From Myxococcales bacterium (GTDB lineage Bacteria > Myxococcota_A > Polyangia > Polyangiales > Polyangiaceae): 34,335 nucleotides of DNA. Both the position numbers and the translations under genes were made by a program. A model generated the notes under the pieces. That model saw only the letters and a list, made by a program, of their open reading frames with translations. It searched no databases and was not told the DNA's origin. Below are positions 1-34,335 of this stretch, one piece after another; position 1 is the first letter of the stretch; each line of letters starts with the position of its first letter. The DNA is taken from contig JAAFHV010000079.1 in the NCBI GenBank assembly GCA_013297655.1, positions 1-34,335 of the forward strand, in the 5' to 3' direction.

Positions 1-147
1 GGCACGCGCCGATGGCCGTCGCGATTCGACCCTATTTGGGAGTCGAAGGTGCGGCGTGGCCTCGTCGGCTGCGGAAGCGTCGTCGTTCGATACGAGGGCT
101 CTTCGCCGGCGAGGGCGCGCGCGTGCCTTGCCCGCGGAGGGTGAGCG

Positions 148-1176
148 ATGCACCATCGCCCGATGCCCTCACCCGAGATCGAAATGTGGTTCGACTTCGC
201 GAGCCCCTACTCCTACCTCGCAGCGCGGCGTGTCGAGGTGGTCGCCGAAGGCGCCGGTGCGCACGTGGTGTATCGGCCCTTCTTGCTCGGGCCCATCTTC
301 CAAGATCTCTTCGGGAGCTCGGACTCCCCGTTCAATCGTAACCCCGCGCGCGGTCGCCACATGTGGAGCGACGTGGAGCGCGAAGCGAAGAAGCTGGGCG
401 TGCCGGTGCGACGGGTCACAGATTTTCCACGCGGCTCGTTGCTCGCCACGCGGGTCGCGCTCGTGGTGGAGGGCGAGCCCTACGGCCCTGCGTTCGTTCG
501 AGGGATCTTCGAGCGGAGCTTCGTCGACGACGCGGACATCGCGAGCGAGGCGGTGGTGCGCTCCGTCCTCGCGCCGCTCAGCCCCGCCGCCGACGCGATC
601 CTCGCCCGCGCCGTCGCGCCGGAGACGAAAGCGCGTCTTCGTGCCAGGAGCGAGGAGGCCCGCGCGCGAGGTATCTTCGGGGCGCCGAGCTTCTTCGTTA
701 ACGGTGATCTCTATTGGGGAAACGATCGCCTCGAGGCGGCGATCTCCGCCATCGGGCCGGCGAAATCCACGTTCGTCGGCACCCCCGTAGACTACGCCAA
801 AACGTTCGCCGAACGCTGGCTCCCGGCCTGGACCGGGAACGATCCGGAGCGGCTCGCTGCATTCTACACGGACGACGCGACGTACCTCGACCCCGTGGTG
901 CCCGCCGGGGTGACCGGCAAGGAGGCGCTCCTCGCGTACTTTCGTAAGCTCCTCGTCCGCAATCCGGCGTGGGTGTGGACGCAGCGCGGCTCCGTTCCGA
1001 TGGAGGGAGGGTTTTGCAACCTCTGGCACGCCTCCATTCCTGGCGTAGGTGGCACCCGCGAGGTGGACGGTGTGTGCCTCGTGCACTTGCGCGGCGATCG
1101 CATCGCGCGGAACGAGGTCTACTTCGATCGCTCGCTGCTCTTCGCGAAGAAAGAGACCTCCGCCGACGGACGATAG
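148..1176 (+). CDS. DsbA-family isomerase (HCCA-isomerase/kappa-GST-like) fused to a SnoaL-like domain
   Basis: 342 aa. Residues about 9-205 look like the thioredoxin-fold 2-hydroxychromene-2-carboxylate isomerase / kappa-class GST family: an N-terminal strand ending FDFASPYSYLAA with the usual S/Y cluster, and a late GIFGAPSFFVNG followed by WGNDRLE. Residues about 214-335 form a second domain of the SnoaL/NTF2-like type (AERWLPAWTGNDPERLAAFY, then a YLDPVV strand). Ordinary family members stop near 200 aa, so this is a fusion. The ATG is preceded by GGAGGGTGA. Inferred role: glutathione-dependent isomerisation or oxidoreduction of a small aromatic, with the second domain perhaps binding the substrate. 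The last 58 bp overlap, tail to tail, the end of the opposing SnoaL-like gene. Family confident; substrate unknown. Confidence 0.85.
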   Translation: MHHRPMPSPEIEMWFDFASPYSYLAARRVEVVAEGAGAHVVYRPFLLGPIFQDLFGSSDSPFNRNPARGRHMWSDVEREAKKLGVPVRRVTDFPRGSLLATRVALVVEGEPYGPAFVRGIFERSFVDDADIASEAVVRSVLAPLSPAADAILARAVAPETKARLRARSEEARARGIFGAPSFFVNGDLYWGNDRLEAAISAIGPAKSTFVGTPVDYAKTFAERWLPAWTGNDPERLAAFYTDDATYLDPVVPAGVTGKEALLAYFRKLLVRNPAWVWTQRGSVPMEGGFCNLWHASIPGVGGTREVDGVCLVHLRGDRIARNEVYFDRSLLFAKKETSADGR

Positions 1177-1526
1177 TGCACCACGGAGCGGGTGACCTTC
1201 GAGCGTTCGTCGAGGTGCATGACCTCGACCACCGTCGCGTCGCGGTGGTTCAGGTACACGAGCGCCACGCTCCCGGCGCCAGCGAAGGCGGCAAGGAGCG
1301 TGAATCGGAGGGGCGGTGCGCTCTCGAGGCCGCGCGCGAAGTAGGCACGAAGCTCGCTCGTGTCGCGGATCGTGCCGTCTGCGCGATCTGGGGAGAGGCG
1401 CGTGACGACGAGGGGCGAGGTGTGGGCGGGCGGATCGGCGTAGTGAGCGAGGATGGCCTCGAGATCGTGCCGATTCCAATCGGCTATCCACGCCTCCGCG
1501 AAAGCCGTCGCTTCTTCGTTCGTCAT
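1119..1526 (-). CDS. SnoaL-like (NTF2-fold) protein
   Basis: 135 aa, a single small alpha+beta cone domain: an N-terminal helix with FAEAWIADWNRHDLEAILAHY, the hallmark of SnoaL_2/NTF2-like proteins, then beta strands ending in VVEVMHLDE. The ATG overlaps the TGA of the upstream MFS gene by 4 bases (ATGA), so the two are probably translationally coupled and work together. Members of this fold act as cyclases, isomerases or ligand-binding proteins; no catalytic residues can be assigned here. The 3' end overlaps the opposing isomerase-SnoaL fusion gene by 58 bp. A longer minus-strand reading frame continues upstream but is only the shadow of the MFS gene. Confidence 0.8.
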   Translation of the reverse strand: MTNEEATAFAEAWIADWNRHDLEAILAHYADPPAHTSPLVVTRLSPDRADGTIRDTSELRAYFARGLESAPPLRFTLLAAFAGAGSVALVYLNHRDATVVEVMHLDERSKVTRSVVHYRPSAEVSFFAKSSERSK

Positions 1527-2743
1527 CGACGCTCCTCCACGGCAGGTTTTCCGAGGAGCGCAGACCACGCGAACGCACATGGAATGGCGAGCGCCCCCGC
1601 CGCCATCACGAGACCCCAGCGGTGGGTCTTGTCGACGATCCACCCGAAGAGCGGATTGGCGACGACATGAACGACGGACTGTACCGCTGCCGATAGGCCA
1701 CCGGCGAGCGCAGCGTCGCGTGCGTCGATGCGCTTCAGCATGTCGGCGGTGCCGATGACGTACATCCCGGCGCCTCCCGCCATCGCGAGGCTCCCGAACA
1801 CGACGCGCGCCCACGTTCCGGGGACGAAGGGCACGACCATCAGCATCGACGTGAGCAGCGCGGCGAACGCGACGAGGCCATGGTGGGCGCCGCCGCTCGA
1901 GGCGAGTCGACGATCGCGCAGGCTCCCCGCGATCCCGAAGCTTATCGCCGCGACGTCGAAGGCGAGGGGTGGAAGCCAAAGGTAGTGCCCAATGGCTTGC
2001 TTCTCGACGCCGCACGCCTCAGCCAGGAACTGGGGATACCAATAGAGGACGACGAGGATCGCAGGGGCGGAGCCGAGAACCACGAACGCTTGGCGCACGA
2101 ACGCCCGATGGAGGAGCACCTTCGTCCACGGCTGCGGCGCCTCGCGGCGTTCCATCGTCGCCGTCGCCATCGTGTCGCGATCGCTCGGGGCGACGAGGAG
2201 CCAAAGCGGAAGCCACGACAACCCCACCGCGGCCGTGACGACGAACGCTGCGCGAAAGCCGTGTGCGTGCGCGATCTTCGTCGCGAGGGGCGCCGCGATC
2301 ATCGCCCCGAAGGAGCTCCCGGTGAACAGCAGGCCCATCGCGGCGGACCGTTTGCTCTCCGGGAGCGCCGTTCGGATCGTGCGCGCGGCCGAAGGGAACG
2401 ACGGCGACTCGAGGGTGCCGAGCAGCGCGCGGAGCACGAGGAGCGACACGAACCCCTGCGCGAACGCGTGCGCTGCGGACGTGAGCGACCAGAGGACGAC
2501 CGCCACCGCGAGCGCGCGCTTCGGGCCGATGCGGTCCACGATTCGCCCGGAGACGGGCGAAAATACCAAATAGGCGATCGCGAAAGCAGAGCCGAGCCAC
2601 CCGAAGCGGGCGTGCGAAATGCCCAGCTCCTCCCGCACCGTAGGCGCGATCGCGGCCAGTGTTTGCCGGTCGAGGTAACTTACCGTCATCGCCAGTGTGG
2701 CGACGACGGCGACGAAGAACGGAGAGAGCTTCTTCACGCACAC
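1523..2743 (-). CDS. MFS transporter, anion:cation symporter (ACS)-like
   Basis: 406 aa with about 12 hydrophobic segments. The N-terminal SYLDRQTLAAIAPTVREELG matches the signature of the ACS subfamily of the major facilitator superfamily (hexuronate and other organic anion symporters). The loop between TM2 and TM3 carries GRIVDRIGPKRAL, the MFS motif A. Located in the inner membrane; the substrate is probably a carboxylated organic acid, but this is inferred from the subfamily only. The start is GTG (VCVKKLSPFF); a second GTG two codons later is equally possible, and neither has a clear Shine-Dalgarno. First gene of a two-gene operon with the SnoaL-like gene (ATGA overlap). Two palindromes lie about 90-110 bases upstream. 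Confidence 0.85.
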   Translation of the reverse strand: MCVKKLSPFFVAVVATLAMTVSYLDRQTLAAIAPTVREELGISHARFGWLGSAFAIAYLVFSPVSGRIVDRIGPKRALAVAVVLWSLTSAAHAFAQGFVSLLVLRALLGTLESPSFPSAARTIRTALPESKRSAAMGLLFTGSSFGAMIAAPLATKIAHAHGFRAAFVVTAAVGLSWLPLWLLVAPSDRDTMATATMERREAPQPWTKVLLHRAFVRQAFVVLGSAPAILVVLYWYPQFLAEACGVEKQAIGHYLWLPPLAFDVAAISFGIAGSLRDRRLASSGGAHHGLVAFAALLTSMLMVVPFVPGTWARVVFGSLAMAGGAGMYVIGTADMLKRIDARDAALAGGLSAAVQSVVHVVANPLFGWIVDKTHRWGLVMAAGALAIPCAFAWSALLGKPAVEERR

Positions 2744-2832
2744 CCACCGTCGAGGAACGCGGCTGCTTCGTCAACGACGATGCGCCGAGCCGTGTCCCTC
2801 GATCGCGCGCACGACGCGCGGCCTCCCCAAAA

Positions 2833-2855
2833 TACTGAAGTAAACGCTATAGCGT
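2833..2855. promoter_or_regulatory. Paired palindromes upstream of the MFS operon
   Basis: In the 194-base gap between the LysR gene and the MFS gene, an AT-rich patch holds TACTGAAGTA (4-base arms around GA) directly followed by the perfect 12-base palindrome ACGCTATAGCGT. This is the only AT-rich part of the gap. It could be an operator or part of the MFS promoter. No regulator is assigned. Confidence 0.35.
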
Positions 2856-2937
2856 CGTGCGCTGCGATCGGGTGCGGGGGGCGACCAACCAGAGCGCGCG
2901 GCTCGTCGGCGCGGGGCGGCGGGGGACGTCTGCGGGA

Positions 2938-3843
2938 TCAAGGTGCCGCGCGTGGTCTTCGCCCCGCCGTCGACGCGAGCACCGTGGGGAGGTGCTCGAC
3001 GAGGAAGTCGCGTAGGGCCGCGGTCCGTGGAGGGAGCGGACGCTCCTTCGCGGTGACGAGAAAGAGCGGAGCGCCGCGGAGCACGACCTCGGGCACCACG
3101 CGGACGAGCGCCCCCTCGGCCACATCGCGCTGCGCGAGGTGAAGCGGCAGCAACGCGACGCCTCCACCCGCGCGCGCGAGCGCGAGCAGCGCGCCGAAGT
3201 CGTCGCATTCGATCGCGGGTGGCGGAGGGGTAGCGTCCGTCGCGAAGCTCTTCTTCCGCGAGCGAGCAGGCCATAGACCGTCGTGGGCGCCGAGGTCGCG
3301 AGGCTCCTTCGGCGCGCCCCTCGCAGCGATGTAACGTGGCGCCGCGAAGAACGCTGCCTCGAGCTCCCCGAGCCTTCGCGCCTTCACTCCGCCTTCCCCG
3401 ACTTTCCCGACCCGCAGCGCGACGTCGGCCTTCGCGTCCGCGAGAGGCACGAGGGCGTCGGCGAGCACGAGGCGGAGGCGCACCGCCGGAAAGCGTGTCC
3501 GAAACGCGGGCAATAGCGGCGCGACGACGGTGCGCCCGATGTCCGGTGGCGCGGCGAGCGTAACGAGCCCCGATGGCGTGACCGGTCGATCGACCAGGGA
3601 TTTACTCACTCGCTCGAGGTCGGCGAGCGGCCGCGCGACGCTCGCCGCCAGGTCTTCTCCCGCCGGCGTCAGGGTCACGCTCCGCGTGGTGCGCGCGAGC
3701 AGCACGACCCCGAGGGACTCCTCGAGCGCGCTCACGACCCGGCTGACGTGCCCCTTGTCGGTCCCGAGGCGCTCTGCCGCGCGCGTGAAGCTCCGCGCTT
3801 CTGCCACCGCCAAGAACACCGCGTAGTGATTCAAGTTCGTCAC
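2938..3843 (-). CDS. LysR-family transcriptional regulator
   Basis: 301 aa. The N-terminal winged helix-turn-helix, residues about 5-62, is typical of LysR (FLAVAEARSFTRAAERLG, then GHVSRVVSALEESLGVVLL and TRSVTLTPAGE). The remainder is the periplasmic-binding-protein-like effector domain (GLVTLAAPPDIGRTVVAPLL onward). The start is GTG with GGAGGC five bases upstream. It lies divergent from a lipoprotein gene; the 148-base gap holds inverted repeats that fit a LysR operator, so autoregulation plus control of that neighbour or of the downstream MFS operon is plausible. Effector unknown. Confidence 0.9.
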   Translation of the reverse strand: MTNLNHYAVFLAVAEARSFTRAAERLGTDKGHVSRVVSALEESLGVVLLARTTRSVTLTPAGEDLAASVARPLADLERVSKSLVDRPVTPSGLVTLAAPPDIGRTVVAPLLPAFRTRFPAVRLRLVLADALVPLADAKADVALRVGKVGEGGVKARRLGELEAAFFAAPRYIAARGAPKEPRDLGAHDGLWPARSRKKSFATDATPPPPAIECDDFGALLALARAGGGVALLPLHLAQRDVAEGALVRVVPEVVLRGAPLFLVTAKERPLPPRTAALRDFLVEHLPTVLASTAGRRPRAAP

Positions 3844-3912
3844 GTGCCTCCAGGAGCGCGGCTTCGACGACCTGCGCGACGGACCGAGGTGGGGAAATCG
3901 TTGATGATTCTA

Positions 3913-3946
3913 CAACAACGGGTTGCATCCTAGGTCATTGTTGCAA
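3913..3946. promoter_or_regulatory. Inverted repeats between LysR gene and lipoprotein gene
   Basis: CAACAA (3913-3918) is repeated inverted as TTGTTG (3938-3943), and TTGCA (3923-3927) as TGCAA (3942-3946). The patch is AT-rich against its surroundings and lies between divergent starts, the usual place for a LysR binding site. Inference only. Confidence 0.35.
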
Positions 3947-3991
3947 GCCTCCGCGAGGCGCACCTTCTCTCGGCAACCGAGGAGATCGCCC

Positions 3992-4618
3992 ATGAAGACG
4001 TCACTTTTTTCGTTCCCGCTCGCCGTGCTCACCCTGCTCGCCGGCTCCACTGTGGCGTGCGGAGGCCCCGTCGGCGGGGTGCTGCCCACCCGCGAGGGAC
4101 CGCCGGCACCGTCCGAGCTCACCCTCGTATGGGTCGGTTATGGCGAGGCCGAGCGTCTCGACGAGGGCGCCTGGAAGCGGGTGCCCGCGTTCGACTACGA
4201 GCTCACGGTCGAGCAGCGTCGGTACGCCGATCATTGGGAGTCCGTGAAGCACATGCGGAGACGACACCCCCAGTACGACGGGAGCGCAGGCCCCCGCGAG
4301 CAGACCCTCTACTTTCGGGTCGATCTCGGCGCGGTCGAGCCGAGCGGGGAAGTGCCGGTGCGCATCGTGTCGACCCTCGGCTCCGGGGCGGGTCGCGCCG
4401 ATCGCACGTTCCGCTCGTCGCGGCTCGTCTTTCGCGCCGACGTGAGCTCCTTCGCTCCGTTCGATACCTATCGGATCGATCAGCGCTATGCCTACGACGA
4501 GGGCAAGCTCGAGGAGCTGGTGAGCCTCGACAAGGGTGCGGTTCCTTGGGTGCGAAACCACGAGGTCGCGACTCTCTTCGCGTCGCACACGTTCGCGGAG
4601 CCACCGACGCGCAGGTAG
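3992..4618 (+). CDS. Putative lipoprotein, function unknown
   Basis: 208 aa. The start chosen is the ATG 7 bases after GAGGAG, giving a lipoprotein signal: MKTSLF, a hydrophobic core, then TVACGG with the lipidated Cys near residue 23. A longer reading frame starts 23 codons upstream but would bury the signal peptide. The mature part is charged, with VWVGYGEAERLDEGAW and several YRI/RYAY aromatic clusters. I do not recognise a family. Divergent from the LysR gene and possibly its target. Likely anchored in the inner or outer membrane facing the periplasm. Confidence 0.7.
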   Translation: MKTSLFSFPLAVLTLLAGSTVACGGPVGGVLPTREGPPAPSELTLVWVGYGEAERLDEGAWKRVPAFDYELTVEQRRYADHWESVKHMRRRHPQYDGSAGPREQTLYFRVDLGAVEPSGEVPVRIVSTLGSGAGRADRTFRSSRLVFRADVSSFAPFDTYRIDQRYAYDEGKLEELVSLDKGAVPWVRNHEVATLFASHTFAEPPTRR

Positions 4619-4641
4619 CGGCAACCCCTCATCAGGTGAGA

Positions 4642-5103
4642 TCACGCCGTTGGCGCGGGCGATCCGACGAGGGCCCGCAAGCGTGCATCACGCAGGTAAA
4701 TCGGGAGCCAAAGGAACACCGCGACGTAGATCGGGAACAGGACGTGGCTCCCGAGAGGGTGGGCGAGGCGCACGTGGGTGGCGACGGCGCCGCCGAGGTA
4801 ACCCGTCCAGAGGAGCGCTCCGAGGGGCGCCGTGCGCGGGATCACGTAGAGCACGAGACACGCGAGCTCGAACGCGCCGATCCACGCGAGAGAGCTCGCA
4901 GGGTACCCGAGGTCGGCGAACGAATCGACGGCCGGTTTCATCGCGAACACCTTCAACGAGACGTCGAACACCAGGAACGCGATCACGAGCCCGGCGAGCA
5001 CACGACCCGTGTACAGCGCGGCCCGGCGCGACTGCGGCGCCTGCGACGCTGACGCATCGACGACGGGGGGGGTGGCGGAGACGGTGAGCTCGGGGGTCGA
5101 CAT
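4642..5103 (-). CDS. DoxX-like membrane protein, ECF42-promoter controlled
   Basis: 153 aa with four predicted membrane helices starting near residue 35 (TGRVLAGLVIAFLVFDVSLK; AWIGAFELACLVLYVI; LGALLWTGYLGGAVATHVRL; LFPIYVAVFLWLPIYL). This is the layout of the DoxX-like family, whose members are small inner-membrane proteins sometimes tied to redox or thiol stress. The ATG has AAAGGA upstream; a longer frame starts 23 codons earlier but would swallow the promoter. TGTCGA-N17-TGTCGTC lies 39-68 bases upstream, the same element as in front of both DGPF genes, so the gene is probably a direct target of the ECF42 sigma factor encoded just upstream. Confidence 0.8.
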   Translation of the reverse strand: MSTPELTVSATPPVVDASASQAPQSRRAALYTGRVLAGLVIAFLVFDVSLKVFAMKPAVDSFADLGYPASSLAWIGAFELACLVLYVIPRTAPLGALLWTGYLGGAVATHVRLAHPLGSHVLFPIYVAVFLWLPIYLRDARLRALVGSPAPTA

Positions 5104-5141
5104 CGGTGATCCTTTCGTGGCGGCGAGGTTGCCGTCCTCGA

Positions 5142-5171
5142 GACGACACTCCGCGTGGTCACCTTTCGACA
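5142..5171 (-). promoter_or_regulatory. ECF42-type promoter of the DoxX-like gene
   Basis: Read on the minus strand: TGTCGA (5171-5166), 17 bases, then TGTCGTC (5148-5142), 38 bases before the ATG. The sequence and spacing are the same as at the two DGPF promoters. A TGTCGA -35 and a CG(A/T)C-like -10 are what I recall being reported for ECF42 factors in Streptomyces. Sequence match seen directly; sigma assignment inferred. Confidence 0.7.
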
Positions 5172-5183
5172 CGCCGGGGTCGC

Positions 5184-5196
5184 ATTTCGCCGAAAT
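5184..5196. promoter_or_regulatory. 13-base palindrome upstream of the DoxX promoter
   Basis: ATTTCGCCGAAAT: six-base arms around a single C, 12 bases upstream of the -35 element and 13 bases after the sigma-factor stop codon. It could be an operator, or a short hairpin at the end of the sigma-factor transcript (no U-run follows). Confidence 0.3.
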
Positions 5197-5209
5197 CGTC
5201 AGGGAGGCG

Positions 5210-6472
5210 CTATTTGCAGCGCGCGGCGCGTTCGAGGAGGCGGTCGCGGAGGCGCACGTTCTCGGTCAGCGCGGCGGCACGCTCGAGCTCGGCGCGCGCT
5301 TCTGGGAGCCGCCCGAGCTTCTCGAGGAGGTCGGCGCGCGCGCTCGGGAGGAGGTGATACCGCGCGAGGGCAGGGTGCTCGCGGAGCGCATCGAGGATCA
5401 CCAGGCCCGCCGCGGGGCCTAGGCTCCGCGAGACGGCGAGGGCGCGGTTCAGCTCCACCACCGGCGACGGCGCGATCGTTCCCAATCGTGTGTAGAGCGC
5501 AGAAATCTTCGCCCAGTCGGTCGCGTCGAACGTGGCGGCGCGCGCGTGGCAGGCCGCGATCGCAGCCTGGATTTGGTACGGACCTCCCTCCGCCGCGAGC
5601 GCCTCCGCCGCGTCGAGCGCACGAAGGCCCGTCTCGATACGTGCATGATCCCAGCGACCTCGATCCTGATCGGCGAGCAAAATCGGCTCTCCGCGCGCGT
5701 CGGTGCGGGCATCGCTGCGCGAGCTTTGGAGGAGCACGAGGGCCCGGAGGCCATGCGCTTCCGGCTCGTTCGGCGCGAGCTCTGCCGCGAGCGCCGCGAG
5801 TCGCAACGCCTCGTCGACCAGCGCGGGGCGAAGCACGTCGTCGCCCGCGGTCGCGGAGTATCCCTCGTTGAAGACGAGGTAGATCACCTCGAGCACCGAG
5901 GCGATGCGCCGCCCGAGCTCGTCGCCGCGTGGAACCTCGAACGTGACCGCGGCCTCCGCGAGTGTCCGCTTCGCGCGAACGATTCGTTGCGCGACGGTGG
6001 GCTCCGTCGTGAGGAACGCGCGCGCGATCTCGTCGGTCGAGAGACCGCCGACGAGGCGGAGCGTGAGCGCCGCGCGCGCCTCCTTCGAGAGCACCGGATG
6101 GCAGGCCGCAAACATGAGCCGTAGAACGTCGTCCGCGACGTCCTCGTCGAGCCCTACCTCGAGCCTCGCTTCGATTTCGTCGAAATCGCACGGAAAGAGG
6201 CTCGATTTCGTATGCGCGTGCGACCGCTCCACCACCCGGCGGTGCCGGATACGATTGAGCGCGCGGTTCTTCGCCGTGGTCATGAGCCATGCCCCTGGCC
6301 GCTCGGGCACGCCCGATAGTGGCCACTCTTCGAGCGCCGCCACGAACGCGTCGTGGGCGAGCTCTTCGGCGAGGCCGAGGTCACGCACGACGCGAGTGAG
6401 GCTCCCGATGAGCTTGGGAGCCTCCTCTTTCCACACGGTCGCGATCGTTTGGCGTACGTCGGCGCGAGACAC
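5210..6472 (-). CDS. ECF42-group RNA polymerase sigma factor with C-terminal TPR-like extension
   Basis: 420 aa. Residues about 1-75 are sigma region 2 (GLAEELAHDAFVAALEEWP, PGAWLMTTAKNRALNRIR). Residues about 125-180 are region 4 with the helix-turn-helix LSTDEIARAFLTTEPTVAQR. Then follows the long helical extension typical of the group (VIYLVFNEGYSA, LNRALAVSRSLGPAAGL, helical repeats to the end); there is no separate anti-sigma gene, and the extension is thought to regulate activity. The GTG at 6472 gives the usual family N-terminus (SRADVRQTIATVW); an ATG at 6502 or GTG at 6505 would add about 10 residues. It starts 83 bases after DGPF protein 1, with which it is probably co-transcribed. 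Group membership rests on the extension plus the DGPF neighbours. Confidence 0.9.
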   Translation of the reverse strand: MSRADVRQTIATVWKEEAPKLIGSLTRVVRDLGLAEELAHDAFVAALEEWPLSGVPERPGAWLMTTAKNRALNRIRHRRVVERSHAHTKSSLFPCDFDEIEARLEVGLDEDVADDVLRLMFAACHPVLSKEARAALTLRLVGGLSTDEIARAFLTTEPTVAQRIVRAKRTLAEAAVTFEVPRGDELGRRIASVLEVIYLVFNEGYSATAGDDVLRPALVDEALRLAALAAELAPNEPEAHGLRALVLLQSSRSDARTDARGEPILLADQDRGRWDHARIETGLRALDAAEALAAEGGPYQIQAAIAACHARAATFDATDWAKISALYTRLGTIAPSPVVELNRALAVSRSLGPAAGLVILDALREHPALARYHLLPSARADLLEKLGRLPEARAELERAAALTENVRLRDRLLERAARCK

Positions 6473-6555
6473 CGCGCGACTACAGCAAAGGCGCTCCGGC
6501 ATCACAAGCGACGAGCGGGAGGGCGCCGATCTTCAGCGCGCGCAGCGGAGGTGAC

Positions 6556-6909
6556 TCACTTCGGCGGGGGGCCGCCCGGCTCGAACATCGGCAAGATCTC
6601 GCCTCTGCCGTCGCCCGCGATCGCCATGAACTCCTTCGAGAGCGCGATGGCGGCTTCCATGTTGGCGGCTTCGATCACCGCGAACCCGTCGATGAGCTCT
6701 TTGCTCTCCGCGAAGGGACCGTCGGTGACGGTGATCTTACCGCCCTCGTTTTGGATGCGGACCCCGTGCGACGGGCGCACGAGGCCGCCGGTGAGGACGA
6801 CGCTTCCCGAGTCGAGCATGCGCTTCGTGTATTCGCCGAGCTTCTGCATCGTCTCGGGCGAGGGCGGGGGTGCGGTCGGGTTCGACTCGAAAATCGCCAT
6901 GAATTTCAT
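6556..6909 (-). CDS. DGPF-domain (YCII-related) protein 1
   Basis: 117 aa. Small ferredoxin-like YCII/DGPF family protein: N-terminal strand MKFMAIFE, a helix, then VTDGPFAESKELIDGF with the eponymous DGPF at residues 63-66. The ATG has AAGGAGA at ideal spacing. DGPF proteins are the standard genomic partners of ECF42 sigma factors; their biochemical role is not settled. First gene of the probable DGPF1-sigma operon and preceded by an ECF42-type promoter, implying positive autoregulation of the sigma factor. Confidence 0.9.
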   Translation of the reverse strand: MKFMAIFESNPTAPPPSPETMQKLGEYTKRMLDSGSVVLTGGLVRPSHGVRIQNEGGKITVTDGPFAESKELIDGFAVIEAANMEAAIALSKEFMAIAGDGRGEILPMFEPGGPPPK

Positions 6910-6954
6910 ACGTTCTCCTTGGAGTGGGGGGCCAGTCTAAGTGCCCTTCCCCAA

Positions 6955-6984
6955 GACGACACCCGAGCGTGCGCCGAATCGACA
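6955..6984 (-). promoter_or_regulatory. ECF42-type promoter of DGPF1-sigma operon
   Basis: Minus strand: TGTCGA (6984-6979), 17 bases, TGTCGTC (6961-6955), 45 bases before the ATG. An A-tract on the same strand (A8GAAA, 7004-6993) begins 8 bases upstream of the -35 and looks like an UP element, a contact site for the RNA polymerase alpha subunit. Confidence 0.7.
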
Positions 6985-6992
6985 GCGGGGCC

Positions 6993-7004
6993 TTTCTTTT
7001 TTTT
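6993..7004 (-). promoter_or_regulatory. A-tract, possible UP element
   Basis: A run of 8 A, G, then 3 A on the minus strand directly upstream of the ECF42-type promoter; it stands out in GC-rich DNA. On the plus strand the same T-run has no hairpin in front of it and no plus-strand gene to terminate. Confidence 0.4.
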
Positions 7005-7032
7005 CGAGGCGGCCGTTGTCCTCGCGCACGCC

Positions 7033-7452
7033 TCAAGAAGAGGGGGATTGCGATCGCAGGTCGGCGAACCCGGCGATGGCCTTCTTCACGTCCTCCGGAA
7101 AGTCGTCCATTTCCTGCACCTGGCGAACCTCGATGATCTCGTTGTCGCCGGCGGGGCAGCGCGCTGCCCACTCGATCGCCTCCTCGCGCGAGCGGACTTG
7201 GATCATCCAGTAGCCGCCGACGAGCTCCTTCGCCTCCGCGAAAGGTCCGTCGGCGATCGTGGGCTTGCCGCCGGAGAACGACACGCGCGCGCCCATCGAC
7301 GGCGGGTGGAGGCCGTCGAGGGAGAGCAGCACCCCCGCCTTTTGGAGCTCCTCGTTGTACTTCATCATCTTCTCGACGCCGGCCGCGTCCGGCATCGTGC
7401 CGGGGACGGCGGTCTCGTAGCCCTTGGGGATCATCAGCATCATGAAGCGCAT
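7033..7452 (-). CDS. DGPF-domain (YCII-related) protein 2
   Basis: 139 aa. Same family as the neighbouring DGPF protein: N-terminal MRFMMLMIPKG, then TIADGPFAEAKELVGGYW with DGPF at residues 68-71 and VRSREEAIEWAARCP, typical of the family. The C-terminus has a Ser-rich tail. The start is the ATG with AAAGGA upstream; a frame opening 23 codons earlier would overlap the promoter. Lies 123 bases upstream of DGPF1 on the same strand, with its own ECF42-type promoter, so it is a separate transcription unit that can also read into DGPF1 and the sigma gene. Confidence 0.88.
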   Translation of the reverse strand: MRFMMLMIPKGYETAVPGTMPDAAGVEKMMKYNEELQKAGVLLSLDGLHPPSMGARVSFSGGKPTIADGPFAEAKELVGGYWMIQVRSREEAIEWAARCPAGDNEIIEVRQVQEMDDFPEDVKKAIAGFADLRSQSPSS

Positions 7453-7490
7453 CGTCGTGTTCCTTTCAGCTCGTTCGTCGAGCTCACCGG

Positions 7491-7520
7491 GACGACGAAC
7501 GCCTCTCGTGGATTTCGACA
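7491..7520 (-). promoter_or_regulatory. ECF42-type promoter of DGPF2
   Basis: Minus strand: TGTCGA (7520-7515), 17 bases, CGTCGTC (7497-7491), 38 bases before the ATG. An AT-rich inverted repeat (CGAGAA-AA-TTCTCG, 7528-7541) sits just upstream of the -35 and may act as an UP element or as the 3' hairpin of the gene ending at 7550. Confidence 0.7.
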
Positions 7521-7549
7521 CGAGGCACGAGAAAATTCTCGAGGTTCGC

Positions 7550-8584
7550 TCAAGTGTCCGGTGTTGCTAAGAAAATGGCCTCTCGGTCGTCGGCGAGGGC
7601 GAGCCGAATCGCGAGCGCTCCCGCGCGTCCGATCGACACGGGGTTCGCGGCGAGTGAGGTCACACGCGAGCCGAGGCAGCGGTCTCCGATCGCGACGATC
7701 CGATGGTGCACCGGATCGGTCCCCGCGAAGATGCCGAGGCTCCCCTCGTGGAGCGTCGCGAAGACGAGAGCGTGACCGTCACGAAGGAGCCCACCGCGGA
7801 CGTGCACATACGCCGCTCCTTCCTCGACGAGCGTGTCGAGCCGGGTGCCCGCGATCGACACGAGCGCGGTCGCCCCGCGCGTCGTCCGTATGCTCGTGAC
7901 GACGGTGCCGTCGTCGTCGGCGGAGGGAAAATGACCGAGCTCGGCGACTCCTTCTCCTGTCACGACCACGTCCTCGGACGAGCGTCCGTCGTCACGTACG
8001 ATCGCGTGCGTCCCGTCGCGGAGCGCGACACGTGCGAGCACCGCGCTCCCCTCCGTCACGACCGGAAGGCCATGAAATGCGGCGATCGGGCCATCCGCGC
8101 GGAACGGCTCGCGCGGCGCTCCTCCCCCGCACACACGGATGACCGCGCTCCCGTCGCGCGCCGTCGCACGGTACGCCACGAGGCCGTCGGCGTTGCTCGT
8201 CGGTCCGAGCGGACCCACCGCGACGGTGTCGGCGTCCCCGCTCCCGTCGAGGCGCTCGACCGTGGCGCCGTCCGCCACGTACACGCCGCTGCCTCCGCGC
8301 GCATCGCGGCCGTAGAAGGCCACCCGTCCGTCACGAGCGAAGTCCGGGTGGCTCGTGATCTCGGCGAGGCCGGCGCGCGCGCCGTGGGAGGTGCGTGTGT
8401 CGACGACGACCTCGAGCCTGCCGTCCCGCGCGACGATCACGCCGGAGCCGCCGCCCACGAACGCGGCCTGGAACGCGATCGCGCCGTCGTCGCCCATCGC
8501 CGCGACGTAGGGCCCGAAGCGCGAGAACGACGTCACGCCGGTCACCGCGATCGGCGTCAGGCTGTAGGGCGCATTTCGGAGCAC
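7550..8584 (-). CDS. NxxGxxAF tandem-repeat (DUF7453-like) beta-propeller-type protein
   Basis: 344 aa built of repeats of about 45-60 residues, each with a degenerate xxDGxxAF motif: GDDGAIAFQA, ARDGRVAFYG, NADGLVAYRA, and looser copies later. This matches the choice-of-anchor NxxGxxAF family, probably beta-propeller-like. Most relatives I know have a signal peptide; here an in-frame TAA lies four codons before the GTG start and no signal sequence is present, so the protein may be cytoplasmic or 5'-truncated. It follows the dioxygenase gene by 65 bases on the same strand and is probably co-transcribed. Function unknown. Confidence 0.75.
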   Translation of the reverse strand: MLRNAPYSLTPIAVTGVTSFSRFGPYVAAMGDDGAIAFQAAFVGGGSGVIVARDGRLEVVVDTRTSHGARAGLAEITSHPDFARDGRVAFYGRDARGGSGVYVADGATVERLDGSGDADTVAVGPLGPTSNADGLVAYRATARDGSAVIRVCGGGAPREPFRADGPIAAFHGLPVVTEGSAVLARVALRDGTHAIVRDDGRSSEDVVVTGEGVAELGHFPSADDDGTVVTSIRTTRGATALVSIAGTRLDTLVEEGAAYVHVRGGLLRDGHALVFATLHEGSLGIFAGTDPVHHRIVAIGDRCLGSRVTSLAANPVSIGRAGALAIRLALADDREAIFLATPDT

Positions 8585-8649
8585 GTTCCCACGAGATTAT
8601 TCGAACGGGAGGCTCGCGCCTCGCAGCGTCGTGAGGGGCGCGCGCTCGC

Positions 8650-9735
8650 TCAGCCCGCCGCGGCGTGCTCGTCGAAGTAGATCCCGCGCACCCAGCGTGC
8701 TCCCTCGAAGGCGCTCCTCCCGTGGAGCATGCGGTGATTGTCGTAGAGCAAAAACTCGCCCGCCTCGAGCGAGAGCTCGTAACGATGCGAGCGGACGAGG
8801 CGAACGAAGGTGTCGTGCGCGCGATACACCTCTTCGACCTCGTCGAACGGGAACGCGTGCGGCGCGAGCGTGAAGTAGGACGACCGCACGAAGAACGCGT
8901 CGTCGTCCGTCCGCGCGACGACGGGCGCGACGACGAGCCGCTCGAAGGCCGCCTGTTTCCTATGGAAACGGAGCGGAACGGTGCGCAAGATTTCGGCCGC
9001 GCGCGCGTCGATCGACGCGAGGTACCGATAGGCGGCGCGGGCATCGGCGACGAAGTTGTCGCCTCCGCGGGCTGCCTTTCGTACGCATTGGAGGAGCTGG
9101 TAGCGCGGCGGATCGTCGAGAAAAGGTTGGTCGGTGTGGAGCTCGATCCCGGCGTCCGTGTAGCCGAGCTGGTCGGTGTTCTGATTCGTGACGTTGTCGG
9201 TGCGAAGGTCCTCGATCCGCCCGAAGTGGGTGCCGCGCACGTGGAGCCCGCTCGAAACGAAGCGCTCCACGAGCGGCTCGGTCTCGTCCTCCGGAGGCGC
9301 GGCCGACGCACCTTCGCGCCGAACGACCACGAGGCCGTGGGTACGCACATGGGCGATCGCGGCGGCGACGATCGTGTCGTCGAGGCGCGCTCCGGCGCGC
9401 AGCTCGTGCGGAGCCACGTCCGTCGGCGGCGCCGGCACTGGCGCTCGGTTCCTCGCATACGCGTGCTCCGCGAGCCACCCGAGGGGGTACTCGCTCTTCC
9501 GACCGTCGTGCGCCCACTCCACCACGAGCGCCCCGTCGTTCACGAACGCACGCCGCGCGCGAATGTCGTCCGGGAGGTCCGACGAGCACACGGTGCGCTC
9601 CCGCGTCGTCGGGTGCCGATCGACGTCGCAGTTGTGCCGAAGCCAGCGGTAGTGGAAGTCGGCGTGGGCCGACTTATCGAGAGCGACACGGAGCCAACGC
9701 TCGTGCAGCTCGACCGAGAAGTCGTTGCTAGACAT
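8650..9735 (-). CDS. TauD/TfdA-family 2-oxoglutarate/Fe(II) dioxygenase, gamma-butyrobetaine-hydroxylase-like
   Basis: 361 aa. An N-terminal GBBH-like domain (about 1-95; WLRHNC, RHPTTRER) precedes the double-stranded beta-helix dioxygenase domain. The facial triad is visible: ELHTD (His200, Asp202) and the distal MLHGRSAF His338; Arg residues near the C-terminus (ARWVRGIYFD) would hold 2-oxoglutarate. Relatives hydroxylate gamma-butyrobetaine or trimethyllysine in carnitine synthesis, but no other carnitine genes are near. The zinc site of the N-terminal domain is largely lost: only Cys36 of the usual Cys cluster remains and the DGH histidine is Arg79. Substrate uncertain. Confidence 0.85.
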   Translation of the reverse strand: MSSNDFSVELHERWLRVALDKSAHADFHYRWLRHNCDVDRHPTTRERTVCSSDLPDDIRARRAFVNDGALVVEWAHDGRKSEYPLGWLAEHAYARNRAPVPAPPTDVAPHELRAGARLDDTIVAAAIAHVRTHGLVVVRREGASAAPPEDETEPLVERFVSSGLHVRGTHFGRIEDLRTDNVTNQNTDQLGYTDAGIELHTDQPFLDDPPRYQLLQCVRKAARGGDNFVADARAAYRYLASIDARAAEILRTVPLRFHRKQAAFERLVVAPVVARTDDDAFFVRSSYFTLAPHAFPFDEVEEVYRAHDTFVRLVRSHRYELSLEAGEFLLYDNHRMLHGRSAFEGARWVRGIYFDEHAAAG

Positions 9736-9741
9736 GCGTCT

Positions 9742-9747
9742 GTTATA
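9742..9747 (-). promoter_or_regulatory. Possible -10 element of the dioxygenase gene
   Basis: TATAAC on the minus strand six bases before the ATG. If real, the transcript would be leaderless or nearly so; no good -35 is seen and no Shine-Dalgarno precedes the ATG. Confidence 0.25.
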
Positions 9748-9923
9748 GCGGATGATCTTGAAAAATCGAGTGATTCCAAAGCGAATGAGATGGCATCGAG
9801 ACGGACATCGCGTCCGCTACTGCGCCGGGGCGTCGATTCTTGCGTCTGCGACAACGCTCTGTTTCCAGTCCGAGGAGGACGAATCGCGTGCCTGTGGCGC
9901 GTTCACGAACTATTCGAGGACGG

Positions 9924-10433
9924 ATGAACCTTCGTTCACTTTCGCTCGTCTCGGTGCTCGCTATCGTCGCCTCCGTCGCGTCGTTCGTCTCGCTCGGCGC
10001 TTGCTCGTCGACGACCGAGACCGCCGATGGCGGCGACACCGACGGCAGCACGACACCGGCACCCACCGGCACGACCGAGACCGACGCTGCGCCGACCGAG
10101 GCAGGCGCCGGCTCCGCGACGCTCTCGTCGCTTCAGGCTTCCATCTTCACGCCTTCGTGCGCGAAGGCCCGCTGTCACTCGGGCAGCCGACCCTCGGGCG
10201 GGCTGAGCCTCGACGCGGCGAGCACGCACGCGCAGCTCGTCGGTGTGGCGAGCGTGGTCAACTCGGGCCAGACGCGCGTCATCGCGGGAGATCCGGCGAA
10301 CAGCCTGCTCGTGCGCGCCCTCAAGGGCAGCGTCGGCAACGTGGGGCGCATGCCCGACGGCGCGGCCGCGCTCACCGCCGCGCAGATCGCGAACGTCGAG
10401 GCGTGGATCGCGGCGGGCGCGAAGAACGACTGA
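9924..10433 (+). CDS. Cytochrome-c-like lipoprotein with CX4CH motif
   Basis: 169 aa. The ATG chosen follows CGAGGA; it gives a lipoprotein signal with SLGAC lipobox (Cys near residue 27), a Thr/Asp/Ala-rich linker to about residue 65, then a haem-type domain. That domain holds CAKARCH (CX4CH, not the usual CXXCH), GGLSLD, and a late GRMPDG whose Met could be the sixth ligand, ending LTAAQIANVEAWIAAGAK, a helix typical of such domains. Likely a periplasm- or surface-facing redox lipoprotein. Haem attachment through CX4CH is known in some multihaem cytochromes but is unproven here. Confidence 0.75.
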   Translation: MNLRSLSLVSVLAIVASVASFVSLGACSSTTETADGGDTDGSTTPAPTGTTETDAAPTEAGAGSATLSSLQASIFTPSCAKARCHSGSRPSGGLSLDAASTHAQLVGVASVVNSGQTRVIAGDPANSLLVRALKGSVGNVGRMPDGAAALTAAQIANVEAWIAAGAKND

Positions 10434-10450
10434 GCGCGCTCGGCCTTCGC

Positions 10451-10503
10451 GCGGCGACCTACGGCCGGTGACGATCGGCCACCTCGCCGCTTCGCTAATT
10501 TTT
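10451..10503. terminator. Hairpin between convergent genes
   Basis: GCGGCGA (10451-10457) pairs with TCGCCGC (10484-10490), with a second stem GGCCG/CGGCC nested inside, followed on the plus strand by TTCGCTAATTTTT. Sits between the convergent cytochrome-like and AgmX genes. The T-run is offset from the stem, so intrinsic termination is only likely, not sure. Confidence 0.45.
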
Positions 10504-11037
10504 CCGGATCAGGAAGGGGATGCTCACCTTCGTGTCGCCGCTCGAGCTCGGGAACTTCAACGCCCGCAGTTCTCGCAGCACGCACGCTCCGAGCGGCTTG
10601 TCGGCCGCGTCGGTCTGCGCTGAGGTTACGCGGCCGGTCGCGCCAATCGTCAGCTTGACGACCACGCGGCCGGGGGGCGATCCGGCCGGGAGGGACGGCG
10701 CGCACTTGCGCACGAGCGGCGCGCGCACACGCTGCACGACGGCGACGATGTCGGAAGCAGAGAGCGACGCGTTCGCATCGCTCGAGGGCGATTCTCCCAT
10801 CGGCGTCACGTCGGATGGAGGCTCCGTGGCGGGGGGCGGATCCGATCCGGGCGCGGCGGGGGCGATGGTCGCGCTCGCGGCGTCGACGGCCTCCTCGGCG
10901 TTTGGCGGCGTGGACGATGCGGACGCTGCGGCCGGTGCCGACGCTGCCGGCGTCACCGGGGTCACTTCGGGGGCTCCGCACGCCCACGCGATCGCGACGA
11001 AAGAAGCGAGCACGAACGGCCTCGACGACGGCTTCAT
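10495..11037 (-). CDS. AgmX/PglI C-terminal-domain lipoprotein 1
   Basis: 180 aa. Signal-like N-terminus with hydrophobic FVLASFVAIAWACGA (candidate lipid Cys near residue 20), then a long Ala/Pro/Ser-rich linker to about residue 92, and a TonB-like terminal domain: VRAPLVRKCAPSL, GRVVVKLTIGATGRVTSA, LGACVLRELRALKFP. This is the AgmX/PglI C-terminal domain common in myxobacteria, where relatives are tied to gliding and envelope machines; this copy is the stand-alone lipoprotein form. Two Cys of the domain are likely disulfide-bonded. Starts 41 bases after phosphoenolpyruvate carboxylase on the same strand. Confidence 0.8.
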   Translation of the reverse strand: MKPSSRPFVLASFVAIAWACGAPEVTPVTPAASAPAAASASSTPPNAEEAVDAASATIAPAAPGSDPPPATEPPSDVTPMGESPSSDANASLSASDIVAVVQRVRAPLVRKCAPSLPAGSPPGRVVVKLTIGATGRVTSAQTDAADKPLGACVLRELRALKFPSSSGDTKVSIPFLIRKN

Positions 11038-11078
11038 CTCTCGAGGAGACGCCACTCGGGCTCGCCTTTCAAATGGGA

Positions 11079-13820
11079 TCATCCCGTATTTCGTAGGCCC
11101 GCGGCGATGCCATTGATCGTGAGGGCGACCGCACGCGAGAGCCCCTCGTCCTCGGAAATTGCGGCGCGCTTCCGGCGCAAGAGCTCGATTTGCAAGAAGC
11201 TCAGCGGATCGACGTAAGGGTTTCGCAGATCGATCGACCGCGCGAGGGTGGTCTCTCGGCCGAGGACGTGGCTCGTGCCGAAGATCTGGCGCACCGCGCG
11301 CAACGCGCGGCCGTGGTCGAGCGCGATGCGTCGAAACAGGCGTCTCGCGGCGTCTTCGTTCGTCGCGAGCGCGGCATACCTCGCCGCGATGTCCATGTCG
11401 GCCGTCGCGAGGGCGACCGCGAGCGCGTCGAGGGTCGACGCGAAGAACGGCCACTCGTCGCGCATGCGGCGGACGAGCTCGACGCCCCGCGTCCGTACCA
11501 GCGCACCGAGGGCGCGCCCGGCCCCGAACCAGCCAGGCACCATCTGTCGTGACTGCGTCCACGCGAACACCCAAGGGATCGCGCGCAAGTCGTCGATTTG
11601 CCGCTGTCCTCCACCGGAGCGACGCGCGGGCCGGGACCCGATGTTGAGCTGGCCTATTTCGTCGAGCGGGGTCGATGCGAGGAAGTAGTCGATGAAGTCC
11701 GGATCGCGCACGAGCGATCGGTACGTATCGAGGCTCGCCTTCGAGACGTCCTCGAACGTGCGCTCGTGCTCTTCGATCCGCGCGGTCTCGTCCGGATGGG
11801 CATCGGCCGTCGTCGCGAAGAGCACGCCGCTCGTCGTAAGCTCCAGGTTCCGCTCCGCGATCTCCGGCAAGAGGTACTTCCACCCGAGCACCTCGCCCTG
11901 CTCGGTGAGCTTGAAGCGACCTCCGATCGAGCCGTGCGGCAGGCTCGCGATCGCCCGCTGCGATGGCCCGCCTCCGCGCCCGATCGAGCCGCCGCGTCCA
12001 TGGAAAATCTTGAGTGAAATTCCAGCTTTACGAGCGACTTCGACGAGCCTCTGCTGCGCGCGGTAGAGCGCGAACGACGACGTGAGCATGCCGGCGTCTT
12101 TGTTCGAGTCGGAGTATCCGAGCATGATCTCTTGCACGTCTCCGCGGAGAGCGAGGTACCGCCGGTACGCCGGATCCGCGGCCGCCTTCGCGATTTCGTC
12201 CGGCGCGCGTTCGAGATCGTCGAGGGTCTCGAAGAGCGGCACCACCGAGACGTCGGCGCGCCCTTCGATCGGGTCATAGAGGCCGGAGATGCGCGCGAGC
12301 ACGAGGGTCGCGAGCATGTCGACCGCACCATGGGCCATCGACAAGATGAACGACTCCGCGCCTCCACCGGCGGTGATCCCGCGCGCGTTCACGAGACCTT
12401 CGATCGCGTGCATCGCCGGGGAATCCGGGCGCGGTGGCGAACGATCGCCAGAGAGGGCGCGCGCTATCGTGGCGCGGGCGACGTCGCTGTCGAGGGCGAC
12501 GTCCGCGTCGAGCCAGAGCGCGGCGCAGGTAGCCTCCCGCACCCACGCGGCGGGCACGCGCACGTCGAGCTTCGCGAGGTGGAACCCGAACGTCTCGACC
12601 TGCCGCACGAGATCACGGACGCGCCGCGACCCGGCGTTCTTTCCGTGCGTCGCTTCGATCGAGCGCGCGACCACGGCGAGGTCTTTCACGAGATCGACGG
12701 GGGTCGTGTAGGCCCGCTCCGGCATGCGCGGCGCGCGGGTCGCGGTGCGCCTCCCTTCCGCCAGCGTCGCGCGTGTGCACTCTACACGTGCCTCCACGAA
12801 GCGGAGCGCGCGCCGGTACGGCTCTGACGCGGTGGTGCTCGCGACGTCCGTCGCCACCTCGGGGTACGCGATCGCGGCGGCCGAGAGCCAGTCGCGGAGC
12901 TCTTCCGTGATCACGGCGCGGCGCGTGCTTTGGGAGAGGGAGCCGCCGAGCGCGGCGAGCTCGCGGAGGTAGAGTGCGAGCACGCGTGTTGCCTGCGCGT
13001 ACGCGGTGTCCAACGTCACGTCCGGGGTCACGTTCGGGTTGCCGTCCATGTCGGCGCCGACCCACGAGCCGAAGCGGAGGAGGTTTCCCACGTTGGGGCG
13101 CGCGCCGTTCGGGGAGGCGGCCTCGAAGGCGCGTTCCAGCGCGCGGTAGAACTTGGGCACGAGCGGAAAGAGCACCTCCTCCAGGTAAAAAAGCGTGTTC
13201 TTCACCTCGTCGCCGACGCGCGGCTTCGCGTTGCGGATCTCGTCCGTTTGCCAGAGCAACGTGAGCTCTTCACGCAGGTCGCGCTCGAGATCGACGAGCT
13301 CGTCGGGGGTGAGCTCGGCGCGATCGCGGCGCGCGAGGAGGTGCGCGATGCGCTTGTGTTTGTCGAGAACGGTGCGCCGCTGCGCTTCGCTCGGGTGGGC
13401 GGTGAAGACGAGCTCGATCGAGGTGGTCGCGAGCACCTCGGCGAGCCGCGCCGCTGGAACGTTCGCCACGAGCGCCTTCGCGGCTTCGGCGAGCGAGCCT
13501 TCTTGCAGCTTTCCCTCGCGGGCGTAGTCGCGTCGGCGGCGCGTGCGGTGGTGCTGCTCGGCGAGGTTCACGAGCTGGAAGTAGTGCGTGAAGGCGCGCG
13601 CGACCTTCTCTGCGGTGCCGGTATCGAGGCCCTCCAAGAGGGTGCGCATCTTGGCCGCGGCGGGCCCTCGTCGACCACGGCGACGTCGCTCCTTCGCGAG
13701 CGCGCGCACGGTCTCCTCGAGCTCCAAAAGTGCGGCTCCTTCTTGCTCGACCAAGGTGTCGCCGAGGAGCTGCCCGAGCGCGGAGATGTCACGACGGAGG
13801 GCATCGAACGGATCGCTCAT
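11079..13820 (-). CDS. ppc: Phosphoenolpyruvate carboxylase
   Basis: 913 aa, the usual length. Fixes bicarbonate onto phosphoenolpyruvate to give oxaloacetate, refilling the TCA cycle in the cytosol. Signature motifs are present in order: VFTAHPSEAQRR (TAHP near 140), GSWVGADMDGNPNV, GYSDSNKDAG, FHGRGGSIGRGGGP (His607, the catalytic Gly-rich loop), QMVPGWFGAG, and the C-terminal INGIAAGLRNTG. The ATG at 13820 is preferred; a GTG six codons earlier is possible. The 238 bases upstream hold no convincing gene. Confidence 0.97.
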   Translation of the reverse strand: MSDPFDALRRDISALGQLLGDTLVEQEGAALLELEETVRALAKERRRRGRRGPAAAKMRTLLEGLDTGTAEKVARAFTHYFQLVNLAEQHHRTRRRRDYAREGKLQEGSLAEAAKALVANVPAARLAEVLATTSIELVFTAHPSEAQRRTVLDKHKRIAHLLARRDRAELTPDELVDLERDLREELTLLWQTDEIRNAKPRVGDEVKNTLFYLEEVLFPLVPKFYRALERAFEAASPNGARPNVGNLLRFGSWVGADMDGNPNVTPDVTLDTAYAQATRVLALYLRELAALGGSLSQSTRRAVITEELRDWLSAAAIAYPEVATDVASTTASEPYRRALRFVEARVECTRATLAEGRRTATRAPRMPERAYTTPVDLVKDLAVVARSIEATHGKNAGSRRVRDLVRQVETFGFHLAKLDVRVPAAWVREATCAALWLDADVALDSDVARATIARALSGDRSPPRPDSPAMHAIEGLVNARGITAGGGAESFILSMAHGAVDMLATLVLARISGLYDPIEGRADVSVVPLFETLDDLERAPDEIAKAAADPAYRRYLALRGDVQEIMLGYSDSNKDAGMLTSSFALYRAQQRLVEVARKAGISLKIFHGRGGSIGRGGGPSQRAIASLPHGSIGGRFKLTEQGEVLGWKYLLPEIAERNLELTTSGVLFATTADAHPDETARIEEHERTFEDVSKASLDTYRSLVRDPDFIDYFLASTPLDEIGQLNIGSRPARRSGGGQRQIDDLRAIPWVFAWTQSRQMVPGWFGAGRALGALVRTRGVELVRRMRDEWPFFASTLDALAVALATADMDIAARYAALATNEDAARRLFRRIALDHGRALRAVRQIFGTSHVLGRETTLARSIDLRNPYVDPLSFLQIELLRRKRAAISEDEGLSRAVALTINGIAAGLRNTG

Positions 13821-14058
13821 TTGTGAGAAGAATCGCACGGTAGGCGCATCGCGTCATCGTCCCCGGCTTCGGAATCGGACGTGCTCTTCGGCACGTGCCG
13901 AGCTCCGCCGCGCGGTCGGCGCGACTTCGCGCATGTCCTTCGCCGTGCGTTCGTGGTTCTCGGTGGGCAGGCGTTTCGCGGCGATCTCTACCGCTCGCGA
14001 AGTCTCGTATGCGCGCGCGAGCCGCTCGGTGGAACGAGTCTCAGTCCGCGGTCGTTCG

Positions 14059-14526
14059 CTACGTCGCTCCACGGGTGAGCTCGATGTCGTCGCCGGGAAA
14101 CAGCGCGCCTGCCTTCCCCTTCGCAACGAGCTCCACGTCGACCCATTCGAGACGTGGGCTCGTCCTCGCCGCAAAGTGGAAGAACGCGTTCCAGTCCGAC
14201 ACGAAGACCGACTCACCGTAGGCGTCGGAGGGCAGCTTCGGCAGGCGGCCGACCGCGGCGGCCAAGAGACCGCCGACCGGATCGACGCGGCCACTACGCG
14301 TTTCCATGCTCCCGTCATCCTGGAGGTCGGGAGGATCAACGACCAGAAAAAGGAGGTCGTCGACGACGAGCCGCGCGAGCCGCTCGCGGTCTTGACGCTC
14401 GCCGTACTGGACAAGAACCTCGATCACGAGCCGCATATCGACGTAGTCGACGTGGAGCGCACGGAGCTCTGCGTCGTGGAGGCCCCACGGAAGATCCTCT
14501 CGCGCTTCGAGCGCCGCGATCGTCAT
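14059..14526 (-). CDS. Hypothetical protein
   Basis: 155 aa from the ATG at 14526; the frame stays open far upstream but that part is low-complexity Arg-rich shadow. Opens with LPWGLHDAELRALHVDY followed by strands (MRLVIEVLVQ, LLFLVVDPPDL) and later VSDWNAFFHFAA. The LHDAEL start followed by alternating strands recalls small beta-rich proteins related to some immunity-type families, but I cannot assign one. No signal peptide. Follows the SnoaL-like gene by 80 bases on the same strand. Confidence 0.6.
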   Translation of the reverse strand: MTIAALEAREDLPWGLHDAELRALHVDYVDMRLVIEVLVQYGERQDRERLARLVVDDLLFLVVDPPDLQDDGSMETRSGRVDPVGGLLAAAVGRLPKLPSDAYGESVFVSDWNAFFHFAARTSPRLEWVDVELVAKGKAGALFPGDDIELTRGAT

Positions 14527-14606
14527 GGATACGACGGTCTCACGCCGTGTTCTGCCCGTCAAAGCGACGAGCCTCGCACGGCGTGGACCTCGCGATGGAG
14601 CTCGGC

Positions 14607-14969
14607 TCAGGCTTTTGTTTCGTGGAACCCGTGCACGCGCGCGATGCGATCGCCCTCGACGACGATCACGTCGAGCCCGATCGCGAGCGGATCGACCACC
14701 CCCTCGGCCATCGCGCACCAGGCGAACCGAGCTACGTCGTGGTGGTGATCGGCGCCTCCTCTTCGCACGAGGCGCACCCCCGGCATCCGCTCTTGAACAG
14801 CGGCGATGTAGCCATCGACCCCCGCGAGACCGTTCACGTCTCCATGTGGATCGGTGTAGCGGCAGACTGCGGTGAACACCTCGGCGACGCGCTCCTTGCG
14901 TTTGTGTGCGTCGCGCTCGTTCCAAAGCGCGATGTAACGATCGACGAGGTCCTCGGTTCGGTTTTCCAT
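14607..14969 (-). CDS. SnoaL-like (NTF2-fold) protein
   Basis: 120 aa, one domain: DLVDRYIALWNERDAHKR, the typical first helix of SnoaL/NTF2-like proteins, CRYTDPHGDVNGLAGVDGYI, a HHHD cluster and a final GDRIARVHGFHE strand. The family includes polyketide cyclases, isomerases and ligand-binding proteins. The ATG has a good AAGGAAGG. Third SnoaL-like domain of the window. Reads away from the AgmX 2 gene; the 185-base gap holds a 17-base imperfect palindrome. Confidence 0.82.
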   Translation of the reverse strand: MENRTEDLVDRYIALWNERDAHKRKERVAEVFTAVCRYTDPHGDVNGLAGVDGYIAAVQERMPGVRLVRRGGADHHHDVARFAWCAMAEGVVDPLAIGLDVIVVEGDRIARVHGFHETKA

Positions 14970-15018
14970 TGCGACCTTCCTTTCGACGGGATCATGGGCT
15001 CGGGCACCGGGCGGGGCG

Positions 15019-15035
15019 ATGACGTCCGAGGTCAT
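15019..15035. promoter_or_regulatory. Imperfect 17-base palindrome
   Basis: ATGACGTCCGAGGTCAT, of the form ATGACnTCnGAnGTCAT, 50 bases upstream of the SnoaL-like gene in the divergent gap, with an AT-rich tract at 15048-15060. A possible operator for an unknown regulator. Confidence 0.35.
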
Positions 15036-15154
15036 GCGCGCCGCGAACAATGTGTAAACTGCATGCGAATCGCGAGCACGCGACCGCGGGAGCACGCGAG
15101 TCCGCGATACGGGAAGGAGATGGATCTGCGCGCGCGCTGCTCTACGATGTCGGA

Positions 15155-15757
15155 ATGTCGCTCGCTCGTGTCTCGGTGCTGCTTTGTTTCGGTTCGCTCG
15201 CTCTCGTCGCCTGTGCGGAGCGCAAGTCGTCCTCGGAAGCGCCTTCGGCCGTCGCGCCTGCGACTCCGGCGACACCACCTCCGCCGCTGGACCAACCGAA
15301 CGCCGGTCCCTCGACACTCGCTCCCAAGCCGCAGGCGATCACCGCGCCGACCGCGCCGCCGCTCGAGCTTCGTGTCACCGCCGGGCCCGCGCCGAAGTCC
15401 GCTCCGGCGGACAAGAACGAAAAGAAGTCTCTCGAGGCCCACTCGACCGGCGTCGCGCTCTCGCCCGAGATCATCCACCGCGTCGTTCAACAGAGCTACC
15501 CGCGGTTTCACGCGTGTTACGAGACCGGGCTCCGCCAAAACCCGACGCTTCAGGGGCGGATGACGGTGAAGCTCGTGATCGCCGCGGACGGCGCTACCCG
15601 CTCCGCGAGCGTGACGACCACCGATCTTCCGGACAAGACCGTCGCGACGTGCGTCACGAAGGCGTTCTCGTCGCTCTCGTTCCCGCCGCCGGACCACGGC
15701 GAGCTCACCGTGAGCTATCCCGTCGCGTTCTCCCCGAGCGACGCTGCCCCGAACTGA
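15155..15757 (+). CDS. AgmX/PglI C-terminal-domain lipoprotein 2
   Basis: 200 aa. Lipoprotein signal with LALVACAE (Cys near 19), a Pro/Ala-rich linker to about residue 100, then the AgmX/PglI domain: LSPEIIHRVVQQSYPRFHACYETGL, GRMTVKLVIAADGATRSASV, TCVTKAFSSLSFPPP. Clearly a paralogue of the protein encoded at 10495-11037, with a better-conserved terminal domain. Such domains resemble TonB C-termini and may bind an outer-membrane or peptidoglycan partner. Ends 4 bases before the stop of the convergent AraC gene. Confidence 0.85.
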   Translation: MSLARVSVLLCFGSLALVACAERKSSSEAPSAVAPATPATPPPPLDQPNAGPSTLAPKPQAITAPTAPPLELRVTAGPAPKSAPADKNEKKSLEAHSTGVALSPEIIHRVVQQSYPRFHACYETGLRQNPTLQGRMTVKLVIAADGATRSASVTTTDLPDKTVATCVTKAFSSLSFPPPDHGELTVSYPVAFSPSDAAPN

Positions 15758-15761
15758 AACC

Positions 15762-16613
15762 TCAGCAGGCCTCGCTCGCACGCGCGAGAAACCGCGTTGG
15801 CGTGCTGCCCGTGATCGCCTTCACCTCGCGCACGAAATGCGACTCGTCGCAGTAACCGGCGGCGGCAGCGGCGCGGGCGAGGGTAGGTTCGTCCTTCGCG
15901 GCGAAGAGCGCGCGCCGAACGCGGACGATCTTCGCGAACGCCTTCGGCGTCGATCCGGTCGCGCGACGAAAGCGCTTCTCGAGGGTGTCGACCGAGACCC
16001 CGAGGCTGGCCGCGAGATCGCCGATGCGAACGTTTCCGCGCGAGCCCTCGATCGCCTCCCACGCGTGATCGACCAGGCCGTCGACGGGCGCACCGCGTGC
16101 ACATTCTACGAGGAAATTCTCGACGATCGCGGCGCGCTCGTCGTGGCTCGTGGCGCGCCGGACGCGCTCGCGAACGGGCTCCACGCGGTCGCCACCGAGC
16201 CACGTCGCGAACGGAGACGTCGACCCGAAGAGCGCCTCGGTCGACCGCCCGAGCACGGCTCGCCCCGCCCCAGGACGAAGCCTCGCGAGCACGATGCCGC
16301 TGTTCGCCGTGGTGTGCATGCGCCGGATCGTCAGGCGGACGCCGGTGACCACCGCGTCGGGGAGGCTCCCGTCGTGCACGTCGTCGATCGCCGAAGCGCC
16401 GCGATAGCGAAACCCGACGATGATCGCGGGCTCGGGCAGCAGCGTGCGCACGGCCGGACCGGTGGTCTCCACGAGCGCGAGGCCCTCCACGACGCGCGCG
16501 CTCACCCTCGGCTCGAACGTCGTGACCTGCACCGGGACGACGGTAGGGCGCGCGCGCGCCGCTGAGAAGGGCTCCCTGATTTTGTCCAAGTCACCTCCGT
16601 CGTTCGTCCGCAT
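15762..16613 (-). CDS. AraC-family transcriptional regulator
   Basis: 283 aa. The C-terminal about 100 residues form the paired AraC helix-turn-helix: IGDLAASLGVSVDTLEKRFR and LARAAAAAGYCDESHFVREV with the usual RRATGSTPKAFAKIVR and ITGSTPTRFL. The N-terminal 170 residues are an uncharacterised sensor region of the type seen in DUF6597-like regulators. The ATG lies only 9 bases from that of the divergent monooxygenase gene, its most likely target. Effector unknown. Confidence 0.88.
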   Translation of the reverse strand: MRTNDGGDLDKIREPFSAARARPTVVPVQVTTFEPRVSARVVEGLALVETTGPAVRTLLPEPAIIVGFRYRGASAIDDVHDGSLPDAVVTGVRLTIRRMHTTANSGIVLARLRPGAGRAVLGRSTEALFGSTSPFATWLGGDRVEPVRERVRRATSHDERAAIVENFLVECARGAPVDGLVDHAWEAIEGSRGNVRIGDLAASLGVSVDTLEKRFRRATGSTPKAFAKIVRVRRALFAAKDEPTLARAAAAAGYCDESHFVREVKAITGSTPTRFLARASEAC

Positions 16614-16622
16614 CGTTCGCTC

Positions 16623-16982
16623 ATGACAAGCCTCTCCATCGTTCCTTCGGCGACCACGCATCAGGTCGTTCGCCTCGACGTGTTCACGGTCCCGGAGGCC
16701 ACGCGCGCGCCGTTCGAGGCCGCGATGCGACGCAACATCGGCTTCATCGCCACCTTGCCCGGGTACCGCGGCCACGTCGTGCTCGAGAAGCTCGCCGGCC
16801 CGAGCCGCTTCGAGATCGCGACCCTCGCGGTCTGGGACGACGAGGCCGCGATCGCTGCCGCTGTCCTCGAGGTCCGCGCGTTCTACGCGCGAACCGGGTT
16901 CGACATGGCCGCGTCCCTCGCCGCGTGGGGCGTCGAAGGGGAGCTCGGCAGCTACCGCATCGCGAGCCCGGAGCAACCATGA
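16623..16982 (+). CDS. Antibiotic-biosynthesis-monooxygenase (ABM)-fold protein
   Basis: 119 aa. Small ferredoxin-like ABM-type domain: VVRLDVFTVPEATRAPFE, NIGFIATLPGYRGHVVLE, FEIATLAVWDDEAAIAAA. Members are cofactor-independent monooxygenases or haem-degrading enzymes, often acting on aromatic or quinone compounds. Transcribed away from the AraC gene with almost no gap between the start codons, so the two promoters must lie inside each other's genes or the mRNAs are leaderless. Probably induced by the AraC regulator. Confidence 0.8.
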   Translation: MTSLSIVPSATTHQVVRLDVFTVPEATRAPFEAAMRRNIGFIATLPGYRGHVVLEKLAGPSRFEIATLAVWDDEAAIAAAVLEVRAFYARTGFDMAASLAAWGVEGELGSYRIASPEQP

Positions 16983-17034
16983 TCCAGGGCAATTTCCCTT
17001 TGCGGAGCGCGCGATGACCTCGTAGACCTACGTC

Positions 17035-18525
17035 GTGTCGTACATCGCCCTACGTGGTCGTTCGGTGCTCTTCGGGAGTGTGCTCGCGGGGCTGCTCGCC
17101 GCGGCGTGCGGAGGCGCAGAGGCTCCCGTCGAGGCGCCGTCCGATGTGACCGAGGAGGAGCTCGTCTCCTTCCACGGGGTGAGCGCGCGCGACATCGACA
17201 CGACGCTGCCGGAGGTCGACACCATCGGCTACGACGTGGCGCTCGTGTACCGCGGCGAGGAGGCGCGCACGGTCTCTGGGCGCGAGATCCGCACGCCCGT
17301 GTTCACGGCGGAGGTCACGGTCTCGTACGTCGCCACCCAGCCGCTCACCTCGCTCACGGTCGACTTCAAGAATCCCCACCTCGGCCGCGTCGCTCAGGGC
17401 TCGCGCACCCTCGCGTTTTCCCAGCTCGACGCCGACCACGTGAAGGTGGAGCTCGGGCGAACCGTGCGCGCGGGCACCGGCCTCAAGCTCACGTTCGGGT
17501 ACGAGGTGCTCAGCCGCGAGATCGACGAGCGCGAGAGCGAGGACGGCGGTCTCGTCGTCACCCCGTCGCTCGTGTATTCGGCGAGCTGGCCGCGCAAGGG
17601 GCGCTGGTGGCTCCCGCTCCGCGACTCTCCGCGCGACGGCGCGATGTTCGCCGCGAAGGTCACGTTCCCGGCCGAGTACACCGTGGTCTCCAACGGGGTC
17701 GCGAAGGGCACGAAGGACGAAGCCTCCGGCGCGAAGACCTGGTCGTTCGAGCTCTTGAGCCCCACCCCCACGTACGGATTTTTCGTCGGGGCGTCGAAGG
17801 AATGGGTCCGCGCGGACGCACGCGCGGCGAGCGGCGTTCCGATGCCGTCTTGGGTCGACAAGGCGCACGTCTCGAAGCGCCAAGCGGTGCTCGGGGACAC
17901 GCCGAAGGCCCTCGACTTCCTCGAGGGCACGTACGGAAAGTTTCCCTTTTCGCAGGCCGGGTTCGTCGAGGCTCCCACCACGTGGGGCGGCGGCGGCATG
18001 GAGCACGCCACGGTGGTCGCGATCGATCCGCGCACGTTCGGCGGCGACACGGAGGAGGCGCAGAGCACCGCCATCCACGAGCTTTGCCATCATTACAGCG
18101 GCGACGGCGTTCGCATCGCGACGTGGGCCGATTTCTGGATGAGCGAGGGCTTCACCGAGTACCTCACCCTCCGCTCGGTCGAGGCTGTCTACGGCAAGGC
18201 GCGCTCCGACGCGGCGTGGGCAGAGACGATCCGCAACGCGAAGGCGCAAGCCTCGCTCCACGCCCTCCGCCCCAAAAACGACGCCATCGACGTGCGTGAG
18301 ATCTTCGACGGCGTCGCGTACGTGAAGGGCGCGTGGGTGCTCCGCGTGATCGAGAACAAGGTCGGCCGCGCGGCCTTCGATGCCTTCTTGAAGGCGTGGT
18401 TCGCGAAGCACCTCTACCGCGCCGTCACGTCCGACATGCTGAAGACGGCGCTCGAGGCGAGCTTCGGAAAGACGTGGGACACGCTCTTCGAGAGCGCGGT
18501 CTACGGTACGGCACTTCCGGAATAG
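17035..18525 (+). CDS. M1-type (gluzincin) metallopeptidase lipoprotein
   Basis: 496 aa from a GTG start. Lipoprotein signal ending LLAAACGG (Cys near 25). An N-terminal beta-domain precedes the catalytic domain, where GGGGMEH replaces the usual GXMEN exopeptidase motif and HELCHHYSGD (zinc site, His348) is followed 18 residues later by the Glu of SEGFTEY, giving HEXXH-X18-E; GVAYVKGAWVL carries the catalytic Tyr. Shorter than classic aminopeptidase N because the C-terminal ARM-like domain is missing. Expected to trim peptides in the periplasm or at the surface. No clear Shine-Dalgarno. Its stop codon directly abuts that of the convergent LysR gene. Confidence 0.9.
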   Translation: MSYIALRGRSVLFGSVLAGLLAAACGGAEAPVEAPSDVTEEELVSFHGVSARDIDTTLPEVDTIGYDVALVYRGEEARTVSGREIRTPVFTAEVTVSYVATQPLTSLTVDFKNPHLGRVAQGSRTLAFSQLDADHVKVELGRTVRAGTGLKLTFGYEVLSREIDERESEDGGLVVTPSLVYSASWPRKGRWWLPLRDSPRDGAMFAAKVTFPAEYTVVSNGVAKGTKDEASGAKTWSFELLSPTPTYGFFVGASKEWVRADARAASGVPMPSWVDKAHVSKRQAVLGDTPKALDFLEGTYGKFPFSQAGFVEAPTTWGGGGMEHATVVAIDPRTFGGDTEEAQSTAIHELCHHYSGDGVRIATWADFWMSEGFTEYLTLRSVEAVYGKARSDAAWAETIRNAKAQASLHALRPKNDAIDVREIFDGVAYVKGAWVLRVIENKVGRAAFDAFLKAWFAKHLYRAVTSDMLKTALEASFGKTWDTLFESAVYGTALPE

Positions 18526-19455
18526 TTACGTGTGGTTCGGCGCGGTCCAACGCTCCGGATCGAGGCGTGGATCGCGCCGCAGACGATCGACGGCGTAGTC
18601 GACGAACGCGCGCACGCGCGCAGGTGCGGTGGCGCCGGCGGCGTGCACGACGTGGATCGGCACCGGGGGTGGCTCGTACTCGGCGAGGAGCACTTCGAGC
18701 TTTCCGGCGCGCACCTCGGACGCGACTTGGTACGAGAGCGCGCGCGCGACTCCGTGCCCCGCGACGGCGGCCGCGATCGTCGTCTCCGTGTTGTTCGTGA
18801 CGAGCACCGGCTCGATCGCGACGCGGAACGTGCGTCGCTTGCGCGGGAACGACCAGTCGCGAGCGGCAGCGGTGGGCGAAAACGCGATCGTGGCGTGGGA
18901 GGCGAGGTCGCGCGGATCCTTCGGCCGACCGTGGGCGGCGAGGTACGCCGGTGACGCGCAGAGAACGCGCCGCACGGTGCCCACCTTCGCCGCGCGGAGC
19001 GACGAGTCGGTGAGGTGCGCGATGCGGATCGCGACGTCGATCCCCTCGACCACGAGGTCGACGACGCGGTCGAGCAGAAGCGCGCGGGCGCGTACCTCCG
19101 GGTGACGCTCGAGGAATCCGAGGAGCACCTTGGAGACGTAGAGGGTGCCGAACATGACCGACGCGGTGACGACGAGGCTCCCGCGCAACGTGCCGTCTGC
19201 CCCGCGCACGCTGGCGGACGACTCGTCCACGTCGGCGAGGATGCGCTTCACGTCGGCGAGGAAGCGCGCCCCGGCTTCGGTGAGCGTGACGACGCGGGTG
19301 GTTCGGCGAAAGAGGCGCGTCGCGAGATCGTCCTCCAGCGCGGCGACGGTGCGCGTGACGGCGGCGGGGGAGCGGCCGAGCTTTCGCGCCGCGGCGGCGA
19401 AGCCTCCCGTCTCCGCGACCGCGACGAACGTGGAGAAGGCGTCGAGGCGGTCCAT
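18526..19455 (-). CDS. LysR-family transcriptional regulator
   Basis: 309 aa from the ATG at 19455 (MDRLDAFSTFVAVAETGGF); an earlier ATG ten codons upstream lacks support. Winged HTH at residues 3-60 (FAAAARKLGRSPAAVTRTVAAL, FRRTTRVVTLTEAG) then the effector domain (GTLRGSLVVTASVMFG, SYQVASEVRAGKLEVLL). It belongs to the large group of LysR proteins with short names for oxidative and aromatic metabolism genes. Divergent from the GST/split-barrel operon, whose 80-base control region has a near-perfect palindrome; that operon is the likely target. Confidence 0.9.
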   Translation of the reverse strand: MDRLDAFSTFVAVAETGGFAAAARKLGRSPAAVTRTVAALEDDLATRLFRRTTRVVTLTEAGARFLADVKRILADVDESSASVRGADGTLRGSLVVTASVMFGTLYVSKVLLGFLERHPEVRARALLLDRVVDLVVEGIDVAIRIAHLTDSSLRAAKVGTVRRVLCASPAYLAAHGRPKDPRDLASHATIAFSPTAAARDWSFPRKRRTFRVAIEPVLVTNNTETTIAAAVAGHGVARALSYQVASEVRAGKLEVLLAEYEPPPVPIHVVHAAGATAPARVRAFVDYAVDRLRRDPRLDPERWTAPNHT

Positions 19456-19461
19456 CCTATT

Positions 19462-19488
19462 ATTGTGCCTGATGCAATGATCCATTGC
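19462..19488. promoter_or_regulatory. Probable LysR operator in GST-LysR gap
   Basis: GCAATG-ATC-CATTGC (19474-19488) is a perfect palindrome; ATTG-N9-CAAT (19462-19478) overlaps it and fits the T-N11-A form of LysR boxes. Located between the divergent start codons. Confidence 0.5.
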
Positions 19489-19535
19489 TACACGCAGGCA
19501 TTCCTCCGAAGCGAGAGCGAGCGCATCTTCGGGCC

Positions 19536-20165
19536 ATGACGATCACGCTCTACCGCCACCCGCTCTCTGGTCACTCCCACCGCGTCGAGCTCTTCCTCGC
19601 GCTCCTCGGTCTCCCGTCGCGCTCCGTCGACGTCGACTTGGCCTCCGCCGAGCACAAAAAAGAGCCGTTCTTGGCCAAAAACCCGTTCGGGCAGCTCCCC
19701 GTCATCGAGGACGGCGCGACCACCGTCGCCGACAGCAACGCGATCCTCGTCTACCTCGCGCGTCGGCACGCGCCGGATTCGGCGTGGCTCCCGAAGGACG
19801 ACGTCGCGCTCGCGGAGGTCCAGCGTTGGCTCTCCATCGCAGCAGGACCGCTCGCGGAGGGCCCAGCGCGCGCGCGTGTCGCTGCCGTGTTCGGCCGTGC
19901 GATGGACGTCGAGCCTTCACGCACGATCGCGCGCGCGCTCTTCCTCACGATGGACGCGCACCTCGCGCGCGCGTCGTTCTTGGTCGGCGAGACCCCGACC
20001 GTCGCCGATATTGCACTCTACACGTATACCGCGCACGCGCCGGAGGGCGGGGTATCGCTCGCGCCATTCCCGAACGTGCGCGCGTGGATCGCGCGGATCG
20101 AGGCGATGCCTCGCTTCGTGCCGATGAAGGCGACCGCGACCGCCGCGCTCGCGAGCGCGTCATGA
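19536..20165 (+). CDS. Glutathione S-transferase family protein
   Basis: 209 aa. Thioredoxin-fold N-terminal domain (TLYRHPLSGHSHRVELFLALLG; NPFGQLPVIEDG and ADSNAILVYLA, the cis-Pro and glutathione-binding stretches) and an all-helical C-terminal domain (FLVGETPTVADIALYTYT). The catalytic residue is probably Ser10, as in beta/theta-like GSTs. Conjugates glutathione to, or reduces, an electrophile in the cytosol. The next gene starts inside its stop codon (ATGA), and a LysR gene lies divergent upstream. Confidence 0.92.
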   Translation: MTITLYRHPLSGHSHRVELFLALLGLPSRSVDVDLASAEHKKEPFLAKNPFGQLPVIEDGATTVADSNAILVYLARRHAPDSAWLPKDDVALAEVQRWLSIAAGPLAEGPARARVAAVFGRAMDVEPSRTIARALFLTMDAHLARASFLVGETPTVADIALYTYTAHAPEGGVSLAPFPNVRAWIARIEAMPRFVPMKATATAALASAS

Positions 20166-21121
20166 GCTCGCGCGAGGACCTCGACCGTTCGCCGTTCCAC
20201 GCCGGCGAGTCGGCCGTGCAGGAGCAAGCCGGCGTGAGGGACCTCGCCGAGCGCGGCCGCCCCGGGATTCGCCGCGCGATGCCGGCGCAGCACCAAGACC
20301 TATTCGAGGTGCTCCCGTACCTCGTCGTCGGGACCCTCGATCCCGAGGGCCGGCCCTTCGCGACGATGCTCTCCGGGGTGCCCGGATTCGTCGACTCCCC
20401 CGATCCGAGCACGCTCACGATCGACGCGTGGCCCGTCTCCGGAGATCCCGTCGCGCGTGGGCTCGTCGCCGGCGCGCCGATCGGGCTCCTCGGAATTCAG
20501 CTCGAGACGCGGAGGAGAAATCGCGCCAACGGGACGGTGCGGGAGGTAGGCGCCGGCCGTTTCGTCGTCGACGTGGAGCAGAGCTTCGGCAACTGCCCCA
20601 AGTACATCCAAGTGCGCACGATCGAGGGGGCGATCCGTCGTCCGAGCGGCGCACGGGCAGAGACCTCGAGCCTCTCTCTCCGCGCGCTCGAGGTGCTCGC
20701 CCGCGCCGACACGAGCTTCCTCGCGAGCGCCGCCAGCGATCTCGCCCGCGACGGCGTGCACGGCTGCGATGTGTCGCATCGCGGGGGAAAACCAGGCTTC
20801 TTGCGCGCGAGAGAGGAGGAAGGGCGCACCGTGGTCACCCTGCCGGACTTCAGCGGGAACAACTTCTTCATGACGTTGGGCAACCTCGCCGCGCGGCCCG
20901 AGGTGGGCCTCGCTGTCGTCGACTTCTCGACCGGCGATCTGCTCTCCCTCACCGGCACGAGCGCGATCGTCTGGGAAGGCGAAGAGGTCCGTCGCTTCGC
21001 TGGCGCGGAGCGGCTCCTCCGGATCGAAGTCTCGTCCGGGGTGCTCCTCGAAGGCGCCATTCCGTTCGTGTGGTCGGAGCCCGAGCAAGCGCGCCAGCTC
21101 GCGGCGACGGGCTCGTGGTGA
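20162..21121 (+). CDS. Pyridoxamine 5'-phosphate oxidase-like FMN split-barrel protein
   Basis: 319 aa. FMN-binding split-barrel fold of the PNPOx-like superfamily: LPYLVVGTLDPEGRPFATML near residue 53, and SFGNCPKYIQ near 142, a motif typical of the family with flavin- and ligand-binding roles. A second related half follows (LPDFSGNNFFMTLGNLAARP). The N-terminal about 45 residues are an extra helical extension. Translationally coupled to the GST gene by an ATGA overlap, so the two probably act on the same toxic or reactive compound. True vitamin B6 function is unlikely at this length. Confidence 0.82.
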   Translation: MSSREDLDRSPFHAGESAVQEQAGVRDLAERGRPGIRRAMPAQHQDLFEVLPYLVVGTLDPEGRPFATMLSGVPGFVDSPDPSTLTIDAWPVSGDPVARGLVAGAPIGLLGIQLETRRRNRANGTVREVGAGRFVVDVEQSFGNCPKYIQVRTIEGAIRRPSGARAETSSLSLRALEVLARADTSFLASAASDLARDGVHGCDVSHRGGKPGFLRAREEEGRTVVTLPDFSGNNFFMTLGNLAARPEVGLAVVDFSTGDLLSLTGTSAIVWEGEEVRRFAGAERLLRIEVSSGVLLEGAIPFVWSEPEQARQLAATGSW

Positions 21122-21156
21122 GCCCGTCGATCGAGAGCATACGAGGAGGCAGGGCG

Positions 21157-21188
21157 CGGGCGAGCCGACGTGGGAGCGAGCTCGCCCG
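21157..21188 (+). terminator. Hairpin after the GST/split-barrel operon
   Basis: CGGGCGAGC (21157-21165) pairs with GCTCGCCCG (21180-21188), a 9-base stem; the T-run (TTCGCTTTTT) comes about 16 bases later, inside the convergent gene's end. Likely transcription-end structure; intrinsic strength uncertain. Confidence 0.4.
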
Positions 21189-21196
21189 TGTGCCCG

Positions 21197-22153
21197 CTAC
21201 TTCGCTTTTTCGGTCACGCTCCCGAGAAACTCGTCGAGCTCGGCTTTGGCGGCTTTCACGCTCTTCGCCGGGCCGGTCATTTTCACGAAATGCGGCATTC
21301 CGCGTGTCTCGACGATCGCGCCGATCATGGCCCACCCGGTAGCTTCCTTGCCGTCTTTTGCCATGCCCCCGGAGAAGGTGCCCTCCACCTCCACGAGTGA
21401 CACTTTGAGCGCGCCGACCGTGCGGGTGGAGCGTTTGGCGGTCTTGGCGCCCTCCGGTCCGAATTGGCCAATCCATCTCTGCACGTTTGCGTCGACGGTG
21501 CCGCCCGCCTGGCTGATGGCGACCTCCGGATCTTCGGAGTCGCCGGCGGCCTTGGGGACCTTGTAGGTGGCGAGGCGCATGTTGCTCGGGTTCGGCACCG
21601 TTTGCCAACGCGCGGGGACCTTCCACGCCATCGACGCGGGCTCGTCGCCCGACCCCGGACCCGCTGCGGCTTGTGCCATCGCGGGCGGAGCGTCGCCGGT
21701 GGGAGGGTGACCGGGAGGGAGCCCTTCGTTCGGGTTCGGGGCTTGCCCCATGCCGCCGCCGCCGCCCATGCCGCCGCCCATGCTTCCGCCCATGCTGCCA
21801 CCGCCGCCACCGAGGCCGGGAGGCTCGGCGGCGACCGGGTGCTCCGGGGCGCTCGGGGCCATCGACCGGCCCGCTGCGAACGCGCCTGCTCCGACGAGCG
21901 CGGCGACTGCCACCAGGGTCGTGAGGCTGAACGTGGGCTGCGCGGACGGGGTCGTCTCTTCCCTCGGAGCGCGCTTCGCGACGCGGCGATCGATCTCTTC
22001 CTCGGCGGGCTCGTCGGTCGGTTCGTCGTCGTCGGCCGTCTCCTCGGACTCGGACTCGTCGGTCGGTTCGTGGTCCTCGGTCGTCTCCTCTTCGTCGCGC
22101 TCGTCGACGGGGACCTTCGCGGGCTCTTCTTTGCGTGCTTTTTTCGAGCTCAT
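21197..22153 (-). CDS. Membrane-anchored protein with acidic head, Gly/Met-rich linker and conserved C-terminal domain
   Basis: 318 aa from the ATG at 22153. Residues 1-70 are highly acidic and repetitive (EPTDE repeated, Glu/Asp/Thr), a single membrane helix lies near 75-95 (FSLTTLVAVAALVGAGAFAA), then a Gly/Met-rich linker (GGSMGGSMGGGMGG) and Pro-rich stretch, and a folded domain from about residue 165 (SMAWKVPARWQ, MRLATYKVP, GDSEDPEVAI, VQRWIGQF, MTGPAKSVKAAKAELDEFL). The folded domain resembles a conserved family of unknown function in myxobacteria and planctomycetes. Inner-membrane anchored with the domain outside. Function unknown. Confidence 0.75.
   Translation of the reverse strand: MSSKKARKEEPAKVPVDERDEEETTEDHEPTDESESEETADDDEPTDEPAEEEIDRRVAKRAPREETTPSAQPTFSLTTLVAVAALVGAGAFAAGRSMAPSAPEHPVAAEPPGLGGGGGSMGGSMGGGMGGGGGMGQAPNPNEGLPPGHPPTGDAPPAMAQAAAGPGSGDEPASMAWKVPARWQTVPNPSNMRLATYKVPKAAGDSEDPEVAISQAGGTVDANVQRWIGQFGPEGAKTAKRSTRTVGALKVSLVEVEGTFSGGMAKDGKEATGWAMIGAIVETRGMPHFVKMTGPAKSVKAAKAELDEFLGSVTEKAK
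21748..21814. repeat. CCCATG/CCGCCG repeat encoding Gly/Met-rich linker
   Basis: Tandem units of CCGCC and CCCATG on the plus strand, coding GGSMGG-type repeats on the minus strand. Such tracts are prone to length change. Confidence 0.6.
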
Positions 22154-22200
22154 CGGGGTGCTCACGGAAAAGGGGAGGGGGCTCCCGTTCGACGGAGCCC

Positions 22201-22220
22201 AAAAGGCCGCGGAAGCGCGG
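22201..22220 (-). terminator. Possible terminator of the second ECF42 gene
   Basis: On the minus strand CCGCG-CTTC-CGCGG is followed by CCTTTT, 66 bases after the stop codon of the sigma gene. Confidence 0.4.
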
Positions 22221-22286
22221 ATCGCAGGCCAATCACTACTACGTCGGCCGGAAAGATGAGACCCGAACACGAGCGCATGCGCTCGC

Positions 22287-23579
22287 TCAGGTGCCGTTGG
22301 CCGCCTTTTTCTCGGTCGCGGCGCGGGCGAGCAGCATCTCGCGCTCCTTCGTGTTCCGCGTCATCGCCGCCGCTTTTACGAGCTCGACGTGCGCTTCGGC
22401 GTGACGCCCGAGCTTCGCGAGGAGGTCCGCGCGCACGCTTTGCACGAGGTGGTAGTCCGCGAGCACGGGCTCGTTCACGAGCGCGTCGACGAGCGCGAGC
22501 CCCGCCTCCGGACCGAACGCCATCCCGAGCGCGACCGCGCGGTTCAGCTCGACCACGGGCGACGCGGTGAGCTCCGCGAGCTTCGTGTAGAGGGCGGCGA
22601 TCTTCGGCCAGTCCGTCGCCGAGGCGACCTCCGCGCGCGCGTGGCACGCCGCGATCTTGGCCTGCACGAGGTACGGTCCGTCGCTGCCCGTCTTCACGAC
22701 GAGGCCCTCCGCGCGCTCCATCGCGGCGAGCCCGCGCGCGATCAGCGCGCCGTCCCACAGCGCGCGGTTCTGATCGAGGAGCAGCACCGGCGCGCCGCCC
22801 GGTCCGATCCGCGCGTGGGTGCGCGAGGCTTGGAGCGCCATCAGCGCGAGGAGACCGAGGATCTCCGGCTCGTCCGGCATGAGCTCGCACAGCACACGAC
22901 CGAGCCGCTGCGCGTCGTCACAAAGCGCGGGCCGAACCCAGTCGTCGCCGGCCGACGCGGCGTACCCTTCGTTGAACACGAGGTAGACGACCTCCAGAAC
23001 CGACGCGAGCCGCGCGTGGAGCTCGGGGCCGCGCGGCACCTCGAACGGCACGCGCTTCTCGGCGAGGGTCCGCTTCGCGCGCACGATCCGCGCGGCGAGG
23101 GTGGGCGCGGGAACGAGGAAGGCCCGCGCGATTTCCTCTGTCGTGAGGCCCCCGAGGAGGCGCAAGGTGAGCGCGACGCGCCCCTCCGTCGGCAAGCACG
23201 GGTGGCACGCGACGAAGATGAGTCGCAACAGATCGTCGTCGATGGGCTCGCTCGTGAGGGACCTCCAAGGGTCGTCCATCGCGGCCTCGATGTCCGGCTC
23301 GGTGTGGCTAAGTCCTTCGGTATCTATACGTATCTCATCGTGTTTTCGCTCGAGTAGCTTCACCCGGCGCAGCTCGTCGAGGGCGCGGCGTTTGGCCGTC
23401 GTCATGAGCCAGGCGCCGGGGTTCTCGGGGATGCCGCCTTCGTGCCATGCCTCGATCGCGATCAGCATCGCGTCCTGCGCGAGCTCCTCCGCGCGGCCCA
23501 CGTCGCGGAGCATGCGCGCGAGCCCCGCCACGAGCTTCGGCGTCTCCAGGCGGAAGATGGTCTCGATGCTCCGTGACAT
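22287..23579 (-). CDS. ECF42-type sigma factor, second copy
   Basis: 430 aa from the ATG at 23579 (MSRSIETIFRLETPKLVAGL); the frame continues upstream through the GFA gene but only as a shadow. Sigma region 2 (GRAEELAQDAMLIAIEAWH, PGAWLMTTAKRRALDELR), region 4 (LTTEEIARAFLVPAPTLAAR), then the long helical C-terminal extension (VVYLVFNEGYAA, VVELNRAVALGMAFGPEAGL). Same architecture as the factor at 5210-6472 and clearly homologous. Instead of DGPF partners it follows a GFA-family gene by 44 bases, and the TGTCGA-N17-YGTCGTC element is absent upstream. Confidence 0.9.
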   Translation of the reverse strand: MSRSIETIFRLETPKLVAGLARMLRDVGRAEELAQDAMLIAIEAWHEGGIPENPGAWLMTTAKRRALDELRRVKLLERKHDEIRIDTEGLSHTEPDIEAAMDDPWRSLTSEPIDDDLLRLIFVACHPCLPTEGRVALTLRLLGGLTTEEIARAFLVPAPTLAARIVRAKRTLAEKRVPFEVPRGPELHARLASVLEVVYLVFNEGYAASAGDDWVRPALCDDAQRLGRVLCELMPDEPEILGLLALMALQASRTHARIGPGGAPVLLLDQNRALWDGALIARGLAAMERAEGLVVKTGSDGPYLVQAKIAACHARAEVASATDWPKIAALYTKLAELTASPVVELNRAVALGMAFGPEAGLALVDALVNEPVLADYHLVQSVRADLLAKLGRHAEAHVELVKAAAMTRNTKEREMLLARAATEKKAANGT

Positions 23580-23623
23580 CGGCGGCACGCTCACCCGAAC
23601 GCGCCCGCTCGGCAAGTGCCGCG

Positions 23624-24040
23624 TCAGTCGACGTGCTCGACGGTGATGCCAGGCATCGGCCCCCACGGATGGCGCCGGGCTTCGTAGATGGATACCTGCG
23701 GAGGCGGGAAGCCGGGATCCGCAAAAACGCCGACCGGAACGACGACGAAACCCGGGAGCCGGTCGACGACGTACGTCACGATCGCGCCGCACGTGGGGCA
23801 AAACGAGAACGTGATCTCGCCGCCGCTGTCTCCCTTTCGCGCATACGTCGACGAGGCCCCGCGGCGCGCCACGATCTGCTCGTCCGCGAACCTGGCCTGC
23901 ACGGCGAACGTGCTCCCGGTTCGCTTTTGGCACAGCAAGCAGTGACAGATCGAGACCCGCACCGGCTCACCGCGCACGTCGACCGCGAGGGCACCACACG
24001 AGCAGGAGGCGTGACGAACGAGCGGATCGGGGGCGTCCAT
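23624..24040 (-). CDS. GFA-family (glutathione-dependent formaldehyde-activating / CENP-V) zinc protein
   Basis: 138 aa. Cysteine zinc ligands lie in the family pattern: ASCSCGAL, CHCLLCQKRTGSTF, then FSFCPTCGAIV. Family members include the formaldehyde-glutathione adduct enzyme, but most are uncharacterised zinc proteins. The C-terminal stretch FADPGFPPPQVSIYEARRHPW is typical. Starts a probable two-gene operon with the second ECF42 factor, so it may act in the same stress response. No good Shine-Dalgarno before the ATG. Confidence 0.88.
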   Translation of the reverse strand: MDAPDPLVRHASCSCGALAVDVRGEPVRVSICHCLLCQKRTGSTFAVQARFADEQIVARRGASSTYARKGDSGGEITFSFCPTCGAIVTYVVDRLPGFVVVPVGVFADPGFPPPQVSIYEARRHPWGPMPGITVEHVD

Positions 24041-24279
24041 CCGCGCAGCATAGCCGCGTCTCGTATCCTCGTTCGCTCACCCGCTCGTGACTCGGCCGTG
24101 TGTCTCGCCTCACGCGCTCGCTTCACGAGACGCATCGGCATTCCGCTGGCGCGCCAATGATGTCGGCGCCTGTGTGTAAGTTCTCGAAACGATGCGTCTA
24201 TTGACTGCGTGGTGCGGGGTGCCACGCCGCGACGCGCGCGCGGATCTCGGAACGCGAGCGCATCGGATACGCTCCGTTC

Positions 24280-25140
24280 GTGCTCCGGAAGACCTCGTCC
24301 TCGTCCTCGTTCGGTCCGCTCCTTCGGCGCCATCGTTTCGCGCGCGGGGTGAGCCAAGAGCGACTCGCGCAGGAGGCGGCTGTCTCCACGCGTCACCTGA
24401 GCTGCCTCGAGACCGGACGCGCGACCCCGAGCCGCACGATGGTGCTCGCCCTCGGATCGGCGCTGGACCTCACGCTGCGTGAGCGCAACGCGCTCCTCGA
24501 AGCTTCGGGGTTCGCTGCCGCGTACCGCGACGCGCCGCTCGATGCCGACGCCGCCTCCGACCTTCGCCGCGCGGTCGATCTCGTGCTCGACGCGCTCGCG
24601 CCGAACGGAGCGGTGGCGGTCGATCACGCGTGGAACCTGCTCCGCGCGAACCGCACCGCGATGCGCCTCTTCGAGACGTTCGTCGACCTCGAGAGAGCGC
24701 CGCCGAACGTGCTCTCGAACATCATGGTCGCCACGTTGCATCCCCTCGGGTTGCGGGGCGCGCTCGTGAACTTCGAGGAGGTGGCGGCGATGGCGCTCGA
24801 TCGCGGACGTCGCGAGCGCGATCGCACGCCGGACGATCCGAAGATCCGCGCCGTCGCCCGTGCGGTCGAGGCGATCGACGATCTTCCGCCCTTCCGCGAG
24901 GGGGTGCTCTCCCGCGAGCTCGGCCCGTTCGTCACGCTCCACCTCCGCCGCGGCCGCCACGAGGCGCGCCTCTTCACGACCATCTCCACGATCGGGACCC
25001 CCATCGACGCCACCTGCGAGGAGCTCCGCATCGAGACCTACTTCCCGGCCGACGAAGCCACCGCCACCCTCTTGCGCGAGCTCGCGGAGCAGCCCTCGGC
25101 TCCTCGTCTCGTCGAGGGAACAGGCACAAACCGTGGGTGA
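24280..25140 (+). CDS. XRE-family regulator with MmyB-like ligand domain
   Basis: 286 aa from a GTG start. Helix-turn-helix at residues about 10-70 (FARGVSQERLAQEAAVSTRH, CLETGRATPSRTMVLALG), followed by a domain typical of MmyB-like regulators (VDHAWNLLRANRTAMRLF, GTPIDATCEELRIETYFP). Members of this class often bind small ligands such as fatty acids and control neighbouring genes. Divergent from the GFA/sigma operon (239-base gap, no clear promoter; a lone TTGACT at 24201 lacks a -10) and 40 bases upstream of the envelope gene cluster it may regulate. Confidence 0.88.
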   Translation: MLRKTSSSSSFGPLLRRHRFARGVSQERLAQEAAVSTRHLSCLETGRATPSRTMVLALGSALDLTLRERNALLEASGFAAAYRDAPLDADAASDLRRAVDLVLDALAPNGAVAVDHAWNLLRANRTAMRLFETFVDLERAPPNVLSNIMVATLHPLGLRGALVNFEEVAAMALDRGRRERDRTPDDPKIRAVARAVEAIDDLPPFREGVLSRELGPFVTLHLRRGRHEARLFTTISTIGTPIDATCEELRIETYFPADEATATLLRELAEQPSAPRLVEGTGTNRG

Positions 25141-25142
25141 GC

Positions 25143-25172
25143 TTGATCCTCGGCCCGCGCGAAGCTTACAGT
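25143..25172 (+). promoter_or_regulatory. Weak sigma70-like promoter before the envelope cluster
   Basis: TTGATC, 18 bases, TACAGT: each 4 of 6 matches to consensus. Initiation would fall next to the ATG at 25181, which has no Shine-Dalgarno, suggesting a leaderless mRNA. Confidence 0.25.
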
Positions 25173-25180
25173 TTTGTCAT

Positions 25181-25897
25181 ATGAGACGCGGGCACACGAG
25201 GAGAGGAATCGCGCGGCTCGTCGGGCTGCTCGTGGTTTCTCTCTCGCTCGTGATCGCGCTCGCGCTTCCGCGGGACGCGCACGCCGCCTCCCCCGATCGC
25301 GGCACGGGCATGGAAGTACGGCTCCAAGCGGCCTTCGCCGCCACCCGCGCGATGCCCGATTTGCAGCTCTCGGCGCCCGAGGAGGTTCTGCTCCCGTCAC
25401 GTGAGGCGGTCGCGGGCACGTTGCCGACGGTGGGAGGTTTTCGTTCGTTCGGCGCGTCGGCCGACATGAACCTCGTGCTGCGCCCGCGCTTCACGATCCC
25501 CATCTTCGGTCTCGGCCTCTACTTGCCGGTCGGCGATCACGCTCCGATTCGAAGCGCGGTCGACGGCTCGATCGCGACGGTGCAGCCGTGGAGGCTCATC
25601 GGCATCGATTTTCTCGGCCCCGGCTTCGGCGTGAGGACGGTCGAGCGCCGGTACTTTTTCGAGGCCTCGGTGCGCTTCTCCATCCTCGTGCTCACCGGTA
25701 CGTCGCAAATCGCGGCCGGGCGCGAGGCGATCGACGTGCAAGTGCACGGCATCGCGCCCGGCGCCCGCGCGGAGATGTCGGCCTGCCGCCGTCTCGATCC
25801 GGAGTCGCGCGTGTGCTTGACCGTCTCGCCTCGTCTCTTCGAGGTGCGCCCGCTCTCGGGCATGACCGTGGGCCTGACTTGGGTGTGGGGTAATTAA
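25181..25897 (+). CDS. Secreted protein of unknown function, first gene of envelope cluster
   Basis: 238 aa. Sec signal peptide (Arg-rich start, LVGLLVVSLSLVIALALP, cleavage after AHA near residue 35). The mature protein is rich in beta strands with aromatic ends (LVLRPRFTIPIFGLGLYLPV; VERRYFFEASVRFSI) and closes with GLTWVWGN, which could suit a small outer-membrane beta-barrel or a periplasmic beta protein. I do not recognise a family. Its TAA is followed directly by the ATG of the next gene, so they form one operon. Confidence 0.7.
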   Translation: MRRGHTRRGIARLVGLLVVSLSLVIALALPRDAHAASPDRGTGMEVRLQAAFAATRAMPDLQLSAPEEVLLPSREAVAGTLPTVGGFRSFGASADMNLVLRPRFTIPIFGLGLYLPVGDHAPIRSAVDGSIATVQPWRLIGIDFLGPGFGVRTVERRYFFEASVRFSILVLTGTSQIAAGREAIDVQVHGIAPGARAEMSACRRLDPESRVCLTVSPRLFEVRPLSGMTVGLTWVWGN

Positions 25898-26995
25898 ATG
25901 CAAAATGCACGCACATGGTCGGCGCGCTGTGCTCTCGGTGCGATCGCTTCGGCGCTCGCGCTGGTGCTCGTCGCATGCAAAGGCGAAGGCGGCGAGCCGA
26001 TCGACGCGGTCGGCCTCGCACAAGAGACGCCGTTACCGAAGCGCAAGGGCACCGTGCTCGTCGATGGCTGCGCGATCGATCCGTTCCAGGACGCCACCCT
26101 GAGCGCGCCGGGGACGCGGAAAATCGTCGACGAGGTGCTCCTCCACTGCCTCGTGCCGCGCGACAACGGCGCGCTCGGGCCGGCCGATTCGTCGGCGCGC
26201 GGGGCGCTTCGGCGCACGATCGAGGAGCTCCACCTCAAAGGCTACAAGGTGTCGCTCGGGGTCGCCTTCACCGACGAGACCGGCGCGCGCTACGACCCCT
26301 CACGCACCGCGCAGCTCGTCGGAGAGCCTACGTTTCGCGCCACCTTCGCAGAGTCGCTCGTCGCCGTGGCCAATACAGCCGACGCGGTCGATCTCGATCT
26401 GCTCGGCGTTCCGCAAGGCTCGCGCGTGAACGTGACCGCGCTGGTCCGCGAGGTCTCGCCCAAGCTCCGCGACGCGAAAAAGACGCTCGGGATCTTCATC
26501 CCGCCGTCGGTCGCGACGCCGAGCGATCTGCCCGATGGCGAAGCGTTCGACCGTGCGTCTCTCGCCCCGCTCGTCGATCGCTTCCGCGTGATGACGCTCG
26601 ACTACTCGGAGACGCCGGGGCCGACGACGGATCCGGGCTGGGCAACCGACGCGGTTCGCCTCGCGCAGAACGCGAAGCGCGAGACGTACGTGTCGTTGCC
26701 TCTCTACGGCGTGGACTTCGGTCCGCGAGGTCTCCGTGGGGTGAGCGTCGTCGAGGCGCGAGGTCTCGCCGCCACCTACGGCGCGACCCTGTCGCGTGGG
26801 GCGACCGGATCGCAGTTCTTCTCCTACGTCGCTCTCGGTGAGCCACACGAGGTCTGGTTCGACGACACGGCTTCGACGGCGCAAGCCCTCGGCGCCTTCG
26901 CCACGTCGCTCCCGCGCGACGTCGGGGTCCTTTATTATGGCTTCGGGGCCGAGGACCCGAGCCTCTTCTCGTCGATCGCCGAGCGAACCGAATGA
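25898..26995 (+). CDS. GH18-like (YaaH-type) lipoprotein lacking the catalytic Glu
   Basis: 365 aa. Lipoprotein signal with ALVLVACKG (Cys near 27). The rest resembles the TIM-barrel GH18 fold of spore-germination-type glycosidases: DAVDLDLLGVP sits where the DxxDxDxE motif belongs (Asp162, Asp165, Asp167), followed by a YaaH-like VTALVREVSPKL helix, MTLDYS near 232 in place of MTYD, and VWFDD (Trp320) near the end. The catalytic Glu is Leu169, so hydrolysis is unlikely and sugar binding more likely. The next gene starts inside its stop (ATGA). Fold assignment is by motif order only. Confidence 0.72.
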   Translation: MQNARTWSARCALGAIASALALVLVACKGEGGEPIDAVGLAQETPLPKRKGTVLVDGCAIDPFQDATLSAPGTRKIVDEVLLHCLVPRDNGALGPADSSARGALRRTIEELHLKGYKVSLGVAFTDETGARYDPSRTAQLVGEPTFRATFAESLVAVANTADAVDLDLLGVPQGSRVNVTALVREVSPKLRDAKKTLGIFIPPSVATPSDLPDGEAFDRASLAPLVDRFRVMTLDYSETPGPTTDPGWATDAVRLAQNAKRETYVSLPLYGVDFGPRGLRGVSVVEARGLAATYGATLSRGATGSQFFSYVALGEPHEVWFDDTASTAQALGAFATSLPRDVGVLYYGFGAEDPSLFSSIAERTE

Positions 26996-28263
26996 GCGCG
27001 ACGAGCCCACACGTGCGCGCTCTCGCGGTCGCCGATCCGCTCGCGCTGCCGGAGGTGTTCCAGCGCCTCCGCCACGAGCACTTCGTGTGGGATGCCCACG
27101 TCGCCGGCAAGCGTCGCGTCGATTTGCACCCGCTCGTGCTCTCCGCCGAAGCCCACGCCGACGCCGTCGCCGCGGCGCTCTCTGCCTCGCGTGTCGTCGC
27201 CCACGTCGCCGAGCGTGCCCTCGTCGATCGGGCCGAGGCGCAACACTACCGCCTCTCGCCCGCCGTCACCCGCCTCGTCGACGCGTCGCACGCGGGAGGC
27301 GATCGCTCGTCGCTCGAGCGGGTCGATCTCCTTCTCCGCGAGGACGGTCGCTTCGTCGCGTGCGAGCTGAACGCCGACTGCCCCGGCGGCTTCAACGAGG
27401 CGGTCGGCCTCCCCGATTTGCTGAAGTATGCAGGATACAAGGGAGCGGCCGACGTCACGACGGTCGTAGACGCGCTCGCCGAGCGCCTCGTCGCCGCGTC
27501 GGGGGGCAAGGGCTCGCCGCGCGGCATCGTCGCGCTCGTGTTCGCGACCGCGTACGCCGAAGATCTCCAGATCTGCGCCCTGGTGGAGCGGGCCGTGGTG
27601 CGGCGCGGTGGGGTCGCGGTGCGTACGCCGCCGACCGCGCTCGTGATCGACGGCGGTCGTGTGCACCTCCGTGGGCGCGCGGTGGCCGTGCTTTACCGAT
27701 TTTTTCCGACCGAGCACTTCGCGGATCTGCCCGTATCTACTGGGCTTCCGGAGGTGCTCGCCTCGGGCGCGCTCACGAACGTGTCGTCGTTCGCGGTGAT
27801 GTACGCGCAGTCGAAGGTGGCCTTCGCGCGTGTCCACGCGGCGATTCATTCGATGCCCCCCGCCCTCGCGGCGGAGGCCCGCGAGCGCATCCCGGAGACG
27901 TTCTCCCCGCTCGCGGTGGCAGACCTCGCGGAGGAACGAGAAGGCTGGGTCCTCAAGCGCGCGCTCGGCCGCGTCGGCGACGAGGTCTTCGTCGGCACGT
28001 TGGAGACGCAAGAGGAATGGGGGCGCCTCGTCGTTGGCGTGAGAGCCGCGTGCAACGGCGGCGAGCCTTGGATCGCGCAGCGCTTCGTGCGGCAGCGGAC
28101 GGTGCCCACACCCTGGGGCCCGCGGTACCTCACCCTCGGGGCCTACGTGCTCGACGGCCGCTTCGTCGGGTACTTCGCGCGCTTCACGTTGGTGAGCCAC
28201 ACGTCCCACGACGCGCTCGTGCTCCCCGTCGTCGTCGAAGGCGCGCGAGAGGAGGCCGCATGA
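26992..28263 (+). CDS. Circularly permuted ATP-grasp protein, glutathionylspermidine-synthase-like
   Basis: 423 aa, no signal peptide, so cytoplasmic. CELNADCPGGFNEAVGLPDL near residue 127 matches the ENxDxPGG-type stretch of glutathionylspermidine-synthase and permuted ATP-grasp families; the C-terminal part holds VLKRALGRVGDEVFVG, PWIAQRFVRQR and GAYVLDGRFVGYFAR, the ATP/Mg-binding half. The expected reaction is ATP-dependent amide or peptide bond formation through an acyl-phosphate. It is linked by ATGA overlaps to lipoprotein genes on both sides, which is odd for a spermidine enzyme. The substrate may be an envelope component. Confidence 0.8.
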   Translation: MSATSPHVRALAVADPLALPEVFQRLRHEHFVWDAHVAGKRRVDLHPLVLSAEAHADAVAAALSASRVVAHVAERALVDRAEAQHYRLSPAVTRLVDASHAGGDRSSLERVDLLLREDGRFVACELNADCPGGFNEAVGLPDLLKYAGYKGAADVTTVVDALAERLVAASGGKGSPRGIVALVFATAYAEDLQICALVERAVVRRGGVAVRTPPTALVIDGGRVHLRGRAVAVLYRFFPTEHFADLPVSTGLPEVLASGALTNVSSFAVMYAQSKVAFARVHAAIHSMPPALAAEARERIPETFSPLAVADLAEEREGWVLKRALGRVGDEVFVGTLETQEEWGRLVVGVRAACNGGEPWIAQRFVRQRTVPTPWGPRYLTLGAYVLDGRFVGYFARFTLVSHTSHDALVLPVVVEGAREEAA

Positions 28264-29282
28264 GGCGCCCGTTCGGTAGCCGCATCGGGCTCGTCTCGTT
28301 CGTCACGCTCGCGACGGCCTGCTCGCTTCGTCCGTTCACGCCGTCCGTCTCGGTCGCGTTCTCGTCGCAAGACGTCCCCTTCGCGCGCTCGATGAGCGTC
28401 CCGAGCGCAAAGGAGGTCTCCGCCCGTTGGGAGCTGGCGCCGAACGATCCCTGGTCGCGCTACGAGAAGGTCACTCTCGTGTCGTCGCTCGACGCGATGG
28501 GGGGCCACGCCGAGCTCCCGGACGTGAAGGAGCTCGACGTGCTGTACGAGGCCACCCGCGCCGCGCGAAGGCTCGGCGAGGTGGGGCTCCCCGCCGGTAC
28601 GCTGTGGATCTCGGACATGCGCGGGGCTGCCTCCGTCGCGTTCGGGGCGGCGCTCCCTCGTTACGCGAAGGAGCCCATTTCGCCGGTGCTCACGTTCAAC
28701 AATTGGCCCTCCGAGTCGGGTCTCGTGCCGGCGGACGAGACGCTCGCCGCGCTCGTGCTGATGGCCCCTCCGCGACCTCCGAAGGACACCCCGAACGGGC
28801 ATCCGGTGTTCCTCCTCGACTCGTGGCGGCTCGCCTTTCGAGAGGACGATCCTGGCGGCGCGTACGACAACCGCTACATGCTCCAGCCCCACGAGCTCCC
28901 CTCCGCGGAAGAGCTCCGCGCGCGTGGCATCTCGCGGGTCGTCTACCTCGTGGAGAGCTTCGACGACACCGAGGGCGAAGAGGACGACCTTCACCCCGTG
29001 CTCCGCGCGTGGCAAGACGCCGGCATCTCGACCCACTTCGTCGACCTCGAGTGGCTCAGCGAGCTCACCCTCGACGTCGACTGGGCGCGCACCCTCGCAC
29101 CCACGAGTCACTACATCGAGCGCCGCACGGTTTTGCAAGACGATCCGCGGTTTTACGCGCGAGCTCGCGGCGGCTTCGGGTTCGCTTACGGGCACCCGAT
29201 TTTTTTCCCGGGTGGCTTCTCGCGCAGCCGCGGAGGCTACGGTGGATACGGTGGCGGCGGAGGAGGCTTCGGAGGCGGGTGA
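28260..29282 (+). CDS. Lipoprotein of unknown function with Gly-rich tail
   Basis: 340 aa. Lipoprotein signal ending TLATACSLR (Cys near 21). The body has distinctive stretches (LWISDMRGAASVAFG; FNNWPSESGLVPADE; FLLDSWRLAF; GISRVVYLVESFDD; STHFVDLEWLSELTLDV) but no family I can name; alternating strands and helices suggest a Rossmann-like fold. The last 16 residues are a GGYGGYGG-type Gly-rich tail like that of surface adhesive or disordered segments. Starts inside the stop codon of the ATP-grasp gene. Faces the periplasm or surface. Confidence 0.72.
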   Translation: MRRPFGSRIGLVSFVTLATACSLRPFTPSVSVAFSSQDVPFARSMSVPSAKEVSARWELAPNDPWSRYEKVTLVSSLDAMGGHAELPDVKELDVLYEATRAARRLGEVGLPAGTLWISDMRGAASVAFGAALPRYAKEPISPVLTFNNWPSESGLVPADETLAALVLMAPPRPPKDTPNGHPVFLLDSWRLAFREDDPGGAYDNRYMLQPHELPSAEELRARGISRVVYLVESFDDTEGEEDDLHPVLRAWQDAGISTHFVDLEWLSELTLDVDWARTLAPTSHYIERRTVLQDDPRFYARARGGFGFAYGHPIFFPGGFSRSRGGYGGYGGGGGGFGGG

Positions 29283-29307
29283 GTCGGGTTCGACGCTGCA
29301 CGTACGC

Positions 29308-30342
29308 GTGAGCACCGCTCTCGTTCGCTCCGGCGGCGCGAGGCCTCGTCGCGCCACCGCTTCGCGCCTCGCGCGCGTCGTGATCGCGAGCTTCGTGCTC
29401 GCAGGTCTTTCGCTCGTCGCGGACAGCGCGCGCGCCGAGGAAGCGCCGTGCAAAGGCTGTGTGCTCGTGCCTCCACGCGCCGACGCGGGCCCGGTGCCGC
29501 TGCTCGTCACGCTCCACGGCGACATCGATCACGCCGACACGACCGCCGCTCCGTGGCGCGCCGCCATCGCCGAGCGCGGGTGGGGGCTCCTGTCGATCGA
29601 GTGTCCCGTCGCGGAGGGTTGCGACAAGGGCAGCTTCTGGCGCTGGAACGGTCCCGTCGCGTGGATCCTGGCGCAGGTAAAGAAGGTGACCGACGCGCAC
29701 CCGATCGATCGCGATCGGCTCTACGTCTCGGGTTGGTCCGGCGGCGCGTCGTACATCGGCTGGCACGCGCACGAGATCTCCGCCGCGTTCGCCGCGATCG
29801 TGATCCACGGCGGAGGCGTGAAGCCGCGACTCTCCACCTGTGCGACCCACACGCCGCCCGTGTATTTCCTCGTCGGGAGCGCCAACCCGCTCCACGATCG
29901 GGTCAAAGATCTCCACGCGTTCTTCGAGGGTTGCCACCACGAGGTCGTGTGGGATCTCTTGCCGCGCAAAGGCCACGCGGAGGAGCTCGCGGCCCTCGAT
30001 CGCCGCCGCGCCGACACGATCCTCGCGCAGCTCGAGACCTGGACACGGAAGCCCGCGTCGACGGCAGCGAGCGCGACGAGCGCGCCATCAACGCCGGCCG
30101 TTCCCGAGCCCCCGAGCGCTCCGCCGGCCTCGTCGTCTACAGCGAGCCCATCGTCGAGCGCCGCGCCACCGCTCGCGCCGTCCCCGAGCCCGAAGAGCGC
30201 GCGCGGCTGCTCGACGTCACCGCGTAACGTCCCACCCGAGCCGGACCTTATCGGGGCGGGGCTCGTGCTCGTGTGCATCGCGGCGGCGCGCGCTCGACGA
30301 ACGAGACACGCGCCGAACAGGAGCGCCGCGAAGCTTCAGTAG
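29308..30342 (+). CDS. Secreted alpha/beta-hydrolase (esterase) with MYXO-CTERM-like tail
   Basis: 344 aa from a GTG. Signal peptide with FVLAGLSLVADSARA; the hydrolase core has LLVTLHGD (oxyanion region), SGWSGGAS with nucleophile Ser144, a candidate acid in LHDRV, and RKGHAEEL with His223, like PHB-depolymerase and feruloyl-esterase relatives. After a Ser/Pro/Ala linker come GCSTSP, a hydrophobic stretch (LIGAGLVLVCIAAARA) and Arg residues, the layout of MYXO-CTERM surface-sorting tails with their key Cys. Starts 25 bases after the lipoprotein gene and overlaps the proS end by 7 bases. Confidence 0.82.
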   Translation: MSTALVRSGGARPRRATASRLARVVIASFVLAGLSLVADSARAEEAPCKGCVLVPPRADAGPVPLLVTLHGDIDHADTTAAPWRAAIAERGWGLLSIECPVAEGCDKGSFWRWNGPVAWILAQVKKVTDAHPIDRDRLYVSGWSGGASYIGWHAHEISAAFAAIVIHGGGVKPRLSTCATHTPPVYFLVGSANPLHDRVKDLHAFFEGCHHEVVWDLLPRKGHAEELAALDRRRADTILAQLETWTRKPASTAASATSAPSTPAVPEPPSAPPASSSTASPSSSAAPPLAPSPSPKSARGCSTSPRNVPPEPDLIGAGLVLVCIAAARARRTRHAPNRSAAKLQ

Positions 30343-31868
30343 CTCTTCGCCCAGACCACGCGCTTGGCGCTCGGGTTGCCAGAGAACGGGCACGTGCCGG
30401 GCTCGCCCGCGTCGAGCGGAATGCAGCGCACCGTCACGCCGAGATCGTCTTTGATCTTCTTCTCGATCGCGACGTCGCCGGAGAAGTGCGTCATCGCGAA
30501 GCCGCCGTGGATCGGGGTCGGATCGTTGGCGTCCTTCGTCTTCGGGGCCTCGAAGAAGGCGTAAAACTCTTCCTTCGTGTCGATGTCGCGGGTGTGCTCT
30601 TTGCGGAACGCGCGCGCGCGCTCGAGGAGCGAGAGGTGCATCTCGTCGAGGATCATCCCGATCGTGGCGACGACCTCGCCGCGGGTGAGAGTCACCTTGT
30701 CCTTCGTGCCCTTGTCGCGACGACCGACGAACACCGAGTCCTTCTCGATGTCACGCGGGCCCACCTCGAGACGAACCGGGACGCCCTTTTTCACCCACTG
30801 CCACATCTTGTCGCCACCGCGGAGATCGCGGTCGTCGAGCTCGACGCGGATGGGGGCGCCCATGTACGTCTGGGCGCGGAGCTCCTTCGCGAGCATCTTG
30901 CAGTATTCGAGGACACGGTCGCGGTCCTCCGTCTTGTGCATCACGGGCAAGATCACCACGTGCGCCGGCGCGAGGCGGGGAGGGCAGATCATCCCGTCGT
31001 CGTCGGAGTGGGTCATGATCATCGCGCCCACGAGCCGCGTCGACACGCCCCAGCTCGTGGTCCACGCGTGCTGGTGCGCGCCCTGGGCGTCCAAGAACTG
31101 AATCTCGGAGGCCTTCGCGAAGTTCTGCCCGAGGAAGTGCGAGGTGCCCGCTTGCAGCGCTTTGCGGTCTTGCATCATCGCCTCGATGCAGAACGTCTGC
31201 ACCGCGCCGGGGAAGCGTTCGCCGGCCGTTTTTTCGCCGCGGATCACCGGCACGGCCATGAAGTCTTCCGCAAATTGCGCATAAACATCGAGCATTTGCA
31301 TCGTCTCGGCGACCGCCTCTTCCGAGGTCGCGTGGGCGGTGTGCCCCTCTTGCCAGAGGAACTCCGCGGTGCGGAGGAAGAGGCGCGTTCGCATCTCCCA
31401 GCGGACCACGTTCGCCCACTGGTTGATGAGGAGCGGCAGGTCGCGGTAGCTCTGCACCCAACGCGAGAACGTCTCGCCGATGATCGTCTCCGACGTGGGA
31501 CGAACGACGAGCGGCTCGTCGAGCTCGCCTGCCGGCACGAGCTTGCCCTCTTTGAGCTCGAGGCGATGGTGGGTCACCACCGCGCACTCCTTCGCGAACC
31601 CTTCGACGTGCTCGGCCTCTTTTTCGAGGAAGGAGAGCGGGATGAAGAGCGGGAAGTAGGCGTTCTTGTGGCCCGTGTCCTTGAAGCGGCCGTCGAGCAC
31701 GCGCTGCACGTTCTCCCACAGCGCGTAGCCCCACGGCTTGATGACCATGCAGCCGCGGACCGGTGAGGTCTCCGCGAGATCGGCGGCCTTCACCACCTGC
31801 AGGTACCACTCGGGGTAGTTGTCGGCGCGCGTGGGAACAATGGCGGTCTTCGGCTTCTCGTTCGACAT
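30336..31868 (-). CDS. proS: Prolyl-tRNA synthetase, archaeal/eukaryotic-like type
   Basis: 510 aa from the ATG at 31868; an ATG three codons upstream is possible but its GGTAGG is then too close. Charges tRNA-Pro with proline. Class II motifs are clear: GCMVIKPWGYALWENVQ, RWEMRTRLFLRTAEFLWQEG (motif 2), GVSTRLVGAMIMTHSDDDG (motif 3), and the C-terminus ends AKSY as in the type that lacks the bacterial insertion editing domain. The short upstream region reads away from the MscS gene. Confidence 0.97.
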   Translation of the reverse strand: MSNEKPKTAIVPTRADNYPEWYLQVVKAADLAETSPVRGCMVIKPWGYALWENVQRVLDGRFKDTGHKNAYFPLFIPLSFLEKEAEHVEGFAKECAVVTHHRLELKEGKLVPAGELDEPLVVRPTSETIIGETFSRWVQSYRDLPLLINQWANVVRWEMRTRLFLRTAEFLWQEGHTAHATSEEAVAETMQMLDVYAQFAEDFMAVPVIRGEKTAGERFPGAVQTFCIEAMMQDRKALQAGTSHFLGQNFAKASEIQFLDAQGAHQHAWTTSWGVSTRLVGAMIMTHSDDDGMICPPRLAPAHVVILPVMHKTEDRDRVLEYCKMLAKELRAQTYMGAPIRVELDDRDLRGGDKMWQWVKKGVPVRLEVGPRDIEKDSVFVGRRDKGTKDKVTLTRGEVVATIGMILDEMHLSLLERARAFRKEHTRDIDTKEEFYAFFEAPKTKDANDPTPIHGGFAMTHFSGDVAIEKKIKDDLGVTVRCIPLDAGEPGTCPFSGNPSAKRVVWAKSY

Positions 31869-31990
31869 CGAACGCATGCCTACCGTGCTCGCCTCGTCGC
31901 GCCAAGGAGATCATGTGCCGGCGACGAGAGGAGGGATTCCTGGGCGTAACCCCGCGAAAGGGCAGCTCGATCGTGTAAGGTGGCCGCACC

Positions 31991-33802
31991 ATGCGTGCCT
32001 CGCGCGTCAACCCGTGGGCGAAGCTCACGACCGTGCTGCTCGCCGCGTTCACGCTCGTTTTTGCGCCGTGGACGCTCGTCGCCTTCGCGGCGCCGGAGGG
32101 AGGGCTCGTCGCGCTCGACGCACGTGCCCCCGAGGCAGGCTCGCGTCTCGCCGAGGCGGACGCCGGCGCGCGCCTCGATGGAGCCATGGACGCGAAGGCC
32201 CGCGTCAGCGACGCCCACGATGCCCGCGCCGTCGACGACGACGAGGACGCCGCACCGGAGCCGCCCCATCCGAAGCTCGAGGTGGCTCCCGCACGGACTC
32301 CCCTCGCCGAAGCGACCGCCGATGCCGCGGCGTCGCGCGTCGACGCGTCCGCGATACCGTCGTCGGCTCCTTCGAGCGTTCCCTCCGTCGCGCCGGCACC
32401 CTCTGCCGCGTCGACCGATGGCGCATTTGTAAGGCTTCGGGATCGCAAGCTTTTTCAGCTTCGTGCGGGGCACGGTGGGGTCACCCCGGCCGAGCGCGCG
32501 CGCAAGGCGACGGCGTCCCTCGACGCGGCCTTCGAAAAGAACCTCGGCGGTGAGGTCAAGATCGACGAGAGCGAGCCGGGCGTCGCCACCATCGTGCTCG
32601 ACGGCACGCCGATCGTGCAGCTCACGTACGCCGACGCGGTGGCGGCCGGAGACGCGACCCTCGGTGTGCACGCCGTCGCGACGGCAGAGATCGTGCGCGG
32701 CGCGGTCAAGGCGGAGCGAACGCGCCACGACGTCGCGACGACGGTGTTCCACTGGTCGCTCGCGGTGCTCACCGGTCTCCTCGGGTTCCTCGTTCAGCGG
32801 AGGCTGCGGCGTCTGCTGCGCGCGGCCCGGATTTGGCTTCGTCGCCACCCCGAAAAAATCCCTGCGTTTCGTGTCGCGCGGATCGATCTCGTGCGACCGA
32901 CGGCGCTCCTCGGCCTGCTCCAGCTCACCGCCGCGTTCCTCGATCGGGTGATCCAAGGCACGGTGCTCTACGTGTGGCTCGTGTTCTCGCTCTCGCTCTT
33001 CGAGCGAACGCAGGGCGCGAGCGCGACGATCTCGGGCTTCGTGGTGAAGCCGCTCGGGGCGCTCGCGGGGCGGATCGCCACGTCGCTGCCGAGCCTCGTC
33101 GGCCTCTTCGCCACGTTCGTCCTCACGTTCGTCGTGGTCCGCTTCGTGAGCCAAGTCGAGAAGGCTGTCGAGCGCGGCGAAGCCGAATTGCCCGGTCTTT
33201 CCAAAGACTTGACCAAGCCGGTTTTGGTCATCGTGCGCTTGTCGATCGTTCTCTTCGCGCTCCTCGTCGGCGCGCCGGTGGTGAGCGGAAACGACGACGC
33301 GGTGCTCTCGAAGGTGGGCCTCGCGCTCGTGGGAGCGCTCGCGCTCGCGAGCGCGCCGATCTTCGCCTCCGCCGGCCTCGGTCTCGTCGCGCTCTTCTCG
33401 GGCCGCTACAAAGTCGGCGAGTACGTCTCGTTCGACGGTCGCCAAGGGCGGTTGCTTTCGATCTCGCTCCTCGAGCTTCGCATGCGCGACGGCGAAGGCG
33501 CCGAGCTCCGCATCCCGCACCTTCTCGCCCTCACCCGCGACGTGCGCATCCTCGGCGCCTACCGCCTCGCGTCGTTCGAGATCGTGGTCGACGCGAAGGC
33601 GAACCTCGAAGAGGCGCGCGCGATCATCGTCCGCGCCGCCCGCAGCCGCCACGGAGACGCTCGCGTCCGCCTCCTCGGGGTCCACGCAAAGGGCGCTCGC
33701 TTCGAGGTCGTCGCCCGCCGCGGTGACGGCGAGGACGACTCCGCCACCGCCGTCGCGATGGCCCTTCGCGACGCGGAGATCGCCCTCGGAGAGATCGCGT
33801 GA
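31991..33802 (+). CDS. MscS-family mechanosensitive channel protein
   Basis: 603 aa. Signal peptide (TTVLLAAFTLVFAPWTLVAF), an Ala/Asp-rich linker and a periplasmic region to about residue 235, then about five membrane helices (FHWSLAVLTGLLGFLV, GTVLYVWLVFSLSLF, LVGLFATFVLTFVVVRF, VLVIVRLSIVLFALLVG, and the Ala/Gly-rich pore-like ALVGALALASAPIFASAGLG). The MscS beta-domain follows (FSGRYKVGEYVSFDGRQGRL, LRIPHLLAL) and a cytoplasmic alpha-beta domain to the end. Opens under membrane tension to relieve osmotic shock. The long Asp/Ala N-terminal region is unusual. A good AAGGTGG precedes the ATG. Confidence 0.9.
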   Translation: MRASRVNPWAKLTTVLLAAFTLVFAPWTLVAFAAPEGGLVALDARAPEAGSRLAEADAGARLDGAMDAKARVSDAHDARAVDDDEDAAPEPPHPKLEVAPARTPLAEATADAAASRVDASAIPSSAPSSVPSVAPAPSAASTDGAFVRLRDRKLFQLRAGHGGVTPAERARKATASLDAAFEKNLGGEVKIDESEPGVATIVLDGTPIVQLTYADAVAAGDATLGVHAVATAEIVRGAVKAERTRHDVATTVFHWSLAVLTGLLGFLVQRRLRRLLRAARIWLRRHPEKIPAFRVARIDLVRPTALLGLLQLTAAFLDRVIQGTVLYVWLVFSLSLFERTQGASATISGFVVKPLGALAGRIATSLPSLVGLFATFVLTFVVVRFVSQVEKAVERGEAELPGLSKDLTKPVLVIVRLSIVLFALLVGAPVVSGNDDAVLSKVGLALVGALALASAPIFASAGLGLVALFSGRYKVGEYVSFDGRQGRLLSISLLELRMRDGEGAELRIPHLLALTRDVRILGAYRLASFEIVVDAKANLEEARAIIVRAARSRHGDARVRLLGVHAKGARFEVVARRGDGEDDSATAVAMALRDAEIALGEIA

Positions 33803-33848
33803 CCGCGCGCCGGTTCCGGCTCCCCCCGCGTCGTTGGGGAGGGACGAA

Positions 33849-34335
33849 GTGAACGCGCTCGAAGTGATGATGGGGCTGTTGCTTCTCGCCTACCTCGGGA
33901 GCTTCGTCGTCGGCGGGAAGGGCTCGATCGCGACCACGTCGAACGTGGGTTGGATCGCGCTCGGTGTGGTGCTCGGACCCTACGCGCTCAACGTCCTCGG
34001 AGAGACCTTGCTCGAGGCGGTCACCCCCGTCGTCACGATCGCCGCGGGGTGGGTCGCGTTCGCGACCGGGGTGCGTGTGCTCGGAGGCGCCGACTTCCGC
34101 GCGCGCCGCGAAGGGGCCCTCGGGCTCGCGACCGGCCTCGTTACGGCGGGGCTCGCAGGGGCCATCGCGTGGCTATTTTTGCCTCTGATCGGCCCGCTCG
34201 AGCCATCGTCGCGGGTCGTGCTCGCGATCACCGCTGCCGCGATCACGGCAGGCTCCGATCGCGACACGTCTCTCGGTGCGAAGACCCCACGCACCGTCGT
34301 CGCCCTCGCCCACGTCGCGCGCGCCGAGAGACGTG
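33849..34335 (+). CDS. Multi-pass membrane protein, 5' part (possibly cation:proton antiporter-like), truncated by window end
   Basis: About 162 codons are visible and the frame is open at the right edge. The GTG start has GGGAGGGAC upstream, 46 bases after the channel gene, so it may be co-transcribed with it. Four or so membrane helices are seen (MMGLLLLAYLGSFVVGG; VGWIALGVVLGPYALNVLG; VVTIAAGWVAFATGVRVL; LGLATGLVTAGLAGAIAWLF). The LGPYALNVLG turn resembles the start of CPA-type antiporters, but too little is present for a firm call. Confidence 0.55.
   Translation, partial: MNALEVMMGLLLLAYLGSFVVGGKGSIATTSNVGWIALGVVLGPYALNVLGETLLEAVTPVVTIAAGWVAFATGVRVLGGADFRARREGALGLATGLVTAGLAGAIAWLFLPLIGPLEPSSRVVLAITAAAITAGSDRDTSLGAKTPRTVVALAHVARAERR

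Follow-up and report, generated by a model that had tools for sequence, protein, structure and literature searches.

The question raised by this locus is how far the reach of a single sigma factor extends; namely, whether an ECF42-type factor drives both of the DGPF genes beside it, itself and a DoxX-like gene, which would join a membrane protein to the ECF42 response. A sequence-only reading had proposed this from three strings that share one promoter code (TGTCGA-N17-YGTCGTC). What induces this widespread group, and what it does for the cell, are to our knowledge still unclear; the stresses tied to its member ECF-10 are oxidants, electrophiles and antibiotics. We analysed a stretch of 34,335 nucleotides from a Myxococcales bacterium (here, the window) together with the rest of the genome (9.9 Mb in 546 contigs, 97.6% complete) and loci from other genomes. 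We consider it very probable that the island is an ECF42 regulon read by its own sigma factor, comprising DGPF2, DGPF1 with the sigma gene, and DoxX_2, and that, within the class, DoxX_2 recurs as a satellite target of ECF42.

An ECF42 locus with three predicted promoters

All four genes of the island are read from the minus strand: DGPF2 comes first, followed by DGPF1, the sigma gene and DoxX (Table 1). The sigma factor has Sigma70_r2 (residues 16–79) and Sigma70_r4_2 (residues 120–171) domains and a C-terminal extension of about 200 residues, and the two YCII genes lie directly upstream of its gene, the open frame of which extends to 6505. ECF42 factors carry TPR repeats in the extension that are essential for activity; in the island protein, DUF6596 (residues 189–289) is the only domain that Pfam detected there. 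Relatives that are 52–63% identical adjoin DGPF genes in many phyla. The combination of sigma2, sigma4, a long C-terminal extension and YCII/DGPF neighbours characterizes the ECF42 group (PMC8999054) and is shared with the ECF42 factors of Streptomyces venezuelae (Sven_0747, Sven_4377 and Sven_7131) and with ECF-10 of Pseudomonas putida; unlike these, the window has two DGPF genes and a DoxX_2 gene, each with its own predicted promoter. The match of the DoxX protein to DoxX_2 (PF13564) scores 70.5 bits against a curated Pfam cut-off of 26.3. The promoter elements typical of the group (a TGTCG −35, a 17-nt spacer and a CG(A/T)C −10) are all present before DGPF2; the sites before DGPF1 and DoxX have them too, except that the −10 element begins with T instead of C. 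A scan of the island for sigma-70-type promoters found none.

Table 1. Genes and predicted promoters of the island, with positions in the window
Feature	Position	Strand	Basis
Predicted ECF42-type promoter of DGPF2, TGTCGA-N17-CGTCGTC	7491–7520	−	Exact match; 22.6 bits, the best in the window
DGPF2, YCII-related, 139 aa	7033–7452	−	Pfam YCII, 4.2e-23
Predicted ECF42-type promoter of DGPF1, TGTCGA-N17-TGTCGTC	6955–6984	−	Exact match; 21.2 bits
DGPF1, YCII-related, 117 aa	6556–6909	−	Pfam YCII, 4.8e-12
ECF42-type sigma factor, 420 aa from GTG at 6472	5210–6472	−	Pfam sigma2, sigma4 and DUF6596; relatives
Predicted ECF42-type promoter of DoxX, TGTCGA-N17-TGTCGTC	5142–5171	−	Exact match; 12.0 bits; equivalents before DoxX_2 elsewhere
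DoxX_2 family protein, 153 aa	4642–5103	−	Pfam DoxX_2, 1.4e-19

Outside genes, the strict promoter code is confined to the island

Pattern matching recovered the three strings, as exact matches, where they had been read by eye, and the distances from the motif end to the start codons (38 nt for DGPF2, 45 nt for DGPF1 and 38 nt for DoxX) agree with the 38–45 bases originally given. A scan that allowed two mismatches added no one-mismatch site in the window, and therefore the earlier statement that there is no fourth copy in the window also holds. Searching the whole genome with the strict motif, as the sequence-only reading had advised, returned four copies, compared with none for the reversed pattern. 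The fourth copy (C156:11779–11808) lies antisense within a 784-codon UvrD-like helicase open reading frame and was rejected as a promoter site; all copies outside genes thus belong to the island, and the strict motif is not scattered through the genome.

Could the three strings be chance or compositional repeats of GC-rich DNA? The genome is GC-rich, and 63 forms of the motif with up to one mismatch occur in it; however, the reversed-pattern controls gave counts far below the real ones, only 0.03 copies would be expected in the window by chance, and not one of 100 shuffled sequences held three. The motif is also conserved across phyla (see below), and for the DGPF sites a cross-species weight matrix already refutes a chance origin. 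On the strength of the shuffles and the genome-wide counts we rejected this explanation, which we regard as scarcely credible.

Conservation at ECF42 loci across phyla

Both the promoter motif and the type of locus are already known, and the promoter described for Streptomyces ECF42 factors reportedly combines TGTCGA with CG(A/T)C. Our comparison set comprised 80 ECF42-type loci of named GTDB species, spread over Actinomycetota, Pseudomonadota, Acidobacteriota, Gemmatimonadota and others (sigma factors 52–63% identical), together with the loci of the window's own family. Among 88 occurrences of TGTCGA-Nx-YGTC on the sigma strand with spacers of 13–21 nt, 44 have a spacer of exactly 17, compared with 7 at this spacer on the opposite strand, and these sites mostly lie 35–85 nt before a DGPF gene. 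The looser form TGTCGR-N17-YG(A/T)Y was found 120 times in the 1.7 kb before 151 ECF42 genes, versus 14 on the opposite strand, with the CGTC and CGAC forms of the −10 element about equally frequent. A weight matrix trained only on other organisms (27 sites at the ECF42 loci of named species, none from the window) ranked the three window sites first to third (22.6, 21.2 and 12.0 bits; the next site scored 7.3). Comparison of these loci indicates that the shared code is an ECF42-type promoter with a fixed 17-nt spacer, conserved at DGPF–ECF42 genes across phyla.

The class was represented by 290 genomes, in which the consensus occurs 103 times with a 17-nt spacer and 34 times in the N18 control. 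The genes behind the N17 sites (n = 84) include 47 YCII, 4 GDSL lipase, 3 AHSA1 and 2 DoxX_2 genes; RibD_C, with 10, ranks second among the classes that follow a perfect ECF42-type promoter, ahead of the GDSL lipases and AHSA1. Knowing which genes stand behind promoters of this type (DGPF, RibD_C, AHSA1, GDSL lipases and DoxX_2) makes the function of ECF42 testable.

Which sigma factor reads the sites

The proposal that the sigma factor drives both DGPF genes, itself and DoxX is largely upheld. Promoters of the ECF42 type are shared by DGPF2, DGPF1 and DoxX, whereas no motif stands in the 83 nt that separate DGPF1 from the sigma gene (its start taken as the GTG at 6472); the factor could thus activate its own gene only by read-through from a DGPF promoter. 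A single sigma factor is probably responsible for expression of both DGPF genes, of DoxX and, by read-through, of its own gene, with the promoter at 6955–6984 probably also serving the sigma gene. A warning against assuming autoregulation comes from Sinorhizobium meliloti, in which the DGPF–rpoE10 operon was not induced by overexpression of the sigma factor (PMC6180224).

The genome holds eight DUF6596 sigma genes (the island gene and seven ECF42-type paralogues), and the identity of the factor that reads the sites is therefore drawn from linkage rather than proven. The sites could be of the ECF42 type but be read, some or all of them, by another of the eight, for example the one at 22287–23546. 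Upstream of the DGPF genes of four paralogues, TGTCGA and the 17-nt spacer are kept, so that cross-recognition is possible; the −10 elements of these same promoters, however, read CGACGA, CGATTC, CGACCC and CATCT, the strict YGTCGTC form outside genes is confined to the island, and the second ECF42 gene of the window has no such site nearby. We regard a different reader as unlikely, and favour the factor encoded in the island.

Strict discrimination between paralogues by CGTC versus CGAC was considered and is weakened by loci such as L147 and L481 that have both forms; since single loci can carry CGTC and CGAC sites, we do not claim that the −10 element insulates the pathways. The second ECF42-type sigma gene of the window (22287–24040 region) is 55% identical to the first and is preceded by a GFA-family gene, not by a DGPF gene; a weight-matrix scan of the window found no ECF42-type site near it.

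At one of the paralogue loci (L033, on contig C201), a near-identical promoter cassette of about 75 nt occurs twice on the minus strand (3556–3584 and 5402–5430), once before the DGPF–sigma pair and once behind the sigma gene, before a gene for a flavodoxin-fold, azoreductase-like protein. Both copies have the unusual −10 element CATCT. The architecture is the same as that of the window, and the duplication suggests a route, copying of the promoter, by which a satellite gene may be brought in.

DoxX_2 as a probable recurrent target

To place the DoxX site in context, we sampled the DoxX_2 family in the class through 80 homologues and their flanks, counting a site when it scored at least 12 bits on the same strand within about 330 nt upstream. 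ECF42-type sites precede 21 of the 80, compared with 2 on the opposite strand and 0 in a downstream stretch, and the upstream scores are separated by a gap between 13.0 and 7.7 bits. The site-bearing homologues span six families and are thus not one clone. Among 60 genomes of the window's family, the strict motif also lies upstream of DoxX homologues in two (G033 and G039), and ECF42-type promoters precede DoxX_2 genes even where these are unlinked to a sigma gene. In two Acidobacteriota (L051 and L066), DoxX adjoins DGPF–ECF42 genes.

In a tree of 83 DoxX proteins there are two deep groups, one of which (52 rows) contains all 22 motif-bearing proteins; the presence of the motif changes state about nine times across the tree. 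The window protein clusters with those of L342 and L352 (support 98/89), and L342, from another family of the same order, has the layout DGPF–ECF42–[site]–DoxX, identical to that of the window and the nearest example encountered. A TGTC variant of the −10 element is common to the DGPF and DoxX promoters of L342, as it is to the DGPF1 and DoxX promoters of the window.

The first −10 base is T at 5 of the 14 full matches before DoxX genes of the class (L306, L342, L352, L364 and L366) and at 1 of the 27 sites from ECF42 loci of named species.

All 20 genomes with a motif-bearing DoxX gene hold an ECF42-type gene (E below 1e-40), compared with 13 of 22 chosen genomes that have a DoxX of the same group without the motif, the other 9 holding no ECF42-type gene. 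The association (one-sided Fisher test, calculated by hand, P about 0.001) is only a guide, because the genomes are related and because three or four further motif-less genomes with ECF42 were left out, the inclusion of which would raise P to about 0.002. Many DoxX_2 genes without a site occur in genomes that do hold ECF42, and with these site-less homologues the link between ECF42 and DoxX is recurrent, not universal. A separate DoxX_2 paralogue of the window's own genome (L300, on contig C72) is without an ECF42-type site; it follows the start of a sigma-factor-like match at a distance of about 1.1 kb.

The DoxX site scores lowest of the three, no higher than several relaxed, unrelated sites in other parts of the genome, so that its case rests on position and orthology and not on score alone. 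The DGPF promoters might accordingly be real and the DoxX site a chance or decayed match, with DoxX read from elsewhere; the T in its −10 element, rare at the named-species loci, would fit. Against this, only 0.03 strict matches are expected in the window, the same T precedes DoxX in the five loci named above as well as the window's DGPF1 and the DGPF gene of L342, and the site lies 38 nt from its start codon, like the other sites. We judge this explanation improbable, somewhat more so than a different reader. The expectation that a DoxX membrane protein joins the ECF42 response is thus upheld at the level of promoters and of co-occurring genes, which suggests that this small membrane protein has been repeatedly drawn into the response.

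Proposed mechanism and relation to known systems

We infer a scheme in which this particular sigma factor would recognize the sites, raise its own expression and co-induce DoxX. The factor would be activated through its C-terminal extension, by a mechanism for which reviews of the group are our sole source, and the active form would direct RNA polymerase to TGTCGA-N17-(C/T)GTCGT promoters before the DGPF2, DGPF1 and DoxX_2 genes. The position of the sigma gene behind DGPF1 would provide positive feedback by read-through. An ECF42-type promoter has come to precede DoxX_2 in many genomes, either beside the sigma gene or far from it. A broader version is plausible but falls a little short of being probable: DoxX_2 may give the ECF42 response a standing membrane arm, recruited or lost repeatedly in the class by gain and loss of promoters, and one genome may run several ECF42 pathways with a common TGTCGA −35 and 17-nt spacer but their own −10 elements, at least two of them with a separately promoted satellite behind the sigma gene (DoxX here, and the azoreductase-like gene on C201).

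A close parallel is the ECF42 factor RpoE10 of S. meliloti, for which we interpret the promoters in Table 1 of the published study as TGTCGG-N17-CGTC; the gene immediately behind rpoE10, SMc01149, carries a separate promoter of this kind and is induced when the factor is overexpressed (PMC6180224). The spacing between the −35 and −10 elements and the separately promoted target directly behind the sigma gene are as in the window, but the targets differ: a protein predicted to bind hydrophobic ligands and glyoxalase-like proteins there, DoxX here. DoxX-family genes also belong to the regulons of other ECF factors that answer metal or oxidative stress, namely Caulobacter sigmaF, Haemophilus RpoE2 and Neisseria SigE (PMC3511200; PMC7907618). 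The likeness ends with DoxX under an ECF factor: these are other sigma groups, the Caulobacter promoter is GTAACC-N16-CGAA, and the operon to which DoxX belongs there also encodes DUF2063, UPF0276/DUF692 and one more small protein rather than DGPF proteins.

None of the papers searched, a set without the primary Streptomyces ECF42 paper and the 2021 ECF reclassification, names ECF42 alongside either DGPF or DoxX; within that literature, a recurrent role of DoxX_2 as an ECF42 target appears to be unreported. A relative of DoxX is tied to oxidative and thiol stress through a membrane oxidoreductase complex of Mycobacterium tuberculosis (PMC7907618), and a recurrent membrane-protein target therefore offers a concrete handle on ECF42.

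Several ECF42-type promoters of the genome have an A-tract about 12–20 nt upstream of the −35 element, possibly a UP-like element (about 6997–7006 in the window, about 618–623 in L031 and about 5442–5450 in L033); the DoxX promoter of the window is without one.

Follow-up and report, generated by a model that had tools for sequence, protein, structure and literature searches.

A GH18-fold lipoprotein with a degenerate active site, encoded in an operon with a GSP_synth-type ligase and a glycine-tailed lipoprotein in a Myxococcales bacterium

What does a GH18-like lipoprotein do when leucine stands in place of its catalytic glutamate? The question is raised by a gene in the genome of a Myxococcales bacterium (GenBank assembly GCA_013297655.1, contig JAAFHV010000079.1). 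The window, the whole stretch of DNA that was analyzed, is 34,335 nucleotides long. The gene and its neighbors are listed here with the motifs discussed below.

25181 to 25897, plus strand: UP1, a secreted beta-rich protein, possibly, judging by sequence alone, an outer-membrane beta-barrel; the start is uncertain (25181 or 25232).
25898 to 26995, plus strand: GH18-fold lipoprotein (P0001), with lipobox Cys27 and Leu169 at the acid/base site.
26381 to 26404, plus strand: codons 162 to 169, DAVDLDLL, a degenerate DxxDxDxE motif.
26501 to 26527, plus strand: codons 202 to 210, PPSVATPSD, the loop after strand 5.
26591 to 26602, plus strand: codons 232 to 235, MTLD, the counterpart of MxYD, with Leu in place of Tyr.
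26992 to 28263, plus strand: GSP_synth-type (PF03738) ATP-grasp ligase, a homologue of Escherichia coli YgiC/YjfC, overlapping the GH18-like gene by 4 nt.
28260 to 29282, plus strand: DN1, a lipoprotein without a Pfam family, with an RGGFG motif and a Gly-rich tail ending in GGG, overlapping the ligase gene by 4 nt.

The GH18-like gene encodes 365 amino acids, with an ATG start and a stop codon present. Its lipobox is LVAC, of which the last residue is Cys27. The protein matched PF00704 (GH18) with an E value of 8.7e-7 and 29.3 bits, just under the curated cutoff of 29.6. Matches to PF00704 were also retrieved for 13 of 15 orthologues (E up to 0.01). PDB sequence matches include 5jh8 (E 1.2e-8) and YdhD (3cz8), and a profile of 15 orthologues matched 5jh8 at 1.1e-23 and SleL (4s3j) at 8.2e-23. 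On these sequence matches, the kinship to GH18 is beyond chance. The initial annotation had called a GH18-like lipoprotein here, and the reading frame, the lipobox, and the Pfam, PDB, and profile matches agree with it. There was no NCBIfam match and, in Pfam up to E 1, no LysM. P0001 appears to be the only GH18-like protein of its genome, where a search with it retrieved a single match. A PF00704 search of the same genome gave no match at E 0.001.

An AlphaFold2 model was built on the orthologue alignment. It had a pLDDT of 88.3 and a pTM of 0.85. Foldseek placed SleL first, and VIA-align against SleL (4s3k) gave a Z of 32.2 and an rmsd of 3.3 over 310 residues. The predicted fold is a GH18-type (beta/alpha)8 barrel, and its nearest solved structures are SleL/YaaH. 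A predicted TIM barrel had been named beforehand as a test, and it was obtained; the origin from a YaaH-like GH18 protein that had been claimed is supported by the fold and the profile kinship.

The residue at position +2 after the lipobox Cys is Lys in the window protein and Gly, Ala, Ser, or Trp in orthologues. Lys at +2 is given as an inner-membrane signal for lipoproteins of Myxococcus xanthus in an excerpt of PMC3222651. As Lys occurs here and is lacking from the orthologues, an inner-membrane location of the protein is at most tentative.

Residue 169 is Leu, and it aligns with the Glu of active relatives (5jh8 and SleL), as had been claimed. It was put on the barrel by sequence alignment and DSSP. 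It lies just after strand 4 (residues 163 to 167), where active relatives carry the acid Glu. The firm reading frame and the alignment rule out chance or a coordinate error as its source. The window protein combines a GH18 barrel with a replaced catalytic Glu, a combination that it shares with chi-lectin-like pseudo-GH18 proteins.

A search of 144 related genomes with the GH18-like protein gave matches in 19 genomes; when 377 genomes of the phylum were searched with a profile, 40 had matches with an E value no higher than 1e-10. The alignment contained 33 GH18-like proteins from fetched stretches; an N-terminal fragment in L046 was not included. The tree contained 32, as the fragment L045, in which the motif is absent, was left out. 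It placed 19 proteins in one clade (support 100/99) and 13 outside. The near-identical pairs L031/L033 and L082/L083 were counted separately among the 19.

Within the clade, residue 169 is Pro in 7 proteins, Glu in 5, Gln in 4, Leu in 2, and His in 1. Residue 234, the Tyr of MxYD, is Leu in 16 and Val in 3, so this Tyr is lost in 19/19. Outside the clade, Glu and Tyr are both kept in 13/13. The residue 169 comparison had been named beforehand as a test, and it gave a divided answer. The acid Glu is indeed lost in 14 of the 19, but it is present in 5, and Leu, found in only 2, is rejected as the conserved state of the family at this site. The initial annotation had also described three Asp as kept, which holds for the window protein and fails for the clade (Asp167 in 7/19, Asp165 in 9/19).

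All five Glu169 members lack the MxYD Tyr, and three of them have Asn at 167; the decay is therefore a property of the whole clade and not of Leu169. Some members might keep weak activity, given Glu169 in 5/19 and the presence of Asp167 as well in two of these (L030 and L034). Two further observations were made among the GH18-like proteins. L040, L041, L044, and L047 form a separate GH18-like group that has lost the first motif Asp and kept Glu and Tyr. One clade member (L123:6773-7891, G436:C173) reads DGLQVILP and has no ligase or DN1 in its 14-kb stretch; its genome has a linked copy too.

The loops on the face of the barrel are conserved unevenly. The old catalytic loop, which follows strand 4, is the least conserved, with a mean entropy of 2.31 bits versus 1.75 over all columns. 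The loops after strands 5, 6, 7, and 8 are the most conserved, at 0.92, 1.13, 0.89, and 0.72 bits. The loop PPSVATPSD after strand 5 is near-invariant in the clade and absent from the 13 outside relatives. Release of the catalytic loop while other loops of the same face are held points to a changed binding site and not to a dying gene. The clade is most likely a GH18 lineage converted to binding, judging from these columns.

Two other readings bear on this pattern. The protein could simply be a degenerate GH18 copy, weakly constrained and without particular ties to its neighbors. The motif does drift freely over the clade, as expected of such a copy, but 27 columns are clade-invariant and the gene order is kept across families f1, f8, and f14 of the class, which makes this reading very improbable. 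Alternatively, the protein may still be an enzyme that uses another acid, such as Asp210, Asp235, Asp323, or Glu352. These four are among the invariant columns and lie on strongly conserved barrel-face loops. The MxYD Tyr and the Asp at position 167 support GH18 catalysis, however, and the former is lost throughout while the latter is lost in 12/19. Asp235, Asp323, and partly Glu352 are also common to ordinary YaaH-like relatives, so they are not replacements, and only Asp210 is new. We regard a surviving enzyme as improbable, though less so than a degenerate copy. Conversion to binding remains our preferred reading, and the neighboring genes suggest what it may serve.

In the window, UP1, the GH18-like gene, the ligase gene, and DN1 are spaced by 0, -4, and -4 nt; across 13 loci, a spacing of -4 occurs most often. 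Gene calls in relatives came from a custom codon-usage caller. The fetched stretches of the 19 clade members contained the ligase in 17, DN1 in 16, and UP1 in 13. Absent neighbors are explained by a gene off the contig (L028), the unlinked second copy (L123), a split operon (L031 with L085), and contig edges; UP1 absences also include the class-level family f14. The split operon (G011, L031:8086-8772 and L085:8568-9200) is broken within the ligase gene over two contigs, by an assembly fault or a rearrangement. Neither ligase nor DN1 was found in the stretches of outside relatives (0/13). UP1 had no Pfam match in 10/10 members.

Two genomes, G003 and G029, have the ligase and DN1 without a GH18-like gene in the stretch, so that the GH18-like gene is not essential to the ligase-DN1 pair. 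In G003, an OmpA-domain lipoprotein-like gene (L079:6698-7633) lies directly before the ligase, in the slot of the GH18-like gene; this was seen in that single genome. OmpA domains bind peptidoglycan.

A promoter scan of the operon found no sigma-70-type site. Terminator-like sites numbered five, versus a mean of 2.7 in shuffles, a difference that carries little information. Other genes of the window were also noted. DN1 is followed by an esterase gene (29380-30342) whose product is weakly similar to PHB depolymerases; in relatives, tblastn did not find it next to the operon. An ECF-type sigma-like gene lies at 22287-23579 (Pfam Sigma70_r2, Sigma70_r4_2, and DUF6596), and a second, judged by its similar N terminus only, lies at 5210-6472. 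Small proteins with a DGPF motif are encoded at 6556-7452.

The window ligase matched PF03738 (GSP_synth) with 41.3 bits, above the cutoff of 29.3, and 13/13 ligase members matched this family. RefSeq names the E. coli homologues YgiC and YjfC peptide--spermidine ligases; Pederick 2023 is reportedly the primary paper on the E. coli peptide-spermidine ligase. Aligned to YgiC, the window ligase keeps the NAD and VxK...G segments, which we take to be those for metal and ATP binding. A profile search for a solved relative gave none at E 0.01, and no plasmid copy of the ligase was found. The genome has no AdoMet decarboxylase (AdoMet_dc) or nspC match. Spermidine is therefore doubtful as the amine used, despite two Spermine_synth matches in the same genome.

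DN1 had no Pfam match in 13/13 members. Its assignment to DUF1190 was rejected, as there was no DUF1190 match and PF06693 was not found in the genome. The DN1 model had a pLDDT of 72.3, with the tail predicted at very low confidence. With this model, Foldseek returned no match up to E 0.001, and VIA-align reached a Z of 5.0 at most.

The tail of DN1 is conserved. All 13 aligned orthologues end in Gly-Gly, and ahead of the Gly-rich tail GFG is invariant (GGFG in 12/13). Six more complete orthologues (L079, L080, L082, L083, L084, and L085) also end in Gly-Gly, for 19/20. The sole exception, L036, ends ahead of the tail, at 32 nt from the edge of its contig. The copy in L081, which is broken or truncated, was excluded from the count. 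As background, 5 of 419 other called genes in the same stretches end in Gly-Gly, and none of these 5 has GG[FYW]G in its last 60 residues. With distant DN1-like genes included, the Gly-Gly ending is found in 22 of 26 called DN1-type genes. Among 377 genomes, DN1 is present in 46, the ligase family in 43, and both in 38, a co-occurrence whose Fisher value ignores kinship.

The distant DN1-like genes lie near a ligase in 6 of 7 stretches (L086 to L091); the seventh, L092, is a short contig and has none. In four genomes of the distant family f28 (L168:4394-5299, L169:4794-5633, L170:5547-6476, and L173:1923-2843), the DN1-like protein adjoining the ligase ends in MGGFG...GGGGG. The genome of the window also contains a second system (L086:3849-8951, G000:C57). 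It encodes a DUF350 membrane protein, a GSP_synth ligase, a DN1-like protein, and a 185-amino-acid protein without a Pfam family. This DN1-like protein is long and has a Gly/Ser tail ending in SGG.

Similar ends occur in E. coli, where YgiB ends in RGGFG...SMGG and YjfM ends in RGGYG...HWGG. The common Gly-Gly end on unrelated proteins (DN1, YgiB, and YjfM) suggests that the ligase acts on a terminal glycine. We propose to recognize such proteins as ligase neighbors with GG[FY]G and a C-terminal Gly-Gly; DN1 has this combination.

In the window operon, as in E. coli ygiBC and yjfIJKLMC, the GSP_synth-type ligase has as its neighbor a lipoprotein-like protein that contains RGG[FY]G and ends in Gly-Gly. 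The window operon differs in that this neighbor, DN1, is not a DUF1190 protein, in that UP1 and the GH18-like protein are present, and in that DUF350 is missing. The second system of the same genome does have DUF350, as in E. coli yjfL-yjfM-yjfC. PMC11237479 describes operons in which GSP_synth-type ligases occur together with DUF350, DUF1190, and PspA proteins, and it gives the DUF1190 protein as a metal-chelating lipoprotein.

The GH18-like protein shares its barrel and sequence profile with the cortex-lytic enzymes SleL/YaaH/YdhD (4s3j, 4s3k, and 3cz8) and with 5jh8. The GPxxxxxW, PLYG, and DDxxS landmarks are kept whole or in part. Unlike these enzymes, it lacks the acid Glu and the MxYD Tyr, shows no LysM in Pfam up to E 1, and is a lipoprotein encoded in a ligase operon. 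It shares a GH18 fold with a replaced catalytic Glu with the chi-lectins (CHI3L1/YKL-40, Ym1, and IDGF). In an extract of PMC1945033, the replacement is Leu or Ile in CHI3L1, CHI3L2, and OVGP1 and Gln in the IDGFs, Ym1, and Ym2. Whereas chi-lectins are secreted animal proteins, the present clade consists of bacterial lipoproteins, in which Pro, Gln, His, Leu, or Glu occupies this position and the clade-specific PPS...PSD loop is found. In the open-licence literature that we searched, we found no description of a pseudo-GH18 partner in ligase operons, of a pseudo-GH18 bacterial lipoprotein, or of a Gly-Gly tail common to ligase-adjacent proteins.

The ligase and Gly-tailed lipoprotein operon was not seen in the initial annotation, and it changes the likely purpose of the scaffold. 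Carbohydrate binding or scaffolding, as first suggested for the GH18-like protein, is plausible. Most likely, this protein provides the binding or anchoring function of an envelope system whose ligase would cap a Gly-tailed lipoprotein. That it works by binding, without hydrolysis, in an envelope system with the ligase and DN1 is in our judgment about an even call. The barrel, the clade-wide loss of the MxYD Tyr, the loss of Glu in most members, the conservation of the other loops, and the conserved operon were computed directly.

The system may work as follows. The cytoplasmic ligase would join an amine to the C-terminal glycine of DN1 before export. By analogy with YgiC/YjfC, this amine would be a polyamine. 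The GH18-like protein and DN1 would both be exported to the envelope. There, the remodeled GH18 cleft may hold an envelope glycan, either peptidoglycan or another GlcNAc polymer, and the GH18-like protein would thereby anchor or position the modified DN1. UP1 is perhaps an outer-membrane partner.

A glycan ligand is favored because the ancestral GH18 cleft binds GlcNAc polymers and because the OmpA-domain lipoprotein of G003 takes the same slot in that one genome. A protein ligand, the DN1 tail in particular, comes not far behind. The cleft may bind the Gly-rich, possibly amine-capped tail, so that the GH18-like protein would serve as its reader or chaperone. The tight linkage of the two genes, the restriction of the PPS...PSD loop to the clade, and the low model confidence of the DN1 tail, as expected for a disordered tail, are consistent with this. 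Against it, the ancestral cleft binds sugars, and in other genomes the DN1-ligase pair lies in stretches that have no GH18-like gene. We consider a protein ligand unlikely, yet clearly more probable than a surviving enzyme.

Beyond the window, GSP_synth-type ligases may cap the C-terminal Gly of dedicated Gly-tailed lipoproteins from Myxococcota to E. coli YgiB/YjfM, with the converted GH18 barrel serving in Polyangia-type bacteria as a reader or glycan anchor. We offer this wider proposal tentatively and rate it a shade above the protein-ligand reading.

The best-known pseudo-GH18 proteins are those of animals. In bacteria, a clade with Glu, Gln, His, Leu, and Pro states and newly fixed loops would be a clean case of an enzyme turned into a binding protein. 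The context carries more weight. Judging from it, GSP_synth-type peptide-amine ligases may have a neighboring protein's Gly-Gly tail as their natural substrate, a prediction that is directly testable on the C termini of E. coli K-12 YgiB and YjfM. The conserved cluster looks like an uncharacterized protein-tagging system of the cell envelope.
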